From positions 1 to 64,000 of the forward strand of contig JAADHV010000128.1 of assembly GCA_013151635.1 (NCBI GenBank): DNA of 64,000 nt, read 5' to 3'. The notes beneath the pieces are model-generated. The model was not told the origin of the DNA, made no database searches, and saw nothing but the letters and a program-made list of their open reading frames with translations. The position numbers were made by a program, and so were the translations under genes. This document shows positions 1-64,000 of the stretch, piece after piece. The stretch is from Deltaproteobacteria bacterium. GTDB taxonomy: Bacteria > Desulfobacterota > Desulfobacteria > Desulfobacterales > Desulfobacteraceae. Each line of letters starts with the position of its first letter. Within the stretch, counting starts at the first letter, position 1.

Positions 1-696
1 GGGGCATCCTGTCCCATCGGCCTGGGTGTCTCCTGCTCTGCCGATCGCCAGATCAAGGGGAAAATTACAAAAGATGGGATCTTTTTGGAACAGCTGGAGG
101 AAGACCCTGCCAAATATCTGCCGAAAAAAGAGCCTGGAATGAAAGCTGCGGTTCACATTGATCTGAACAAACCCATGGATGAGATCCGGGCTGAGCTATC
201 CAATTACCCGGTTGCCACAAGACTCGCCTTGACCGGGAAAATCATTGTGGCAAGAGATATTGCCCATGCAAAATTCATGGAAGGTTTTAAAGCGGGAAAA
301 GGCCTGCCAGAATACCTGAAAAATCATATTATTTATTATGCAGGTCCTGCCAAAACACCAGAAGGCGAAGCCTCAGGGTCATTTGGTCCTACTACAGCCG
401 GAAGAATGGATCCCTATGTGCCTGTTTTCCAGAAAGAGGGTGCTTCCATGATCATGCTTGCCAAGGGCAACAGAACAGAGCAGGTCACAAATTCCTGTAG
501 GACACATGGCGGCTTCTATCTTGGTTCTATAGGCGGTCCGGCAGCCCGCATTGGAAAAGATTTTATTAAAAAGGTTGAGATTATCGAGTATGAAGAGCTG
601 GGCATGGAAGCGGTTTATATGATCACTGTAGAAAAATTTCCAGCCTTTATTCTTATTGACGATAAGGGCAATGATTTTTACGCTGATCTCCTGTAG
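1..696 (+). CDS. fumA: Fumarate hydratase, class I (Fe-S), 3' part only
   Basis: Class I fumarase interconverts fumarate and L-malate in the TCA cycle using an oxygen-labile [4Fe-4S] cluster. The reading frame is open from base 1 ([20 protein letters not shown]), so the listed TTG start at 85 is not real and the gene begins before the window. The visible part is the end of the alpha domain plus the whole beta (Fumerase_C) domain: [48 protein letters not shown] and the terminal [13 protein letters not shown] all match single-chain FumA/FumB of Escherichia coli. The catalytic cysteines lie mostly upstream and cannot be checked. A perfect-looking bidirectional hairpin follows the stop codon. A class II fumarase lies about 2 kb downstream, so the cell has both an oxygen-sensitive and an oxygen-stable enzyme. 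Confidence 0.95.
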
Positions 697-712
697 CAAG
701 CATATCCTGTAA

Positions 713-762
713 AATTAATTGCCCCGGGATTAAAGCACTTTACCCCGGAGCAATTAATTTTT
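713..762. terminator. Bidirectional rho-independent terminator between fumarase and chemotaxis receptor
   Basis: A long hairpin is visible: AATTAATTGC on the left pairs with GCAATTAATT on the right, and the stem continues through CCGGG/CCCGG with one C-A mismatch around a short loop. The right arm runs into TTTTT and the left arm is preceded by an A-rich stretch, so it can end transcription from both convergent genes. Confidence 0.75.
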
Positions 763-987
763 AAACCTTGAACTGGTTTACAAGGCTGTCAAGCTTGCTT
801 GCAAGGTTAGACAATTCTTTGGCTTTTGTATTGACCTTGTCGCTGTTGGATGAAAGCTCTGTTGCTGAAACTTTTACTTCTTCTATTTTTGAAGCAATAT
901 TATTTGCCACTTCAGAAGTCTTGGCCATGGAGGCATTGACCTCACTCACGCCTGAAGATACCTGGGAAATATTTCCTGCAATTTCCT
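761..987 (-). pseudogene. C-terminal fragment of the methyl-accepting chemotaxis protein (after frameshift)
   Basis: This frame encodes EIAGNISQ followed by [29 protein letters not shown]..., the expected distal leg of an MCP coiled coil and its C-terminal tail. It continues the main receptor frame that ends at 946. The switch falls at about 985-991, where the minus strand reads GCAAGGAAATTGCAGG. One extra A would restore [11 protein letters not shown], as found in intact receptors. It is either a sequencing or assembly indel or a genuine lesion that removes the last ~75 residues. Confidence 0.8.
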
Positions 988-2712
988 TGCAGAAGATTGT
1001 TCTTCAATGGCTGAAGCTATCGTTATGACGATATCATTTGTTTCATTGACAGTGTTGGTTATGTTTTTAATGCCTGAAATAGTATTGGTTGTGGATGCCT
1101 GGATAGCTTCTATCTTTGACCTGATCTCATCTGTTGCATCAGCCGTCTGCCGTGCCAGATCCTTGATTTCATTTGCCACGACAGCAAAACCTTTACCGCT
1201 TTCCCCGGCCCTTGCAGCTTCAATGGTTGCGTTCAGCGCCAAAAGGTTAACCTGCTCTGAAATATCCGTGATAGTACCTATAACATGGTTGATCTGGGAG
1301 GCAGAATTTCCAAGTTCACTCATCTGCTTTGTTACTTCTTTGGCACGGCCAACCGCACTCTGGGTTATCTGGCTTGCGTTTCCCGTATTTGATGCGATCT
1401 CATTAATTGTTGCACTCATCTGATCGGCGGCGGCGGCAACGGTATTAATATTGTTTGATGTGGTATCAAGGACCTCTGCAACAAGAGAGATATTCCCTTT
1501 CATATCATCGCTGGAACTTGCCACGTTTGCGGATATTCCTGATGTATGGTCAGATGAATTGTTCATTTCAATGGAGATATCGGCAAGGTTTTTTGCCGAT
1601 GAGGTAAGGTCATATGAATTTTGTGCCAGATCCTTTATAATACTTTGGATTTTCCCTATGAAAATATTAAAACTTTCTGCCAGCTCACCAATTTCATCCA
1701 CGGAACTTACTTCAATCCTGGTGGTAAGATCCCCGTTGCCTTCTGCTGCATCTTTCAGGTTGGTCACAACCTCTTTTAAAGGTTTCAGAACTGAATTGGC
1801 AATAAAGAGAATAATCAAAACAGCAATGATTATGGATATTGCAACCGTGGCTGCACTGACCTTGGCAAGAAGAGTAACAGGAGAAAAGATTTCATCGCTG
1901 TCTGCTGCTGCACTGATGTATATAAACGGGTCTTTTAACTTTTTAAATGCCACGACACATTTTTTATTGTCCAGCTTTATGTTTACAAGGCCGCTTTTTT
2001 TGTCCTTGAGGGATGCCCATATATCGAGTTTGGCAAGGTTTAACCGGAAAATTTGGTTTTTGTCAGGATAGGCAATGGCGACGCCTTTGCTGTCAGTCAC
2101 AAAAGCAAATCCTTTCCGGCCGATTTTAACCGGTGTGATAAATTTATCTGAAAATGAGGTAAAGTCAATAATGGCGAAAATCACACCTGTGATCTCATCT
2201 GAAAGCAAAATTGGTGCGGCAATGGCAAAAACCGGCTGTCCTGTTTTGTTACTTTTAAAAATAAGGCTTGTTACCATTTTTCCTTTCAGCGCTTTTTGAA
2301 AAAAGGATTGTTTGTCAACTTTGTACTTGTTGATCAGGTCAGGATCGGAAGAAGATGTCACAAGTCCGGTGTTATCGGCAAGATTAATGCTTTCAAAGCT
2401 GTTGTAGTCTTTTTTAAAACTGCTTAGTTTTTCACTGGATTTTCTCCTTGAGAACCCGTCCACCCAGGAAGTGTCAACTGCATTGGGAAATTCTTTTTCC
2501 TTTGTCCAGTTTTTTACGTTGATCTTCCGTTCAGTGATCCATGATTCCATCATAATGGAAATGGAATCGGCCTGCTTTGTTATCTGATCTATTATAAGCG
2601 AATTCAATGCATCTTTTGACTGGAAATATGAGATCAGGGAAGAAGCCCCCATGGCAATAAAAATAAGTAGAACGGTTGGAATGAGAAATTTAAATTTAAT
2701 GCTGGTTTTCAT
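946..2712 (-). CDS. Methyl-accepting chemotaxis protein (dCache-HAMP-MA), frameshifted near its 3' end
   Basis: Transmembrane chemoreceptor that relays a periplasmic ligand signal to CheW/CheA. Seen in order: an N-terminal membrane helix (residues ~8-28), a large extracytoplasmic Cache-type sensor (~35-280), a second membrane helix ([19 protein letters not shown]), a HAMP linker, then the long signalling coiled coil with the conserved hairpin tip [17 protein letters not shown] ribosome site GGAG lies a few bases before the ATG. The frame ends in the non-homologous tail [13 protein letters not shown] because of a one-base shift at ~985-991; the rest of the receptor continues in another frame to 761. 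Ligand unknown. It stands alone, without che genes. Confidence 0.9.
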
Positions 2713-2868
2713 TCTTAATTCTCCTGATTATTTAAAAAATATATTTAATAATTTCGTTTATACCATATATTAGTTTAATATAAGTCTCTAATATAATGTA
2801 TTTGCAAAAAAAGAAATACCTTTATGCACGTATCCTTGAAAGATTAATAAAAGAGGGAGGTTTTTTTA

Positions 2869-4269
2869 ATGCGGACAAGAATAGAAACAGACATCATGGG
2901 AAGGGTTATGGTCCCTTTTGATAAATACTGGGGCGCGCAGACCCAGAGGTCTCTGGACCATTTCAAAATAGGGAATTTAAAGATGCCCCTGGAGGTTATC
3001 AGGGCATTTGGAATATTAAAAAAAGCCGCAGCAATTGTGAACCATGATCTGGGGGTATTGCCCGGGGAAAAAAAAGATATCATTGTAAGGGTCTGCGATG
3101 AAATTATCAAGGGAACCCTTGATGATCATTTTCCCCTGGTTGTCTGGCAGACAGGATCAGGGACCCAGACTAACATGAATGTGAACGAGGTCATTGCCAA
3201 CAGGGCCCATGTGCTGCTCGGCAACAAGCTTGGAAAAGGAAAACTTTTTATTCATCCCAATGATGATGTAAATAAGTCCCAGTCTTCTAATGACACCTTT
3301 CCAACAGCCATGAATATTGCAGGCCTTGTCATGGTGAAAGACCATACCATACCCTGCCTTGAAAAAATGAAAGCATCCCTGGAAAAAAAAGTCCGGGCCT
3401 GGAAAAATATTGTAAAAACCGGCCGCACCCATCTTATGGATGCCACCCCTTTGACGCTTGGTCAGGAATTTTCAGGATATACCTCCATGCTGGACCATGG
3501 CCTTAAAGCCCTTAGCCACACCTTGGCTCACCTGTCTGAGCTGGCACTGGGCGGAACAGCCGTGGGAACCGGTCTTAATGCGCCTTTGGGCTATGATAGA
3601 AAAGTTGCCGGAATTATTGCCGATCTTACGGGTTACCCATTTGTTACGGCTCCGAATAAATTTGAGTCCATGGGAGCACACGATGCCATTGTCAGCACGC
3701 ACGGGGCTTTGAAAACACTGGCAGGCAGTCTTATGAAAATCGCTAATGATATAAGGCTTTCAGGTTCAGGGCCCCGATGCGGTTTAAGTGAGCTTTTTCT
3801 GCCAGGAAATGAACCAGGGTCTTCCATCATGCCGGGGAAAGTAAACCCCACCCAGGCAGAAGCTTTGACAATGGTGTGTGCCAGGGTAATGGGTAATGAT
3901 GTCACAATCAATATCGGTGGATCAAACGGTCATTTTGAACTTAATGTTTTCAAACCCGTGATCATTTGCAGTTTTCTTGAATCGGCGCGTTTGATGGGGG
4001 ATGCAGCCTTGTCATTTAAAAATAATTTAGTGGATGGGATGCAGCCTGATCTTGAAAATATTGAAAAATGCCTCAATAAATCGCTCATGCTTGTAACAGC
4101 CCTGAATCCCCATATCGGCTATGATAATGCGGCAAAGATTGTAAAAAAAGCCCAAAAGGAAAATAAAACCCTGAAACAGGCAGGCATTGAGCTTGGGATT
4201 ATAACTGGCGAACAATTTGATAAATGGGTTGATCCCGGAAAAATGACAGGGTTAATTAATTTATCTTAG
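2869..4269 (+). CDS. fumC: Fumarate hydratase, class II
   Basis: Reversible hydration of fumarate to L-malate by the iron-independent homotetrameric enzyme of the aspartase/fumarase superfamily. The 466-residue length is typical. Visible signatures include [10 protein letters not shown] near the start, [53 protein letters not shown], the superfamily signature [16 protein letters not shown] and [17 protein letters not shown]. Aspartases and adenylosuccinate lyases differ in these blocks, so the assignment is firm. The ATG has AGGGAGG about ten bases upstream. It may be cotranscribed with the following small gene and reductase. It lies close to, but is not homologous with, the class I fumarase at the window start. 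Confidence 0.97.
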
Positions 4270-4356
4270 GTTTTCCCTTTGCCAGGATTTGCTTTGCATG
4301 AAAAAAAAGCATATAATTTTAAGAATACCCGGTAGAAAAAACAGGAGACAGATACA

Positions 4357-4569
4357 ATGGAGCATCACGTAACCGTGTTTAAACCATATCCTTTTAAAGA
4401 GGGACAGAAAATAAAGATCGAGGGATCGAGACGATCAGGCGACTGGGAAGTTACAGGCTTAAGTGACACCAAAGTCACCCTGCGCTGTCCGGTTTCAAAA
4501 AAAGAAGTGAACTTTGACAGGTTCTGTTATTTTATAGAAGATAAAAACATGGAATGGCCGGAAGCCTGA
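4357..4569 (+). CDS. Small conserved-looking hypothetical protein (70 aa)
   Basis: A 70-residue soluble protein that I do not recognise. It begins MEHHVTVFKPYPFKEGQKIKI and contains an alternating strand pattern (IKIEGSRRSGDWEVTGL, KVTLRCPVSKKEVNF) that suggests a small beta-barrel of the SH3 or Tudor kind. It has two cysteines (RCPVSKK and DRFCYFI) and no membrane segment. A ribosome site (ACAGGAG) precedes the ATG. It lies between fumC and a RibD-like reductase on the same strand with short gaps, so it is probably in that transcript. Function unknown. Confidence 0.65.
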   Translation: MEHHVTVFKPYPFKEGQKIKIEGSRRSGDWEVTGLSDTKVTLRCPVSKKEVNFDRFCYFIEDKNMEWPEA

Positions 4570-4593
4570 GACATGAATAAAGGATGATGATAA

Positions 4594-5097
4594 ATGAGGG
4601 TTATACTTTTGATGGCTGTTACAGCAGACGGGATGATAGCAAGAGATTCCAGGCAACTTGTAAACTGGACCGGGCAGGCGGATAAAAAGTATTTTGTTCA
4701 TATTACAAGAAAAGCCGGAGTTATGATAATGGGCTCCAAAACATTTGATACTATAGGAAAAGTATTGCCCGGCCGTAAAAATATTGTCATGACAAGGGAC
4801 AAAACAAGGACAAGCCCGGACAAGGACTTGGTTTTTACAGATAAGGCACCGTGCCTGATCATTAAAGAGCTTGAAACAAAGGGGTTCAAACTTGCAACCC
4901 TTATCGGCGGGTCAATTATAAATACTCTTTTCATGAAGGAAAACCTGGTTGATGAAATTCATCTGACGATGGTCCCACGGTTCTTTGGAAAAGGCCTGCC
5001 CCTTTTTAATGAAACCTTGGATACCCGCCTGGAGCTTTTGGATGCGCAAAAAATTAACAAGAGCCATGTTTTAGTAAAATACAGGGTTAAAAAATAA
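4594..5097 (+). CDS. RibD C-terminal / dihydrofolate reductase-like protein
   Basis: A 167-residue NADPH-dependent reductase-fold protein of the RibD_C/DHFR superfamily. Evidence: the N-terminal strand VILLMAVTADGMIAR, the nucleotide-binding segment VMIMGSKTFDTIGKVLPGRKNIVMTR, the glycine-rich ATLIGGSIINTLFM and VDEIHLTMVPRFFGKGLPLF. These match stand-alone RibD_C proteins, which reduce pteridine- or pyrimidine-type substrates; the true substrate cannot be told from sequence. The deaminase half of RibD is absent, so it is not a complete riboflavin enzyme. It follows the 70-residue unknown gene by 24 bases and precedes the cysteine desulfidase-like gene. Confidence 0.85.
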   Translation: MRVILLMAVTADGMIARDSRQLVNWTGQADKKYFVHITRKAGVMIMGSKTFDTIGKVLPGRKNIVMTRDKTRTSPDKDLVFTDKAPCLIIKELETKGFKLATLIGGSIINTLFMKENLVDEIHLTMVPRFFGKGLPLFNETLDTRLELLDAQKINKSHVLVKYRVKK

Positions 5098-5117
5098 AGC
5101 CGGTGAAAGGAAAACCC

Positions 5118-6401
5118 ATGCTGGATAAAGATGAACGCCGTAGTATCATTGCACTCATCAACAGGGAAGTCGTTCCGGCTCTGGGGTGCACAGAACCTGT
5201 GGCCGTTGCCCTGGCAACAGCTAAATCAAGGGAGACCCTTGGGCAATTTCCTGAAACAATTAAGGTCCTGGTCAGTGGAAATATTTATAAAAACGGTATG
5301 GGGGCAGGGATTCCAGGCACAGGTATGGTTGGCCTTTCCATTGCTGCCGCCCTTGGCGCTGTATGCGGCAGTTCAAAAGACGGGCTTGAGGTGTTAAAAA
5401 AAGTAAATGATAAAAATCTTGAAACAGCACGCAGGCTTGTGGATGGGAAAAAGGTGGATATAAATGTAAAGGATGGAACAGATAAACTTTACGTTGAAAG
5501 CATCTGCAAAATAAAAGGTCAAACCTCCAGGACCATTATTTCACATCGCCATACAAATATCATTTATGTTGAGAAGAACGGAGAGGCTGTTTTTCGCGGG
5601 GCCATGGCCTGTTCCGGGCAAGAGACACCTGAGAAAAGGACCGGTCTTTGTGTGGCAAAGGTTTTTGAATTCGCAGACAAGGCCCCGCTTGAAGAAATCA
5701 GGTTCATCCTGAAAGGTGCCAGGCTTAACAAAGCTGTTTCAAAGGAAGGCATGACAGGAAAATATGGCCTCAAGGCCGGTATTACAATACAGAAAAATAT
5801 CTTAAGGAAATTTATTGCAGATGATCTTGCCTCCTATGCCATGTCATTGACGGCCGCAGCCTCGGATGCCAGGATGGACGGGTGCAGTCTGCCTGTGATG
5901 AGTAATTCGGGCAGCGGGAACCAGGGAATCACCACCTTCCTGCCGGTGGTCGCAGTAGCGCAGAAAACCAGAGCCGGTAAGGAAAAACTTGTCAGGGCTC
6001 TTATCCTGAGTAATCTTATGGCCATTTATATAAAACAGTTTACAGGCCAGCTCACGGCATTGTGCGGTGTCCTGACAGCAGCAACCGGTGCCGCCTGCGG
6101 GGTCTGTTATCTTCTGGGTGGAAATTTTGCAAAGGTCAGCGGCACCATTAAAAACATGGCGGCAAGCTTAACAGGCATGATTTGCGATGGTGCAAAACAG
6201 GGCTGCGCGCTTAAAGTCTCGGCCGGGGTCAGCTCGGCTGTCTATAGTGCCCTTCTGGCCATGGAAGGAAGCTATGCCAGGCATACCGACGGCATTATTG
6301 ACAAAGATGTGGAACAGACAATCAGGAATATTGGAGAGCTTGCAACAAAGGGCATGCTTGAAACCGACCGCCAGATCCTTCACACCATGATTTCAAAATA
6401 A
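5118..6401 (+). CDS. L-cysteine desulfidase / L-serine dehydratase-like protein (UPF0597, CyuA/YhaM family)
   Basis: Members of this family are [4Fe-4S] enzymes that break L-cysteine into pyruvate, ammonia and sulfide (CyuA of enteric bacteria, the archaeal L-cysteine desulfidase). Seen: ALGCTEPVAVALA at the N-terminus, SGNIYKNGMGAGIPGT, a glycine-rich SNSGSGNQGITTFLPV, and conserved cysteines in ATGAACGVCYLLGG and MICDGAKQGCALK that fit the cluster site. I chose ATG 5118 because AAAGG lies seven bases upstream; the ORF track's GTG at 5103 has no such site. It is in line with the upstream reductase and convergent with the yegD-like gene. Cysteine use versus serine use cannot be separated by eye. 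Confidence 0.85.
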   Translation: MLDKDERRSIIALINREVVPALGCTEPVAVALATAKSRETLGQFPETIKVLVSGNIYKNGMGAGIPGTGMVGLSIAAALGAVCGSSKDGLEVLKKVNDKNLETARRLVDGKKVDINVKDGTDKLYVESICKIKGQTSRTIISHRHTNIIYVEKNGEAVFRGAMACSGQETPEKRTGLCVAKVFEFADKAPLEEIRFILKGARLNKAVSKEGMTGKYGLKAGITIQKNILRKFIADDLASYAMSLTAAASDARMDGCSLPVMSNSGSGNQGITTFLPVVAVAQKTRAGKEKLVRALILSNLMAIYIKQFTGQLTALCGVLTAATGAACGVCYLLGGNFAKVSGTIKNMAASLTGMICDGAKQGCALKVSAGVSSAVYSALLAMEGSYARHTDGIIDKDVEQTIRNIGELATKGMLETDRQILHTMISK

Positions 6402-6413
6402 TTTTTGTATGCC

Positions 6414-7700
6414 TTATTCAATGTTGCGGCCGTGCAGGCCCAGGCCATAGGCAACGCTGGTAAATGCATCTGCGCTTCTGATTTTATCCGGCCCGATCCG
6501 TTTTTCAAATATTGCCCGGATCAGGGGAATATAGGATGAACCGCCAGTTAAAAAAACCGCATCAATATTTTTTGAAGATAAATTCGCCTTTTTGAGGGTT
6601 GAGCTGATGCATGCGTTAATGACGGCTACTTTTTCACTGATAATATTTTCAAATTCATCCCTGGATAGAAGTTCATCAATGCAGATATCATATTCATTAA
6701 AATAAATACACGATTCATCCATGCCGGATAATTCGCATTTTGCTTTTTCAATGGATTGAAAAAGCAGGTATCCGTAATTGTAATTGATCAGGTTTTCAAG
6801 GTTTTTCAAAAGTTTTTTATCCTGGAACTTTGCTTTTACCTTAAGCTCTTTAATACTGTTCAAAGTCCTTGGCAGCCGGAGCTGGGGAATGAGATGCCAT
6901 TGCATAAGTTTTCTTATAACAATAGGGGAAAGCCCGAAAAAATTGTCACTCCACATGGATTTTACCTGTACATTTTTACCGTAATAAACTGCCACTTTTT
7001 TTCGCATGATTTTGGAGTCAAAGATATCACCGCCTATGTAAACGCCCCCCACAGCAAGAATGTCATGGTTCCCCCTGGTTCTTGTGCCCACCTTTTTCAA
7101 GGCTTTATGAATGGTAAAATCAGAACTGCCGGCACCAAAATCACCAACTAATACGATCTGTTCTTTTCCCGTCTCAAGGCTGTTTTCATAAGCCAGGGCA
7201 GCAGCAATCGGTTCCAGTTGAAAAGAAATATTCTTGAACCCGGCAAGTTTAGCCGCCTGACTCAGACGTTCCTGCGCAATCTTATCCCTGCCTTTGTCCT
7301 CTGAAAAAATAACCGGACGGCCTAAAACCAGATCAGAAACCTCTTGCTTGATTATTTTTTGCCCCCGATGTTTCATGACTTTGAAAAATATGGAGATCAA
7401 TTCTTCAAGGGTATAGGATTTCCCATAAATGGATGTTTTTTCAAATCCGGTATCCGGAAGAAATGTTTTGATCGATTGCATATACCGGCCGCAGGCTTCG
7501 TTTTCAATGTATTTTTTAACCCCTTCATACCCGACATATGACATGGCCATGCCTTCTTCTTTCACAAAATAAAGAATTGATTTCAGTGAATTTGAAATAG
7601 GGTTTTCCCTGTCCACGTCCAGCAGCTTTACTTTGCCGTCCATGTTAACGGACAATGCTGAATTGGATGTTCCGAAATCAATACCAAATATGGCAGACAT
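6414..7700 (-). CDS. yegD: Hsp70-family ATPase, YegD-like
   Basis: An actin/Hsp70-fold protein of 428 residues with the phosphate-1 loop IFGIDFGTSNSALSV, phosphate-2 motif LVGDFGAGSSDFTI and adenosine motif VFLTGGSSYIPLIR. It has no DnaK-type substrate-binding domain or lid, which fits the YegD group of short Hsp70 relatives with unknown clients. The conserved QLEPIAAALAYE of the ATPase is present. The gene is alone on this strand and convergent with the cysteine desulfidase-like gene, separated by only about a dozen bases. A chaperone-like or regulatory ATPase role is an inference from the fold. Confidence 0.88.
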   Translation of the reverse strand: MSAIFGIDFGTSNSALSVNMDGKVKLLDVDRENPISNSLKSILYFVKEEGMAMSYVGYEGVKKYIENEACGRYMQSIKTFLPDTGFEKTSIYGKSYTLEELISIFFKVMKHRGQKIIKQEVSDLVLGRPVIFSEDKGRDKIAQERLSQAAKLAGFKNISFQLEPIAAALAYENSLETGKEQIVLVGDFGAGSSDFTIHKALKKVGTRTRGNHDILAVGGVYIGGDIFDSKIMRKKVAVYYGKNVQVKSMWSDNFFGLSPIVIRKLMQWHLIPQLRLPRTLNSIKELKVKAKFQDKKLLKNLENLINYNYGYLLFQSIEKAKCELSGMDESCIYFNEYDICIDELLSRDEFENIISEKVAVINACISSTLKKANLSSKNIDAVFLTGGSSYIPLIRAIFEKRIGPDKIRSADAFTSVAYGLGLHGRNIE

Positions 7701-8095
7701 GATTAATTTTCTCCCGGCAAATCGTTAATAATTTTTTAAGCTCCGGCCTCTTAAATTCAAAGCGGAACACACTACATCAGAATCAAGGCTTTGTAAAGAA
7801 ACATATGGAGAATCCAGCAATTCTCGCAAGGAAAAAATGATTATCGTTAATCAGTTTCTGATTTTTATTTGGTGTTCATGATTAAGGTTTTGCACAGAGA
7901 TTTTTCCGACTGTCAGGGTCGTTTGCTCAGCAGAGCATTAAAGATTCCATTTGAATTATTAAATATTGGGGAAGCTATGACTATGCAAGTTATTCTTGAG
8001 TTCCAGATTAACCCCAACGGTGCATAAAATTTCCCCCAAATTACTTTATTTTTACGCTGCTTTTTGCAACATGTGATTTTCATATTACCCCCGTT
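7701..8095. other. 395-bp gene-free stretch
   Basis: No convincing gene is seen. A GGGGAA...TTCCCC pair near 7967-8036 encloses an ATGCA...TGCAT pair, which could form a weak two-level fold. A 16-codon ORF inside it has no ribosome site worth trusting. The left part should hold the yegD promoter. Confidence 0.4.
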
Positions 8096-10312
8096 TTAAT
8101 CAGCAGGCCTGATATTCACATTATCAATGGCAGGGCCGCAATAAGCATCGTTGATATTATCCGGTGCAACAAATGAAATTTTCAAAGACCCGGATGTTGC
8201 GGTAAATCTCAATGCCTGCCTTTGCCAGCCCATATTGCCTGCATTTTTCCCTTTTGTGTCAAACTGGTAGGATCTGACCTGATCACCTGCTTTCACCTGG
8301 AGCAGTTTTACTCCTGAATGGAAAAAATTTCCTGCAAGATCAAAACTTAAAACATAGGTTTTACCAGGCACTGCAGCAAAGGTCTGGGTCAGGGTGCTGC
8401 ATGAGGACCCGCAAAGGTCAATGGAACGGTGACCATTTTTCTGCTGCCAGTAGGTTCCGACAATATCTATTGATCCGCGTTCAATGCGCCAGCCGGGCAG
8501 GGAATTTGATCCTGTGCCAAGGGTGGCAAACCTGCCGAGATTTCCGGGACCTGCTTCAAAATTACCATTTATCAGCTTTCCACCGGCAGGGATGTGGGTT
8601 TTGATGCGCTTTCCCCATACCTTTGTCCCATTCTTCATATCGTGATACAGCATCAATACAGGGCCCTTGTATTTCCCTCCGGGCTTATCCAATCCTGAAT
8701 CACGTTCCCTTGATGCAAAATGATAAACCGATTCGGCAATATTTGCAGAAAGTTTTCCTGCCGCCCTTATGACAAGTCCGTAATTGGATGCGCCCGAACC
8801 CCATTTCCTGACAAGGGAGGTGATATCAACATCTGTCCACTCCCGCAGGCCGTTGCCAGGATTGAATACGGCAACAGGGGCAGGGTCTGTTCCGGGCTGG
8901 TGTACCCAGCTTATTGAGCCGGGGGGAGCTGTTTTTTCAATCTGCCCTGAATGATAGGTATCAGAGCCTTCACCCCAAGGGGAGGTGACCCTGTAAATGC
9001 CAAGTTTTACACCTGTCCCGCCGCTGGTCTGAAAATAGTAAAGCCTTAATACAGCCCGCCTGACTGCGGCAGCATTCACGCCTGAAAGATCAAAACGTAT
9101 ATATGCCCTGCTTTCTCCTCCGGCAGGATGCCAGCCAGCCATCAGCTGATCATATTTGCCCCTGTTGGACCGGTTCCAGTTCCGGTACTTGTAGGCATAG
9201 ACATAGGCATCTGCAGATGCCCTCAAAAGGTTGCGGTCAACAGGAACAGAATTTGTTTTCTGTCCTGGATGATCAGTATAAAATTTATCTTTCCACCACT
9301 TTTTAGAGGATACAGGCAAAACTGCAACCTTTCCGCCGGCAGAAACCTCAACTGCCTGGCCGCTGTGAAAAACCTGTGCCTTATCCTGTCTTATGGCAGA
9401 AGTTTTTAGCCTGACCCTGCCTTCAAGGATATCAACCCTGATATCATTTCCTGAACCTGTAGTAACGACAAAATCAGTATCAAGTCCTATAATCTTGGCA
9501 TGGGGATGGAAGTTATACCACTTGCCTGCTGTTTTCGGGCCTACCACCACCTCAAAATGCCCCCCGTTCTTCCGGTTAAAGCTTACAAAACGCGCGCTGC
9601 CCTTGCGCACACGAAGAGAAACAGACCCGGGAGAGAGGAAACCAAGCTCCAGCAGGGTTTTTTCATTCACAAAAATATTTCCCCACCTGTGCCCTGAAAT
9701 GGCCAGGTTTATCAGGGCCTTTGACCCAGGCCCGGTTCCAATGTCTTCCCAGGGTTTCAGTGTTGCCGGAAATTTTGTAATATCATTGTATCCTTCCCAG
9801 ATTTTTCCGGATTTCAACTGCAGGGTATGCCTGAACACATGCCCGCTTCCCGATACGATATTCACTTTAAAATTTTTCAGGATACTGCGGGGAATATCAT
9901 GGGTCAGCCATTGTTCTATCCATCCCCATATTGTTTTTGATTCTGTTATGGCCTCACCCGGCATGGGCAGGAGAGGAGAATGAACGGCATTTTCAATATA
10001 CCTTGATCTTACCCCGTTGAGAAAAGCTGAAGAGCCTTCGACCACCCAGTCGTCGGGCAGGCCGTAAATATTGCCGTACTGCACAAAAGGACGGAGATGG
10101 TAACCGCCTGCCTCTCCCCTGTTCAGGTCATGGAGGAAAGGTCCCCCGGCATAAAGCTGCCTGGAAGCTTTTGCATGCTTTTTAAAAATAGTGCTTCCCA
10201 CTTCTCCTATTTCAGTATACACAAAACCTGCACCATGATTTGGAGTTCCCACCATTATAAGCTTGCGGACATCATCCCTGTAGCGGAGCCTTTGATATAA
10301 TTCCTGGCAATC
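8096..10312 (-). pseudogene. C-terminal part of large secreted lipase-like protein: FecR-like, DNRLRE-type and choice-of-anchor C-type domains
   Basis: Third frame of one long broken gene (8096-11929). True homology begins where the minus strand reads LRYRDDVRKLIMVGTPNHGAG, directly continuing the alpha/beta hydrolase of the preceding frame; the codons upstream to 10354 are out of frame. After the hydrolase come a FecR-like stretch (ITTGSGNDIRVDILEGRVRL-type pattern, about residues 310-370), a DNRLRE/disaggregatase-like beta-sandwich (ADAYVYAYKYRNWNRSN ... RAYIRFDLSG ... WTDVDITSLVRKW) and a C-terminal module like DUF642/choice-of-anchor C (NGNFEAGPG ... SLPGWRIERGSIDIVG ... VPGKTYVLSFDLAGN). 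The last two are carbohydrate- or surface-binding folds in other proteins. Loss of one A in AAAGG at about 10291-10293 explains the frame change. Confidence 0.8.
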
Positions 10313-11349
10313 AGACCGCCCATGGAGTGTCCTACTATATCGACCCGAAAACATTTGAGATCAAAAGCCCTGTACCTTGCAAGCTCCCTTGATATATTGG
10401 CCATCAATGCCTTTGACTGGTCGTGGATATCCTGGTCACCTGCATAATATTCGTCAATCACCGGATCAAAACGTTCTCCCCCCAGGTACATCTGCAGGTT
10501 TTTCCAGGTTGTCCTGCCGCCGAAGAATCCGTGTACAAGCATGACAGGAGGCCGTACTGCAAGTATATCAGAGGCAAAGGCAAGCTTTATCCCCTTTGAA
10601 TTTTCAAAATTTAATCTGATTGTATCCCGGACTGCCCATGGTGCCCTTGCATTGTTGAAATATATTGTGCCGGAAGCGATTGCAGAGCTTGTCGCAGCCC
10701 TTGCTTCATTGGTAAAGGCAACCTGAGCGTTAAAATTTTTCTGCCGCAGATACGCAGGAGGATAATATTTAAGGGTAACCTGATTATTTGACATGCGCAC
10801 AACCTTGCACTGTGATCCCGTGCTGCCGCATTCAATACGCCCGAATCCGGGTTTTTCTATCCTGAGCAGGCCGGGTCCCATACCTGTTGTGTCGATATTT
10901 ATTTCAACAAATGATTTGCCATCTGCTGCCACCCCGGTAAAAGGTCTGCCGGTAGCAGGATTTTTTTCAAAAACAACCCTGAGCCGGTTTACAGGAATTG
11001 TAAGCCTTTTACGGATATTCTCTGCTGTCAGAACATAATTATATGAAATTTTGTTCTTATCCATATGATTTACCCTGAAGCGCGCAGTTCCCGAACCGTC
11101 AGTAACGGCGTTCATCGTGATTCCGGGGCCTGTGAGAATTACAGGCCTGCCGGCATGGACACTGCCGTCCGAACCTGATAATTTTACTATGATATCAGCA
11201 TTATCTCCGGGTTTTGAAAAATAGTCAGGAACAGCCCTCATGTTCACTATAGTATACGGACACCCGCTCTGATCCACCAGAGTTCCTTTTTTTGTACCGG
11301 GGGCACCTGTCTGCATCATCCGGCACCCCGTCACCATCTGTATCTGCAA
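10255..11349 (-). pseudogene. Middle part of large secreted lipase-like protein: Ig-like region and alpha/beta hydrolase core
   Basis: Second frame of the broken gene. It starts inside the thrombospondin-type calcium repeat (CPGTKKGTLVDQSGCP), then has a beta-rich region with an invasin-like Ig segment (GRPVILTGPGITMNAVTDGSG), and then the start of an alpha/beta hydrolase: VMLVHGFFGGRTTW as the oxyanion-hole strand and DIVGHSMGGLIARNYIK carrying the nucleophile serine in GHSMGG. The hydrolase is completed only in the next frame. The closest known enzymes are triacylglycerol lipases and PGAP1-like esterases; the substrate is unknown. The frame ends in the unrelated tail GSATGMMSASL after the second indel. 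Confidence 0.8.
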
Positions 11350-11929
11350 CGGTCACAGTGTTGTCTTTTATGAACCCGTAGCCTGCGGCATTTGCATAAA
11401 AAGTTTCAGCAACGGATAAATAAGGTATGCAATTTGCCGGTCCTTCAATCTGAAAAACATTGGCACCCACCCGCCAGAAAAACGATGCGTCTGCATTTAC
11501 GCTGCCGTTCAGGCCGCCGGGATAAAAAAGGGCCTGGTGCCCGTGAAAGTTCATAACCCTTCCGCCCGACAAGTTTGCAAGCTCACTTTTCCATTGCATC
11601 ATCCTGATTTTTGCACCTTCTTCATCTGGAAATATAATGACATCCATAAGGATATACAGGGTGGTGTACTCATTTTTACACGGGGCTGTGGTCATAAGTT
11701 CCACGGCATCTGGTGCAGGCATGAATTTTCCGGGAACCTGGCTGAAATCCGCTTCAGTTGCCCGGAGAATTTTTTTTATCACTTTTTCATATCTCACGAT
11801 TTTACGATGCACTATACCAGCAGGCATAATGCCATAGTCACTGGCATGTGCCTGTAAAACCATCATCATCGAAACAACTACAGAAAATAAAAGCTTAAAT
11901 ACCTTTGCAGGAACTGATTTTTCTCCCAT
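11225..11929 (-). pseudogene. N-terminal part of large secreted lipase-like protein: signal peptide and calcium-repeat start
   Basis: First frame of the broken gene. ATG 11929 is preferred over the track's GTG 11938 because AGGTGA sits six bases upstream. Residues 1-30 form a signal peptide (VFKLLFSVVVSMMMVLQAHAS). A roughly 160-residue unrecognised domain follows, then the thrombospondin type 3 calcium-binding repeat DTDGDGVPDDADRCP. At 11299-11303 the strand carries five G (CCCCC on the coding strand). Four C would carry the frame directly into CPGTKKGTLVDQSGCP of the next piece. Beyond that point the listed residues RYKKRNSGGSERVSV are out of frame. The whole repaired protein would be about 1,280 residues. 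Confidence 0.8.
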
Positions 11930-12463
11930 AAGTTTCACCTATCCAAAATATATTTGTTTTTCTTTTTCCAGAATAAATATTCAATGCGTTGCTTTTTGGT
12001 AAATTCCCGGCCAGGCACTTCAAGCAAGCAAATATTGCTGCGAACCCTTTCAGAAATATTTAAAAAGAATCGGGATACATGATAATTAATTTGCTATAAT
12101 AAGAAGTATGAAATCTGCTTCTCGAAAACAATTGCCATTATTCACATGCCTGGCAGGCCATTTTCAATGGTTATTGCTTTCTTTAACTTCATTTATTCAC
12201 CCGGATAATTTCTTGTCAATCAATCAAGCATCAGGACAGGGGTTAAGCAAAGCGATTTTTTAAACATTCACTTAAACAAGACCCCGATTTATTCCGAAAC
12301 GTTACCATTTGCAGGAATCCAGGTCAATTATAAATTAAACAGGCAGAATCCATTCCGGTCCCAGTACAGAATTTTTACAATATTCTGTCGTTGGCCCTGA
12401 AGGAAGGCGTTGGTGAGATTGACTTTAGGGGTCAAGGATATTATGTTTTAGTATTTATGATCT
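11930..12463. other. Gene-free stretch of about 530 bp
   Basis: Both flanking genes point away from it, so it must hold two promoters. A TATAAT hexamer at about 12094 precedes a 51-codon ORF (ATG 12109, MKSASRKQLPLFTCLAGHFQ...) that has only a weak AAGAAG ribosome site and no family I recognise. Nothing else stands out. Confidence 0.35.
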
Positions 12464-12919
12464 ATGAACGGGAGCAATGTGGGAGTGGCAAATAGTGAAC
12501 ATTACATGAAGCTTGAAAATATGATGCATTCATCGCCCTTTGTGCAATTTACCGGTGCCAGGGTGAGTGTCAAAAAAGGTGAGGCCCAAATAACCCTGTC
12601 CGTAAGAAAAGAGCTTTACCATGCAGCAGGGGCCATGCACGGCGCATTATACTTTCTTGCGCTGGATAACGCGGCATTTTTTGCTGCCAATTCTTTAGTT
12701 GAAGATGTATTTGTATTAACGACAAGTTTTACAACATATATTACCCGTCCTGTATCAGAGGGCGTTGTAAAAGCAATCGGCAGGGTTGTTAACCAGAACA
12801 GTTCCCAGTTTATCTGTGAATCGGTCCTGCACGATTCAAACGATAAAGAGATTGCAAGAGCTACCGGTATTTTTGTCAGAAGCAAAATATCTTTATCAGA
12901 TAAAATCGGTTATAAATAA
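12464..12919 (+). CDS. PaaI-family hotdog thioesterase
   Basis: A 151-residue single-hotdog protein. The signature AAGAMHGALYFLALDNAAFFAANS corresponds to the HGG(A)xxxLxDxA helix region of PaaI/acyl-CoA thioesterase enzymes, followed by the strand pattern TTSFTTYITRPVSEGVVKAIGRVVNQ and a C-terminal strand EIARATGIFVRSK. Such enzymes hydrolyse acyl- or aryl-CoA esters; the substrate is not evident. The start could also be ATG 12506 (MKLENMM), since neither candidate has a strong ribosome site. It precedes a microprotein gene on the same strand. Confidence 0.85.
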   Translation: MNGSNVGVANSEHYMKLENMMHSSPFVQFTGARVSVKKGEAQITLSVRKELYHAAGAMHGALYFLALDNAAFFAANSLVEDVFVLTTSFTTYITRPVSEGVVKAIGRVVNQNSSQFICESVLHDSNDKEIARATGIFVRSKISLSDKIGYK

Positions 12920-12998
12920 AAAACGGTTGTGATATGCTTGAGGGAGCAGCAAGGCAGATGCTCATGGTATTTGAAATGACAGATAGAAGGACATTGCA

Positions 12999-13118
12999 AT
13001 GAACAAAATTTTTGCAAAAGATAAAAAAAAGAAAAAAAATGTCATGGCCAGGTTCCTGGAATGGGTGGCCAGAGGTAATAAAAAGCAAGCTCAAAAAGGA
13101 AACCTGTGTAAATCATGA
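12999..13118 (+). CDS. 39-aa basic microprotein (not in ORF track)
   Basis: Translation from ATG 12999 gives MNKIFAKDKKKKKNVMARFL... and ends ...KGNLCKS, stop 13116-13118. AGAAGGA lies about seven bases upstream, a good ribosome site. It has a lysine-rich start, an amphipathic helix MARFLEWVARG and a C-terminal Cys-Lys-Ser. The pattern of hydrophobic helix, ARG, lysines and a near-terminal cysteine resembles short orphan proteins seen in many Proteobacteria, but this is from memory and no function is known. It lies between the thioesterase and an unknown coiled-coil gene. Confidence 0.6.
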   Translation: MNKIFAKDKKKKKNVMARFLEWVARGNKKQAQKGNLCKS

Positions 13119-13187
13119 ACCCCCAGAAAATAAGGCGCTGGTCAGGCGGGTTTAATTTAAAAAATACATAAAAAAGATGAGTGATAT

Positions 13188-13613
13188 ATGAGTGTGAGCA
13201 TAAAAGGGCTGTTACAAAAAATAAATTTTATTGAAGCTGATATGGAACTGCATAAAAAGATCCTTGTTTCCATGCCGTTGGAAGATAAAAAAGGGATGGA
13301 AACTATAATAAAAAAAATTGCAGACCAGAAAAAGCAGATAAATGATTTAAGGATGGAAATTAAAAAAGCAGATGAAGATGAATACAATAAAATTATTGCC
13401 ATTGAAAAAGGGACAGAGACTTTTCGGCAGGTTTCCAGTGATAAAAAATATATTGTAGTGAATACATTAAACGAAGGTGGTGTCTGCTTTATTACTTTGA
13501 ATGATGGGACCCGCCTGGACTGCCTGGTTGCGGCAAAGGAAGAAAACGGGAACTGGACGATCCTGACACTGGATGGAGAAACAAAAGAGTATCCGGGCGG
13601 ATTTGTGAAATAA
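13188..13613 (+). CDS. Hypothetical protein with N-terminal coiled coil (141 aa)
   Basis: I do not recognise this 141-residue protein. Residues ~5-75 are a charged helical coiled coil (MELHKKILVSMPLEDKKGMETIIKKIADQKKQINDLRMEIKKADEDEY). Residues ~85-141 form a compact beta domain (KYIVVNTLNEGGVCFITLNDGTRLDCLVAAKEENGNWTILTLDG). No signal peptide or membrane helix is seen. A coiled-coil hairpin followed by a small beta domain loosely recalls GreA-type factors, but the Gre signatures are missing. It ends about a dozen bases before the cytochrome gene and is probably cotranscribed with it. Confidence 0.7.
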   Translation: MSVSIKGLLQKINFIEADMELHKKILVSMPLEDKKGMETIIKKIADQKKQINDLRMEIKKADEDEYNKIIAIEKGTETFRQVSSDKKYIVVNTLNEGGVCFITLNDGTRLDCLVAAKEENGNWTILTLDGETKEYPGGFVK

Positions 13614-13625
13614 GAAGGAGAAAAT

Positions 13626-14966
13626 TTGAGTTTTAAAAGACGGTTTAAAATATTTTCGGGTCTGTCTGCCGGAGTTATTCTTTTATTTGCAGCAACACTT
13701 TTTGCATTACCTGAAAAATCAATTCATATTGACCGGTTCATCATGCCTGACACATGTGGAGAATGCCATACAAAGATATTTGAACAATGGGAGAATTCCA
13801 TGCACCATCTTGCCCATAAAGACCCTTTTTATTCAAGGGTATCGCAATTTTTCCGCAAGGGACTGAAAGATGAGGCTGAGATAAAGGAAGCGGAATCTTG
13901 TGTGAAATGCCATACACCTGTGGGAGTTCTGACAGGATTTCCCAAAAAGGTTTCAGATGATTTATCTAAAACACCTGAGATTGCCACCAAGGGTGTTCAA
14001 TGTGATTACTGCCATTCTGCCGAAACAATAAAAAGGATGTATAATAACGGTCTTGTGGTAAAACCTGGCCAGGGCGAGGATGATCCCGGCGTAAAGTTCG
14101 GGCCTTTTGATGATGCCGAGCCTGATTTCCATGAAGCTCAATACTCTAAGCTGCATACGGAATCCAGGATCTGCGGAACCTGTCATAATGTAAAGCATGT
14201 GGTGTTTGGAACTGATCTTGAAACCACTTACACGGAATGGGAAAACAGCCCATATAATTCAAAAGATCCTAAAAAAGCTCTTACATGCCAGGGCTGCCAT
14301 ATGTACCAGAGACCCGGCATCCCGGCAACAGGCTCTACACTGCGGCCTGAAAACCCAGGATCTGCAACTGATGACAGCGTTGAAAGGCCACATATTTTCA
14401 CCCATTTTTTTGTGGGGGCCAATGCATTGGTGCCTGGTAAGTTTAATGGAGAAAATAAAAACCAGATGGCAATTGAAAGGCTTCAAAATGCCGCAGTATT
14501 GTCACTTGATACATCTTTGGTCAGGCAAAAAAAATTGAATATAACCGTCACCAATACAGGTGCCGGGCATTCGATTCCTACGGGAGTTGGTGACCTTCGA
14601 CAGGTGTGGCTTGAAATTATTATCCTGGATAAAAAAAATCAAAAAACCTTTCAGTCAGGTGTTCTTGATGCCGGGCGTGAGTTGCCGGAAGATGCTGTGG
14701 CCTTCCGGACGGTTTTTGGAGATGAAAAAGGCAAGAAAGTCATTAATATTGCAAAGGCAAGAAAGGTGATTGAAGACAGCCGGATAAAGGCAAAGCAGAG
14801 TGTTGTCAAAACCATCGCACTTCCTTTTGTGCCACAAAAGGGCAGTATTGTAACAATACGGTTATTGTACCGCAGTATGCCCAGGAAAATTTTGAACATG
14901 ATTCCGGGAGAACCGTTTGAACCAATGCCTGTTGTAGAAATGGCAAAGGTTCAAAAAAGAATTTAA
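13626..14966 (+). CDS. Periplasmic multihaem (pentahaem) cytochrome c, cytochrome c554-like
   Basis: A 446-residue exported cytochrome. The start is TTG 13626 with AAGGAG five bases upstream. Residues ~10-30 form a signal peptide (IFSGLSAGVILLFAATLFAL). Five CxxCH haem sites are seen: CGECH, CVKCH, CDYCH, CGTCH and CQGCH, with free histidines in SMHHLAHKD that could be distal ligands. The arrangement matches cytochrome c554/c-prime family proteins in sulfate- and metal-reducing bacteria. The C-terminal ~170 residues have no haem site and look like a beta-sandwich (ITVTNTGAGHSIPTGVGDLRQVWLE). Its role in periplasmic electron transfer is inferred; partner and substrate unknown. Confidence 0.88.
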   Translation: MSFKRRFKIFSGLSAGVILLFAATLFALPEKSIHIDRFIMPDTCGECHTKIFEQWENSMHHLAHKDPFYSRVSQFFRKGLKDEAEIKEAESCVKCHTPVGVLTGFPKKVSDDLSKTPEIATKGVQCDYCHSAETIKRMYNNGLVVKPGQGEDDPGVKFGPFDDAEPDFHEAQYSKLHTESRICGTCHNVKHVVFGTDLETTYTEWENSPYNSKDPKKALTCQGCHMYQRPGIPATGSTLRPENPGSATDDSVERPHIFTHFFVGANALVPGKFNGENKNQMAIERLQNAAVLSLDTSLVRQKKLNITVTNTGAGHSIPTGVGDLRQVWLEIIILDKKNQKTFQSGVLDAGRELPEDAVAFRTVFGDEKGKKVINIAKARKVIEDSRIKAKQSVVKTIALPFVPQKGSIVTIRLLYRSMPRKILNMIPGEPFEPMPVVEMAKVQKRI

Positions 14967-15061
14967 AACGACCGGAAACCATTGCCGTGCCAGATACTTC
15001 CAATCAAGGATTCTTTAAGGACTACCAGCTTTTTTATATAATAACTTTTTTTAAAAAAATT

Positions 15062-15622
15062 ATGACAATATTTGAAATTATTATTATTGCACTGGGGCTT
15101 GCCATGGATGCTTCGGCTGTCAGCCTGGCAGCAGCGGCAGCAGGGTTTGCAAATAATGCAAGGGCCATGTTCCGTCTGTCTTTTCATTTCGGGCTGTTCC
15201 AGTTTTTAATGCCGGTGCTGGGCTGGCTTATGGGTGTCGGTTTTGTGTCTCACTTTAAAGCCTTTGACCATTGGATTGCTTTTTTACTTCTGTCCTTTGT
15301 CGGCGTTAGAATGATCCTGGGAGGAATGGACAAAACTCCTGCAACCCGGAAAAAAGATCCGTCCAGAGGCATGACAATGGTAATGCTGAGTGTGGCTACA
15401 AGCATTGATGCCCTGGCAGTTGGCTTAAGTCTTGCCGTATTGGGGGTAAACATCTGGTACCCCGGTATTATGATCGGTATTATTACAACAATAATGTCAC
15501 TTCTGGCCATAAAGGCCGGGAAAAAGCTGGGAGTGATGTTTGGTAAACGAATGGAAATTTTCGGGGGAATTGTTCTGGTGTTTATCGGCACCAGGATCCT
15601 TTGCTCCCATATGATCTTATGA
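15062..15622 (+). CDS. mntP: Manganese efflux pump MntP
   Basis: An inner-membrane Mn(II) exporter of 186 residues, the usual size. Six membrane helices are visible, with the paired signature acidic segments GLAMDASAVSLAAAAAG in helix 1 and SIDALAVGLSLAVLG in helix 4. I moved the start from GTG 14987 to ATG 15062, where the conserved MTIFEII start of the family falls; the extra 25 residues upstream look untranslated. No yybP-ykoY manganese riboswitch is recognisable upstream. The stop TGA overlaps the ATG of tex (ATGA), so the two genes are translationally coupled. Confidence 0.92.
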   Translation: MTIFEIIIIALGLAMDASAVSLAAAAAGFANNARAMFRLSFHFGLFQFLMPVLGWLMGVGFVSHFKAFDHWIAFLLLSFVGVRMILGGMDKTPATRKKDPSRGMTMVMLSVATSIDALAVGLSLAVLGVNIWYPGIMIGIITTIMSLLAIKAGKKLGVMFGKRMEIFGGIVLVFIGTRILCSHMIL

Positions 15623-17739
15623 AAATAATAAATATAATCAGCAGGGAAATGAAGTTGCCTGAAGGCGGCGTCCTGGCGGTTGCCAGAATGCTGGATCAGG
15701 GTGCCACCATACCCTTTATCGCACGGTATCGAAAAGAGAAAACCGGGTCTTTGGATGAAGTTACCATTGCAGCCATTCGTGACAGGATAGAAAAATTGAA
15801 TGCCCTTGATGCCAGGAAAGAGGCGATCTTGAAATCATTAAAGGAACGTGATCTTTTAACTGTGACACTATTGGCTGATATCCAGAATTCGTTTTCAATG
15901 GCGGTTCTGGAAGACATTTATGAAAAGTACCGGCCCAAAAAAAGAACCAGGGCACAGGCGGCAAGGCAAAAAGGTCTGGAGCCTTTGGCAAACTTTCTTT
16001 TAGTCCAATCGAACAAGGCCCCGCTTCACGAAGCCAAAAAATATATTTCATCAACAAAAGGTGTTGATTCGGTTGAAGAAGCGATTTCAGGTGCAAAGGA
16101 TATTATTGCGGAAATAATTAATGGGGATTTTGATGTCAGGGCCGGTATCAGGAAATTATTTTTAAAAACAGCACAAATCCGGTCCAGGGTAAAAAAGGGC
16201 AAAAAAGAGGATGGTATAAAATTCAAAGATTATTTTGATTGGTCCGAGATTGCCTTTAAGGCTCCATCCCACAGGGTACTTGCCATGCTGAGAGGTCAAA
16301 ACGGGTCTTTTCTTCTTGTGCATGTTATGCCTGATGAGAAACAGGCATTGAGGCTTATTGAGAAGAAGTACATAAAAAATCAGTCAAGGTCGGCTCTTGA
16401 AGTTAAATCTGCCATAAAAGACAGTTATAAAAGACTTTTATCCAAATCCATTGAAAAAGAATGCATTAATCAATTGAAAGCCGGGGCTGATGAGGCTGCC
16501 ATAGGAGTTTTCGCCGGGAATTTAAAAGAGCTCCTTTTGTCAGCCCCTATGGGCCAGAAAAGAATCCTTGCCGTTGATCCGGGGTTCAGGACAGGCTGCA
16601 AGGTGGTCTGCCTTGATGCACAGGGGCAGCTTTTGCACCATGATATTATTTTTCCCCATCAGGGCAATGGTGAAAAAGCAAAAAAAATTGTGTTAAATCT
16701 TGTTAAAACGTATAAAATTGAGGCCATTGCCATTGGTAACGGAACAGCAGGGCGAGAGACCGAAGCCTTTGTTAAAAGACTGGCCCTTGACAGCAGGATT
16801 CATATTGTCATGGTGGACGAGAGCGGGGCATCCATTTATTCGGCATCAAAAACTGCAAGGGAAGAATTTCCGGATCACGATATTACGGTCAGGGGTGCAG
16901 TCTCAATTGGCAGGCGGCTCATGGACCCGTTGGCAGAACTTGTCAAGCTTGATCCTAAATCTATTGGTGTGGGCCAGTATCAGCATGATGTGGACCAGCA
17001 ATTATTGAGAAAATCCCTGGACGATGTGGTGGTGTCCTGCGTAAATAAGGTCGGGGTGGAGGCTAACACCGCAAGCCGGGAATTGCTTTCCAGGGTATCG
17101 GGTTTCAATGACACCATTGCCGCCAATATGGTTCGGTTCCGCAGTGAAAACGGCCCGTTTAAATCAAGAAAGGATTTTTTAAAAGTGCCGAGACTAGGAC
17201 CAAAGGTATTTGAGCAGGCTGCCGGATTTTTAAGAATACATAATGCAAAGCATGCCCTGGACCAAACCGGTATCCACCCGGAAGCCTACCGGATTGTTGA
17301 GAGGATGGCCAAGGATGCTGGTGCAAGTATTTTAGATTTAATGGAGGACATCAGCAATACCGGAAAGATTGACCTTAATCATTACCTTACCAATACCATT
17401 GGCATGCCAACGCTTAATGATATTATAAAGGAACTTTCAAACCCCGGGCGTGATCCCAGGAAAGAATTCCAGGCATTTTCCTTTGATGATACCATCCACG
17501 GCATAAAGGATCTTATCCCGGGGATGAAGGTGCCCGGCATTATAACTAATGTTACGGCGTTTGGTGCTTTTGTGGACATAGGTGTCCATCAGGACGGTCT
17601 TGTGCATATAAGCCGGATGGCGGATCGCTTTATCAAAGATCCCGGTGAGATTGTCACTGTCCGGCAGATGGTAAGCGTAACCGTCCTTGAAGTTGATGTG
17701 AAAAGAAAAAGGATTTCCCTTTCCATGAAAAAAACTTAA
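15619..17739 (+). CDS. tex: Tex-family RNA-binding transcription accessory protein
   Basis: A conserved nucleic-acid-binding protein related to the core of eukaryotic Spt6. In order: N-terminal helical Tex_N (GGVLAVARMLDQGATIPFIARYRKEKTGSLDE), the YqgF/RNase H-like core (ILAVDPGFRTGCKVVCLD), helix-hairpin-helix modules (NTASRELLSRVSGFNDTIAANMVRFR; KVPRLGPKVFEQAAGFLRI) and a C-terminal S1 RNA-binding domain (GMKVPGIITNVTAFGAFVDIGVHQDGLVHIS). ATG 15619 overlaps the mntP stop codon and gives the normal N-terminus; the TTG at 15601 adds six residues. Length 706 is slightly short of the ~770 of enteric Tex but all domains are present. Confidence 0.95.
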   Translation: MKIINIISREMKLPEGGVLAVARMLDQGATIPFIARYRKEKTGSLDEVTIAAIRDRIEKLNALDARKEAILKSLKERDLLTVTLLADIQNSFSMAVLEDIYEKYRPKKRTRAQAARQKGLEPLANFLLVQSNKAPLHEAKKYISSTKGVDSVEEAISGAKDIIAEIINGDFDVRAGIRKLFLKTAQIRSRVKKGKKEDGIKFKDYFDWSEIAFKAPSHRVLAMLRGQNGSFLLVHVMPDEKQALRLIEKKYIKNQSRSALEVKSAIKDSYKRLLSKSIEKECINQLKAGADEAAIGVFAGNLKELLLSAPMGQKRILAVDPGFRTGCKVVCLDAQGQLLHHDIIFPHQGNGEKAKKIVLNLVKTYKIEAIAIGNGTAGRETEAFVKRLALDSRIHIVMVDESGASIYSASKTAREEFPDHDITVRGAVSIGRRLMDPLAELVKLDPKSIGVGQYQHDVDQQLLRKSLDDVVVSCVNKVGVEANTASRELLSRVSGFNDTIAANMVRFRSENGPFKSRKDFLKVPRLGPKVFEQAAGFLRIHNAKHALDQTGIHPEAYRIVERMAKDAGASILDLMEDISNTGKIDLNHYLTNTIGMPTLNDIIKELSNPGRDPRKEFQAFSFDDTIHGIKDLIPGMKVPGIITNVTAFGAFVDIGVHQDGLVHISRMADRFIKDPGEIVTVRQMVSVTVLEVDVKRKRISLSMKKT

Positions 17740-17774
17740 AGCGGCTTTTAGAACTTAAGGGGACATCCTTGATT

Positions 17775-18272
17775 TTACCATGAATTCATCATATTGATTC
17801 CCATGAATTTGGCCACCCCTTCTTTCATCTGATTGAACCTGTATCCTACAACCTGGACAAGATAGCTCATTATTTTAAAGCCGATGTCAGTGTCCTTGAC
17901 CATGAGTTTATTTAGTTTTTTTGCGTCAATTTTAAGTACCTTGCACCTTCTGGATGCACAATATGCTGAAAGCTTCATGCGATAAGGCGGGGTAAAACAG
18001 GACCATCCGAAAATCAGTGATTCCGGGATATCCTTACTATGCGAGGAGAGGGTGCTTTCATTTGAAGCGGATTTGGAATTTGGCATTTCAAACCGCAGTT
18101 CAACGCTGCCGTCAATAACAATCCACATATCAGTTGCTTTGTCTCCTTCTATAAAAAGGCTCTGGCCAACTTGATAATCCTCCACAGAACAAAGATCAGT
18201 AAGTTTATTCAATTCATCGGTTGTAAGACTCTTAAAGATGTGCAAGTGGTCTATAAGTGCAACTTCTACCAT
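17775..18272 (-). CDS. Cyclic nucleotide-binding domain protein
   Basis: A 165-residue single-domain protein of the cNMP-binding (CAP N-terminal) fold: LIDHLHIFKSLTTDELNKL, then VEDYQVGQSLFIEGDKATDMWIVIDGSVELRF, then SLIFGWSCFTPPYRMKLSAYCASRRCKVLKIDAKKL. It has no helix-turn-helix, kinase or channel domain, so it is probably a regulatory partner acting in trans. The phosphate-binding cassette is not canonical (FGWSCFTPPYRM in place of FGExALL...RxA), so binding of cAMP or cGMP is uncertain. AGGAGGAGAACC directly precedes the ATG. It is convergent with tex. Confidence 0.85.
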   Translation of the reverse strand: MVEVALIDHLHIFKSLTTDELNKLTDLCSVEDYQVGQSLFIEGDKATDMWIVIDGSVELRFEMPNSKSASNESTLSSHSKDIPESLIFGWSCFTPPYRMKLSAYCASRRCKVLKIDAKKLNKLMVKDTDIGFKIMSYLVQVVGYRFNQMKEGVAKFMGINMMNSW

Positions 18273-18629
18273 GGTTCTCCTCCTTTTTTAAATGGTCAAA
18301 ATAATATGAATACAAATTTTATCAGCATGCAGCCCGGAATAAGATGAACAGTATTTCAAGTTTAAGTGTAATTCCTCAATTTGCAGATGGTATCATAAAT
18401 ATTAGAAAAAATTTTAAGGTTTGTAAAGAAAGAATATCTTGACATTGAGTGCAGGGTAAGCTCAAATAAAGTCAAAGGCAGGACTTGTTTGAAAAAGTAA
18501 ATCAATATGCAGGAAATTTTTTAACAACGCTTTCAACCCAACCGGTATATAAAAACTGCCCGGAAGAAGGCATTAATCTTTTTAAAGAACCGATAAGAGA
18601 AGACCCCCAAAATTTTGATTGAGGTATTT
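18273..18629. other. 357-bp divergent intergenic region
   Basis: Both neighbours are transcribed away from this stretch. It is AT-rich and contains a TTGACA at about 18440 without a clear -10 at the right distance. I see no gene, hairpin or repeat that I would defend. Confidence 0.35.
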
Positions 18630-20237
18630 ATGGATGTGACATTTTATGGCGCGGCAGGCGAAGTGACAGGATCAATGCATCTTCTTGATACAGGTACGGA
18701 TCGAATTCTTTTTGATTGCGGTATGTTCCAGGGCAGGCGGAAAGTAAGCCGGGAAAAAAATAAAATTTTCCCGATAGACAGAAGCAAGATCACCAACATG
18801 ATTTTATCCCATGCCCATATTGATCACTCCGGCCGTATCCCGGTATTGACAGGAGACGGTTTTGCAGGCCGTGTAGTGACAACCCGGCCCACGGCAGATG
18901 CTTTAAACTATATGCTGATGGACAGCGGGCATATCCAGGAATCAGATGCTCAGTATTTGAATTATAAGTCATTAAGAACTTTTTTACATAAACTTGAGCA
19001 AAATAATGTAAACCATAAAGTGTCCAATAAAGAAAAAAACAACATCAAAAAGATGCTGAAAAAAAATGCATATGAACTCAATATAGAAACCATTCACAAA
19101 CTTCAAAAACAGCATGAACTTGATATTATAACTCCTCTTTACACAATGGAAGAAGCAAGGCGCTCCCTTGATTTCATTGATGGATACCCTTTTCAATACC
19201 CTGTAACCATAGGGGAAAACACAACGGTAAAGTTTTATGTGGCAGGCCATATTCTAGGCTCTGCTTTTTCAATTGTGACCGTCAGAAAGGAAGGCAAAAC
19301 CTATAGGATTCTCTACACCGGGGATGTAGGCCGGTTTGGAAAACCCATATTAAAGGACCCAACCCTTGCGTTTGATGAAGAAGACAGGGATATTGACCTG
19401 ATGATTATAGAAAGCACCTACGGCGACAGGGAACATGAGCCTGTGGAAGACCTTGGCTCAAGGCTGAAAAAGGTCTTGAACGATACATTTGAAAGAAAAG
19501 GTTCTGTTATCATCCCTTCTTTTGCCTACGGCAGAACCCAGGAACTGATTTATATTCTTCATGAATTGTATGATAAGGGCGAGGTTCCAAGACGTCCTGT
19601 CTATGTTGACAGCCCGCTTGCTTCCAATATAACAAAGGTATTTGGCGAGCATCCTGAAGCCTATGATAATGAAACCCATAAAGCTTTTCTTGAAAAAGGA
19701 GAAAACCCTTTCCAGTTTGATAAAATCAGGTTTGTCCAGACAGTACCTGAATCCATGCAGCTTACCCAGGACAGCTCCTCCCACGTAGTGATTTCCGCTT
19801 CAGGGATGTGTGAAGCAGGAAGGATATTGCATCATCTTCGATACGGGGTCCATAATTCTAACAACACTATTCTGCTCGTGGGCTATATGGCGGAGCATAC
19901 GCTTGGACGGCGGATACAGGAACTGGGCGCCAGGGATGCCAGACCCGGGGAAAAAGGAGAAGTACCTGAAATTAAGATACTTGGAAAAACCTATCCTCTT
20001 AATGCAAAAGTTGAAAAAATAGGCGGATTCAGTGCCCATGGGGACAAACATGAGCTTGAGAAGATTATAACCGGATCAAACCTTAGAATAAAAAAGATCG
20101 GGATTGTTCATGGGGAAGAGTCTCAAAGTGCAGCTTTTGCAAACCATCTTCAACAAAAAGGCTATGATACAATTATTCCCAAACCAGGCGGGAAGATATC
20201 TTTGCAGTCGAATCGTCATAAGCCTGTTATACCTTGA
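18630..20237 (+). CDS. MBL-fold beta-CASP nuclease (CPSF/YsgF-type RNA-processing exonuclease-like)
   Basis: A metallo-beta-lactamase plus beta-CASP protein of 535 residues. The zinc site SHAHIDHSGR is intact (HxHxDH), with later metal ligands in YTGDVGRFG and the C-terminal IGGFSAHGDKHEL histidine. The beta-CASP insert is seen from VIIPSFAYGRTQELIYIL to VVISASGMCEAGRILHHL. An inserted charged helix (residues ~115-165, rich in Lys and Asn) looks lineage-specific. ATG 18630 has GAGG five bases upstream; the TTG at 18615 is less likely. Such proteins cleave RNA in bacteria and archaea. Its stop overlaps the start of the diguanylate cyclase, suggesting one transcript. Confidence 0.9.
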   Translation: MDVTFYGAAGEVTGSMHLLDTGTDRILFDCGMFQGRRKVSREKNKIFPIDRSKITNMILSHAHIDHSGRIPVLTGDGFAGRVVTTRPTADALNYMLMDSGHIQESDAQYLNYKSLRTFLHKLEQNNVNHKVSNKEKNNIKKMLKKNAYELNIETIHKLQKQHELDIITPLYTMEEARRSLDFIDGYPFQYPVTIGENTTVKFYVAGHILGSAFSIVTVRKEGKTYRILYTGDVGRFGKPILKDPTLAFDEEDRDIDLMIIESTYGDREHEPVEDLGSRLKKVLNDTFERKGSVIIPSFAYGRTQELIYILHELYDKGEVPRRPVYVDSPLASNITKVFGEHPEAYDNETHKAFLEKGENPFQFDKIRFVQTVPESMQLTQDSSSHVVISASGMCEAGRILHHLRYGVHNSNNTILLVGYMAEHTLGRRIQELGARDARPGEKGEVPEIKILGKTYPLNAKVEKIGGFSAHGDKHELEKIITGSNLRIKKIGIVHGEESQSAAFANHLQQKGYDTIIPKPGGKISLQSNRHKPVIP

Positions 20238-21361
20238 AATTAAAGATGATGCCGGGGGAAAGATTGGGGTTTAAAAAGTACAGGGTAAACTCAAGGGTGA
20301 TCAATGATTTAAAAAAGCGGTCCACCATTGGTATAGCCTTTTACATAGTAGTCGTATGCATTGTTCTGTTTTCAGACGGTTATTATTACAGGTATCCTGA
20401 ATTCTCCAACCGGTTCTTGTTTTTAATAACCGGAATCTGCCTGTTCAGGCTCCTTCACCTGCCTGTAGCCAGGTGGACACAGCATAAATTTGAGAGAATA
20501 AACAATGGACTCTTTTTTTTAAGTGTTGCGGTAACTGCGCTGATCTGGGGCGTCGGGTATGCAAAGTTTATGATTCAAAATGGAGAACCCGGGGCAAAGT
20601 TATTGATGGTTATCTGTACCATTGGCCTTTGCTCTGGTGGCGTTGTTGCATTCATACCGGAGCTTGTGCTGTCAATAGCCTTTAATTTTTTCATACTGGG
20701 GCCGGCTATCCTTACAATGATTGTTTTTCATACGAATATGCCCCTTGTCATGACCATGACTCTTTTTTTCATATATCTTTGCTTTGTGGCCCGCCGGGGG
20801 AACAGGGAATACTGGGTTGCCCTTGAAAATGAATATTTACTGGAAGAAAAATCAAAAGACCTTGAAAAAATGAGCCGGGTTGACAGCCTGACCGGACTGT
20901 ATAACAGAAGGTTTTTTGACCAGGCCTTTTTATTTGAATGGAACCGGTCTGTGAGGAATAAGACGCCGGTGTCAATCATTATCGGCGATATTGATAATTT
21001 TAAACGTATCAATGATCAATACGGCCACCAGGCAGGGGATGAATATCTAAAAGCCCTGGCAGGGCTCTTCAAGACGGTCTTTAAGCGAAAAACAGATATC
21101 ACGGCCCGTTACGGCGGCGAAGAATTTGTTGTTCTTATGCCTGATGAACCTTTAGAAAATGCCTTTGAACTGGCTGAAACGCTTCGGTTAAAATCAGAGC
21201 AATTGAACCTGGAATATGGGGATCAGACCATTCGGACTACAATGAGCCTGGGGGTTGCAACCTGTGTTCCCGGTCAAAATGATAAAAGCAGATCCCTTAT
21301 ATCAAGAGCAGATAAAGCACTTTATCAATCAAAAGCAAATGGTCGCAATATGGTTACCTGA
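20234..21361 (+). CDS. Membrane diguanylate cyclase (GGDEF)
   Basis: Makes the second messenger c-di-GMP from two GTP. The N-terminal half has about six membrane helices (residues ~30-195, e.g. IGIAFYIVVVCIVLFS, LMVICTIGLCSGGVVAFI), followed by a short coiled coil (EEKSKDLEKMSRVDSLTGLYNRR) and a full GGDEF domain with the active site RYGGEEF. The inhibitory I-site RxxD is present as RKTD five residues before it, so product feedback is expected. The TTG at 20234 overlaps the upstream TGA; ATG 20246 is an alternative. No EAL or HD-GYP domain. The membrane part resembles a MASE-type sensor, ligand unknown. Confidence 0.92.
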   Translation: MKLKMMPGERLGFKKYRVNSRVINDLKKRSTIGIAFYIVVVCIVLFSDGYYYRYPEFSNRFLFLITGICLFRLLHLPVARWTQHKFERINNGLFFLSVAVTALIWGVGYAKFMIQNGEPGAKLLMVICTIGLCSGGVVAFIPELVLSIAFNFFILGPAILTMIVFHTNMPLVMTMTLFFIYLCFVARRGNREYWVALENEYLLEEKSKDLEKMSRVDSLTGLYNRRFFDQAFLFEWNRSVRNKTPVSIIIGDIDNFKRINDQYGHQAGDEYLKALAGLFKTVFKRKTDITARYGGEEFVVLMPDEPLENAFELAETLRLKSEQLNLEYGDQTIRTTMSLGVATCVPGQNDKSRSLISRADKALYQSKANGRNMVT

Positions 21362-21392
21362 GAATTGCCGGTCCGGAAGATTTTTTTTTAAA

Positions 21393-23771
21393 TCAATCAT
21401 ATAATCCTTTAATGATGATTTCAGCCTTATTTTTCCCTTTTTTAAGCTGTTCTGTGAATTTTACACAGTAAAGGCTTTTATCTAACGCTATTACTGATTT
21501 TTTCCCCTTAATGACCGTGCCCTTTCCAACCTTGTTTTTCACTCTGATGCTTGAATTAAAACAAGGCACAACCTTGGCGTGCCTTAATTTGAGAAAGTCC
21601 TTTTTCTTGTACAGATCATCAATTTCCTGTTTCTTTTTTATGATTTCAGGTTTAAGCTTTTCAATTTTCTGCAGAATAAAATTTTTCTGGGCATTATATT
21701 CATTTTTATGCCGCTGTGTGGCATTGACCGCTGCCCTGTACATGGCTGATTTTATGTCTAGCATTTCTGCAAAATAAATTTTTCGGTCTTTAAGAGACAT
21801 TTTTTCAGTGTTGTTAATTAATTCGTTTTTGAATTTATCAAGTTCTTTTGTTTTAAAGATATCCAGGTTTTCAAACTTAATAATCCCATTGTCATCCAAA
21901 AGTTTTAAAAGGTGTTTTAAAATGGCCTGCTGCTCAAGGTAACCGTCCTGTACCTGGATTTTATTGTTAAACCAGTTTTTAATTTTTTCTTGTTCATCCT
22001 CATGAAGGAGCAGGCGCAAGTCCTGTTTTTGTTTATCAATGGACCGGTTGATGGCATTGATTGTGAGGTTTGGGTTTTTGCCTATTTGAAGGAGGGTTGG
22101 CCCATTCTCTCTTGAAGATATATTTTTAAGAAAAATGTCCTGGAAAGCATATACTCTAGACGAAATCAGGTCGGAATTGGGTGCTTTTAACATTTTTGAG
22201 GTGATAATGACGGCATTGGCAATATCCCTGTCAGCAATAATATTATCATGAGAGCTGATAATGGCGGGATTATCTTTTAAACCTGGATCGCATCCGATAT
22301 TGCCCTTGATTCTGACCTCTCCGGTTGCCCTGATTTTACCATTTACATCACCCATAACAGTGAGCTTGTGGCAGACCACCCTGCCATTTTTGTCAATGTT
22401 TCCATCAACTATTAGATTTGCGGATTGATATTTTGTGCCAAAATCGTTTGTTATATGCCCGGCAAAATGTTTAGTCGGATAGTTCCTGTCACGCGGAGTT
22501 ACAAAAAGTGTCCTGTTCTTATACAGGACCGGAGTCCCGTCAATGTCTGCGAAAAAAATCGTCCCTTTTTTAACCACGCCCTTACCAGAGCCTAAAGGTA
22601 TGATTTTATGACCGGGGGGTTGGATTTGGAATCCGCAGACATCCTTTCCAGGCTTCCCATCTTTGTGTGGGGTTATCCTTGCCAGGATGTCCCCCTTTTT
22701 TACAAAAGTTTGCTTTTTTGAACCTGTTTTTTCAATCCCGGTATCAGGGCTTATATCAAATAAAAATTCAATGGACTCGTTAACAGGTCCTGTTGGGAGA
22801 TACCCTTGGGCAACCTTGATTTCGGAACCAATGGTCCCGTGGGTCAGAAATGCTTTAAGGGCTTTCTCATGGCATATACCAAAGCTTATACCAATGGATT
22901 TGAGCCAGTTAATAAGATCAGGTATAAGGATGTCTTCTGAAAAATCATTTGCGATCCTGATATGGGCCTCAAGCTTGTTTTTGGAAAACCTGTATTCAAA
23001 GATCTTGCCCAAACGTTTATTTGTGATGGTTTCAAAATTGTAGCTTTGCAGGGCTTTTTCAAGGGACAGTCTTTTTTTTTCAAATTCTTTCTGGGTTTTT
23101 AAAATACGGATTAAATTTTTATCTGACAGCCCGAATAGTTCTTTGAGTATTTCTCCAAGATATCTTCGCGGCTTTTGGGCTCTTTCCTCTTCCTTCTGCA
23201 GCTTCAAGGCCAGGTTCAATTGCGTTATGGTGATCATTCTCTTTTTAACGGCAATGGCGCCGAATCTCATATTAATGGCAATTTTTTCTATTTTTGTGGC
23301 TGCAATGTCATTAATGGCTTTTTCAAGGAGCTCATCTTTTACCCTGTCCTGGGTAAGCAAAATAGCTGATTTGCCGGCCAGGGTGATATTATTTTGTTCC
23401 AGGAGGATGTCGCCTATAAGCTTGCTCCTGTGAGTTTTTTTAAAGATTTGGTTCTGCAGGTCTAATGCGAGTTTAACATTTTCAGGGTGGATTAATTTAT
23501 TGGCAACTCCAAGTTCCCCGAATCGTTTGTCCAGCATGTTTAATTCCAGGTGTTTCTTGACGGAAAAAAGGAAATCAATATTTTCATCCGTTATGTAGCC
23601 TTGCCTGAAAATCTGAATAACAGAAAAATCCGGGTTTCCCTCTAATTTTACAATAAGTTTTGCAAGGATTTGTTTTTCCTGCTCACTTGTCAGCAGGCGG
23701 CATTTTACGGCCAGGCCGAGGATATTATGATTTTTTTTTGTGATGATATTTGTACCAGGGCCGGTCTGCAT
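21393..23771 (-). CDS. FapA/DUF342 family polymer-forming protein
   Basis: A large cytoplasmic protein whose second half is the DUF342/FapA right-handed beta-helix (YQSANLIVDGNIDKNGRVVCHKLTVMGDVNGKIRATGEVRIKGNIG), preceded by the lipoyl-like barrel (VKKGDILARITPHKDGKPGKDVCGFQI) and followed by a charged coiled coil (~residues 570-720). The N-terminal ~300 residues repeat a short motif (FGELGVANKLIHPENVKLALDLQ; FGAIAVKKRMITITQLNLALKLQ) that I recognise only as an extension in delta-type proteobacterial members. ATG 23771 is chosen because the 26 residues before it (MRQAGVIKYSK...) look non-coding; this is not certain. FapA proteins are linked to flagellar assembly and cell polarity in vibrios; here there are no flagellar neighbours. 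Confidence 0.82.
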   Translation of the reverse strand: MQTGPGTNIITKKNHNILGLAVKCRLLTSEQEKQILAKLIVKLEGNPDFSVIQIFRQGYITDENIDFLFSVKKHLELNMLDKRFGELGVANKLIHPENVKLALDLQNQIFKKTHRSKLIGDILLEQNNITLAGKSAILLTQDRVKDELLEKAINDIAATKIEKIAINMRFGAIAVKKRMITITQLNLALKLQKEEERAQKPRRYLGEILKELFGLSDKNLIRILKTQKEFEKKRLSLEKALQSYNFETITNKRLGKIFEYRFSKNKLEAHIRIANDFSEDILIPDLINWLKSIGISFGICHEKALKAFLTHGTIGSEIKVAQGYLPTGPVNESIEFLFDISPDTGIEKTGSKKQTFVKKGDILARITPHKDGKPGKDVCGFQIQPPGHKIIPLGSGKGVVKKGTIFFADIDGTPVLYKNRTLFVTPRDRNYPTKHFAGHITNDFGTKYQSANLIVDGNIDKNGRVVCHKLTVMGDVNGKIRATGEVRIKGNIGCDPGLKDNPAIISSHDNIIADRDIANAVIITSKMLKAPNSDLISSRVYAFQDIFLKNISSRENGPTLLQIGKNPNLTINAINRSIDKQKQDLRLLLHEDEQEKIKNWFNNKIQVQDGYLEQQAILKHLLKLLDDNGIIKFENLDIFKTKELDKFKNELINNTEKMSLKDRKIYFAEMLDIKSAMYRAAVNATQRHKNEYNAQKNFILQKIEKLKPEIIKKKQEIDDLYKKKDFLKLRHAKVVPCFNSSIRVKNKVGKGTVIKGKKSVIALDKSLYCVKFTEQLKKGKNKAEIIIKGLYD

Positions 23772-23993
23772 ATTATTACACTTTTTTTTCCGTTTTTTCA
23801 GGGCAAAATTATAAAACTTTGAGTATTTTATCACTCCGGCCTGCCTCAATCAAACAAAAAAGGCTGCAATACTAAACTTATAAGAGCCTGTTTCAGGCCG
23901 GTTGTATTTTCAAATTGGAGTTTTCCGTGTTATGATAAACCCATGGGCCATAAAACACCAATAATTGTACTTGATTTTATCAAGGGATAGTTT

Positions 23994-25319
23994 ATGGAGA
24001 TTCTGGTATTTGCCGCCTGTTTTGCAATCATTGCGGTTGCTTCCAAACAGATCGGGCAGAGCCTTGTGAAAACAGGGCTCCCTTTGATCAGTGGTTTTTT
24101 GTTGACCGGGATTATTGCAGGGCCTTTTGTCCTTGGCCTGATTCCTTCGGGTGCCATCTCGAATTTACGCTTTGTAGATGAGATTTCTCTCGGGTTTATA
24201 GCTTTTTCAGCCGGGGGAGAACTTTATATAAATGAACTTAAGACCAGGCTGAAAACTATAGCATGGATCACCATCTGTCTTGTCTTCTGTACGTTTTCTT
24301 TAACAGGTCTGACCATTTTTTTTGTTTCCGGGTTTATTCCTTTCATGAAAACCATGCCGGTCTCCGCTAAAATTGCCGTATCAATCCTTGCAGGTGCCAT
24401 ACTGGTTGCACGGTCGCCATCTTCCGCCATTGCCATTGTCAATGAATTAAGGGCCAAAGGGCCTTTTACTCAAATAGTCCTCGGGGTTACGATGATCATG
24501 GATGTGGTGGTTATCCTGCTTTTTGCCGCCAATTCATCCGTGGCTGATGCACTCCTTTCAGGGTTGGACTTTAATTTTGGGTTTATCCTGCTTATGGTCT
24601 CAGAGATCGGGGTGTCTGTTTTTATCGGCTACCTTGTCTCAAAAATAATTTTCATGATTTTATTATTGCCGGTTCAAAAATATTTAAAGACCGGGTTTAT
24701 TTTATTAACAGGCTACCTGGTATTTATTTTATCCTTGCGGGTTCGGCAGGCCACCCATGATATTTTTTTTGTTGAAGTCCTTCTCGAACCTCTTTTGATT
24801 TGTATGGTGGCAGGATTTCTTGTGTCCAATACATCAAAAATCAGGAAAGAATTTTTAAAAATTCTTTATGATGTAAGCCTGCCGGTCTATGTCGCATTTT
24901 TTACACTTACCGGTGCATCATTGTCCCTGGATGTCCTTGCTGAGGCCTGGCCTGTTGCCATTACCCTTTTTTTTACAAGAGCCATTGCTGTTTTTTTAGG
25001 ATCTTTTATCGGCGGCACTCTGGCAGGAAATTCGCTGAAGGATAACAGTATCAGCTGGATGGCATATATCACCCAGGCAGGAGTAGGCCTGGGGCTTGCA
25101 AAAGAAGTGGTTGTTGAATTCCCTGAGTGGGGGCCTTCTTTTGCCGCCATCATTATTTCAATTATTGTTTTAAATCAGATCATAGGCCCGCCTTTGTTTA
25201 AATATGCCATAAAATTTATGAAAGAAGATCATCCCGTTCAAAATGACAGGGTTGGCCTGGCTGGAAGAAAGCCGGATGACAATAAAAAGGATAAAAATGA
25301 AAATAGAAAGATCATATAA
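23994..25319 (+). CDS. Cation:proton antiporter, CPA2/Kef-like membrane protein
   Basis: An integral membrane protein of 441 residues with about twelve hydrophobic helices and the CPA2 (Na_H_Exchanger) pattern: LPLISGFLLTGIIAGPFVLGLIP in helices 1-2, FSAGGELYINEL, ILAGAILVARSPSSAIAIVNELRAKGPFTQIVLG across the ion-binding core, and GVGLGLAKEVVVEFP near the end. It has no C-terminal RCK/TrkA domain, unlike KefB/KefC. The charged tail (PDDNKKDKNENRKII) overlaps the next gene by 23 bases, so the thioesterase is probably translationally coupled. Likely exchanges Na+ or K+ for protons; ion not determinable. Confidence 0.88.
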   Translation: MEILVFAACFAIIAVASKQIGQSLVKTGLPLISGFLLTGIIAGPFVLGLIPSGAISNLRFVDEISLGFIAFSAGGELYINELKTRLKTIAWITICLVFCTFSLTGLTIFFVSGFIPFMKTMPVSAKIAVSILAGAILVARSPSSAIAIVNELRAKGPFTQIVLGVTMIMDVVVILLFAANSSVADALLSGLDFNFGFILLMVSEIGVSVFIGYLVSKIIFMILLLPVQKYLKTGFILLTGYLVFILSLRVRQATHDIFFVEVLLEPLLICMVAGFLVSNTSKIRKEFLKILYDVSLPVYVAFFTLTGASLSLDVLAEAWPVAITLFFTRAIAVFLGSFIGGTLAGNSLKDNSISWMAYITQAGVGLGLAKEVVVEFPEWGPSFAAIIISIIVLNQIIGPPLFKYAIKFMKEDHPVQNDRVGLAGRKPDDNKKDKNENRKII

Positions 25320-26037
25320 ACTGGGTTTTTTTGATATAGACCATAAGTTTAAATTGAGAATCCAGTCCGCAGCAAGGTTTTTCCAGGAAATTGCAACTTT
25401 CCATTCTGCAAAAATCGGGGTAGGTCCGAATGTCCTTCTGAAAAATGGCGTTGTATGGTTTTTAAACCGCCTTGAAATAGAGTTTTTCTTTTACCCTGTT
25501 CTGGGTGATGACATAAAGGTTACAACCTGGTCAAGAGGGTTTAAGGGATTTAAAGGATTCAGGGAGTATGCCATACAATCCTGTGCCGGTGTGGTTGCGA
25601 GGGGTTCAAGCATCTGGTTGTTTTATGATTTCAAGAGAAAGCGGATTGCAAAAGTACCGGCCTGGATTTCAGAACTTTATGAGTGTGAAAAAGAGAAATA
25701 CTTTGACAAAGAACTTGACGACTGGAAAAGCTGCGGGAAGATCAATCCGGAAAAAAATATGGATATCAGCCTGAGGTATTCGGATTTTGATGTGAACGGG
25801 CATGTGAATAATACTATATACATTGGGTTTCTGGAAACTTTGTATCATGAGACCATAAACAATAATGAAAAATCAATAAAGAATATTAAAATCAGGTTTT
25901 GCCGTGAAATAGGCAGGGACAAAGGCAAAATCAGGTCTGGCTGGAAAAAAGAAAATGGTGTGTACCAATGCAATATATTTGACGATTCAGCCTTATATGC
26001 AGATGCGCATATTACCCGGATGCAGCATTCAAAATAG
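25297..26037 (+). CDS. Acyl-ACP thioesterase-like protein (FatA/FatB-type double hotdog)
   Basis: A 246-residue double-hotdog protein. N-terminal domain: LGFFDIDHKFKLRIQSAARFFQEIATFHS, then VWFLNRLEIEFFFYPVLGDDIKVTTWSRGFKGFKGFREY; C-terminal domain: ISLRYSDFDVNGHVNNTIYIGFLETLY, where the DxNxHVNN pattern is the FatA/B catalytic signature (Asn and His). It would release free fatty acids from acyl carrier protein. ATG 25297 has AAAAAGG six bases upstream and begins the conserved sequence; the ORF track start at 25243 lies well inside the antiporter gene. Bacterial relatives are common in clostridia and sulfate reducers; physiological role unclear. Confidence 0.88.
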   Translation: MKIERSYKLGFFDIDHKFKLRIQSAARFFQEIATFHSAKIGVGPNVLLKNGVVWFLNRLEIEFFFYPVLGDDIKVTTWSRGFKGFKGFREYAIQSCAGVVARGSSIWLFYDFKRKRIAKVPAWISELYECEKEKYFDKELDDWKSCGKINPEKNMDISLRYSDFDVNGHVNNTIYIGFLETLYHETINNNEKSIKNIKIRFCREIGRDKGKIRSGWKKENGVYQCNIFDDSALYADAHITRMQHSK

Positions 26038-26125
26038 CTTGTGGAATATCAGGCATTCTGCTATTTTTTAAATGTATATGTTGCCCCGGATGATTGAAAA
26101 TAATTATAGCCCCATGGATTTAAAA

Positions 26126-29100
26126 ATGAAATTTTTGCCTGTATGCGTATTGATTCTTAGTTTGACCTGCGGCCGGGCATTTGCAAACAAGGGCTTAAAG
26201 TTTGACCATCCCTTCAATACCGGGGCATATAATGCAAGCATTATTCAGGACCGGGAAGGCTTCATCTGGATTGGGTGCACCAATGGCATTATCCGGTATG
26301 ACGGTTATAAAACCAAAACTTATAAAGCCGGTCCCAATCTTTTGTCCTCGTCCTACGCTCCCGGTATTTTTGAGGATGATGAGGGCTTGTTCTGGATTGG
26401 AACAGTCGGCGGCGGCCTTGATGTATATGATAAAAAAACAGATTCGTTTACATACTATAGAAACGACCCCAAAAATCCTTACAGCATTAACAGCGACCAG
26501 TTTAACTGGGCCCCAAAGACGATAGACCAGGACAGCCAGGGCAATATCTGGCTTGGAACACTTGCAGGCGTGAATAAGTTTGATAAAAAGACAAAAAGGT
26601 TTGAAAGTTTCAAACATATGCCGGGAAACCCCAACAGCCTGAGCCATAATTCAGTCTGGACGGTTTTTGTTGATAAAAACGATGTTATCTGGATCGGTAC
26701 GGAAAAAGGGCTTGATTCGTATCGCCCTGAGACAAAAAAATTTACCCGGTATTTCCATGATCCGAAAAATCCCCAAAGCATTGGGAAAGGGCGGGTATAC
26801 GCTATTGAGGAAGGTGATAATGATATTTTATGGATCGGGACAAGCAAAGGAGGGTTAAATAAATTTGATTTAAAGACAAAGAATTTTTCTCATTACCGGC
26901 ATGACCCTGCGAACCCCGAAAGCCTTGCCAATGACGAAGTTTATTCCATAGAAAAGGATCGAAACGGGAACCTGTGGCTTGGGCGTTCCTATGCTGTAGC
27001 AGCAGGTCTGGAGATTTTTAATCCTGAGAAAGAAACTTTTATTCATTTCAGGCATAATCCTGAAAAAAAAGACAGTATTTCCGGCGATATCATCATGAGT
27101 TGTTTTGAAGACAGGGCCGGTATCATGTGGATAGTTGAAAATACAGGACCTGTTGATAAATATGACCCAAATCTTAAAAAATTTGTGACCTATCGGCATA
27201 ATCCCAATGATTCAAACACCTTAAGCTCTAATGTGGTGCCAACCATTATTGAAGATCATAAAGGGAATATCTGGTTTGCAACACAGCTTGGAGGCCTGAA
27301 CAGGCTTGAAAAAAATGGAAAATTTACAGTATTTAAAAAAGAGCCTGACAATCCCATGGGAATTTCAGATAATTATATTTTTTCAGTGATGGAAGATCAT
27401 GAAAATAAATTGTGGATATCAATGAACGACGGGATTCATGGTATTTTTAATCCTGATACGGCCAGGTTTGAAAAAAAATATAAAAATCCATATGCAAGCG
27501 TTGTTGCAAGGGGAATGATCGAGGATAATCAAGACCCTGATATTCTCTGGTTTGGTTCAGAGGCGGACGGGCTGTTTTCATTCAGCAAAAAAAAAGCAAA
27601 ATTCCTTCAGTATGAAAATGACCCGGATGATCCTGAAAGCCTTGGTACAAACATTGTTTTAAGCCTTTTCCAGGACAAAGAAGGTGTTTTGTGGGTACCG
27701 ACACAAGGCAACGGGCTCGACAGGTTTGTCAAAAAGACAAAGACTTTTATTCATTATAAAATGGACCCGGATAATCCCTTATCTATAAGTGGAAATATGG
27801 TTACAGACTGTTACATCGACAATTCGGGCAGATTCTGGGTATCAACAAGTGATGGCGGGTTGAATTTATTTGATAAAGATGCAGGTACATTCAAGCATTT
27901 CAATGAAAATTGCGGTTTTAAAACCAAGTCAATCCGGGCCATACTTGAGGACAATGATCAGAACCTGTGGTTAAGCTCTGACATAGGGCTGATCAAATTC
28001 AGCCTGAAAACCCTGAAGGTTGTCAGGGTCTATTCCAGACTTGATGGACTCCAGGGTAATAATTTTTCGCTTTATTCAACAAGTGCCTGCAAGACAAGAG
28101 CCGGACAGATGTGGTTTTCAGGGTTAAGCGGAGTTAATAGTTTTTACCCTGCAAAGATTATAAATAACGCCTATATCCCGCCTGTCGCGCTGACTTCCAT
28201 GAAGCAGGGCCGAAAAAAACTTATTTTTAATAAGCTTTATGATTCTCAGGAAATCCTGGATCTGAACTGGAAGGATAATTTTTTTGAATTTGAATTTGTC
28301 GCATTAAATTATTCGCAACCTGGAAAAAACCAGTATGCCTATTTCCTGGAGGGCTTTGATAAAGCCTGGAACAATATTGGAACCAGGCGGTATGGCAAAT
28401 ATACAAATATCCCCGGAGGGGACTATGTATTAAGACTTTTCGGGTCAAATAACGATGGGTTATGGAATTATAAAGGGCCGGCCATCCATATCCATGTGGC
28501 CACAAGACCCTGGAAAACCTGGTGGGCAATTTTAATTTATATCGTGTCGATGGCAGGAATTTCATTTCTTTTTTTAAGGATTAAGACCAGAAGCTATGAA
28601 GCTCAATTAAAAAAAGAAAGAAAAATATCAGACCAGTTGAGGCATATTGATAAAATGCGTTCAGACTTGCTGGAAAAGCAGAAAGCTGCCGAAAAGGAGC
28701 TGGTTAAAGCCAGGGACGACCTTGAAAAGATTGTTGAACAAAGAACCTGTGAATTAAAAGCAGCAAAGGAAAATGCAGAAGCTGCCAATGAGGCAAAAGG
28801 CCAGTTCCTTGCAAATATGAGCCATGAAATCAGAACCCCGCTGAATTTAATTTTAGGATTTTCCCAGGCCCTTGAACAAGATATCAAAGACGAAACTCAA
28901 AGGGATTACATCTCTTCCATTCGTTCAAGCGGCAAAACATTGTTAACCCTGCTAAATGATATCCTTGACCTTTCAAAAATTGAGGCAGGCAGGTTCAGGG
29001 TTGAATACCGCGCATTTAATATAAGGCAGTTACTCCGTGAAATTGAGCAGATGTTTGCAAAAAAGACAGAGCAGCAAGGGCTGGAATTTAAACTGGATAT

Positions 29101-30256
29101 TTCAAGCCATTTGCCTGAAATTATAATTTTAGACGAAATTCGCTTAAGGCAGATCCTGGTGAATATTGTAGGCAATGCAATTAAGTTCACAGATAAGGGA
29201 TATGTGCGTGTCAGTGCGGATTATAAGGCGGACAACCGGAATCCCGGGCAAAATGATCTGGTAATCTGTGTCGAGGATACAGGTATTGGTATTTCAGAGG
29301 ATGAAAAAGATGCCATATTTAAGGTTTTTTCCCAGCAAAAGGAACAGGATGTGAATAAATATGGGGGAACAGGCTTGGGCCTTGCCATATCCAGACGTCT
29401 TGCAGAAAGGATGGATGGAAAGATTTTTGTCGACTCTGTTCCAAATAAGGGAAGCCGGTTCACGGTTCATATTAGAAATATCCAGATGGCCTCTTTTGTC
29501 GCCATGAACAGGGATGATGAAGATATTGCAGGCTTTAACGTCTCATTTGAAAGGTCTTGCGTTTTAATTGTTGATGCCAATGATGTAAACCGTGACCTGG
29601 TGGTCAATTTTTTAAAGGATTTTGATTTTGAGATCATCAAAGCTTTTGATTCATTATCTGTTGCTGAAGCCTTGAGTAATAACAGGATTGATTTAATGAT
29701 ATGGGATATTTTGGGAAGTCCTTTTTTTAAAACAAGAATAGAATCCATAAAAGCTGATAAAAATACCAAAGATATCCCTGTTATTGCAATCGGTGATATA
29801 TCCGAATCCGCGGGATATAAAGAATTTTGTGATTTTTTTCTTGAAAAGCCGATATCAAAAAAGCAATTAATCAAGGCTTTCCGGTCATTTCTGGAACATA
29901 CCAGCGTTAAACCGGATCAAATCACGCAGGATTCATCAAAGTCTTTTGACAGCAATATTTCGTCCCAGGCAATAGGCCGGTTAAAAAAATTGCAAAAAGC
30001 ATTGAAAGATATTGAAGAAAAAACATGGAATGACCTGAAAGATGCCATGGTCATTGATGAGATTATAAATTTTGCAGGACAATTAAAACTCCTTGCCAAA
30101 GAATTTGAATACAGATATCTTTATTTATATTCTGAAAAACTTGAGAAACAGGCAAGAAGCTTTGATATGGAACAATTGCCTGGAAGCTTAAACTATTTTT
30201 CCAAAATAGGTGAACATATCTCTAAAATAATAAAAGAGTCAGAAACACAACCTTAA
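26126..30256 (+). CDS. Hybrid sensor histidine kinase with 14-repeat periplasmic propeller, Y_Y_Y domain and receiver
   Basis: A one-protein two-component system. ATG 26126 starts a clean signal peptide (MKFLPVCVLILSLTCGRAFA); the track start at 26072 is an alternative. About 14 Reg_prop repeats of the form (I/L)W(I/L)GT..GGL..(F/Y)D follow to residue ~690, enough for two seven-bladed propellers. Then come a Y_Y_Y domain, one membrane helix (WWAILIYIVSMAGISFLFL), a coiled coil, HisKA (MSHEIRTPLNLILGF), HATPase (GNAIKFTDKG, DTGIGIS, GGTGLGLAIS) and a receiver with phospho-Asp in DLMIWDI. The receiver is partly degenerate: one acidic-pair residue and the Thr are replaced, while Lys in LEKPIS is kept. 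A C-terminal helical segment ends the protein. Ligand probably a glycan or other polymer by analogy. Confidence 0.93.
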   Translation: MKFLPVCVLILSLTCGRAFANKGLKFDHPFNTGAYNASIIQDREGFIWIGCTNGIIRYDGYKTKTYKAGPNLLSSSYAPGIFEDDEGLFWIGTVGGGLDVYDKKTDSFTYYRNDPKNPYSINSDQFNWAPKTIDQDSQGNIWLGTLAGVNKFDKKTKRFESFKHMPGNPNSLSHNSVWTVFVDKNDVIWIGTEKGLDSYRPETKKFTRYFHDPKNPQSIGKGRVYAIEEGDNDILWIGTSKGGLNKFDLKTKNFSHYRHDPANPESLANDEVYSIEKDRNGNLWLGRSYAVAAGLEIFNPEKETFIHFRHNPEKKDSISGDIIMSCFEDRAGIMWIVENTGPVDKYDPNLKKFVTYRHNPNDSNTLSSNVVPTIIEDHKGNIWFATQLGGLNRLEKNGKFTVFKKEPDNPMGISDNYIFSVMEDHENKLWISMNDGIHGIFNPDTARFEKKYKNPYASVVARGMIEDNQDPDILWFGSEADGLFSFSKKKAKFLQYENDPDDPESLGTNIVLSLFQDKEGVLWVPTQGNGLDRFVKKTKTFIHYKMDPDNPLSISGNMVTDCYIDNSGRFWVSTSDGGLNLFDKDAGTFKHFNENCGFKTKSIRAILEDNDQNLWLSSDIGLIKFSLKTLKVVRVYSRLDGLQGNNFSLYSTSACKTRAGQMWFSGLSGVNSFYPAKIINNAYIPPVALTSMKQGRKKLIFNKLYDSQEILDLNWKDNFFEFEFVALNYSQPGKNQYAYFLEGFDKAWNNIGTRRYGKYTNIPGGDYVLRLFGSNNDGLWNYKGPAIHIHVATRPWKTWWAILIYIVSMAGISFLFLRIKTRSYEAQLKKERKISDQLRHIDKMRSDLLEKQKAAEKELVKARDDLEKIVEQRTCELKAAKENAEAANEAKGQFLANMSHEIRTPLNLILGFSQALEQDIKDETQRDYISSIRSSGKTLLTLLNDILDLSKIEAGRFRVEYRAFNIRQLLREIEQMFAKKTEQQGLEFKLDISSHLPEIIILDEIRLRQILVNIVGNAIKFTDKGYVRVSADYKADNRNPGQNDLVICVEDTGIGISEDEKDAIFKVFSQQKEQDVNKYGGTGLGLAISRRLAERMDGKIFVDSVPNKGSRFTVHIRNIQMASFVAMNRDDEDIAGFNVSFERSCVLIVDANDVNRDLVVNFLKDFDFEIIKAFDSLSVAEALSNNRIDLMIWDILGSPFFKTRIESIKADKNTKDIPVIAIGDISESAGYKEFCDFFLEKPISKKQLIKAFRSFLEHTSVKPDQITQDSSKSFDSNISSQAIGRLKKLQKALKDIEEKTWNDLKDAMVIDEIINFAGQLKLLAKEFEYRYLYLYSEKLEKQARSFDMEQLPGSLNYFSKIGEHISKIIKESETQP

Positions 30257-30270
30257 TCCGGAGTTGTCTT

Positions 30271-30831
30271 ATGAACCATCAAAAAACATTGGTTTTAGCT
30301 GTGGATGATAGACCCCAGAATCTGCAGTTTTTAGGAAAGCTTTTGTCTGATAAAGGATATGAAGTGGGTATGGCCCAGAACGGCAGGCAGGCATTGAACT
30401 TTATAAAAAAGAATGAACCGGACCTGATCCTTCTGGATATCATGATGCCCGAGATGGATGGGTATGAAGTGTGCCGGCAGATAAAAGCTGATTTCAGCGT
30501 CCGCCACATCCCCATTATTTTCCTTACGGCAAAGACCGATCCAAAGGACATAGTAAAAGGGTTTGATGCCGGCGGTGTTGATTATGTAACAAAACCCTTT
30601 AATTCTGCCGAGCTGCTTGTCAGGGTAAAAACCCATATTGAGATCAAAATACTGAGGGGGCTTTTACCCATGTGTTCCAAATGTAAAAAAATCAGGAATG
30701 ACAAGGGCTTCTGGAAGCGGGTTGATTCATACATTGAAGAACATTCCCAGCTTACTTTTACCCATGGTATCTGCCCTGATTGCCTGGTTGAACTTTACGG
30801 GGAAAAACCCTGGTTTAAAAAGAAAAAATAA
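30271..30831 (+). CDS. Response regulator with CxxC-type C-terminal module
   Basis: A 186-residue protein. Residues 1-125 form a full receiver domain: LAVDDRPQN acidic pocket, DLILLDIMMPEMDG phospho-aspartate, FLTAKTD threonine and VTKPF lysine. Residues ~130-180 are a short module PMCSKCKKIRNDKGFWKRVDSYIEEH...GICPDCLVELYG with two Cys pairs, likely a zinc ribbon. This module often follows REC in delta-type proteobacteria, but its role is unknown to me. No DNA-binding or enzymatic output is present. It starts 14 bases after the hybrid kinase, so it is almost certainly that kinase's partner. Confidence 0.92.
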   Translation: MNHQKTLVLAVDDRPQNLQFLGKLLSDKGYEVGMAQNGRQALNFIKKNEPDLILLDIMMPEMDGYEVCRQIKADFSVRHIPIIFLTAKTDPKDIVKGFDAGGVDYVTKPFNSAELLVRVKTHIEIKILRGLLPMCSKCKKIRNDKGFWKRVDSYIEEHSQLTFTHGICPDCLVELYGEKPWFKKKK

Positions 30832-31018
30832 AAATTTTCAGTTCAACACCGGAGTTCTGGTTTAATCTTCAGGTGAATCATGTTGATGGCAATGAGAATC
30901 AATCGGCGGGTATCTTTTTTAAGTTTGCCAGCGGGTTTTGGATATCTTTGATTGCTTTTTTTAAAGATTGCGTTATGTTATTGGAACATGAAATTAAAAA
31001 AATATGTCTGGAGTGCAT

Positions 31019-31783
31019 ATGAGCAAAATAATCGCAATGGCCGGCAAGGGCGGAGTCGGAAAAACAACGGTTTCAGCACTTGTTACAAGATATTTTACAA
31101 AACATCAGAAAGAGCCTCTTCTTGCAATTGATGCAGATCCCAACAGCAATCTTGGTGAAACTCTTGGGCTTGATATCAAAAAAACAGTGGGCGACATCCG
31201 TGAAGATTTCATGAAAGATCCACAGGGTGTGCCCGCAGGCATGGACAAAATACTGTACCTTGAAATGCTTATGAACCAGGTGCTGATAGAAGAAAAATCG
31301 TTTGATCTTCTGGTTATGGGCCGCCAGGAAGGCCAGGGATGTTATTGCATGGTAAATAATATTCTTAACCGGTTTGCCGACGAACTGGAGAGTAATTATA
31401 AATACCTGCTGGTGGATAATGAAGCCGGGATGGAGCATTTAAGCCGCAGGACCAGCGGCAAGGTGGATATCCTTCTTATGGTTACGGATTATGCCTTAAG
31501 GGGCCTTAGAGCTGTTGGAAGAATCAATGAAATGCTCGATGACCTGAAACTGGATGTGAAACATAAGGGACTGATCGTTAACCGGGCACCGGAAAATTTA
31601 AGCAAAGCCTTTCTGGGTGAAGTTGAAAATATCGGCATACCAATACTGTGTACCATACCCGATGACAAGAACCTTCTTGAGTTTGACATGGAAAGAAGGT
31701 CGGTTCTTGAAATGGAGGATGATTCTCCTTCTGTTGCAGCTGTCAGGGATATGATGGAAAAGGTAAAAGAGATTATTGAGTAA
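31019..31783 (+). CDS. cooC: CooC-type P-loop ATPase (nickel insertion / maturation factor)
   Basis: A MinD/SIMIBI-class ATPase of 254 residues. The deviant Walker A KGGVGKTTVSAL sits at residue ~8, switch I is IDADPNSNLGETLG, and the family block GRQEGQGCYCMVNNILNRF carries the paired cysteines (CYC) where CooC dimers bind metal. NRAPENL is the base-recognition region. CooC inserts nickel into carbon monoxide dehydrogenase. No cooS gene lies in the window, so the client here is unknown. ATG 31019 has GGAG five bases upstream; the track start at 31004 is not supported. It heads a tight gene run ending with the MFS transporter. Confidence 0.88.
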   Translation: MSKIIAMAGKGGVGKTTVSALVTRYFTKHQKEPLLAIDADPNSNLGETLGLDIKKTVGDIREDFMKDPQGVPAGMDKILYLEMLMNQVLIEEKSFDLLVMGRQEGQGCYCMVNNILNRFADELESNYKYLLVDNEAGMEHLSRRTSGKVDILLMVTDYALRGLRAVGRINEMLDDLKLDVKHKGLIVNRAPENLSKAFLGEVENIGIPILCTIPDDKNLLEFDMERRSVLEMEDDSPSVAAVRDMMEKVKEIIE

Positions 31784-31785
31784 CC

Positions 31786-32553
31786 ATGGGGTATGTATTT
31801 GATTTTAAAGATGCAGGATCATATGATGCCTGGCTTGACCAGACAAAAAATAAGTATTGCCTGGACCTTGAAATCAAATTATTAATGGGACTTTTATCCC
31901 CTAAAAAAGGGCAGAGGATCCTTGATATCGGCTGCGGGACCGGGATAAGCCTTGAGCCGTTGCTGGGCAGGGGCTTGAACCTGACAGGGATAGATCCTTC
32001 ACCATATATGCTGGACATAGCATCTAAAAGGCTTGGCAATAAGGTGGAACTTCACAGGAGTACTGGCGAGGAACTTCCTTTTGATGACAATGAATTTGAC
32101 AAAGCCTTTTTTTTCACAAGCCTTGAATTTACGGGCAGGCCGGCAAAGGCCGTTGAAGAGGCCTGCAGGGTGGCAAAAGATACGGTGATTATCTGTGTTT
32201 TAAACCGGTATGCACCATTAAACATGATCCGCAGGTTTAAAAGTTTTTTTGTGCCGGGTATTTATACCCATGCCCACTTTTTCAGCATCTGGGAGCTCAA
32301 ACAGATCCTGTTTGCCATTCTTGGAAATGTTCCTGTAAAATGGAAGACAACCTTGCAATTGCCTTTTGCCTGTGGCCAGGTTGCATCTTGTATTGAAAAT
32401 AATAAAATTATTCAAAAGTCATTTTTCGGAACACTGATTGGCATGAGTATCAAACCCGTGCCAAAATTCAGGACCAGGCTTTTGATGCTGAAAGTGAAGA
32501 AGCCAAAGGCTTATAACCCTGCGACAGGATGGGTCACAAGGATGAGACCTTAG
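31786..32553 (+). CDS. Class I SAM-dependent methyltransferase
   Basis: A 255-residue Rossmann-fold methyltransferase. Motif I is ILDIGCGTGISLEPL, motif II is LTGIDPSPYMLDIASKRL and the post-motif acidic ELPFDDNEFDKAFFFTSLEF marks the methyltransf_11 group. The C-terminal ~100 residues hold a hydrophobic segment and no recognisable substrate domain. The start follows the cooC-like stop after two bases, and the stop is three bases before the radical SAM gene, so it is in the same operon. The substrate is unknown; placement between a metal-insertion ATPase and a radical SAM protein hints at a cofactor or metalloenzyme modification step. Confidence 0.87.
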   Translation: MGYVFDFKDAGSYDAWLDQTKNKYCLDLEIKLLMGLLSPKKGQRILDIGCGTGISLEPLLGRGLNLTGIDPSPYMLDIASKRLGNKVELHRSTGEELPFDDNEFDKAFFFTSLEFTGRPAKAVEEACRVAKDTVIICVLNRYAPLNMIRRFKSFFVPGIYTHAHFFSIWELKQILFAILGNVPVKWKTTLQLPFACGQVASCIENNKIIQKSFFGTLIGMSIKPVPKFRTRLLMLKVKKPKAYNPATGWVTRMRP

Positions 32554-32556
32554 AAG

Positions 32557-33567
32557 ATGGAAACCCTTTTTTATGAAAGACTGGACAGGAAGGCTGTAGA
32601 ATGCCATATCTGCCACCACTTCTGCGTGATCAAAGACGGTAAAAAGGGCATATGCGGGGTCAGGGAAAATAAAGGCGGCAGGCTTATGTCCCTTGTGTAT
32701 CCGAAAGTGGTTGCAATGAGTGTGGATCCCATAGAAAAAAAGCCCCTGTTCCATTTTAAACCGGGTTCTTTTTCTTATTCCATTGCCACGGTGGGCTGCA
32801 ATTTCAAATGCACCTTTTGCCAGAATTCTGATATCGCCCAGATGCAGGGATATTACGACGGGATGATCCGCAGTAATGACATGAGCCCTGAAAAAATTGT
32901 CAGAGAAGCTGTAAAAACAGGATGCGAAAGTATTGCATATACATATACGGAGCCTACAATCTTTTTTGAACTGGCCCTTGAAACAGCCCGGCTTGCAAAA
33001 CAGCAGGGCCTTTCCAATGTATTTGTCACCAACGGATATATGAGTACAAAGACCCTTGAAACGATTTCCCCTTACCTTGATGCAGCAAATGTGGACCTTA
33101 AGGCATTTAACGACAGGTTCTACCGGAACTATTGCAAGGCAAGGCTCGGACCTGTTAAAGAAAGTATAAAGAAAATGAAGAGCCTGGGAATCATGGTGGA
33201 GATCACCACCCTGTTGATTCCGGGTCTGAATGATGATGAAAATGATATAAATGCCATGGCGGAATACATTGCCAATGATCTTGGAAAAGAGACCCCATGG
33301 CATATTTCAAGGTTTCACCCGTGCTATAAAATGACGGACAGACCGCCAACTCCCGTGTCTTCATTGGAAAAGGCATATGAAGCAGGCAGGAACAAAGGCC
33401 TTTGGCATGTATATATTGGAAATGTGCCGGGGAACCTGTCGGAAAATACCCGTTGCCATGCCTGCAATGAACTTCTGGTGAAACGATATGCTTACCGGAT
33501 TAAAAGTTTTCTGGCAGAAGGTGGAAAATGCCCCGGATGCGGTACACCTGTCTATGGCAGATATTAA
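32557..33567 (+). CDS. amrS: AmmeMemoRadiSam-type radical SAM enzyme
   Basis: A radical SAM protein of 336 residues. The N-terminal zinc-like cluster CHICHHFCVIKDGKKGICGVREN is typical of AmrS and of pyruvate-formate-lyase-activase relatives, and the [4Fe-4S]-SAM motif is CNFKCTFCQN. Further family blocks are AYTYTEPTIFFE, VFVTNGYMS and VDLKAFND, and C-terminal cysteines (CHACNELL, CPGCGTP) suggest a second metal site. In other genomes it is linked to Memo-like and AMMECR1-like proteins; neither is present here. ATG 32557 follows the methyltransferase stop by three bases. Reaction and substrate are not established for the family. Confidence 0.9.
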   Translation: METLFYERLDRKAVECHICHHFCVIKDGKKGICGVRENKGGRLMSLVYPKVVAMSVDPIEKKPLFHFKPGSFSYSIATVGCNFKCTFCQNSDIAQMQGYYDGMIRSNDMSPEKIVREAVKTGCESIAYTYTEPTIFFELALETARLAKQQGLSNVFVTNGYMSTKTLETISPYLDAANVDLKAFNDRFYRNYCKARLGPVKESIKKMKSLGIMVEITTLLIPGLNDDENDINAMAEYIANDLGKETPWHISRFHPCYKMTDRPPTPVSSLEKAYEAGRNKGLWHVYIGNVPGNLSENTRCHACNELLVKRYAYRIKSFLAEGGKCPGCGTPVYGRY

Positions 33568-33598
33568 ATTTTTTTAAAGGTTTTAAAAGACAAGTTAA

Positions 33599-34477
33599 AT
33601 GGATTTAGCATTTAAAAATAAGATACTTACATTCGGGAGAATGATTAAGTTTTCCCATACGGTTTTTGCCCTCCCCTTTGCCATGTCTGCCGTGGTAATG
33701 GCCTGGGAGACTTACCCTCCTTCATTCTTGGATCTTATATGGATTGTTCTGGCCATGGTCGGAGCAAGATCTGCTGCCATGGGGTTTAACAGGATTGCGG
33801 ATGCGGATATTGATCTTAAAAATAAAAGAACAGCGATAAGGGAAATTCCTTCAGGGCGGTTGACAAAAAAGGAGTCTTTTTTATTTGTTGCCCTGTCATC
33901 CATTGTATTTGTTTTTTCTGCTGCCATGCTGTCTCGACTCTGCTTTTTCCTTTCTTTCCCGGTATTATTTCTTTTAATGTTTTATTCTTATACCAAACGA
34001 TTTACAAAATATTGCCACCTTTTTCTTGGATTTGCCATTGGCCTTGCTCCTGTCGGAGCATGGGTGGCGATTGCAGGCAACCTGTCATTCAGTGTCGTTT
34101 TTCTAAGTCTTGGGCTTTTGACCTATATTGCCGGGTTTGATATCCTCTATGCCTGCCAGGACATTGATTTTGATCAAAAGGAAGGACTTTTTTCCCTGCC
34201 GTCAACAATCGGGCCTGTAAAAGCCATGCGGATTTCTTCATTGCTCCATGTTGCCACATTTATTTTTCTTTTTATAATGTATGTGACTTTTGGTATGCAT
34301 AAGGTATTTTTATTATTTTTAGGAGTCATCGGCCTTCTCTTGATAACTGAGCATAAACTTGTTAATCCTGATAATTTAAAGCATATTAATGTGGCATTTT
34401 TTCATATGAATTCAATTATATCCGTTCTTCTTTTTGCTGGTGTGCTGACACAGGTTTTTTTTAAATGGCAGTCTTGA
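33599..34477 (+). CDS. UbiA-family prenyltransferase (menaquinone, MqnP-like)
   Basis: An integral membrane prenyltransferase of 292 residues with about eight helices. It attaches a polyprenyl chain to an aromatic quinone precursor. The two Asp-rich motifs are seen: NRIADADIDLKNKRTA (NxxxDxxxD type) and ACQDIDFDQKEGLFSLP. The N-terminal MIKFSHTVFALPFA is typical of the UbiA-like group used in the futalosine menaquinone route of anaerobes, which fits a bacterium making menaquinone; no other men/mqn gene is in the window. Its 3' end overlaps the CCA-enzyme gene by 13 bases. Confidence 0.88.
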   Translation: MDLAFKNKILTFGRMIKFSHTVFALPFAMSAVVMAWETYPPSFLDLIWIVLAMVGARSAAMGFNRIADADIDLKNKRTAIREIPSGRLTKKESFLFVALSSIVFVFSAAMLSRLCFFLSFPVLFLLMFYSYTKRFTKYCHLFLGFAIGLAPVGAWVAIAGNLSFSVVFLSLGLLTYIAGFDILYACQDIDFDQKEGLFSLPSTIGPVKAMRISSLLHVATFIFLFIMYVTFGMHKVFLLFLGVIGLLLITEHKLVNPDNLKHINVAFFHMNSIISVLLFAGVLTQVFFKWQS

Positions 34478-35790
34478 TTACTGAAAAAGTCAAAAAAACC
34501 GTCCGGTTCATTATAGACAGGTTTAAGAAAAGCGGGTTCCAGGCTTATATTGTAGGTGGCGCGGTCAGGGATATCATGTTGCAAAAATCCCCGGATGATT
34601 TTGATATCTTGACCAATGCAGCCATAAAAGAGATACAATCCCTTTTTTCAGATCAAAAAGTTAAAACCGTTGGAAAGGCCTTTCCTGTCTGCCTGGTAAA
34701 CGGTATTGAAGTTTCTTCCGGGCGGGCTGTATTTGATGTTGCAAACTTCCCTGAATCAGATCTTGCCAAAAGAGATTTTACCATAAACGCAATGGCCTAT
34801 GACCCTATAGCCAAAAAGATTATTGATCCTTTTAACGGGAGAAAAGACCTTGAAGACGCTGTGATCAGGTTTACAAAGGAACCTGAAAAAAGAATCAGGG
34901 AAGATCCGTTAAGGATGATCCGGGCATGCAGGTTTGTTGCCATGATAAAAGGCTCTTTCTCCCTGTCTTCCCTTGATATTATTCTTGCCAATAAGAATTT
35001 GCTGGATGAATCCGCTGCAAAAGAGAGAATACAAAATGAAATTATAAAAGCGCTTGGCCTGGAAAAGCCTTCAGCCTTTTTCAAGGCATTAAAAAAAACA
35101 GGCTTGTTGCCAAAGATTTTTCCAAGCCTTGACAGGTGCTGCGACCTTGATGGCGGTCCCCATCATGGTGAAACCGTATTTGAACACAGCATGCTTGTGG
35201 GCGACGCATTGCCATCTTCTTTGCCAATATTAAGGCTTGCAGGTTTTTTACATGATACAGGAAAATTTAACGCTGCCAGGATCAAGGAAGGCAGCTTGAC
35301 TTTTGCAGGCCATGAAAATTATAGCAGGGATGCGGTTTGCGACCTTCAATCCTTAAGATTTTCATCCAAGGATATTTCTTATATCGAGTCTTTAATAAAG
35401 GCGCATATGAGGCCATTGAAAAGTGAAACCACCCCAAAGGCTGTAAGAAGGCTCCTTTCCATGCTGGATAAATACAGGCTTGATTACCGGGATTTTATGC
35501 GGATGAGAATTGCAGACAAAAAGGGTAACCTTGCCAAAAGCCCTTATACAATTTCGCAAATCCGCAGGAGGTTGAAAAAAATTTATGACGTGATGGCCCC
35601 GAACCTGGCCTTCCGGATGGACCACCTTGAGATAACAGGGGATGATATTATTAAGATCCTTGGTATTAATCCCGGACCTGATGTAGGGAAGATTAAGAAA
35701 AAACTATTTGAAAAAGTATTGGATGATCCTGCACTGAATAATTATAATGCTCTCAAGAAGCTATGCCTCTCCTTTCAAATAAAAAAATAA
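34465..35790 (+). CDS. cca: CCA tRNA nucleotidyltransferase / poly(A) polymerase family with HD domain
   Basis: Class II nucleotidyltransferase of 441 residues. The active site is IVGGAVRDIMLQKSPDDFDILTNA (GGxVRD and DxD), followed by RDFTINAMAYDP and the RNA-binding RIREDPLRMIRACRF. A C-terminal HD hydrolase domain is visible in LRLAGFLHDTGKFNAA with GHENYSRDA and IKAHMRP. Such HD-fused enzymes add or repair the tRNA 3' CCA end. The one intact tRNA in this window already encodes CCA, so repair may be the main role. It overlaps ubiA by 13 bases upstream and the MFS gene by 28 bases downstream. Confidence 0.92.
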   Translation: MAVLITEKVKKTVRFIIDRFKKSGFQAYIVGGAVRDIMLQKSPDDFDILTNAAIKEIQSLFSDQKVKTVGKAFPVCLVNGIEVSSGRAVFDVANFPESDLAKRDFTINAMAYDPIAKKIIDPFNGRKDLEDAVIRFTKEPEKRIREDPLRMIRACRFVAMIKGSFSLSSLDIILANKNLLDESAAKERIQNEIIKALGLEKPSAFFKALKKTGLLPKIFPSLDRCCDLDGGPHHGETVFEHSMLVGDALPSSLPILRLAGFLHDTGKFNAARIKEGSLTFAGHENYSRDAVCDLQSLRFSSKDISYIESLIKAHMRPLKSETTPKAVRRLLSMLDKYRLDYRDFMRMRIADKKGNLAKSPYTISQIRRRLKKIYDVMAPNLAFRMDHLEITGDDIIKILGINPGPDVGKIKKKLFEKVLDDPALNNYNALKKLCLSFQIKK

Positions 35791-36938
35791 TACTGTTTTT
35801 CGGATGTCTGACGATTTTTTTCCCAGGGGCTTTTGTATTTGGTTTTCCCGGTGTCATGGCATTGGAATGGCAGGCACTTTTTCATGTAAATAAGGCCCAG
35901 ATCGGCAGGGTTATGTTTTTCATACTTGCCGGGACAGGATGTTCAATGTACCTGGCGGGCAAATTACAAGAAAAAATTGCCCCGCGCATGGTTATTTTCA
36001 CAGGCAGTTTTGCCTGTTCTCTGGTCATGGCTTTTGCGGGGCATGCAGCCTCCATTGGCCAGGTCTATCTATGGGCATTTACTGAAGGTTTTTTCTGCGG
36101 GTTTGTATATATCCCGTGCCTCACCATTTTCCAGAGGATGTTCCCTGAAAATAAAGGATTTATTACAGGCATTCTTAATCTGACATTCGGGGGCTCAGCA
36201 GCAGTAATGTCCCCGGTTTTTACCTATTTGCTGGTTTCAAAAGGCTATGTTTTTACATCCGATTTCGCAGCATTGATTTCCATTATTCTTGGCACATCAT
36301 CTGCCTTGTTTATAAGGATTCCGGGGAATGGAAAAGACCAGGCGAAACAGCAGTTGCCAAATTTGTCCTTGAAAAAGACATTAAGACTTTCGTCTTTCTG
36401 GTTTCTCTGGTGCGTATGGGCATTGTCCGGGGCTGCCGGGATTTCCCTGATAGTTCTTTCTTCTTCTTTCGGGAAGCATCTGGGATATGGCATCACACAA
36501 TATGTTTATATATTGACAGGGTTTAATGTGTTAAACGGGATTGGCCGTCTTATTTGCGGCAGGCTGTCGGACAGGTATTCCAAACGAAAAATTTTAAAGA
36601 CAGTCTTTTTACTGGCAGCCTTTGCCTATCTTTTAATGCCCATGACCGGCAATCTTTATATTATAAGTTTTCTGGCATGCTTAATCGGGCTTGCCTTTGG
36701 CGGTCTTTTTACTGTTTCAGCCCCTCTTGTGACCGAGGTTTTCGGGCTTGATAATTTTGGGAAAATTTTCGGATTGGTATTTACCGCATACGGGTTTTTT
36801 GCAGGCTTCCTAGGCCCGTGGCTGTCAGGAATTATCCTTGACGCAACCGGGTCGAATTTCAGGATTGTATTCACCTTGTTCGCCGTGTTTTATCTTATTT
36901 CATCCGTACTGATTTTAAGGGTAAAAAAACAATCATAG
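35763..36938 (+). CDS. Major facilitator superfamily transporter
   Basis: A 12-helix transporter of 391 residues. The MFS motif between helices 8 and 9 is GRLICGRLSDRYSKRKIL, and helix 11 carries GLVFTAYGFFAGFLGPWLSGIILDATG. The overall pattern resembles the oxalate/formate antiporter and NarK-like groups, which exchange small organic or inorganic anions; the substrate cannot be assigned. It is the last gene of the run that starts with cooC and overlaps the cca end by 28 bases. It is convergent with the downstream Cache sensor kinase. Confidence 0.9.
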   Translation: MPLLSNKKIILFFGCLTIFFPGAFVFGFPGVMALEWQALFHVNKAQIGRVMFFILAGTGCSMYLAGKLQEKIAPRMVIFTGSFACSLVMAFAGHAASIGQVYLWAFTEGFFCGFVYIPCLTIFQRMFPENKGFITGILNLTFGGSAAVMSPVFTYLLVSKGYVFTSDFAALISIILGTSSALFIRIPGNGKDQAKQQLPNLSLKKTLRLSSFWFLWCVWALSGAAGISLIVLSSSFGKHLGYGITQYVYILTGFNVLNGIGRLICGRLSDRYSKRKILKTVFLLAAFAYLLMPMTGNLYIISFLACLIGLAFGGLFTVSAPLVTEVFGLDNFGKIFGLVFTAYGFFAGFLGPWLSGIILDATGSNFRIVFTLFAVFYLISSVLILRVKKQS

Positions 36939-36992
36939 TTTATTTTTTGGTCCACCCTGTTGGTCAAAAAGTTTTATTTTAAACAACAGGCA

Positions 36993-39455
36993 TCATTGGT
37001 TGATGGGAAGTTTTATGATAAAGCTTGTTCCAACCCCCACCTTTGACTCAACTTCCATTGTCCCCCTGTGATGATCCGTAATAATAAAATATGAAACAGA
37101 AAGTCCCAGACCTGTCCCTATGCCTATTTCCTTGGTTGTAAAAAAAGGTTCGAAAATCCGTTTCCTGATATCCTCCGGGATACCCGGGCCATTGTCCCCG
37201 ATATGGATAATGGCATAGGTCCTGTCGAAGTCCAGCTTAAGTGTGAATTCAGGAGAAGTATTATTGTACAGTGTTTCAGACATGGCATGGGCGCCATTGG
37301 AAAGGATGTTTAAAAATACCTGCTGGATCTTGCTGCTTTCACACATGACCAATGGCATGTTCTGATTATAAAATCTTTTGATACTGATTTTTTTAAAATC
37401 AAATTTCTTTTTAAGGTTATAGCTTGTGGAAGCAAGTTCAATGGTTTTATCAAGCAGGCTTGCGATATCACATGGGGAAAAAGCAGAAGAGCTCATCCTG
37501 GAAAAAGAAAGCATGTCGCTTACTATTGTAGCAGCCCTGCTGCCTGCTTTCCGGATATTTTCAAGAACCAGGGGCAGTCCTCTTTCTTCTGCATATTTCC
37601 TGATCAGGTTAAAGCTTGTACCTGCTTTTTTTGCAGCATTTATATTCATCGGCAAATCTTTGAGCAGCCTGTTTTTTAAAACATCTGTATTCCCGATAAT
37701 ACCTGAAAGGGGGTTGTTGATTTCATGAGCCATACCGGCTGCAAGTCCGCCAATGGAGAGCATTTTTTCAGATTGGATCATCATCTCTTCAATCCTGACT
37801 TTTTCTGTGGTGTCATCAATTCGTATTACAGCCCCTTTTGTATTGTTTGTAATCAATGGATAAATGGTGATATCTTCATGTCTTTGTTCATTTTCTTTTA
37901 TTTTAACCACCCTTGTCTGTGTGCAGGGACAGCCTTCTTTAAATGTTGTTTCTATCAGGGCAAGTTCTTTTTCAGTTAACGGGAAAACATCTGTGATCTG
38001 CTTTCCCTCTGCATTTCTTGCAGTGATGCCAGTGGCGTTTTCCACTTTTTTGTTCCATTGGATGACCTTCATATCCTGGTCAATGGCAACCAGTGAAGAA
38101 GGCATGGAGTCGGTAATATTTTTTAACAGGTTTTGAACGTTCACTGTCTCACGCATTGCCTTTCGTAACGCCTTTTCCTTTTCAATCCTGTCCTCAACCA
38201 TCTGGTTCGCAAGTCTTCCCAGGAGTTTAAATTCTTTAAAAATTAACATTTTTTCATTAATCTTAATGTCTGAATCAGCAGCCTTTTGAAAAAAAATTGT
38301 AAATACATTGATTCCCTGGTCAAGGCGGTTTGTGATAAAAAAGCCAAGGATGAGTGCCAGTATTACCACAAGGAAGAAAAACCACATGATAATCAGGACA
38401 TTTCTTTTTAATGTTTTTTTGAACAGCTTTTTTTCAGTTTCAATGGTTTTGGCAACTTCATCCAGGTACACACCTGTCCCGATTGTCCATCCCCAGTCTT
38501 TTACAGAAACTGCATAGCTCAATTTGTCAGCAATTTTTCCGGTACTGGGTTTTTCCCAGGGATAGGTAATATATCCCCCGCCTTTTTTATTGCTGACATC
38601 AATAAGTTCCCTGACGATTTTTCTGCCATCCGGGGCTGTATGGTTAATGATATTTTTCCTGTAATATTTTTTCAGGGGGTGGCTTAAGCAGAATCCGTCC
38701 TTTTTAAAGACAAAGATATACTGGTCCTTGTGGTCTGTCAGTTGTGCCACCCTGTTCAGAATTTCTTTTTTTATATTCGCTTCCATGTCCTCAAGGTAAA
38801 ACCCTGCACAGATTACCAGGTTAAGGGGCTTAAAATTTTTCACATATGTAATTTTCACATGATCATTCCCTGTGGAATCAGGTTTGGACCACTTGTATCT
38901 ATAAAACCCCGAGTCATTCTTCCGGGCAAGGCTTACCATATCTTTAATAATGGATTTGCCATTAATATCCTTTAGTTTTTTTGTGTCCTTACCTTCCATT
39001 TCAGAAAGGTCTGCATTTAAAACCATGAAACCATCATAATTGAGGATGAAAAAATATCCCCTGCCATTGTCCCACCTTATAGGTCTTAAGGTTTCAATGA
39101 TTTTGGATTTAATTTTTTCTCCCGGTTCCTTGAATTTGTCCATGGTGTATATATGGGATGCAAGGGAATAGGCATGGTGAACCCTTTCTTTCACAAGGGT
39201 TTTGACCCTTGTTTCCGTGTTGGATTTTTTATAGTCAATAAAATTGATCACATTATTAATATCATTTAAAAGCCTGGTTTTATAAAACCGGGTATATTGT
39301 TCTTTTATTTTGACCAATTCTTCTTTTTTCTGATTGTATTCTGAAAAAACCCAGAAGCTCCCAATAGTGGGGGCGATGATAAGTATCGTGATAAGTATAC
39401 TTAAAAAGCCAGTGCCTGAAAGGGACCTGGGATTTATGATATTTTTAAGTTCCAT
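36993..39455 (-). CDS. Cache-PAS sensor histidine kinase
   Basis: A membrane sensor kinase of 820 residues. An N-terminal helix ([21 protein letters not shown]) is followed by a periplasmic region with two tandem single-Cache modules ([20 protein letters not shown] and [19 protein letters not shown] ... [14 protein letters not shown]), a second membrane helix ([19 protein letters not shown]), a PAS domain ([20 protein letters not shown]), the HisKA site [21 protein letters not shown] and HATPase boxes ([31 protein letters not shown]). sCache_2 modules often bind small carboxylates. No response regulator is adjacent, so the partner is elsewhere. Confidence 0.93.
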
Positions 39456-39825
39456 TAATCGGTATGCATCTCCTTTATTGGAACAGTTTCACCGTTTTAA
39501 TCCTCGTTAAATACGTATTGTTCAGCCCGTGGTGATCTTCAGGGCCAAATGTAAGTTCTATGCTACCGATAATTTTTTTTGAGTATCTCAAAATTGATAC
39601 GCCAAGGCAATTATTTTTGAAGAAATTTTCGTAAAATTGTTAACCTCCTTCTTAAATTGCTTGCAAACCACTGCCAACCAAAGATATAAAAGCTTAAAAT
39701 ATTAATTAAAAGGCAGAATATCATCTGTGAGATTTAAAATGAAGATATAAAAAAAGTGTTCCCCTGTCTTTATGATTTTACTTGAGATTGATTTTAAAAA
39801 AAATAAGCATTAAAGGATACCGGCA
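39456..39825. other. 370-bp divergent intergenic region
   Basis: AT-rich stretch between the divergent sensor kinase and serB. No gene or clear hairpin is visible. It must hold both promoters; TTAAAATATTAATTAAAAGG near 39695 is AT-rich enough for one, but I see no confident -35/-10 pair. Confidence 0.35.
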
Positions 39826-41073
39826 ATGAGTGATGTCGTATTGATAAATATTACAGGCAGGGACAGGAAAGGGCTTGATGCAAAATTTACAGGGATTCTG
39901 GCAGGATATGATGTCAATATCCTGGATATCGGCCAGGCCGTGATCCATGAGCATATTTCCCTTGGAATACTGGCTGAAATTCCTAATTCAAAAGATTTTT
40001 CTTCAATTTTCAAAGATATGTTATTTGAGGGTCACAACATGGGGCTTGCGATAGACATCAAACCGATTGATCCTGAAAATTATGAAAAATGGGTCCACGC
40101 CCAGGGAAAAGAAAGGCGGATTATCACAATCCTTGGCAGGACGGTCACAGCCCAGCAGATTTCCGCTGTGGCATCGATTATTGCAAATAACCATCTTAAC
40201 ATTGACGGCATCACCCGCCTGACAGGAAGGATTTCCCTTAAAGAGACAAAGGATAATCCAAGGGCTAGTGTACAGCTCTCCGTCAGCGGCAAACCATTGA
40301 ATATCCTTGATATGAGAAGACGGTTCATGGAAATATCCCAGGAAGCCGGGATTGATATCTCTTTTCATGTGGACAATATCTACAGGAAAAACAGGAAACT
40401 GGTTGTTTTTGATATGGATTCGACATTGATTCAGACCGAAGTCATTGTTGAGCTGGCAAAGCTGGCCGGTGTGGGGGATAAGGTGGATAAAATTACCGAA
40501 TCCGCCATGAGAGGGGAAATAGATTTTAAAGAAAGCTTTAGAAAAAGGGTGGCACTTTTAAAAGGGATAAAACAAGAGCAGCTTGCAAAAATTTCAAGGG
40601 ACCTGCCTTTAACCGAAGGTGCAGACCTGGTGACCAAGACCTTGAGAGGCCTTGGTTATAAGCTTGGTATCCTGTCCGGGGGATTTACCTTTGTCGGTGA
40701 ATATTTAAAAGACCTGCTCGGGTTCGATTATGTGTATGCAAATACGCTTGATATTCAAAATGGCGTGGTTACCGGGAATGTTGTCGGTGATATTGTGGAC
40801 GGTGAGAAAAAAGCAATATTGCTAAGGCAGATTGCCCAGAAGGAGAATATTGCCCTTGAACAGACCATTGCAGTCGGCGATGGTGCAAACGATCTTCCCA
40901 TGATCAGCATAGCAGGTCTGGGCGTTGCCTTTAATGCAAAGCCTGTTGTCAGGCAGAAAGCATCCAATACCATATCGAGTGTCGGCCTTGACGGTCTTTT
41001 ATACCTGATCGGCATTCATGAAAGAGAGATCAAGCAGGAAGTCAGGCAGACTGCAGAGTATTCATATGGATAA
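39826..41073 (+). CDS. serB: Phosphoserine phosphatase with N-terminal ACT domains
   Basis: Last step of serine biosynthesis, hydrolysing O-phospho-L-serine. The N-terminal ~170 residues hold two ACT-like regulatory domains (VVLINITGRDRKGLDAKFTGIL; RIITILGRTVTAQQISAVASII). The HAD phosphatase follows: motif I VVFDMDSTLIQTE (DxDxT), motif II LGILSGGFTFV and motif III AVGDGANDLPMIS. ACT domains suggest amino-acid feedback. Length 415 fits ACT-fused SerB. The iron-sulfur protein gene starts inside its last codons. Confidence 0.95.
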   Translation: MSDVVLINITGRDRKGLDAKFTGILAGYDVNILDIGQAVIHEHISLGILAEIPNSKDFSSIFKDMLFEGHNMGLAIDIKPIDPENYEKWVHAQGKERRIITILGRTVTAQQISAVASIIANNHLNIDGITRLTGRISLKETKDNPRASVQLSVSGKPLNILDMRRRFMEISQEAGIDISFHVDNIYRKNRKLVVFDMDSTLIQTEVIVELAKLAGVGDKVDKITESAMRGEIDFKESFRKRVALLKGIKQEQLAKISRDLPLTEGADLVTKTLRGLGYKLGILSGGFTFVGEYLKDLLGFDYVYANTLDIQNGVVTGNVVGDIVDGEKKAILLRQIAQKENIALEQTIAVGDGANDLPMISIAGLGVAFNAKPVVRQKASNTISSVGLDGLLYLIGIHEREIKQEVRQTAEYSYG

Positions 41074-42376
41074 AATGCAGCAGCTTGCCAGTGAAGTCAG
41101 AGGGCTGGAAGGCCAGCTTGCCGTATGTACAAGGTGCGGGATGTGCCAGGCAAATTGCCCCTTGTTTGCCAGAACAGGAAAAGAAGCGGATGTGTCAAGG
41201 GGAAAGCTTGTCCTGATCAATGGATTGATAGATCAGATGTTTGACGATGCAAAGGGAGTGAACGACCGCCTTCAAAGGTGTCTTCTTTGCGGATCATGCG
41301 CCCATGGATGCCCCGGCAGCGTGAATGCGGTTGAGATATTTTTAAGAGCAAGAGCTGTCATTGCCCGATATCTTGGTCTCTCACTTCCCAAAAAGATATT
41401 GTTTAAAAAAATCCTGTCCAGCCCTGAAACATTCAACACTATCATGGGGATGGCGGCTTTTTTCCAGAAGATTTTTTTTAAAAAGGAAAAAAACTTCCAG
41501 AAAACCTCCTGTGCAAGGATTGCTTCGCCGCTTTTGCGGCACAGGCATATTGTTCCTTTGAAAAAACCTGTTTTTAATAAAACACTTGAAAACCTTGATT
41601 TCAGGGTCAAAGGAAAAGGTTTAAAGGTGGCTTTTTTTACAGGTTGCCTGATTGATAAGGTCTTTGTGAATATTGGCTTTAGTGTTGCAGATGTATTAAA
41701 GTATTTTAAAACCCGTGTTCTTATTCCGGCCAATCAGGGCTGTTGCGGTATCCCGGCAATCGCATCAGGGGATTTTGAGACCTTTGAAACCCTTGTAAAA
41801 TTTCACGTGGATCTTTTTTCAAAGGAAAGATTTGATTACCTTGTAACAGCCTGTGCCACCTGTTCGTCAACCATCATAAACCTTTGGCCTTCACTTTTAA
41901 AAGATAAGGATAAAAAGTTTTTAAAAGGTATTGAGGCATTGGCTCAAAAGACTGTGGACATAAGCTGGCTTCTGGAAAAGCGCTTTGATATTTTTTCAGC
42001 AATCCCAAAACTTGAGAGGAAAAAAGAGCTCGTTACTTATCATGATCCCTGTCATCTTAAAAAGTCTCTCGGGGTGTTTAATGAACCAAGGCGGGTCATT
42101 CTTGCTTCGGGCAATATTTTAAAAGAAATGGCGGACAGTGACACCTGCTGCGGCATGGGAGGAAGTTTCAATCTTAAACATTATGATATTTCATCTGAAA
42201 TCGGTTTAAAAAAAGCCAGGGATATTGTGGATACAGGCTGCTCAATAGTTGCAACCTCCTGCCCTGCCTGTATGATGCAGGTTTCCGACATGCTGGCAAA
42301 ACTTGACCAGCCTGTCCTTGTTAAACACCCGGTCGAGATTTATGCCAAAGCCCTCATGGGTGATAATAAACCGTAG
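41066..42376 (+). CDS. CCG-domain iron-sulfur protein (GlcF / heterodisulfide-reductase-D-like)
   Basis: A 436-residue electron carrier. Two [4Fe-4S] ferredoxin motifs stand near the N-terminus ([12 protein letters not shown] and [12 protein letters not shown]), and two CCG (DUF224) domains follow: [15 protein letters not shown]...[13 protein letters not shown] and [12 protein letters not shown]...[12 protein letters not shown]. These occur in glycolate and lactate oxidase subunits and in HdrD-like proteins, which pass electrons between a flavin dehydrogenase and the quinone pool or a thiol cofactor. No FAD-binding partner (GlcD/LldE-type) lies next to it. ATG 41066 overlaps the serB stop by eight bases and starts nearer the first cluster than the track's 41018. 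The 3' end overlaps queC by 23 bases, tail to tail. Confidence 0.9.
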
Positions 42377-43052
42377 GATCGCAGATGCCTGCTTCTTTAA
42401 AGCCTTTTATCCTGTGAAGGCAGCTATCGCAACCACCGCACGACCGGCCTTTTGAATCAGGATCATAGCAGGAGATGGTCAAAGAATAGTCTACCCCTAA
42501 TGCATTACCTTGTTTAATGATTTCCCCTTTTGAGAGATTGATCAGGGGAGTTTTGATTTTCAATGCGGTTTCTTTTGTCACCCCTGTCCTGGTGGCAAGG
42601 TTGGCCATTTTTTCAAAGGCCTCAATAAAGGCGGGCCTGCAGTCAGGATATCCTGAATAATCCACGGCAGTAACCCCGATATAAATGGATGCAGCCTTTA
42701 AAACTTCAGCCCAGGCCATGGCATAGGATAAAAAAATAGTATTCCTGGCCGGAACATAAGTAATGGGGATTTCTTTTTCATCTTTGATGTCTTCGACATT
42801 TTCATGTTTCGGAACTTTTATTTCATCAGTCAGGGCAGAGCCGCCAAACTGCCTTAAATCAATGTCAATTATTTTATGTTCCTTTGCCTTGAGTGACAGG
42901 GCGACTTTTTTAGAAGCTTCAAGCTCCACTGAATGCCTTTGCCCATACCTGAAACTTAAGGAGTAAATCTCTTTCCCCTTTGATTTTGCAATGGCCATGG
43001 CTGTTGTGGAATCAATTCCGCCGCTGGAAAGCACGATAGCTTTTTTCGTCAT
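42354..43052 (-). CDS. queC: 7-cyano-7-deazaguanine (preQ0) synthase
   Basis: ATP-dependent conversion of 7-carboxy-7-deazaguanine to preQ0 on the queuosine/7-deazaguanine route. The PP-loop [17 protein letters not shown] is at the N-terminus, with [13 protein letters not shown] and [17 protein letters not shown]. The structural zinc cysteines are in [21 protein letters not shown] (C-x8-CxxCxxC). Length 232 is normal. It is the last gene of the queD-queE-queC operon, nine bases after queE, and overlaps the convergent CCG gene. Confidence 0.96.
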
Positions 43053-43061
43053 TTTTTTTAT

Positions 43062-43706
43062 TTAAACTCCTCGTTTGTCAGGGTTCCATATGATCTTGTG
43101 CTGCTGCAAAGAAAGCCTTGCCCGGATATTGTCTTCCATCATCCAGGCAGCAATGGCTTCTGGCAGGATCTGTCCTGAAACAGGCGAAAGATGGATTTTT
43201 TGTCGTGAAAGCCCTGTTAATTTATTTTTAATGAAGCCTTTTGCAAAGTCATAGTCCTGCCGGGAACCAATGACAAATTTTATTTCATCATTTTCAGATA
43301 AAAAATTAATGTTTTCAGGTAAAAAACTGCCGGATTCATTGCTGGAAGGGCATTTGACATCAATTATCCTTATGCATTCAGGATCAATATTTTTAATGCT
43401 TTGACTGCCGTTGGTTTCAAGAAGAACCTTGTATTTTTTTTTAATAAGCATGGATATCATGGCAGGCGTGCCGCCCTGTAAAAGAGGCTCGCCACCCGTT
43501 ATTTCAACCAGGCTGCAATTAAACAAATCAATTTTTTTCATGATTTGTTCAAGGTTCATTGATTGGGATTCTTTTTTTGCATACCTTGTGTCGCACCATG
43601 AACAATCAAGGTTGCATCCAGAGAGCCTTATGAAAATGCAGGGCAGCCCCACAAAGGTGGATTCCCCCTGAAGGCTGCAGAAAATCTCACAGATATCAAG
43701 CTGCAA
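43062..43706 (-). CDS. queE: 7-carboxy-7-deazaguanine synthase
   Basis: Radical SAM enzyme that contracts 6-carboxy-tetrahydropterin to 7-carboxy-7-deazaguanine. Signatures: EIFCSLQGESTFVGLPCIFIRLSGCNLDCSWCDT, with the CxxxCxxC cluster motif as CNLDCSWC, then EITGGEPLLQGG and LLETNGS. The 214-residue length is typical of this minimal radical SAM fold. It begins directly after the queD stop codon with no gap and is followed by queC. Confidence 0.96.
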   Translation of the reverse strand: MQLDICEIFCSLQGESTFVGLPCIFIRLSGCNLDCSWCDTRYAKKESQSMNLEQIMKKIDLFNCSLVEITGGEPLLQGGTPAMISMLIKKKYKVLLETNGSQSIKNIDPECIRIIDVKCPSSNESGSFLPENINFLSENDEIKFVIGSRQDYDFAKGFIKNKLTGLSRQKIHLSPVSGQILPEAIAAWMMEDNIRARLSLQQHKIIWNPDKRGV

Positions 43707-44087
43707 TTAAGCCTCCTGAAAGGAAGAACCGCATCCGGGACTTTCAAATACCATGACTTTTTTGACCTTTATATGTTCGGTGTTCAACCGCCTGGAAAGT
43801 TCTGTATATAAAAACCTGGAAAGGTTTTCAGATGTGGGATTGATGCTGCCGAATTCGGCAACCTCATTGAGATTGGTATGGTCAAGTTTTCCCAAAACAT
43901 CTTTTACAACGGCTTTTACATCCCTGAAATCAATGCCGATACCGAGCTTGTTAAGCTTTGTACATTGAATATATGCCTCAACAATCCAATTATGTCCATG
44001 CATATTGGAGCAATTCCCATCATATCCTCTCAATGCATGGGCAGCCGCAAAGTGGTCCTTTACATAAATTTCATATATACCCGGCAT
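43707..44087 (-). CDS. queD: 6-carboxy-5,6,7,8-tetrahydropterin synthase
   Basis: Converts 7,8-dihydroneopterin triphosphate to 6-carboxytetrahydropterin, the second step towards queuosine precursors. The zinc histidines are visible in HFAAAHAL and NMHGHNW, with the catalytic cysteine in NCSNMHGH (Cx3HxH), plus FRDVKAVVKDVLGKLDHTNLNE. Length 126 fits QueD. It is the first gene of the queD-queE-queC run. GTP cyclohydrolase (folE) is not in the window. I looked for a preQ1 riboswitch upstream and did not see one. Confidence 0.95.
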   Translation of the reverse strand: MPGIYEIYVKDHFAAAHALRGYDGNCSNMHGHNWIVEAYIQCTKLNKLGIGIDFRDVKAVVKDVLGKLDHTNLNEVAEFGSINPTSENLSRFLYTELSRRLNTEHIKVKKVMVFESPGCGSSFQEA

Positions 44088-44322
44088 AAAGTCTCCTGAT
44101 TATCTGATTAATTTTTTAAATAATACCATAAACTTTGTTTGGAATCAAAGATGCCAAGGAAAAATATTTTATAGACATTTTTATAAAAAATGAGGAAAGT
44201 TAATGTGTAAAAAAAGCATTTGCTTTTTATTTCGGCTGTAAATAAAGTAATGATTTTGCATTGATTGTGAAATAGTTTTCATATTATTATGTATTTTAGG
44301 TAATAGATTTTGCCTGGAAAGG

Positions 44323-44345
44323 AGCAATGTTTTTTGAACATTGCT
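44323..44345. promoter_or_regulatory. Perfect 9-bp inverted repeat upstream of PEP-CTERM gene
   Basis: AGCAATGTT and AACATTGCT flank a five-base spacer, TTTTG. No T-run follows, so it is not a terminator. It is centred about 70 bases before the predicted sigma-54 transcription start, a usual place for an enhancer-binding-protein site. The role is inferred. Confidence 0.5.
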
Positions 44346-44378
44346 GATCTGAGGCCAAAGTGATAGCCATTTTTCAAA

Positions 44379-44394
44379 CGGTATACTTTTTGCT
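44379..44394 (+). promoter_or_regulatory. Putative sigma-54 promoter of PEP-CTERM gene 1
   Basis: CGGTATACTTTTTGCT shows the GG-N10-GC spacing of RpoN promoters with a good TTGCT -12 element. The GC lies 72 bases before ATG 44465, close to the same spacing as in the two other PEP-CTERM genes. Confidence 0.6.
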
Positions 44395-44464
44395 TCTAAT
44401 TTTTAAACTTAAGAACTGATAGTTTGTAATTTTATTCAACTTACGCTTGAAAAGGAGTAAATTA

Positions 44465-45079
44465 ATGAAGAAATTGATTTTCTTATTGTGCAGTCTTTTG
44501 TTAATGCTTTGTTCATTCAGCAACGTAAGTGCCGCAACGATAGGTAACGCACTTATTGAAAGACCTTCTGTGGACAGTTGGTCAAATTTTAATGTAATTG
44601 ATACCTCTTTGCAGCTTACAGATGATGGTGTAATTGATTCCTGGAGTATCCGTGCACAGTTTAACAGTGACGGCGGCAGCAATGTATATTTTCAAATATT
44701 AAGACTTACTTCAGCTGATACCTATACTATTATTGGGGAAAATGAATTCATGGTTGGTGATACACAGAACGTGCAAACATTTACTGTAGCTGATTCTGAT
44801 AAGATCAGCTATCAATCAGGTGATTTCATTGGATGGGCTTTTAGTGGAAAAGCAACCTTTGGATTTGCTGGTAATACGGGAAATAATATCCTTCATTCTC
44901 ATTCTGATAATTCACGTATAACCGGGGCAGGCACAGTTATTGATGTTGCGAATTTCTGGTCCACCAATAGAATATATTCCATTTCTGCAGACACCTCGCC
45001 AGTTCCGGAACCAGCGACAATGATTCTTTTCAGTATTGCACTTATTGGTCTTACTGGTGTCAGCAGGAAAAGACAATAA
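44465..45079 (+). CDS. PEP-CTERM sorting-domain protein (gene 1)
   Basis: A secreted 204-residue protein. ATG 44465 has AAGGAG about six bases upstream; the track start at 44447 is too early. A signal peptide (KKLIFLLCSLLLMLCSFSNVSAA) leads a beta-sandwich-like body of ~150 residues (SWSIRAQFNSDGGSNVYFQILRL). The C-terminus has the full PEP-CTERM signal: VPEPATM, a hydrophobic helix, then basic SRKRQ. Such proteins are cleaved and attached by exosortase and usually belong to exopolysaccharide or floc matrix; no exosortase gene is in this window. The body is of unknown function. It is the first of a tandem PEP-CTERM pair. Confidence 0.88.
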   Translation: MKKLIFLLCSLLLMLCSFSNVSAATIGNALIERPSVDSWSNFNVIDTSLQLTDDGVIDSWSIRAQFNSDGGSNVYFQILRLTSADTYTIIGENEFMVGDTQNVQTFTVADSDKISYQSGDFIGWAFSGKATFGFAGNTGNNILHSHSDNSRITGAGTVIDVANFWSTNRIYSISADTSPVPEPATMILFSIALIGLTGVSRKRQ

Positions 45080-45102
45080 TTGACCCAAATATTGTCTTGT
45101 GC

Positions 45103-45118
45103 TGGTATGATTTTTGCT
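45103..45118 (+). promoter_or_regulatory. Putative sigma-54 promoter of PEP-CTERM gene 2
   Basis: TGGTATGATTTTTGCT, with GG-N10-GC spacing, TGG at -24 and TTGCT at -12. It is nearly the same string as before gene 1 and ends about 74 bases before ATG 45191/45194. Confidence 0.65.
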
Positions 45119-45193
45119 GTAAATTTGTTGTTGCGAACTTGAGGTGTGCAACTGGAATAATATGGATTGATTCTTTTTTAAGCGGAGGTAATG

Positions 45194-45793
45194 ATGGAAA
45201 AAAGAGTGTTTGTTGGATTTTTAATGATTTTGTTTTTATCAGGTATCACTAATATTGCTAGTGCAAGTATAATTCAAGGAGATTTTTATAATAAGACTAT
45301 TTATGATTATCAATTCCAGTATCATGATGAACAATGGGAACACATAGGAGCCACTATCATATCAGGCCCGGAACTTACCAATGCAAACAAAACCGATACT
45401 GACAATTGGTTCATGCAGCATGCCCAGGCGGATATGGATTTTAATTCTACTGATAATACCCTTTCGATTATACCACAAACTGCAGGTGGGATTACACAGT
45501 TTGAAGCATGGATCGATAACATGATTTTCGATATTCCAGGAGAGATAATTACGGGGATCACCATTACAGATAGTGGGATGCTTCCAGTTACGCCAACCCT
45601 GTCATGGACGGATAACTCCCTGCATATAACCTATTCATCAGCTAGCTATTTTAATTTTGATTTGAGCAAGACTGATATATTCCAAATAGAAACATCGAGT
45701 CCATCTGCTGTCCCCGAACCTGCAACAATGGTTCTCCTTGGATTCGGCCTTTTAAGTCTTGCAGGAGTCAGCAGAAAGAAAATTATCAAATAG
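45194..45793 (+). CDS. PEP-CTERM sorting-domain protein (gene 2)
   Basis: A secreted 199-residue protein. GGAGG lies five bases before ATG 45194; ATG 45191 would be only two bases away. A signal peptide (VFVGFLMILFLSGITNIASA) is followed by a beta-rich body and the C-terminal sorting signal VPEPATMVLLGFGLLSLAG plus SRKKIIK. The body shares no obvious identity with gene 1 apart from the signals, so the pair is not a simple tandem duplication. The product probably goes to the cell surface or matrix. Confidence 0.87.
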   Translation: MEKRVFVGFLMILFLSGITNIASASIIQGDFYNKTIYDYQFQYHDEQWEHIGATIISGPELTNANKTDTDNWFMQHAQADMDFNSTDNTLSIIPQTAGGITQFEAWIDNMIFDIPGEIITGITITDSGMLPVTPTLSWTDNSLHITYSSASYFNFDLSKTDIFQIETSSPSAVPEPATMVLLGFGLLSLAGVSRKKIIK

Positions 45794-45824
45794 TTTGACT
45801 GAAACATTTAGAAATAGAACCAAG

Positions 45825-45893
45825 GAGCAGGGATTTGAGCCACGGGCCCTGCGGAGATAGATGAGCCGCATGCTCTGACCAACTCAGCTACTT
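45825..45893 (-). pseudogene. Degenerate tRNA-Met copy
   Basis: On the minus strand this matches the intact tRNA-Met at 48735-48811 over GTTGGTCAGAGCATGCGGCT, and again at CCGCAG and the T-arm end ATCCCTGC. It is not functional: the acceptor arms (GTGAAAA against GCTCCTT) do not pair, one D-stem pair is lost (GCTG), and the anticodon loop has grown to 11 bases. Same orientation as the intact gene. Confidence 0.8.
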
Positions 45894-46043
45894 TTCACCT
45901 GGCCACAGGGATTTTTGTGGTGGCAATGGGTTTTGGGGTATGAAATTTGTGCGCAGACCATCAATGGTTTTTCAGTTGATGCGGCTGCGCACCTGGACTA
46001 TAGACAGAACTTGTCTCTGACAAGTATCTGCTTTTCCAGCTGA

Positions 46044-46922
46044 TTATTGGTCCATGGATCCGCCATGCCCGCCAGAACCACCAGAACCACCAGAACCACC
46101 AGAATTACCAGAATTACCAGAATTACCAGAATTACCAGAATTACCAGAATTACCAGAATTACCAGAATTACCAGAATTACCAGAATTACCAGAACCACCG
46201 GAATCATGAACTATGCCGTACCTGTGGGCATAGGATGCCGGGTTTGCTTTTTGATGCATATAAGATTGACGTATCTGTTTCATTTCCCGTTCGGTGCGTT
46301 GCTGTTTTAATTCTTTACAGACAATATCCGCGGCAGCTTCAGTGGAAATGCCGTGGCGTGCAAGGGTCTTTAAATACAATGCGCTTTCTTCGGCAAGTGC
46401 GTCGGAGCGGGTCTGTGTCATCTCGTGTGTTCTTTTGAGCAGATCCTGAATCGTGCGCTCAACATCTGCCTCGCGCATCCCGGCCGCAATGCTTTGTGCC
46501 AAGGCATTGCCGATGGTGTGGACCCGAGCCGGGCTCTTTGCTACCTCCCTGGCATAGCGGTAAGCATGGGCGTAACGTACCCGCGTCTTGTCCATGGCTT
46601 GTACCACCATGTCTTCGGGGATGTTTTTTGCTATCCCTTCATACATCTTGTTCATGACCGGGTTTGCCGGCAAATTATTTTCAACGGTATTGATTACGCT
46701 TTGTTGCGCCCTCAATATATTTTGGTTTTGGAACCGATGTTGCAGCATCGTCCGGGTCATCTTGACGGTTTCCTCTCTTGATATGCCGGCATTGACCATA
46801 GCCTGTGCCCGGATTATGATCTGGTCAGCGGTCCCGGCGGGTAAGCCGTCATTGATCTCATCTGCCTGAACGGTTGAAAAACAGAGAAAAAAAACGATAG
46901 CGGCCCAAAAAATTTTTTTCAT
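46044..46922 (-). CDS. Secreted helical protein with Gly-Asn-Ser repeat tail
   Basis: A 292-residue exported protein that I cannot place in a named family. AAGGAGG precedes the ATG. A signal peptide (IFWAAIVFFLCFSTVQA) leads an all-helical body of ~210 residues with repeating three-helix-like units (AGTADQIIIRAQAMVNAGISREE; GMREADVERTIQDLLKRTHEMTQ; HGISTEAAADIVCKELKQQR). From residue ~243 it is a low-complexity tail of ten GNS triplets flanked by GGS triplets, ending GGHGGSMDQ. The tail may be a flexible surface linker. It follows the ECF sigma operon on the same strand after ~190 bases and may be its target. Confidence 0.78.
   Translation of the reverse strand: MKKIFWAAIVFFLCFSTVQADEINDGLPAGTADQIIIRAQAMVNAGISREETVKMTRTMLQHRFQNQNILRAQQSVINTVENNLPANPVMNKMYEGIAKNIPEDMVVQAMDKTRVRYAHAYRYAREVAKSPARVHTIGNALAQSIAAGMREADVERTIQDLLKRTHEMTQTRSDALAEESALYLKTLARHGISTEAAADIVCKELKQQRTEREMKQIRQSYMHQKANPASYAHRYGIVHDSGGSGNSGNSGNSGNSGNSGNSGNSGNSGNSGNSGGSGGSGGSGGHGGSMDQ
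46072..46206. repeat. 9-bp tandem repeat encoding (GNS/GGS)n
   Basis: Fifteen 9-bp units in a row on the plus strand: three CCAGAACCA, ten identical CCAGAATTA, one CCAGAACCA and one CCGGAATCA. The unit is a multiple of three, so copy-number slippage would keep the reading frame of the minus-strand gene. A coding minisatellite, not a CRISPR array. Confidence 0.9.
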
Positions 46923-47112
46923 TATTTTGCCTCCTTGAAATTAGATTTTCAACTTTCGGGTTCCGTCAAGAACAGCCCAAAAAACATGTTAGAATATCCA
47001 GCTTCGACATGAACACAATTCGTATCGTCTAATCGCAGCAGGAAGCCTTTCCAGCATAAAAACCGAAAGTTGGGTCAGGTTTTAATACTGTAACGGATTT
47101 AGTGGCCAAAAG

Positions 47113-47469
47113 TTACATGTCCGGTACAAAAATACAGTTTTCAGAGCCGAAATCATCTTTTTCTTTGAGCGGACAGGGCGGCAGGAATATTTTGCCATCG
47201 ACAATATAAAAATAGGCAAACTCGGTATTTGAAGGCACCATTACCCGCCACGTCCGTGAATCAGCCTTCTCGGCCGGATGAAGTTTGTACCCGTCTTTTG
47301 AACAGGCAAATTGAACAATGCGGGCATCTTGTTTTTGCAGGTAAAAGTATAGTTTATTATCTTTGACACGGTAATAGTGGCTTGCACATCCGGTCAGGCT
47401 GGCTATCAGTATTAATATGACAGGGATAAACAGCATTGCCCATCCATGAACGGCCTTAAATTGTTTCAT
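47113..47469 (-). CDS. Small lipoprotein of the ECF sigma operon
   Basis: A 118-residue protein with a lipoprotein signal (FIPVILILIASLTGCASH: lipobox LTGC), so it should be anchored in a membrane facing the periplasm. The mature part is a beta-rich domain of ~90 residues (NKLYFYLQKQDARIVQFACSKDGYKLHPAEK...WRVMVPSNTEFAYFYIVDGKIF). Its end, DDFGSENCIFVPDM, closely resembles the end of the upstream anti-sigma-like protein (DDFGGENSIF). This suggests a second glycogen-binding-like E-set domain. The ATG overlaps the upstream stop (ATGA). Function inferred only from context. Confidence 0.78.
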   Translation of the reverse strand: MKQFKAVHGWAMLFIPVILILIASLTGCASHYYRVKDNKLYFYLQKQDARIVQFACSKDGYKLHPAEKADSRTWRVMVPSNTEFAYFYIVDGKIFLPPCPLKEKDDFGSENCIFVPDM

Positions 47470-48032
47470 ATTCTTTGTGCCGCGTAAAAAATAGAATTCT
47501 CTCCGCCAAAATCGTCTCGCTCACGGGCGGGCATGGTTGGATCAGCAAAAGAATAGCGGTTGTCCAGAATATAAACGAATCGCTGTTCTCCTTGGGTTAG
47601 ATTCAGATAAATCTCCCAATACCCGCTATCATCGATTTTGTTCATTGGGATGCGTTTCCAGTCTGTAAAAGTGCCTGTAATCTCAACCTGGCTGACATCC
47701 GGTTTAAAAATGACAAACCGCTCGGTTATCAGGCCAGGTGCCGGATGAGGGGTGTAAATTAAAAGAAGAACTATAAGTGCTGCAAGAGCTGAGGCGACAA
47801 TGCCCATTGGCTGAAAAAATGGTTTGAAAAATTTCTTCCAGTCAAAGCGTGGTCCGGTATCAAGTACAGGAAGACGTTCTACGACTTCTGAACGGATGAG
47901 TTTCTCCTGCTGTAAAAGGCCCATGGTTTCATCTGAAAAAAAAATATCCGCCCTGATTTTTTCAATAAACGCAATCTTATCATCCAAAGTCATCTCATCA
48001 TCAATGTACATGCTTATTATTTCATTCATCAT
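47466..48032 (-). CDS. Anti-sigma-factor-like membrane protein with glycogen-binding (CBM48/AMPK-type) domain
   Basis: A 188-residue protein. The N-terminal ~70 residues (IISMYIDDEMTLDDKIAFIEKIRADIFFSDE) look like an anti-sigma cytoplasmic domain, without the HxxxCxxC zinc motif. One membrane helix follows (IVASALAALIVLLLIYTP). Residues ~100-188 form an early-set/AMPK-glycogen-binding-like domain (VSQVEITGTFTDWKRIPMNKIDDSGYWEIYLNLTQGEQRFVYILD). The natural reading is a transmembrane anti-sigma factor whose outer domain senses a polysaccharide or a partner protein. The start overlaps the sigma gene's 3' end by 11 bases. Role inferred from architecture and operon. Confidence 0.8.
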   Translation of the reverse strand: MMNEIISMYIDDEMTLDDKIAFIEKIRADIFFSDETMGLLQQEKLIRSEVVERLPVLDTGPRFDWKKFFKPFFQPMGIVASALAALIVLLLIYTPHPAPGLITERFVIFKPDVSQVEITGTFTDWKRIPMNKIDDSGYWEIYLNLTQGEQRFVYILDNRYSFADPTMPARERDDFGGENSIFYAAQRI

Positions 48033-48507
48033 TTTTCTCCATTTTGAGAATTTTTTTAAGCCTGATACGCGCCCTGTGGACCTTAACTTTTACATTAGCC
48101 TCACTGATACCCGCGACAGCGGCAATTTCACGATAGGTCATATTGCTGCTTACCGTTAAAGCAAGGATATCCCTTTCTGTTTTTTCTAATTGTTGCATGG
48201 CTGCCAGAACATTTCTGTAATCCTCCCGGATCAACATCTGCTTTTCCAGATCAGGGGGTTGATCATCGATAAGCTCACGATAGTCTTTTCTTTGCGTTCT
48301 CTTTCGGACGTCGTCCAGAACCGCATTCCTGGCAATCGTATAGAGCAAAGACGGGTTAAGGGGCTTACCTGCGTAACGCTCCAGAAAACGCGTGAAACTT
48401 TCCTGCATTATATCACAAGCCAGTTGGTAGTCGCCAGACAGACGTATCAGATATCCGAACAGCTTGTCCTTGTGGGCGCGGTAAAATGAACTATAGGTTT
48501 CCTTCAT
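48022..48507 (-). CDS. ECF-type RNA polymerase sigma factor
   Basis: A 161-residue sigma-70 family protein with only regions 2 and 4. Region 2: KLFGYLIRLSGDYQLACDIMQESFTRFLERYAG and LYTIARNAVLDDVRKRTQRKD. Region 4: LALTVSSNMTYREIAAVAGISEANVKVKVHRARIRLKKIL, a classic helix-turn-helix. It heads a three-gene overlapping operon with an anti-sigma-like membrane protein and a lipoprotein. Likely autoregulated, though I could not identify its promoter. The gene lies between the two tRNA-Met copies. Confidence 0.93.
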   Translation of the reverse strand: MKETYSSFYRAHKDKLFGYLIRLSGDYQLACDIMQESFTRFLERYAGKPLNPSLLYTIARNAVLDDVRKRTQRKDYRELIDDQPPDLEKQMLIREDYRNVLAAMQQLEKTERDILALTVSSNMTYREIAAVAGISEANVKVKVHRARIRLKKILKMEKNDE

Positions 48508-48734
48508 ATCTATATAACGAACAACTCCCCGAACCGTTACAATTTTTTTTTGCCTGTCCCCTGAAAGAGAGCTTGAAAGATTGCCGTGAATGCTATATTG
48601 AGATGGATTGGCTGCTTATATACGGTACCGGGAAAAGTTAACTCTGTCTTGTCAGAAATGGAAAAGCCGGCATGAAATAATATCCTAAGCCGGTAACCAT
48701 GGGATCACCATGAATACCGGCCGTTGTAAATCCG

Positions 48735-48811
48735 TGGTAGCGACGCAGGGACTTGAACCCCGGACTCTGCGGATATGAGCCGCATGCTCTGACCAACTGA
48801 GCTACGTCGCC
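48735..48811 (-). tRNA. tRNA-Met (anticodon CAT), elongator type
   Basis: A complete cloverleaf on the minus strand: acceptor GGCGACG pairs with CGTCGCT (one G-U), D arm GCTC...GAGC, anticodon stem TGCGG/CCGCA around CTCATAT, T arm CGGGG TTCAAGT CCCTG, and an encoded ACCA end. The start GGCGACGTAGCTCAGTTGG resembles elongator tRNA-Met more than initiator or lysidine tRNA-Ile2. A decayed copy lies at 45825-45893. Confidence 0.93.
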
Positions 48812-48866
48812 AAAAAACCCAGAGAAGGTATCATAAATATATTTAAATTGTCAATATTTAATTTTA

Positions 48867-50372
48867 TCAGGGTTGTTTTTTTGCTTTTTCAAAATTAATG
48901 ACTTTAATGGTAAAATTCTGTAATTTTTCAGGGAGATTGGAAAAGACAACCATAAAAGGAATATTAGAGCCTGGTTTTATATTGACATTTGAGTTATGGT
49001 TCCCCGCTTTTACTGCAAGAAGCTTGTTAATATCTGCAATATTTCCTGTTTTGAGCATTTCTTCTGTTATGATATTCCCGCAAAAGGCATTTTTTGTTTT
49101 TGCTTTGACTTTGCCTTTTGTGATCAATGCCCCCCGGATTTCAATATGGCTTAATGCGATATTCGAAGGATTTTCCACCCTTCCTGTAATGACAAAGAGG
49201 GTGCCTGCCGTTGAGTTGGTAACAAATCTTCCGTTTACACTTTTCTGATTTGGGACAGGTTTGACTTTTGATGGTTCAGGTTGGGCTTTTTTAAGGTATT
49301 GTTCAATAACAGGGATTTTAATATCAGATAGATACGGTATTTTATATCCGGTCATGATGCTGGCAATATAGGCACCTGCAATCAGGAGGAATATAAGCAG
49401 TAAAATAAGGACAGGCGTCCCGACAACGGTTTTCTTTTTTTTCCTTCTTCTCCTGGCCCCTGAAGTTTTTTTCATGACAGGTCTGGATTCTTGAACCCGG
49501 GGTGTTTCGTCTTTTGGTGTTTCATCTTTTTTTATGGTTTCTTCGTCAAGGGAACCATCTTCGGGTTCCGGTTCTGTTTCCTGTTCTAAAATTTCATCAT
49601 ATTTTGAAAATTCATCTTCCGGTGTTATTACCGGGGGGGTCTCTTCCTGTTTGTCTTCTTCAAGGGACAATGAGAGGTCGTCATCATCAGGCCGGGTTTC
49701 TATTTCAAGGTGGGCATCCTCAAGTTCTTCTTCAATTTCTGGAGTTTTTGTTTCAAAATCTTCTTCAACATCAAATTCAAGCTCAAATTCATCTTCCGTC
49801 TCTATCGAGTCTTCGTGAAGATTTAAGTCCTGTGCTTTTGAATCCATGTCCTGGATGTCAGGTTCTTTTTCCATTTCAAGGTCAGGCTCATCTTCTTCAA
49901 TATCAAATGAGCCGGTTTCGTCATCAATAGGTTCAAATTCTATGCTGTCTAAATTTTCTTCCGGGGTGTCGTCAAATTCTAAAGGATTTTCTTCCAGTTC
50001 AAGTTCCTGTGGTTCGGCATCTTCGTCGATTTCAAATTCACTTTCTTCAAAGGAAAAGTCTTCATCAACTTCAAGGTCTGCCTCCCCAGGGTCAAGGTCT
50101 GTATCATCTATCTCAAAATCAGAATCTTCGAGTTCAAGGTTGGAATCTTCCATTTCAAAAGGGGAGGGCTCTTCAAGAATTTTTTCGTCATCTGTCTCCA
50201 ATTCAAGATTGAGACCTGGTGATTTTTCAGGTTTTTGCTTTGATTCCCCTGGCAATGGATATACTGTGAAAACATTTTTACAAACGCTGCAGCGGCACTT
50301 TGAACCGTCTTCTTTGATAAGAAAATTATCAAGGTTGAAGCTTGTTGAACACTTATTACAGGTAATAATCAT
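48867..50372 (-). CDS. MJ0042-type zinc-ribbon, acidic, single-pass membrane protein (DUF3426-like)
   Basis: A 501-residue protein. The N-terminus is an MJ0042 zinc finger (MIITCNKCSTSFNLDNFL...KCRCSVCKNVFTVYP). Residues ~45-290 are a highly acidic, Glu/Asp-rich, repetitive and probably disordered stretch (many LELEDSDFEIDD-like units). A basic patch (KKTSGARRRRKKKK) precedes one membrane helix (VLILLLIFLLIAGAYIASI). The last ~140 residues form a DUF3426-like beta domain (TLFVITGRVENPSNIALSHIEIRGALI). Such proteins are common in delta-type proteobacteria; function unknown. The antisense serine-rich ORFs here are shadows of the acidic codons. Confidence 0.85.
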   Translation of the reverse strand: MIITCNKCSTSFNLDNFLIKEDGSKCRCSVCKNVFTVYPLPGESKQKPEKSPGLNLELETDDEKILEEPSPFEMEDSNLELEDSDFEIDDTDLDPGEADLEVDEDFSFEESEFEIDEDAEPQELELEENPLEFDDTPEENLDSIEFEPIDDETGSFDIEEDEPDLEMEKEPDIQDMDSKAQDLNLHEDSIETEDEFELEFDVEEDFETKTPEIEEELEDAHLEIETRPDDDDLSLSLEEDKQEETPPVITPEDEFSKYDEILEQETEPEPEDGSLDEETIKKDETPKDETPRVQESRPVMKKTSGARRRRKKKKTVVGTPVLILLLIFLLIAGAYIASIMTGYKIPYLSDIKIPVIEQYLKKAQPEPSKVKPVPNQKSVNGRFVTNSTAGTLFVITGRVENPSNIALSHIEIRGALITKGKVKAKTKNAFCGNIITEEMLKTGNIADINKLLAVKAGNHNSNVNIKPGSNIPFMVVFSNLPEKLQNFTIKVINFEKAKKQP

Positions 50373-50388
50373 TAGATTCCCCTTATTC

Positions 50389-50904
50389 CTATAGTTTCAG
50401 GTCATAGATGGCTGGAAGGTTTCTATATTTTTCATTATAGTCCAGTCCATATCCGACAATAAACCCTTTTTCAAGTGAAAAACATGAATAATCAACATCA
50501 ATTTCTACCTCACGTCGCTCATGTTTGTCAATTAAAGAGCAAATTTTAACGGAGCCGGGGTTTAATAAGTTTATAAATTCAACTATTTTTAAAAGTGTAT
50601 TCCCTGTGTCCACAATATCTTCTACCAGCAGAACGTCCCTGTTTTCAAGCTCCAGGTCAGGCTGCTTGGTAAAAATGATCCGGCCTGTTGAAGACGTCCC
50701 TTCATAGGAAGACGCACCCACAAGATCAATTTCATGATCAATGGAAATCTGCCTTGTAAGATCTGACAGGAAAATAAATGATCCTTTCAGCACACCCACA
50801 AGAACAAGATCTTTTGTTTTATAGTCATGGGATATGTGTTGTCCTACATTTTTTATCTGCTTTTTTATCTCTTGCTCTGAGATTAAGGGGATAAATTCAG
50901 GCAT
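50389..50904 (-). CDS. hpt: Hypoxanthine phosphoribosyltransferase
   Basis: Purine salvage: hypoxanthine or guanine plus PRPP gives IMP or GMP. The PRPP-binding loop is VLLVEDIVDTGNTLLKI, the pyrophosphate region LVGVLKGSFIFLSDL, and the C-terminal base-binding FIVGYGLDYNEKYRNLPAIY. A 171-residue length is typical of bacterial Hpt. It lies between a cbpA-like gene and the zinc-ribbon gene with short gaps, all on the minus strand. Confidence 0.95.
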   Translation of the reverse strand: MPEFIPLISEQEIKKQIKNVGQHISHDYKTKDLVLVGVLKGSFIFLSDLTRQISIDHEIDLVGASSYEGTSSTGRIIFTKQPDLELENRDVLLVEDIVDTGNTLLKIVEFINLLNPGSVKICSLIDKHERREVEIDVDYSCFSLEKGFIVGYGLDYNEKYRNLPAIYDLKL

Positions 50905-50912
50905 AATATGGT

Positions 50913-51860
50913 TTATAATCCTGTTCCTTCAAGTTGTTGAATAAGCTTTTTTTGTTTTGCTGTAAGCTTTCTGGGCATGGTTATATTAATCACAACAAAG
51001 AGATCTCCGCAACCATTTCCTTTCATTTGGGGAATCCCCCGCCCTGGTATGCGCATTTTTGACTTTGGATTCGTTCCGGCAGGAAGCTTAAGGTTTATGG
51101 TCGTCTTGTCAGGTGTTATAATTTCTATTGTGTCTCCTAAGAGTGCCTGGGTGAGTTTGACCTGTTTTGACAGCAGTATGTCATTCCCGTCAATGGTATA
51201 CCCGTTTGAAGGGATGGGTCTGGATTTAATGTACAGGTTGCCGGGAGGGCCTCCATTGGGGCTTATTTCACCTTTCCCGGCAAGCCTGATCTTTTTGCCC
51301 CGGATTAACCCCCTGGGGATTTTTACCTCTATGGCTTTAGCCGCGCCGCCCTGGTTGATGGTAATTGTCTTGGTGGTGCCGTTGATAATTTCATGGATGG
51401 TTAAAGGAATTTCATATTCAATATCTTTACCCTTCATCTGAGGTTGCTGCTGCCCAAAACTTCCTCCTCCCATATTGTGAAAAAACGGGTTCCCACCCAT
51501 CCCTGAAAAGCCGCCTTGTTGCCGTCCCCTGCCAAAGGCTGAAGAAAATCCCCCGCCCCGGGATCCGCCAAACCCGAATTCTTTTAAAATATCCCCCATA
51601 TCAAAGTTCCTGAAAATATCTTCCTGTGAGAATCTTTGTTGAAAATCTGCTGATCCATAGGTGTCGTATTGGTTCCTTTTTTCAGGATCACTTAAAACAG
51701 CATATGCCTCACTGATTTTTTTAAATTTATCTTCCAGCAGTTTATCACCCTTTGTTTTGTCGGGATGATATTTTAAGGCAAGCTTCCGGTATGCTTTTTT
51801 TATTTCGGATGCACCGGCTTTTTTATCAATACCTAAAATTTTATAGTAATCATCGGCCAT
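50913..51860 (-). CDS. DnaJ-class co-chaperone without zinc finger (CbpA-like)
   Basis: Class B Hsp40 of 315 residues that stimulates DnaK. The J-domain carries HPD in [14 protein letters not shown], followed by a Gly/Phe-rich linker ([23 protein letters not shown]) and two C-terminal beta-barrel substrate domains ([46 protein letters not shown]). The four CxxCxGxG zinc repeats of DnaJ are absent, so it is CbpA/DjlA-like rather than DnaJ itself. It is followed by hpt after eight bases. No dnaK nearby. Confidence 0.93.
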
Positions 51861-51936
51861 GTATCAATCCTTTGGTTATTTAATTCAATTATTTTAATTA
51901 TTTATGTTTATTATAGTAAGGTTTATTTTTTTTGAG

Positions 51937-53823
51937 TCAAGCCCTCCGGCCATTACGCCGGAATGCAGAAATTCCAACCATTAACACAGATATGGCAGCA
52001 GGGGTCATCCCCTCTATCCTGGATGCCTGCCCCAAGGATTTAGGAAGGATCCTGGCTAGCTTTTCTTTTAGTTCATTTGAAAGGCCGTGGACTCTGGAAT
52101 AATTAAAATTTTCCGGGATGTTTATTTTTTCCAGGTCCTGGTATTTTTTTATTTCATTTACCTGGCGCTGGATATACCCTTCGTATTTTATCTCTATTTC
52201 AACCTGCTGCTCGGCCCTTTCCAGAACAGGTTCAGGCGGCGGGCAGATTTCCTTTAAAGATTGATAATCAAGCTGTGCCCTTTTTAAAAGCTGCTCAAGT
52301 TTAACACCGTTGGTTATTTGAGCCGTGCCTTTGGCCTGCAAAAATTCATTAATCTTTTTAGTGGGCTTTACAACAGCTTTTTTAACCCGCTGGATTTCTT
52401 TTCGGGTCTGGTCCTGTATTTCTCTGCATAATCTTAAAGTGTCGTCATCCACAAGCCCAAGCTCATTCCCAATCCGGGATAATCTTAAATCAGCATTGTC
52501 TTCTCTTAACAACAGCCTGTATTCAGCCCTGGAGGTAAACATCCGGTAAGGTTCCTTTGTTCCCCTTGTTACAAGATCATCCACCATAACGCCCATATAA
52601 GCCTGGGAGCGATCAAGCATAAACGGTTCTTTTTCCTGGACAGCCAGGGCAGCGTTAATACCTGCCCACAGGCCCTGTGCTCCTGCTTCTTCATATCCTG
52701 ATGTGCCGTTGACCTGGCCGGCTAAAAAAAGTCCTTTAATCCTTTTTGTTTCAAGGGAGGAGGATAATTCCAGAGGATTTACATAATCATATTCAATTGC
52801 ATAGGCAGGTCTCATGATCTTGGCTGCTTCAAGGCCTTTGACTGACCTGACAACTTTGTACTGGATTTCCAGAGGCAGGCTGTTCCCAAGTCCTGATGCA
52901 TAAATTTCTTTTGAGTTAATGCCTTCATATTCAAGTATGACATGATGGCTGTCCCTGTCCGGAAATTTAACGATTTTATCCTCAAATGAGGGGCAATATC
53001 TTGCAGACCTGCCTTTAATATGGCCGCCATAAAGTGCTGAATATTTAAGGTTCTGCCTGACAATTTCATGGGTTTTTTTATTTGTGCCGCCCATAAAACT
53101 TGGCAGCATGGGATTGGAAATTTGACTTGTTGAAAAAGAGAATGGTTTCGGCCTGTTTTCTGAGTTATGAATATTGAATTTGGAAAAATCAATCGTGTCT
53201 GCATGGAGCCGCGGCGGGGTGCCTGTTTTCATCCTTCCCATGTTAAACCCGAGTGCTGCAAGATTTTTTGCAAGCCTGATTGATGAAAATTCCCCGGCCC
53301 TTCCAGCCTCAAGTTTTGATGCCCCTATGTGGACTATACCTTTAAGAAATGTTCCCGTTGCAATGACGATGGCCTGTGTTGAGTATTCAAAGCCTGTATG
53401 GTCAACAATCCCTTTGACTTTATTTTGTTCAAGTACAAGATCCCGGGCCATTGCCTGTTTTAAATCCAGGTTTTTTGTTTTTTCAATGGCTGCTTTCATG
53501 TTTTTTGAATACAATGCTTTATCGTTTTGTGTTCTGGTTGAATGAACAGCAGGGCCTTTCCTGGTATTTAGTGTTCTGTATTGAATGGCAGAGGAATCAG
53601 TGATCTTTGCCATTTGACCGCCAAGGGCATCAATTTCCTTGACAAGCTGTCCTTTTGCCATGCCGCCTATGGAAGGGCTGCATGGCATGGATGCAATTTT
53701 ATCCATGTCAATGGTCAAAAGCAGGGTATTGCAGCCCATGCGAGCAGAAGCAATGGCTGCTTCACACCCGGCATGGCCCGCACCGATAACAATGACATCA
53801 TATTCTTTATAATTAAAATTCAT
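51937..53823 (-). CDS. mnmG: tRNA uridine-5-carboxymethylaminomethyl modification enzyme MnmG (GidA)
   Basis: FAD-dependent partner of MnmE that modifies the wobble uridine of several tRNAs. The Rossmann FAD motif VIVIGAGHAGCEAAIASARMG follows the start, with SCPSIGG-type block MPCSPSIGGMAKGQLVKEIDALGG, RMKTGTPPRL, the second nucleotide block GLFLAGQVNGTSGYEEAGAQG and TSRAEYRLLLREDNAD. Length 628 is standard. No mnmE in the window. Its promoter has TTGACC and TATATT 17 bases apart, so close to the ATG that the mRNA may be nearly leaderless. A degraded copy of this start region lies at 56494-56572. Confidence 0.97.
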   Translation of the reverse strand: MNFNYKEYDVIVIGAGHAGCEAAIASARMGCNTLLLTIDMDKIASMPCSPSIGGMAKGQLVKEIDALGGQMAKITDSSAIQYRTLNTRKGPAVHSTRTQNDKALYSKNMKAAIEKTKNLDLKQAMARDLVLEQNKVKGIVDHTGFEYSTQAIVIATGTFLKGIVHIGASKLEAGRAGEFSSIRLAKNLAALGFNMGRMKTGTPPRLHADTIDFSKFNIHNSENRPKPFSFSTSQISNPMLPSFMGGTNKKTHEIVRQNLKYSALYGGHIKGRSARYCPSFEDKIVKFPDRDSHHVILEYEGINSKEIYASGLGNSLPLEIQYKVVRSVKGLEAAKIMRPAYAIEYDYVNPLELSSSLETKRIKGLFLAGQVNGTSGYEEAGAQGLWAGINAALAVQEKEPFMLDRSQAYMGVMVDDLVTRGTKEPYRMFTSRAEYRLLLREDNADLRLSRIGNELGLVDDDTLRLCREIQDQTRKEIQRVKKAVVKPTKKINEFLQAKGTAQITNGVKLEQLLKRAQLDYQSLKEICPPPEPVLERAEQQVEIEIKYEGYIQRQVNEIKKYQDLEKINIPENFNYSRVHGLSNELKEKLARILPKSLGQASRIEGMTPAAISVLMVGISAFRRNGRRA

Positions 53824-53879
53824 AACCTGTTAATATATAATTGCTTGAGGGTTTGGTCAATAAGGTGATTTGAAAAATC
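53803..53879. repeat. Direct repeat, copy A: mnmG start and promoter region
   Basis: About 77 bases holding the first mnmG codons and its promoter. They recur at 56494-56572 in the same orientation with only a handful of changes and two one-base or two-base gaps. The two copies flank the PEP-synthase-like gene. Confidence 0.85.
53832..53860 (-). promoter_or_regulatory. mnmG sigma-70 promoter
   Basis: On the minus strand TTGACC (53855-53860) and TATATT (53832-53837) are separated by exactly 17 bases. Eight bases then lead to the ATG, so transcription would begin at or just before the start codon. Confidence 0.65.
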
Positions 53880-56436
53880 ATGCCAAGGGAAGATCTATTG
53901 ACCTGTAAAATTCTGTGACATAGGATTCCACAGTGGTTTCGTTTTCTATGGACAAATCAAGCAACCGGGTTATGGCAAGCATTTTTCCAACAATATAAAG
54001 ACAGTTGTTGATGGTATCTGCCTCTTCCGCCTTAATCCTGGCCTTTAAGAAATCTTGATTGACGTGGGTCTTAAATCCTGCCTGTTTTAAAATTTTTGAC
54101 ACCAGAAGGATCCTCAGGCTTCGTTTGCGAATATCTGCGGCACCGCCTTTAAAGGAAATGGTGATATGGTTGAGGTAAGGGTCGTCCGACACATATGAAT
54201 CCACTGCAACATAATGGTACCCCATGCTCAGGCTCAGATTCATATAACTTGGCGTGACCACGGCAAAACTCCTGGTGTCATAACCAATATTCTCAAAGGA
54301 CGGAGTGCGTATCATGGCCGTAAAGATACCGCCTGCTTGTGCCATCTGGTCCGGGCCCTGCCATGATACGCCAGGGGCATTCATACCGCTCCACAGAGCT
54401 TGAAACGGTTTGCAGACAATTGAATCGGCCCCGATCCGTTTCTGGTCAGGGGTGGTCACGGCGTTTTCAAACAAGTTCAGCAGAAAAAGACTTAACGGGA
54501 GCTTTGTTTTTATCTTATAAATATTTTTTATTTTTCCAAGCTGGGCCTTGTCCTTTAAGGAGAACATTTCGTTTAAAGCAGTTTCATGACAAAACCGGAT
54601 AATATCGTGCCAGGTACGGCATGATTCTTCTTTAAAACTGACTGCCCTTGGATCTGTGAGGTTCAGAGGAAATATAAGATCTGCAATCTTTCTTAACATG
54701 CAGTAAGACTCGGTCCGTTCGATATTGACCACAATGGGCTGCATTGTGACCTTATGAGTTAAAATTTCGTGGATAATCCCTTCGTAGATGACCCCTCTGG
54801 TGGCATCCACCGTTATTTCCCGGCCGTTTTCAAGAATGGAAAATATATTGGGAACCCTTACAACACAGGGTACCTTAAATTCCCGGACCACAGAGGACAT
54901 ATGGTCGGTTAGATTGCCTTTTTCCACAACAACAGCGCTTGCTTTTTGAAAGGCACCGATATATTGGGGAGAGGAATTTTTAATGACAAGAACGCCTCCT
55001 TTCGGGAAATCAAAAAGATCGTGGATATCACCGGCTTTGAAGACCTTTCCGGCTCCTGCTCCGGCTGCAACCGGCCTGGCCCTGTCTGAAATTATGGGGG
55101 CCCTGGTTTCTGATGCCGGAGGTTCCTGCTTTGTATTGAGATGCAGGGGTCTGGACTGCAGGATGATGAGCTGGTCTTTTTCATCAAAACACCACTCTAT
55201 ATCCTGGGCGCATTTAAAATGTGCCTCAATTGTAAGTGCTGCTTTTCCCAATTGACACAGTTGCTCTTTTGTCAGGCAGGGTCTGGTAATCAATTCCTCA
55301 GGGATCCTGATCTGCTTCAATCCGCCCTGCTCCTTAAGTTTGAGGGCAATTTTTTTAGGGACAATTTCCTTTCTGGACAGGGCAAAATCCGGCGTGCGCA
55401 TCAGAATATAGGTGTCAGCCGAGACAGCGCCCTCCACCAGAAGCTGGCCAAGCCCCCAGATCGCAGAGATAACAATCTCCTGCTTATCAGGCCGGACCGG
55501 GTCAGTGGTATAAAGGACTCCAGAACATTTGGCATCCACCATTTCCAAAAATCCCACGCTCATGTTGACATCTTCTGAACGAATGTTTTTTACCCTTTGA
55601 TACAGGATGCTGCGTGTATTATATTTGCTGGCCACGACTGCCTTGTATTTTTCCAGAAGCTGTCTTGCGGGAACATTTAAAATGCTGGAAAACTGCCCGG
55701 CAAAGGAGTGTTCCAGGTCTTCTCCAATGGCACTGCTGCGCACTGCCCATAAAATGCGCCGATTGTGGTTTTTTTCAAGTTTTCTGCTTTTTTTAGTGAT
55801 AACCTCTTCGATTTCGGGTGGCATTTTGACATCTGCAATCAATTGTTTGATTTTTTTTTCAGCCGCCAGAAGCTCATGGCTTTTGTTAACGTCTGTCTTG
55901 TGTAAAATATTCGCAATTTTTTCAGACAGAGTGTTATACTCGGAAAAATGGGTATAGGCACAGGCGGTCAAGCCAAAACCATCCGGAATCTGCAGATTGC
56001 ATTTATTCTTAAGTTCTCCCAGGTTTGCCATTTTACTGCCGACTTTATCAATATATCTGGCAGTGATTTTGTCCATGGGAATTATGATAGGGGTGTAAAT
56101 CGGATCCTTACTGCCGGAAGTGAACTCCCTGACCTCTTTTTCCATGTCTTCAAATGCGTGGAGCAGGTGATTATATCTGCCCCCGGATAGTGCAGAAAGG
56201 TCAAAGATAATATTTTTAACTGTTCGGGCCAGGTTTTTTATCATACTTTTAAGATAAGGCATGCTGATCAATTGCTGGTTATAATATTTATTTTCCAGTT
56301 CAGTCATCAGATCCAGGGCATGTTCATTTTCTGTCAGCAGGCCCAAAAAAGCTTTATACCTTAGTTGAAGGCTGCTCCGGGGCTTGCTTGGATTTTTACT
56401 GATTTTTTTCTTAAATTTTTTCCAGAATCGGATCAT
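53878..56436 (-). CDS. Atypical PEP/pyruvate-binding protein (PEP synthase-like N-terminal and swivelling domains)
   Basis: An 852-residue protein. After ~120 helical residues comes a PPDK_N/PEP-synthase ATP-grasp domain (GSKMANLGELKN, WAVRSSAIGEDLEHSFAGQFSSILNV, EMVDAKCSGVLYTTDP, AIWGLGQLLVEGAVSADTY, CAQDIEWCFDE, LIILQSRPL). A phosphohistidine swivel domain follows with the histidine kept in an unusual setting, GNLTDHMSSVVREFKVPCVV. The C-terminal ~290 residues lack the PEP-binding TIM barrel and match nothing I know. It could phosphorylate a different acceptor, as rifampicin phosphotransferase does, but that is speculation. Flanked by direct repeats; the right-hand copy supplies its promoter. 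Confidence 0.82.
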   Translation of the reverse strand: MIRFWKKFKKKISKNPSKPRSSLQLRYKAFLGLLTENEHALDLMTELENKYYNQQLISMPYLKSMIKNLARTVKNIIFDLSALSGGRYNHLLHAFEDMEKEVREFTSGSKDPIYTPIIIPMDKITARYIDKVGSKMANLGELKNKCNLQIPDGFGLTACAYTHFSEYNTLSEKIANILHKTDVNKSHELLAAEKKIKQLIADVKMPPEIEEVITKKSRKLEKNHNRRILWAVRSSAIGEDLEHSFAGQFSSILNVPARQLLEKYKAVVASKYNTRSILYQRVKNIRSEDVNMSVGFLEMVDAKCSGVLYTTDPVRPDKQEIVISAIWGLGQLLVEGAVSADTYILMRTPDFALSRKEIVPKKIALKLKEQGGLKQIRIPEELITRPCLTKEQLCQLGKAALTIEAHFKCAQDIEWCFDEKDQLIILQSRPLHLNTKQEPPASETRAPIISDRARPVAAGAGAGKVFKAGDIHDLFDFPKGGVLVIKNSSPQYIGAFQKASAVVVEKGNLTDHMSSVVREFKVPCVVRVPNIFSILENGREITVDATRGVIYEGIIHEILTHKVTMQPIVVNIERTESYCMLRKIADLIFPLNLTDPRAVSFKEESCRTWHDIIRFCHETALNEMFSLKDKAQLGKIKNIYKIKTKLPLSLFLLNLFENAVTTPDQKRIGADSIVCKPFQALWSGMNAPGVSWQGPDQMAQAGGIFTAMIRTPSFENIGYDTRSFAVVTPSYMNLSLSMGYHYVAVDSYVSDDPYLNHITISFKGGAADIRKRSLRILLVSKILKQAGFKTHVNQDFLKARIKAEEADTINNCLYIVGKMLAITRLLDLSIENETTVESYVTEFYRSIDLPLA

Positions 56437-56493
56437 GAATAATTCCTTAACTCAATAATCATTTTTTTGATCAGCATTCCCAGCGCAGGCGCA

Positions 56494-56572
56494 TTCCTTT
56501 TATAATTAAAATTTATAACCTGTTAATATATAACTGCTTGAGGTTTTGGTCAATAAGGTTGATTGAAAAATC
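56494..56572. repeat. Direct repeat, copy B: degraded mnmG start region
   Basis: Second copy of 53803-53879. The mnmG ATG has become ATA (GTTATAAATTTT), so no mnmG start remains, but the promoter hexamers are unchanged. It lies upstream of the PEP-synthase-like gene. Confidence 0.85.
56525..56553 (-). promoter_or_regulatory. Duplicated mnmG-type promoter driving the PEP-synthase-like gene
   Basis: TTGACC (56548-56553) and TATATT (56525-56530) on the minus strand with 17-base spacing, identical to the hexamers and spacing of the mnmG promoter. It would give a leader of about 80 bases before the ATG at 56436. Confidence 0.6.
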
Positions 56573-56677
56573 CGGGCAGGTGTACAATATGATAAATAAT
56601 CGCTGCGTACTGGATGCAAATATTTTTTTGGAATATATCTATGCCGGAATTGCCTGGGGACTGCTGAAATACTATGA

Positions 56678-57421
56678 TTAAAACTTGTTGCGGATGATAT
56701 AATTATTGATGATCTGATTTATTTCACCATTATTTTTCATATACTTGATCTGCTGGTTTATCTTTTTAATCACAAGGGTGTGTCTACCCTTGGTAAAGCC
56801 GATATAGCCGTTCATGATTTTTAACGGGACCGGCAGAATTTTTAATTCACCCATCAACCCTTCTTTTCTTGCTATGTAAATGCCTACCATTTTATCACAG
56901 GGGTAGGCATCAAGACGGCCCAACACTAATTTTCTTAAATGATGCACATGTTCAGCTGCCGCATCCTTTATGATATTTTCATCATCATCAAACTTGCTGC
57001 CATAAGTATAACCGATCATAACCCCGATTTTTTTCCCCTTAAGATCATCAAGGGATTGATATCTCAGAGTGGAATCTTTACGTACAAAGAAAACCAGGGG
57101 GTTCTTGATAATCGGAGTTGAATAATCAAAATATGCCAGCCGTTTTTCAATTTTGTAAAAATTAAACAGCCCGTCATATTTGCCATCTTTAACCAGGTTA
57201 TATCCTCTCTTGAAAGGGAAAAAAGTGAGTCTGTATGCAATGTCTGCCCTTTTAAAAGCCTGCTCTACAATCCGGACAAGTATACCGGCAGGTTTACCGT
57301 TGACATGATCTTCATAAGGGGGAAAATTGACATATATCAATTCAATTTTACGGGCGTACAGATCTGTATAAAATAGTGTCAAAACCAAAACAAGAATAAA
57401 AAAAGCTGATTTGTTTTTCAT
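56678..57421 (-). CDS. Periplasmic substrate-binding protein (SBP_bac_3 type)
   Basis: A type II periplasmic binding protein of about 247 residues: a signal peptide (KNKSAFFILVLVLTLFYTDLYA), lobe 1 (IELIYVNFPPYEDHVNGKPAGILVRIVEQAFKRADIAYRLTFFPFKRGYNLVKDGKYDG), lobe 2 (LDDLKGKKIGVMIGYTYGSKFDDDENI) and the return (VLGRLDAYPCDKMVGIYIA). The track starts 61 residues earlier at 57604; that extension has no signal character, so ATG 57421 (or 57433) is preferred. No ABC permease or ATPase gene is adjacent, which is common for solitary family-3 binding proteins in this bacterial group. Ligand probably an amino acid or other small polar compound. Confidence 0.85.
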   Translation of the reverse strand: MKNKSAFFILVLVLTLFYTDLYARKIELIYVNFPPYEDHVNGKPAGILVRIVEQAFKRADIAYRLTFFPFKRGYNLVKDGKYDGLFNFYKIEKRLAYFDYSTPIIKNPLVFFVRKDSTLRYQSLDDLKGKKIGVMIGYTYGSKFDDDENIIKDAAAEHVHHLRKLVLGRLDAYPCDKMVGIYIARKEGLMGELKILPVPLKIMNGYIGFTKGRHTLVIKKINQQIKYMKNNGEINQIINNYIIRNKF

Positions 57422-57819
57422 ATGTCCATTCATATAGTCTGGTTTTGTTTTTTTTATTGCCCGCCCACTGATCAAAGATGGATTTAAAGCATAAATTATA
57501 CCACGGCATGGATGATTTTCAATTGTTTTAAAAACCGGATAAAGTTTGTGCTTCCGGAAAAATGCCATCAGGATTAAGGGAGATACCGGGAAATATAATG
57601 ACATATGATGAAGTCATTGTATATAAGTTTGTCAGGTTAGTGAAAGATGTTAAAGAAATCTAAACGGCAAGGTAACTGCCAATGGCTTTTCAGTATAAAT
57701 AAACTAGATTGTTGACTTGATATGCTCCGCAGGACTATAGAAAAGGAAAAAATATTTTTTCTCGAATTTCAAAGACTGGAATGTGGGAAATATGACTTAA
57801 AAATGATTTGGTGCGTTAA
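57422..57819. other. Divergent intergenic region, about 400 bp
   Basis: Lies between the binding-protein and yhcC genes, which point apart. The ORF in its right part (57722) is a shadow of the yhcC start. A short AATGAC...GTCATT pair at about 57598-57620 is the only symmetry I noticed; no convincing promoter pair. Confidence 0.35.
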
Positions 57820-58740
57820 ATGGATAAAAAGAAAAGGTATTCGGATTATAATTCTTATCTTAGAGGATTATTTAGCCAAAGAGTGCAGAAAATTGCTGTT
57901 GATGCAGGGCTGTCATGCCCTAACAGGGATGGCAGGCTTTCCTTTAAAGGGTGCATTTACTGCAACAAAAAAGGCTCCGGGTCTGGTAAGTTTGCAAAGG
58001 GGATTTCCATAAAAGAGCAGATCAAGACCGGTAAAATCGGCATGGTGAAAAAATATAAAGCTAAAAAGTTCATGGCTTATTTTCAATCTTATTCAAATAC
58101 TTATGCAAGCCCGGAACATATGAAACAAATATATGATGAGGCACTTTCCTGTGACGGCATGGTAGGAATGGCAATTGGAACACGGCCTGACTGCATTGAT
58201 GAAGAAAAACTTGATTTGATAGAATCCTACACAAAAAAATACCTTGTCTGGCTTGAGTATGGGCTCCAGTCTTCCCATGATTCCACCCTGGATTTAATCA
58301 ACAGGGGGCACTCATATGAAGATTTTTCCAATGCTGTGCAATTAACCCTTGGCAGGGGGATAAATATATGTGCCCATGTTATTTTAGGACTTCCGGGCGA
58401 AGATAAGAAAATGATGCTTGAAACTGCAAGAAGATTGGCTGACAGTGAAATTAACGGGATAAAAATTCATCTTCTTTATGTTATCAAAGGAACGATTCTC
58501 GACAGGATGTGGAAAGGGCGTGAATACACACCCATGGAACAAAAGGAATACGTGGGTACTGTGTGTGACTTTCTGGAATTATTGCCTGGAAAGATTATCA
58601 TACAGCGCATAACAGGTGATCCACACCCAGATGAATTAAGAGCCCCCATGTGGGCCGGCCGGTACAGGGAAACCTTTAATATGATCCAGCAGACCCTTGA
58701 GACAAGGAACTCTTTCCAGGGGATAAGATATAAAAAATAA
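57820..58740 (+). CDS. yhcC: TIGR01212-family radical SAM protein (YhcC-like)
   Basis: A radical SAM enzyme of 306 residues. The cluster motif is CPNRDGRLSFKGCIYCN (CxnCxxC spacing typical of the YhcC group), with AYFQSYSNTYA, GTRPDCIDEEKL and WLEYGLQSSHDSTLDLINRGH characteristic of the elongator-protein-3-like radical SAM subgroup, then HVILGLPGEDKKMMLETAR. Reaction unknown; neighbours in other genomes link it loosely to redox or tRNA functions. Its last ~90 bases are repeated at 60575-60660 in front of apbE, showing that yhcC and apbE once met tail to tail here. Confidence 0.92.
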   Translation: MDKKKRYSDYNSYLRGLFSQRVQKIAVDAGLSCPNRDGRLSFKGCIYCNKKGSGSGKFAKGISIKEQIKTGKIGMVKKYKAKKFMAYFQSYSNTYASPEHMKQIYDEALSCDGMVGMAIGTRPDCIDEEKLDLIESYTKKYLVWLEYGLQSSHDSTLDLINRGHSYEDFSNAVQLTLGRGINICAHVILGLPGEDKKMMLETARRLADSEINGIKIHLLYVIKGTILDRMWKGREYTPMEQKEYVGTVCDFLELLPGKIIIQRITGDPHPDELRAPMWAGRYRETFNMIQQTLETRNSFQGIRYKK

Positions 58741-58762
58741 AAACTATTTTACCGCCAGATCA
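58651..58762. repeat. Direct repeat, copy A: yhcC 3' end plus apbE-like tail remnant
   Basis: These 112 bases match 60575-60686 without a gap and with about 11 differences, all transitions. The copy contains the intact end of yhcC; the part after its stop codon reads NNFDLAVK on the minus strand, a relic of the apbE C-terminus (NFGDLVVK). Confidence 0.9.
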
Positions 58763-58838
58763 AAGTTGTTTAAAGTATGATCTATCGGGTATCAATCTTT
58801 TCTTTCCATGAGGAAATGGCCTCATAATCTGCTCCGAA

Positions 58839-59567
58839 TCATGAATTTCGTGTGATTGTTTTCCTGCTCACACCGGCAAGACCCAGCAGGCCAAATCCGA
58901 GAAGGAACATGGTTGCAGGTTCCGGAACCGGTTGATCGGAGGAAAAGCCGCGGGCATTGTCATATTTGATCAGCCGTCCAAGTGCTATATAGCCATTGTC
59001 GTTGCTGTTATCAGCATCATCGTAATTGGTATCTATATACTGTACGTTATCCAACCACGCCTGAAGATTGGTGTTGGACCCGTAGCCGGAAACGTCGAAT
59101 CGAAGAGTATGCCAGCCTGCCTGTGCAAAGGGTGATGTTGAAAATGTATAAGAACCAATTGTCGGGTTGCTGCCAAGATATGTATCCAGTATCGTTATTC
59201 CGGTTCCACTGAACTGGGCCAGGTAGCCTGTGTCCCAGAAATGCTGTACCCCACTTAAGTTTTCACTGCTTCTCAGCCTAAGGTGGGCATAGGAAGAATC
59301 GGTATTGGTAAGATCAAAATACGCATCTACCGTGATCGACTGGTACAGGCTGGCCTGATTGCTGCCGTCCTTCCATAGGACAGAATATGGTGTGCCCGAG
59401 GCCTTGAGTTCTCCACCGGAAATAGACCAGGTGCCAGCTTTTGCTGTCCAGCCATCAAGAACGTTGTCATTAAAATTATCCGAAAACGCATACGTGCTGG
59501 CGACGGCCATAACTGGCACCATGAACAGAAAAAATAAACAAAAAACAAGAACAGACAATCGTTTCAT
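58839..59567 (-). CDS. PEP-CTERM sorting-domain protein (gene 3), LamG/concanavalin-like body
   Basis: A secreted 242-residue protein. GGGAGG lies five bases before ATG 59567; the track start at 59585 is too early. A signal peptide (LSVLVFCLFFLFMVPVMAVAS) is followed by a beta-sandwich resembling LamG/GH16-like lectin folds (FSDNFNDNVLDGWTAKAGTWSISGGELKAS). The C-terminus has VPEPATMFLLGFGLLGLAG and SRKTITRNS. Probably an exported matrix or glycan-associated protein. It lies inside the segment flanked by 112-base repeats and has its own sigma-54-type promoter. Confidence 0.9.
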   Translation of the reverse strand: MKRLSVLVFCLFFLFMVPVMAVASTYAFSDNFNDNVLDGWTAKAGTWSISGGELKASGTPYSVLWKDGSNQASLYQSITVDAYFDLTNTDSSYAHLRLRSSENLSGVQHFWDTGYLAQFSGTGITILDTYLGSNPTIGSYTFSTSPFAQAGWHTLRFDVSGYGSNTNLQAWLDNVQYIDTNYDDADNSNDNGYIALGRLIKYDNARGFSSDQPVPEPATMFLLGFGLLGLAGVSRKTITRNS

Positions 59568-59642
59568 CAGAACCTCCCGATTCAATTATTATACATGACG
59601 TTTTTTAGATTACGTCAGGGCTATTATTTTATTTTGTGGGTC

Positions 59643-59658
59643 TGCATAACCTGTGCCA
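59643..59658 (-). promoter_or_regulatory. Putative sigma-54 promoter of PEP-CTERM gene 3
   Basis: Minus strand TGGCACAGGTTATGCA: perfect TGGCAC at -24, GG-N10-GC spacing and a slightly off -12 (ATGCA for TTGCA). The GC is about 77 bases before ATG 59567, matching the spacing at the other two PEP-CTERM genes. Confidence 0.7.
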
Positions 59659-59718
59659 TTTTTAATTGGCCACTGTATATGGCAGTTTATAGGTGTTTTT
59701 ACAAGGCTATTGTATTGG

Positions 59719-59786
59719 TGAAAAAAATTGTGAAAAAAAGGTAATATATTGTGAAAAAAAGGTAATAAAATATGAAAAAAAGGTAA
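59719..59786. repeat. 21-bp-spaced direct repeats with phased A-tracts
   Basis: TGAAAAAAAGGTAA occurs three times, with GGTAA at 59740, 59761 and 59782, exactly 21 bases (two helical turns) apart. A partial fourth unit (TGAAAAAAA) starts at 59719. It lies 60-140 bases upstream of the PEP-CTERM gene 3 promoter. Phased A7 tracts should bend DNA. Confidence 0.8.
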
Positions 59787-59888
59787 TGGCAAGGACAGAG
59801 ATATCGTGACGGTGGATCCTCGGGCCTGTGGTAGATAATTTACCCTGCCGTTGCATAAAAAAAAGCAAGGAATTAGTAAAGAAAAAGC

Positions 59889-59916
59889 TTGACATGATCA
59901 AATCATAGCTTATATT
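59889..59916 (+). promoter_or_regulatory. Promoter of the ArsR-like gene
   Basis: TTGACA (59889-59894) and TATATT (59911-59916) with a 16-base spacer, a strong sigma-70 pair. The -10 runs directly into the operator-like sequence that follows. Confidence 0.65.
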
Positions 59917-59939
59917 TAAGTCATTGCTTAATCACTTAA
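59916..59939 (+). promoter_or_regulatory. Operator-like site 1 of the ArsR-like regulator
   Basis: A 24-base site beginning TTAAGTCATTGCTTAAT and ending ACTTAA, with TTAAGT/ACTTAA as inverted ends. It agrees at 20 of 24 positions with the site at 60287-60310, and both abut the end of a -10 hexamer. Placement fits repression of the regulator's own gene. Confidence 0.6.
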
Positions 59940-59958
59940 TTGCAATATTGTTGACCGA

Positions 59959-60261
59959 ATGAATATAGAACCTTCTGAAATATTTAAAGTATTGAGCGTT
60001 AAAATATTGAAACAAGCAGGTCTTGTCAGAAGCGAGAAGAAAGGATACTGGATACCATATTCGATAGATGAAAAAGCAATGGAAAATTGCCGGCAAATAT
60101 TAAATGAAGTTTGCACGTGCGGATGCCAGGGATCAGGAAAATATCGGGAAGTTGAATTAGAAAGGTCGGATTTGGAATCGCTGAAAAAATATCAGAAAGA
60201 GCTTAAAAACGAACTTAATACAGTACGGCAGAGAGTAAGAGAGCTGGAGTCTGCAAGATAG
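59959..60261 (+). CDS. ArsR-family regulator with internal deletion of the helix-turn-helix
   Basis: A 100-residue protein. The start (MNIEPSEIFKVLS) and the later block (KILKQAGLVRSEKKGYWIPYSI, the end of the recognition helix and the wing) match ArsR-type repressors. About 35-40 residues that normally lie between them, carrying helices 2 to 4 and most of the DNA-reading helix, are missing without a frameshift. The C-terminal part has a thiol cluster CTCGCQG and a charged coiled coil (LESLKKYQKELKNELNTVRQRVREL). It may be a dead repressor, or a metal- or redox-binding protein that no longer binds DNA alone. Matching operator-like sites precede it and the next gene. Confidence 0.72.
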   Translation: MNIEPSEIFKVLSVKILKQAGLVRSEKKGYWIPYSIDEKAMENCRQILNEVCTCGCQGSGKYREVELERSDLESLKKYQKELKNELNTVRQRVRELESAR

Positions 60262-60281
60262 CAGGCAATTTTTTTTGTGCA

Positions 60282-60310
60282 TATAATTAAGTGACTGCTT
60301 AATTGCTTAA
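60282..60310 (+). promoter_or_regulatory. -10 element and operator-like site 2 before the Cys-rich microprotein
   Basis: TATAAT (60282-60287) runs straight into TTAAGTGACTGCTTAATTGC..., which matches operator-like site 1 at 20 of 24 positions in the same position relative to the -10. No good -35 is visible, so an activator or weak promoter is possible. Confidence 0.55.
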
Positions 60311-60330
60311 GCAGAAAGGAGGTGATTAAA

Positions 60331-60432
60331 ATGGCAGAAAAAAAGAAAGGATGTGGCTGTGGATGCATTCCTGTGAAGCAAACCAGTGAGAAACCAGCCA
60401 AAGACAAAAAGAAAACCAAGAAATCCAAGTAG
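60331..60432 (+). CDS. 33-aa Cys-rich microprotein (not in ORF track)
   Basis: ATG 60331 follows a near-perfect ribosome site, AAAGGAGGTGATTAAA. The product starts MAEKKKGCGCGCIPVK and ends in a lysine-rich tail (KDKKKTKKSK). Three cysteines in CGCGC spacing can bind metal in a metallothionein-like way; this is inferred from composition only. It is the second gene of the ArsR-like pair and shares its operator. A GC-rich hairpin follows. Confidence 0.68.
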   Translation: MAEKKKGCGCGCIPVKQTSEKPAKDKKKTKKSK

Positions 60433-60453
60433 GTAGGGCATTGTATGTCATCG

Positions 60454-60505
60454 CCAGAGGGGATGGGAGTGCAAAGGAAAGTTCCTGTCCCCTCTGGTCT
60501 TTCCT
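60454..60505 (+). terminator. Hairpin terminator after the Cys-rich microprotein
   Basis: CCAGAGGGGA (60454-60463) pairs perfectly with TCCCCTCTGG (60488-60497) around a loop that can itself pair (GGAA/TTCC). The pyrimidine run after it (TCTTTCCT) is only a weak T-tract. Confidence 0.6.
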
Positions 60506-60574
60506 AAAGCTATCTAAAAAGTCACACGAAGCGTTGAAAAAAATGATAGAAAGAGTGACTGGTATAGAAGCCTG

Positions 60575-60686
60575 TGAGCCGGTCGATACGGGGAAATCTT
60601 TAATATGATCCAGCAGACCCTTGAGACAAGGAATTCTTTCCAGGGGATAAAATGTAAAAAATAAAAATTATTTCACCACCAGATCA
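60575..60686. repeat. Direct repeat, copy B: yhcC tail remnant plus apbE 3' end
   Basis: Second copy of 58651-58762. Here the apbE end is intact and the yhcC end is the relic (CGGGGAAATCTTTAATATG...). The two copies together show that both genes kept one intact 3' end each. Confidence 0.9.
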
Positions 60687-61702
60687 CCAAAATTTTTTGA
60701 AGCATGGTTTAAAAGTTTCTGGCCTTTTTTCTGTATGATCAGGCATTCCGTATCTTCAAGGCTGTTAACAAGCCGGATACCTTTTTTTAAATCCATGACC
60801 ATCAGGGCTGTAGCAAGACCATCCGCAAAAGTACAGTTTTGAGAGATTACAGATGCGCTGACAATCCCGTTATCCACCGGGAAACCTGTTTTGGGATCAA
60901 TGATGTGAGAAAATGTTTTACCCTTTATCTCAAAGAAATTCCTGTAATTCCCACTGGTGGCAATGGCTTTGTTATCCAGACGGATAATTTTATATAAACC
61001 CTGGTTTATATATATTTTGTCAGGCTTGCTGATTCCAACACTCCAGTATTTTCCTTTTCTGTTTTTACCGGAAGCATAGAGTTCTCCCCCTATTTCCACA
61101 AGAACATCATTAATGCCCGAAGATGTGAAAAGTTTAGCAACGGCATCAACCCCATATCCTTTGGCAATGGAGCCAAAATCCAGGGTTATGGGCTTTGTTT
61201 TTTGAACAGCATTAGTTCCTTTGATGGCTATGTGGTTGAATCCGACCTTTGATAATGCCACGGCTATTTTACCTGGGTCAGGTATTTTATTTGTACTGTT
61301 TTCTGTTCCGAATCCCCATAGGTCAACCAGGGGCTTAACCGAGGCATCCCATGCTCCATTGGTCATCCTGTATAATTTTTTGCCGGTCAGTATGACAGCA
61401 TAAAACTCAGGGGAGATTGTCACAAGCTTCCCTGTTGCTTTTTTGTTGAATAATGAAATTTCGCTTTTGGCATCAAACATGGAAAGCTTTCTGTTTACTT
61501 CTTTAAGGAGGGTATCAACCTTTTCTTCCCATAAGGAAAGGGATTCGCTTTTGTGCGAGATAAATTTAATGGTATAAAAAGTTCCCATGGTCTTGCCTGA
61601 TATTGCGTACTGCCTTCCGGTGGTTTGAAAGGCAAACCCTGAAGATTGGAAAATGAAAAAAGAGATAATAAGATATAAACTTGTTATTTTGAAAAATTTC
61701 AT
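60668..61702 (-). CDS. apbE: FAD:protein FMN transferase
   Basis: Attaches FMN covalently to a Thr of target flavoproteins such as Rnf and Nqr subunits. A signal peptide (SLYLIISFFIFQSSGFA) exports it to the periplasm, where it acts. Family blocks: GKTMGTFYTIKF, LSMFDAKSEISLFNK, WDASVKPLVDLWGFG, LDFGSIAKGYGVDAVAKLF, DVLVEIGGELYASG, and the magnesium/FAD region HIIDPKTGFPVDNGIVSASVIS with TFADGLATALMVM. Length 344 is normal. No rnf or nqr genes are adjacent. It was originally convergent with yhcC (see the repeats). Confidence 0.95.
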   Translation of the reverse strand: MKFFKITSLYLIISFFIFQSSGFAFQTTGRQYAISGKTMGTFYTIKFISHKSESLSLWEEKVDTLLKEVNRKLSMFDAKSEISLFNKKATGKLVTISPEFYAVILTGKKLYRMTNGAWDASVKPLVDLWGFGTENSTNKIPDPGKIAVALSKVGFNHIAIKGTNAVQKTKPITLDFGSIAKGYGVDAVAKLFTSSGINDVLVEIGGELYASGKNRKGKYWSVGISKPDKIYINQGLYKIIRLDNKAIATSGNYRNFFEIKGKTFSHIIDPKTGFPVDNGIVSASVISQNCTFADGLATALMVMDLKKGIRLVNSLEDTECLIIQKKGQKLLNHASKNFGDLVVK

Positions 61703-61843
61703 ATTTAAGATATTCCTTTTGCTTTTTTTTTATTCATTATATGTATCCTGTCTTTAATGCAAGGTTCTTTGTTGATGGATAACGGCATATCTGTTAATTA
61801 ATTAAAAAATAATTTTTACTTTGATTTAAGAATAAAGAAAAAA

Positions 61844-62062
61844 GTGGAAAAAAGAATCGTTAAGATAAAAAAAACACCGGTTGAACTTTATAAAATTTTA
61901 AAGTTTGAAAATCTTGCGTCAAGCGGAGGAGAAGCCAAATTTATGATTTTTGAGGGCTTTGTAAAAGTCAATGGGGCCATTGAAACACGGAAACGAAAGA
62001 AAATATATCCCGGCGATACTATAGAGACCGGCGATTTTGTCCTTGAAATATTTTTACAGTAA
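61844..62062 (+). CDS. S4-domain RNA-binding protein (YbcJ/YaaA-like)
   Basis: A 72-residue single S4 domain: VELYKILKFENLASSGGEAKFMIFEGFVKVNGAIETRKRKKIYPGDTIETGDFVLEI. The SSGGEAK...G.V.VNG....RKRKK pattern is the alpha-L RNA-binding fold shared with YbcJ and YaaA; such small proteins bind rRNA or tRNA. The start is GTG 61844; no ATG is available in frame before the domain. A strong terminator follows, so it is probably a single-gene transcript. Confidence 0.87.
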   Translation: MEKRIVKIKKTPVELYKILKFENLASSGGEAKFMIFEGFVKVNGAIETRKRKKIYPGDTIETGDFVLEIFLQ

Positions 62063-62108
62063 ACAGATCAATATGTATGCTGAAGGCCTGTCTGAAATGC
62101 CTGACGTA

Positions 62109-62144
62109 CTGAACCGGTCCATTAACCGGTTCAGGTTTTTTTTT
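62109..62144 (+). terminator. Rho-independent terminator after the S4-domain gene
   Basis: CTGAACCGGT pairs perfectly with ACCGGTTCAG over ten base pairs around a CCATTA loop, followed by G and a run of nine T. A textbook plus-strand terminator. Confidence 0.9.
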
Positions 62145-62164
62145 AAAAAAATGCGGGTGAAAGA

Positions 62165-62968
62165 TTATCTGCCGCAAAGTGATCTTGCTATATGAAAACC
62201 AATAACACTGACAGCATTGGCAACATTGATTGAATTTTTTTTACCAAACATGGGGATATGAACAAAATTGTCACATGTTTCCATTACATGTGACGAGATC
62301 CCGTATTCTTCATTCCCGAATACAACAATGGTTCTCTTTTTCCATGGAATCTCATAAAAGGGGAGGGCGCCTGCAATGGTCTCAACACCAATGATCTTAA
62401 ACCCCTTTTCCTTTTTATCAAGCATGGCCTGGCCAAGGTCCATTACTTTTTCCTGGCCAACCCGGTTTTGAGCGCCCATGGCAGTTTTTTGAACACCGGG
62501 GTGTTCTTTTCCGGGGGTGTTCCCGAGAATTATAGATTTAAATCCAAAAGCTTCGCAGGTTCTGAAAATAGACCCTACATTAAAAAGGCTTCTCAGGCCG
62601 TCCAGAGCCACATGGCAATGAAAGTCAATTTGATTGCAGGGAAAAATCAAATCATTTGTTTGAACTTTTCTGAGTAAATCATGGTCACGGATTGCGGTGC
62701 AGGTGAAAGACCTGTGGTAGTGAATCCTGTTGGAAACTGCTTCAATCCACAATCTTGTATGATTGGATTCAGGCTTAATAAAAGGGGCCATACCTGTCCA
62801 ATTGATGATTTGGTTATATTGGTGTGTAAAAAGCTCTAATGATGCCAGGTTAAAGCGGTTGGTTGTAAGTTTGTGATAAAACCCGGATAACCACTTGATA
62901 ATATGCTTATTCCGGTTTTGACTGGAAAGCGACAGAAGCTTTTTTTTTGTAAATTCAAAAGTGTCCAT
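62165..62968 (-). CDS. TrmH/SpoU-family RNA 2'-O-ribose methyltransferase
   Basis: A 267-residue SPOUT enzyme. The N-terminal ~110 residues form a helical RNA-binding extension of unknown type. The C-terminal SpoU domain has motif 1 (LRSLFNVGSIFRTCEAFGF), motif 2 (TIVVFGNEEYGISSHVM) and motif 3 (HIPMFGKKNSINVANAVSVIGF), which make the deep-trefoil-knot SAM site and carry the catalytic Arg and Asn. The substrate, rRNA or tRNA, cannot be told. Convergent with the S4-domain gene. Confidence 0.92.
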   Translation of the reverse strand: MDTFEFTKKKLLSLSSQNRNKHIIKWLSGFYHKLTTNRFNLASLELFTHQYNQIINWTGMAPFIKPESNHTRLWIEAVSNRIHYHRSFTCTAIRDHDLLRKVQTNDLIFPCNQIDFHCHVALDGLRSLFNVGSIFRTCEAFGFKSIILGNTPGKEHPGVQKTAMGAQNRVGQEKVMDLGQAMLDKKEKGFKIIGVETIAGALPFYEIPWKKRTIVVFGNEEYGISSHVMETCDNFVHIPMFGKKNSINVANAVSVIGFHIARSLCGR

Positions 62969-63130
62969 TTTGTGGCCTTAAAAAAATTGATCCGTACTGT
63001 TAATGAATTTTGAATATACTAAATATTTTTTAAAAAAACATGAGATATTATTTTAATTTTTTCTCCTTGCCTGCCGATAAGTATCTTACCATAAACACAA
63101 AAATTTTCCCCGATTCTAAGGAGAAGAGAA

Positions 63131-64000
63131 ATGAGTACCATACCTAATAATGCTTTGCCGGCAGGACTGGCACAAAACCAAAGTGCATTGTCTGACGCCC
63201 AACTTTCAAGCTACGTAAAAAAACAGTCCTTTAATGCCTATGAAAGCCTTGATGCAGGATTGACCATAAAAACAAAAGAAGGTGATATCGTTACATTGAC
63301 ATCTAACAGCTCTTCTGAATTTAATGCATTTATGTACAACAGCAAGGGTGTCTTGCAGACAGGGTCAAAAAGTGCTGCAATTACTCAAAACCACAGGGAA
63401 ATCACTTTAACTTCACAGGAAAGCTTTTCGTTTTCTGTTGCCGGGGATTTGAGTGAAGAAGAGCTAAAGGATATTGAAGACATTGTTAAAGGGATTGATC
63501 AAGTGATTTCAAAAATGGCCCGGGGAAATATGGATGGTGCTGTGGCTAAAGCATTATCAATGGGTGGATATGACACAATATCCATGTATACTGCGGATAT
63601 TACGCATCAAAAATCTTATGCAATGACATCCGAGGTGCAGGCTCAAACCGGTATGTTGCCTGCAACTGATGCTCAGCCTGAAGCTGCAAAAAATTTACCG
63701 GGTGCCAAGGCAATATCAGAAGATGGGATGGTTCCTTCTTCTGCAAAAGAGAGTCTTCCTGAAAATCATGGACCCGGTAAAAGAAGAAATAATTTAATAG
63801 ATAATAATAATTTAATAGATAATATTGATAAGTTTATTGAACAAATGGCTGAGAAGCTTGGAACTCATGATGAAAAACTGGTCGATAAGGCAAAGAAACC
63901 GGTTGATAAACTTTTTAGACACCATCTTAAAGATTTGAAGGACAATCAGAAAGACAATACACCAGTTTATGATGCAATTGATAATGCAAGAAAGCAGGTG
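63131..64000 (+). CDS. Hypothetical protein, 5' part, runs off the window (not in ORF track)
   Basis: From ATG 63131 the frame stays open for 290 codons to the window end, so the track omitted it for lack of a stop. AAGGAG lies seven bases upstream. The product starts MSTIPNNALPAGLAQNQSALS, has a beta-rich segment (LTIKTKEGDIVTLTSNSSSEFNAFMYN), then a helical block (EEELKDIEDIVKGIDQVISKMARGNMDGAVAKALSMG) and a low-complexity linker with an in-frame duplication (NNLIDNNNLID). No signal peptide or membrane helix. I recall similar unnamed proteins in sulfate reducers and Desulfuromonadales, function unknown. Confidence 0.8.
   Translation, partial: MSTIPNNALPAGLAQNQSALSDAQLSSYVKKQSFNAYESLDAGLTIKTKEGDIVTLTSNSSSEFNAFMYNSKGVLQTGSKSAAITQNHREITLTSQESFSFSVAGDLSEEELKDIEDIVKGIDQVISKMARGNMDGAVAKALSMGGYDTISMYTADITHQKSYAMTSEVQAQTGMLPATDAQPEAAKNLPGAKAISEDGMVPSSAKESLPENHGPGKRRNNLIDNNNLIDNIDKFIEQMAEKLGTHDEKLVDKAKKPVDKLFRHHLKDLKDNQKDNTPVYDAIDNARKQV

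Follow-up and report, generated by a model that had tools for sequence, protein, structure and literature searches.

How genes enter bacterial chromosomes without a transposase or an integrase is poorly understood. The window, a stretch of 64,000 nucleotides from a deltaproteobacterial genome whose near relatives include Desulfobacula, raises this question at a point where two convergent genes, yhcC and apbE, are separated by an accessory segment. What kind of event could have placed several genes between them and left both neighbors whole?

The duplicated yhcC/apbE junction

Both flanking genes are intact. Positions 57820–58740 (plus strand) encode a yhcC/YtqA-type radical SAM protein (NCBIfam TIGR01212, E = 1.4e-103; tRNA modification, MnmL/YtqA), whose orthologues in congeners are 72–84% identical. 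ApbE, an FAD:protein FMN transferase, is encoded on the minus strand at 60668–61702 (PF02424, E = 2.6e-87). The 3′ end of yhcC forms one half of a duplicated junction. Pairwise alignment of 58651–58762 with 60575–60686 gave 112 bp with 11 mismatches, all of them transitions, and no gaps, in agreement with the counts of the preliminary description. The match extends to 114 bp (58649–58762 and 60573–60686, 90% identical) and, with gaps, to 134 columns (E about 1e-25 in a search within its own contig).

As also described earlier, each copy spans both genes and holds a relic of one of them. Copy A (58649–58762) consists of the intact yhcC 3′ end and a relic of the apbE 3′ end (58741–58786, the latter boundary being approximate), which reads DHTLNNFDLAVK on the minus strand. 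This pseudogene fragment is closest to the apbE of its own genome and contains indels past 58762. Copy B (60573–60686) joins a yhcC relic (60575–60664) to the intact apbE 3′ end; in the relic, a TGG codon has become a TGA stop at 60575–60577. The repeat was found at two places only, both in a search of the whole genome and in a scan of 0.70 Mb of it. The genomes of relatives were searched as well, and a dispersed repeat family present at other loci, the finding that would have spoken against an insertion here, is ruled out.

The apbE half of copy A was once longer. A second relic, corresponding to apbE codons 54–65, lies at 58787–58819 (minus strand) and matches 61510–61542 at 29 of 33 positions (BLAST E = 2e-5). 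The two sequences are collinear and in the same orientation, and the runner-up match in 0.70 Mb reaches 23 of 33. About 0.8 kb of apbE is absent between the two relic pieces. Copy A must therefore have held apbE at least to codon 54 before this part was deleted, which puts the original duplicated tract at no less than about 970 bp, far more than the 112 bp to which it has contracted. A candidate second yhcC relic upstream of copy B (KKMIERVTG resembling KIIIQRITG) was rejected, as its DNA score of 26 fell below the shuffle mean of 29.

The synteny comparison proposed in the preliminary description revealed the empty site. In nine congeners yhcC and apbE are convergent and share one junction, with no insert between them. 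The spacing between the two stop codons is about 10 nt in five of them (G018, G006, G003, G010 and G005) and up to 90 nt in the other four (G007, G008, G016 and G020). This bears out the view that the genes once met tail to tail. Together with the intact flanks, the empty sites also support the claim that a segment entered here, duplicating the junction and breaking neither gene. In other genomes the neighborhood differs: apbE is absent from this place in G001 and G017 and lies 18 kb away in G004.

The two copies in the window resemble each other more than either resembles any relative. In the yhcC part they are 90.5% identical, while the best relative reaches 85.7%; the scores of the apbE relic pieces are 50 and 41 with the window's own apbE and at most 36 and 29 with those of congeners. 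These comparisons place the origin of the duplication in this lineage. The decay that followed differs between the two halves, being a deletion in the apbE relic and a stop plus amino-acid changes in the yhcC relic. Besides the stop, the relic in copy B carries three polarizable amino-acid changes (R to G, T to I and Y to C). At three synonymous sites where the copies differ, it is intact copy A that departs from the nearest relative (G018). Judged from these substitutions, the damage sits in the redundant halves, as expected for the polarity of decay.

Content of the insert

The segment had been described as carrying a PEP-CTERM gene, an ArsR-like gene and a Cys-rich microprotein gene, and all three are present. 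The product of the PEP-CTERM gene (58839–59585, minus strand; PF07589, E = 1e-7) is a secreted protein in which a 3-keto-disaccharide-hydrolase-like (LamG-like) domain is weakly recognizable. For the body of this protein, neither 390 genomes of its order nor plasmids yielded a homologue, which makes it an orphan within the order.

No open reading frame for an integrase (tyrosine or serine) or a transposase was found in 58763–60572 by inspection of ORFs and Pfam searches. Thus, the earlier statement that no such gene is present holds for reading frames, but it overlooked a trace of a mobile element. An IS1380-family element is represented at about 59841–59891 (51 bp, plus strand) by its left end alone, the body being lost; this end matches the ends of other elements, some of them with an intact transposase, at 81–89%. 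The same 51–55 bp start IS1380-family elements in related genomes, one of which has a 483-aa transposase (PF13701, E = 5e-44). In the window, this end breaks off at CTTGA, letters that also belong to the −35 box in the arsR promoter.

The ArsR-family gene (59959–60261, plus strand) has undergone an in-frame loss of 36 codons that made up the helix-turn-helix (HTH) core. Intact homologues in three relatives (G001, G030 and G021) align on both sides of the gap, and PF01022 matches an intact homologue and not the window's protein. Judging by this deletion, the HTH-less ArsR probably cannot bind its operator. An operator-like sequence, TTAAGTCATTGCTTAATCACTTAATT, precedes arsR at 59916–59941, and a repeat search located a similar copy at 60285–60310, before the microprotein gene. 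Equivalent elements precede both genes in G001 and G030. The sequence TTAAGTNATTGCTTAANNACTTAA is a candidate target for ArsR binding.

The microprotein gene (60331–60432, plus strand) encodes 33 amino acids rich in Cys and Lys, MAEKKKGCGCGCIPVKQTSEKPAKDKKKTKKSK, and follows arsR in G001, G013, G021 and G030 as well, at unrelated sites. A terminator-like hairpin, read from the sequence at 60454–60497 (plus strand), closes the arsR-microprotein unit, and similar hairpins end it in G001 and G021. No long direct repeats flank the unit in relatives, which lends no support to travel of the unit alone by the present route. The insert is composite and, on its sequence, appears to be partly dead: the PEP-CTERM gene, the IS1380-type end, the HTH-less ArsR and the microprotein gene stand side by side, a mixture that the list of three genes had not conveyed. 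Only part of the cargo is likely to be functional.

Similar scars in the same genome

Repeat-flanked inserts were sought in 0.70 of the 4.2 Mb of this draft genome (136 contigs). Only repeats forming a single pair were counted. Five such inserts were found, including the one at yhcC/apbE, four of them on contig C20, to which the window belongs; each repeat is present at just two places.

In the mnmG case, the intact mnmG 5′ end with its upstream region (53806–53879) is repeated over 74 bp, at 92% identity, in a relic of the same junction (56499–56572). Between the copies lies a PPDK_N/PEP-utilizer gene (53878–56436, minus strand), which is missing between mnmG and yhcC in G001, G004, G016, G018 and G020. 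The tdh case (C20:102806–102930 and 105158–105274, 88% over the best 99 columns) duplicates the tdh 5′ junction around a BglII-type restriction-modification cargo (PF09195, E = 1e-44); in G007 a radical SAM gene adjoins tdh, with no insert. On contig C10, the 3′ end of a ligase gene in a ligase/decarboxylase pair is duplicated (69 bp, 90%) around a PIN-domain, VapC-like toxin gene, and this insert is absent in G002 and G007.

The fifth case involves tRNA-Met(CAT). The intact tRNA gene (48735–48811, minus strand, ARAGORN) has a decayed copy at 45827–45891 (83% over 61 bp to 48745–48805), and the pair encloses a sigma-factor cluster. The relatives G001 and G004 have one tRNA-Met there and no insert. 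This is the weakest case, since integrases also use tRNA genes, and it could be an ordinary att remnant.

Two further repeat pairs were left aside. The repeats at 82060 and 85276 of contig C31 are flagellin paralogues, and those at 31799 and 34897 of contig C40 are weak (76%) and lie beside tyrosine-recombinase fragments. The direct repeats of G007 include several from a dispersed family, present at about 20 copies per 400 kb, so raw repeat counts are no measure of insertion with duplication.

The length of the repeats varies, from 61–125 bp at the other loci to at least 114 bp, and probably about 970 bp originally, at yhcC/apbE. No sequence or termini are shared among the five inserts. The yhcC/apbE locus is thus one of about five scars that look alike, and their recurrence points to a general process of insertion with duplication.

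Possible routes to the insertion

What the sequence shows is a duplication with cargo between its copies that arose and decayed in this lineage. In the explanation that we consider well supported as a whole, foreign DNA joined the junction in one event that duplicated at least about 970 bp, and decay followed. The starting point would have been an ancestral genome in which the two genes lay tail to tail. Foreign DNA, with the PEP-CTERM gene, the arsR-microprotein unit or both as its minimal content, would have joined the junction region. The joining would at once have duplicated the tract between yhcC codon 277 and apbE codon 54, junction included, giving the order yhcC, apbE′, cargo, yhcC′, apbE. 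Since the event copied the gene ends and did not cut them, both genes would have stayed whole. Decay would then have reduced the superfluous apbE′ and yhcC′ to the 112-bp tracts and the 33-bp fragment.

The coupling of cargo to duplication at several loci argues for one event in each, and we infer from this recurrence that duplication and insertion coincided at yhcC/apbE as well. As for the joining itself, the foreign DNA may have been captured at a break that was staggered or over-replicated and then filled in, with illegitimate joining at one or both ends. We favor such break capture over RecA-type integration of a circle. As the insert is composite, with an IS end and two modules, it may have been assembled in several events.

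The main rival is homology-facilitated illegitimate recombination in the course of DNA uptake, a sub-mechanism of insertion with target duplication that overlaps with the explanation above. A linear donor would pair at one end with a homologous flank, and its other end would join illegitimately past it, duplicating the sequence in between. This route is known in transformable bacteria and in E. coli conjugation (PMC3240628) and has been invoked for Vibrio T6SS effector modules (PMC5361080), in which a new module likewise stands beside a relic that is retained from displaced core sequence; it fits the relic of one gene on each side of our insert. However, the incoming DNA in those cases has a homologous anchor. 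Here both flanks are intact and no anchored donor is known: the donor would need the cargo already beside yhcC′ or apbE, and none of 86 family genomes has this arrangement. We therefore consider this rival unlikely, though it deserves more weight than the others.

The first of the two origins suggested in the preliminary description, Campbell integration, fares less well. A circle with both the cargo and a yhcC/apbE junction on it would have entered through one homologous crossover. The observed topology is exactly what this would yield, the homology being at least 970 bp long, and to that extent the suggestion stands. The circle, however, must already have carried the junction beside the cargo, and the same would apply to five unrelated junctions. 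Moreover, there is no junction copy elsewhere in the genome, and neither the PEP-CTERM nor the ArsR protein has a match in 72,556 plasmids, although such an absence from collections does not amount to proof. The sister copies are compatible with a donor strain within about 10% divergence, and a near-conspecific crossover is possible. Such integration explains spread among strains better than origin, moving the question to the donor, and as the source of this locus we find it improbable.

Equally improbable is a history in two steps, a plain tandem duplication followed by insertion of unrelated cargo at the joint. The IS1380 end relic indicates that mobile DNA did reach the segment. Yet this sole remaining IS end is internal to the insert, and each insert would have had to strike the joint. 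Furthermore, the five duplications with cargo in 0.70 Mb are accompanied by no tandem duplication of comparable size without it, which speaks against this order of events.

An origin as a transposon or an integrase-borne island, in which the repeats would be att or target sites, is very improbable despite the IS1380-family end, as the insert encodes no integrase or transposase, the repeats consist of 114 bp or more of gene-junction sequence that differs from locus to locus, and the inserts have no common termini. For IS1380-family transposition in particular, only the left end at 59841–59891 was found, and the transposase and the second terminal inverted repeat are absent. IS1380 elements duplicate only a few bp of their target. 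The abutment of a solo left end on the arsR promoter does resemble the one-ended transposition of ISEcp1-type members of this family, but here transposase and second end are lacking, and duplications of hundreds of bp are beyond the reach of that process.

The pattern itself is already known. Insertion with long target duplication (Nobusato et al. 2000, Gene 259:99) is, in the accounts given in PMC1643837, PMC3031569 and PMC3154945, known from Helicobacter pylori, where most of the cargo consists of restriction-modification genes; PMC1643837 and PMC3031569 present these as its classical cargo. We found no paper that settles its mechanism. The yhcC/apbE insert is an instance of this pattern: accessory genes lie between long direct target repeats that are single in relatives, repeat length varies, and no transposase is present. 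Even restriction-modification cargo is found in one of the five cases (tdh). In contrast, the yhcC/apbE cargo is a PEP-CTERM gene plus an arsR-microprotein unit, with no restriction-modification gene. Further differences from the Helicobacter cases are the length of the duplication (about 1 kb), its strong decay and the host, a sulfate reducer.

The interest of the locus lies in the recurrence within one genome and in the polarizable decayed halves, to which clean empty sites in congeners are added. Among the sister cases and this one, cargo ranges over a restriction-modification system, a VapC-like toxin, a PEP-utilizing enzyme and a secreted protein. Tentatively, and with more doubt than confidence, we suggest that in Desulfobacula insertion with long target duplication might be a frequent, transposase-free way of gaining genes, reaching beyond selfish restriction-modification and toxin modules, and that about five datable scars would let the breakpoints reveal the joining mechanism. 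Comparing breakpoints across scars can test which mechanism makes long target duplications, and the repeat-flanked scar is a simple mark by which recent gene gains can be found. Apart from a low potential for deletion that would restore the empty site, the repeat has no function of its own.

Scars at other gene junctions

A second insertion scar within the window is found at mnmG, whose 5′ junction is duplicated (53806-53879 and 56499-56572). The two copies enclose a PPDK_N/PEP-utiliser gene (852 aa) that is absent at the mnmG site in several congeners. Further along the same contig (C20), outside the window, the tdh 5′ junction is duplicated as well, and its copies bracket a BglII-family restriction-modification system (C20 coordinates 102806-105274; loci L178/L179). 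In the relative G007, a radical SAM gene lies directly beside tdh. On contig C10 (locus L216, 6177-7137), an intact ligase gene is followed by a PIN-domain VapC-like gene, then by 69 bp of relic sequence from the ligase 3′ end and the decarboxylase gene; in G007 and another relative, G002, the decarboxylase directly adjoins the ligase.

Also within the window, a tRNA-Met(CAT) gene and its decayed copy (48735-48811 and 45827-45891) flank a 2.8-kb segment that carries a sigma-factor gene and a gene for a CBM48-type protein. This pair could represent either an insertion of the same kind as the other scars or an old integrase site.

Cargo of the yhcC/apbE insert

The ArsR gene and the gene for a Cys-rich, Lys-rich microprotein (CGCGC) form a self-contained two-gene unit (59959-60432), which also occurs at loci L061, L062, L063 and L064. 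The unit was observed at unrelated sites in four genomes and has shared operator-like repeats. The microprotein is possibly metal-responsive and without a described family.

The solo IS1380-type left end inside this insert has further copies on contigs C45 (about 76295-76347, L068) and C53 (about 2339, L069) of the same genome. The C45 copy is likewise a short solo end with no adjacent transposase.

Repeats in the relative G007

G007 contains a dispersed repeat, about 95 bp long (TTTTTATGAAAGTCTTAAAAAATCCAAACAGCGACTTT...), at about 20 copies per 400 kb (contig C1, 1-400000; L227-L246). The same contig carries a single-pair repeat (68165/76777), located at a gene end, which looks like one more insertion scar.

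Follow-up and report, generated by a model that had tools for sequence, protein, structure and literature searches.

The locus raises the question of whether an ArsR-like protein without its DNA-reading helices and the Cys-rich microprotein encoded beside it form a working pair or are what remains of one. It lies in the window, the whole stretch of DNA that was analysed (positions 1–64,000, plus strand, of contig JAADHV010000128.1, assembly GCA_013151635.1, Deltaproteobacteria bacterium, Desulfobacteraceae; genome G000). Both reading frames are present as the original prediction described them: a 100-residue ArsR-like protein (59959–60261) and a 33-residue CGCGC microprotein, MAEKKKGCGCGCIPVKQTSEKPAKDKKKTKKSK (60331–60432, from ORF reading and orthologue alignment), the latter preceded by a strong ribosome-binding site, AAAGGAGGTGAT (60315–60326), that is conserved in its orthologues. 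Both genes and all control elements of the module are on the plus strand. Four near-identical tandem units of the GTGAAAAAAAGGTAATA type (59727–59790) lie 5′ of the arsR promoter and were not found ahead of the module in relatives.

The ArsR-like frame had been described as lacking several helices with no frameshift, and alignment with more than 40 full-length relatives bears this out, with exactly residues 15–50 (36 codons) missing. In DNA alignment with L041, L042, L046 and L038 the junction of the 108-nt in-frame deletion falls at 60000–60001, with a microhomology of about 1 nt and no long flanking repeat. Mapped onto an AlphaFold2 model of the full-length protein (pLDDT 80), the lost residues comprise α2 (15–27), α3 (32–39) and eight of the 13 residues of α4 (43–55). 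The truncated protein keeps α1, the wing, α5, the CTCGC cluster (VCTCGC codons at 60108–60130; its three Cys do not vary among 42 aligned family members) and a C-terminal coiled-coil helix; its own model is of low confidence (pLDDT 65, pTM 0.30). Against the family model NF033788 the window gene scores 25.8 bits (cut-off 55), matching from the wing onward only, and a Pfam search places it in no ArsR family above threshold. The full-length relatives are recognized as winged helix-turn-helix proteins, L041 by NF033788 (83 bits, cut-off 55) and L005 by PF01022 (2.1e-13). Judged by these alignments, the window gene is a descendant of the ArsR/SmtB family without the winged helix-turn-helix domain that defines the family. 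With most of the recognition helix gone, the product should not bind DNA.

Such a deletion might stem from faulty assembly or consensus calling of a draft genome, the organism itself having a full-length ArsR. The draft is in 136 contigs with an estimated contamination of 3.6%, and all close relatives are full length. We nevertheless regard this explanation as very unlikely, since the junction has no collapse-prone repeat, the change amounts to exactly 36 codons and the genome holds no other piece of a full-length copy.

The original prediction also described two like 24-base sites, one per gene: operator 1 (TTAAGTCATTGCTTAATCACTTAA, 59916–59939) and operator 2 (TTAAGTGACTGCTTAATTGCTTAA, 60287–60310), which stands upstream of the microprotein gene. 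Each fits the pattern TTAAGNNNNTGCTTAANNNCTTAA without a mismatch, and the 4.2-Mb genome has no third exact match (chance expectation with three mismatches allowed, 0.39 matches per window). Both are of the form TTAAG-N6-CTTAA. Operator 1 directly follows a strong sigma-70-type promoter, TTGACA-16-TATATT (59889–59916), which agrees at 11 of 12 positions in a promoter scan, and a TTGACA-type box is found upstream of arsR in nearly all family loci. At operator 2 the same scan detected no promoter, finding TATAAT only and no recognizable −35 box; the description of the sites as lying directly after the −10 is therefore firm for site 1 only. Searching the whole genome for the operator pattern with at most two mismatches gave six matches, two of which are the window sites while another two flank a full-length paralogue discussed below. 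The one other two-mismatch match that was examined, at C31, belongs to an unrelated locus and gives no support for a regulon. Nor was a wider regulon found among 26 congeners, in four of which the longer operator pattern occurs, at the module only.

Relatives of the module were sought in 145 related genomes and in overlapping sets drawn from the class (390 genomes), the order (390) and the phylum (395), and the GTDB contig collection, searched as well, yielded 80 loci. Of some 1,300 genomes searched, about 70 have a full-length orthologue, and genomes with the family mostly hold a single full-length copy. The pair of arsR and Cys-microprotein genes is spread over dozens of genomes of Desulfobacterota and occurs sporadically elsewhere, in draft genomes that include Planctomycetota, anammox and Nitrospirota. 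The original prediction proposed a search for full-length homologues followed by the same microprotein and operator, and that search succeeded, with both operator positions conserved: at 73 of the 80 loci the roughly 2 kb downstream of arsR include a small CxCxC reading frame on the same strand, mostly 65–130 nt past the arsR stop, against a background of 0.008 per 2 kb and strand in the rest of the same loci. Two of the seven loci without one end at a contig edge. TTAAG-N6-CTTAA (at least eight of ten positions) stands upstream of 74 of 79 family arsR genes (11.5% of shuffles) and of 52 of 62 microprotein genes (13.8% of shuffles). The intact module is thus a conserved two-gene unit and, to judge from literature searches for ArsR proteins with Cys microproteins, which returned nothing relevant and no paper describing the module, apparently one not described before.

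The arsR stop codon in the window is directly followed by a run of eight T (60269–60276), which is conserved in the family: at least seven T within 25 nt of the stop are found at 69 of 80 family arsR genes as against four of 470 other reading frames in the same loci. This run of seven to eight T is kept across phyla, even where the microprotein is distant, and no stable stem precedes it. Two roles were considered for the region and rejected. An intrinsic terminator between the genes was suggested by a stem scored in the window, but it was dropped as a general explanation because the T run is not preceded by a stable stem in the majority of the family; an RNA hairpin comprising operator 2 and the ribosome-binding site, in which the T8 run would pair with AGAAAGGAGG, was folded at five loci and gave inconsistent structures with no significant energy.

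Different kinds of microprotein accompany the ArsR. Type I, present at 55 loci, has 33–48 residues with CGCGC and a Lys-rich tail ending in KKSK; orthologues of the window microprotein are 58–79% identical, with an invariant C-G-C-x-C and KSK end. Type II (MCQPRG..CTCGCCGCGC..; carriers include L052, L055, L058, L066, L078 and L100) is about 60 residues long, with CTCGCCGCGC followed by a coiled coil, and occurs at 16 loci; three loci have both types. Neither type belongs to a curated family, the window microprotein matching nothing in Pfam or NCBIfam, and its own genome has no other CGCGC microprotein in a comparable gene. The C-x-C-G-C pattern of the ArsR cluster is repeated in the microprotein and one gene seldom occurs without the other, which would suit a microprotein that regulates its partner instead of buffering a ligand, as a small thiol ligand donor or an anti-repressor exchanging metal or sulphur with the CTCGC cluster of ArsR. 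We think this possible but doubtful, as profile comparison of type I with the ArsR C-terminus finds the six-residue motif alone in common (probability 32%). Type II, in turn, aligns with the ArsR C-terminus over 47 columns that take in both the Cys cluster and the coil (38% identity; hhalign probability 97.4%, E 9e-12), and its model matches ArsR itself in 59 loci. Type II is therefore homologous to the C-terminal part of ArsR and is a stand-alone sensor-like module without a DNA-binding domain, encoded in the same operons.

The suggestion that a full-length paralogue might be found elsewhere in the genome was confirmed by a single gene, at G000:C87, which is 55% identical over the matched stretch. 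Its operon has like operators before arsR and between arsR and the next gene, which encodes an acyl-CoA dehydrogenase, and its recognition helix differs little from that of the orthologues of the window gene. With the same pair of operators and a near-identical recognition helix, control of the window microprotein by the C87 paralogue is plausible. A second branch of the family (L002 1378–1791 and 1860–3011; L099, L103, L109 and L111) likewise comprises ArsR, an acyl-CoA dehydrogenase and a microprotein of a third kind, with a C-terminal VCGCGC, located 3′ of the acyl-CoA dehydrogenase gene in relatives. The VCGCGC microprotein is absent from the sequence past the C87 acyl-CoA dehydrogenase gene.

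As a designed feature, the truncation did not hold up: it is not conserved, and all close relatives with the microprotein have a full-length ArsR, the exceptions being a few copies that broke independently. The window copy is thus read most simply as a damaged allele, that is, on this comparison, a damaged member of a conserved repressor–microprotein module. The broken copies differ in what they have lost. One congener (G013) lacks the N-terminal half of ArsR and G379 has a frameshift in the wing, in both cases with the microprotein intact; in another congener (G003) the C-terminal half of ArsR and the microprotein are both lost, as are the N-terminal half and the microprotein in G308. G607 (contig end) and G306 (masked bases) were left out of this count. 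As these copies show, the repressor has been lost repeatedly and the microprotein can persist without it; the truncated gene is probably one of several such copies. At the G003 locus (L149) the 5′ half of arsR runs into the final codons of the microprotein gene, and of the two operators and promoter region 1 only site 1 remains. The idea that a group-1 ArsR breaks only in the presence of a group-2 paralogue was set aside: G000 and G013 agree with it, G379 and G003 have a broken copy and no such paralogue, and the cases are too few.

The remaining reading frame was compared with that of the nearest full-length relative, L041. Over the retained codons there are 12 synonymous and six nonsynonymous differences (dN/dS 0.11), and the window branch carries eight synonymous as against four nonsynonymous changes, with no relaxed constraint; for the microprotein dN/dS is 0.21, with few changes. 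Mainly synonymous divergence cannot date the deletion and is compatible both with a loss that happened recently and with a product that is still of use. A deletion that stays in frame (one chance in three) would likewise fit a useful product, and a recent deletion explains it equally well.

A useful product could act as a thiol or metal sink, or could have a dominant-negative effect by pulling the full-length paralogue off shared operators. Several observations are in keeping with this: both putative dimerization helices (α1 and α5), the thiol cluster and the coiled coil are kept, nonsynonymous change is not in excess, the reading frame continues across the deletion, a full-length paralogue with similar operators exists in the genome, and the type II relatives of about 60 residues offer a natural form of Cys cluster plus coiled coil free of DNA binding. 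Even so, a functional truncated protein seems unlikely to us, because a search of about 1,300 genomes found the deletion nowhere else, the structural model is of the low confidence given above, and the other broken copies lost differing parts, one by frameshift, which looks like decay. A wider version of the idea would have ArsR and CGCGC microproteins constitute a widespread, hitherto undescribed thiol-response module in which some lineages possess a stand-alone sensor module that tunes ArsR by hetero-association, the window ArsR being a second, independent route to a sensor-only antagonist. This is speculative and would seem quite improbable. We consider it likely instead that the window holds a copy of an SmtB–SmtA-like circuit of repressor and buffer whose own repressor has been lost. 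Most likely, the truncated protein does not bind DNA and the microprotein is either derepressed or under the paralogue; it is probably no longer under the control of its own partner.

The surroundings of the window copy bear on how it was acquired. Five congeners were examined, and in four of them the radical-SAM gene and apbE are convergent neighbours about 10–20 nt apart; in the window they are separated by a 1.9-kb insert that holds the module together with a PEP-CTERM gene. The insert is bounded by direct repeats of the radical-SAM/apbE junction (87–90% identical), 114 nt long on the plus strand: the left copy (58649–58762) consists of the end of the radical-SAM gene and a remnant of the apbE 3′ end, and the right copy lies at 60573–60686 (90% identical). 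The module arrived by insertion at this junction. The other gene of the insert, at 58839–59585 on the minus strand, encodes a secreted protein of the PEP-CTERM type. Over the cassette, DNA identity is 92.8% to L041, whose genome belongs to another family, as against 74% to the copy of a congener, and by this measure the window copy is of horizontal origin. A plasmid origin was considered and dropped, as no plasmid-encoded relative exceeded 60% identity or covered 80% of the query.

Among the known systems closest to the module are SmtB–SmtA of Synechococcus PCC 7942 and AzuR–NmtA of Anabaena, in which an ArsR/SmtB repressor controls a metallothionein, a small Cys-rich protein, and, as here, an inverted-repeat operator lies close to where transcription of the small gene is driven (PMC8790569). 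The layout in the window agrees in that a small Cys-rich protein is linked to the repressor and operators precede both genes. It differs in that the genes are co-directional with an operator ahead of each, that the window microprotein has three Cys in CGCGC and a Lys-rich tail instead of a metallothionein fold, and that the α5 metal-site position of SmtB is unused, the Cys of the module ArsR coming after α5. The best fold match to a full-length relative is AfArsR of Acidithiobacillus ferrooxidans [PDB: 6j05, TM normalized by target: 0.75], whose As(III) site is formed by three Cys (Cys95, 96 and 102) towards the end of the C-terminal helices (PMC11868830). When the two are aligned without gaps, the first Cys of CTCGC falls at chain position 95. 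The three invariant Cys of the module ArsR come after α5, similar in place to the site of this type 2 As(III) sensor but differently spaced (C-x-C-x-C as against CC-x5-C), and a 40-residue coiled-coil extension is found in the module ArsR but not in AfArsR. The surroundings differ too, arsenic resistance genes not being recurrent neighbours of the module loci. The persulphide-sensing repressors SqrR and BigR and the Cd/Pb sensor CmtR belong to the same superfamily, and 6o8k is among the fold matches, but their Cys positions differ and the NCBIfam scores are far below the cut-offs (BigR 25.8 of 155, CmtR 29.8 of 150), so that the protein does not match the BigR model. ArsR1 and ArsR2 of P. putida are described as two paralogues in one genome, with shared promoters and a shared regulatory motif, that control arsRBC pumps (PMC7994332); the present module, in contrast, has no linked pump genes. 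The genes that recur beside it encode a CopD-like membrane protein (13 loci in clustering; ten of 79 downstream genes match CopD) and an acyl-CoA dehydrogenase (eight loci), with DsbD and rhodanese-like genes on the other strand in one clade. These neighbours and the AfArsR-like placement of the Cys cluster point to thiol or soft-metal chemistry and lend indirect support to the metal or sulphide response guessed at in the original prediction.

In the intact module, an ArsR dimer would bind TTAAG-N6-CTTAA at its own promoter and before the microprotein gene, a thiophilic ligand (a soft metal, arsenite or persulphide) would free it from DNA by occupying the Cys cluster, and the microprotein would then bind or buffer the ligand as SmtA does under SmtB. 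The 108-nt deletion, by taking α2, α3 and most of the recognition helix, would abolish binding in the window copy, the microprotein of which would then be derepressed or controlled by the full-length C87 paralogue. If the module does answer a soft metal, arsenite or persulphide, it would be a new circuit of the repressor–metallothionein type in sulphate-reducing and related bacteria, and the stand-alone sensor-module proteins would make sensor-only feedback directly testable.
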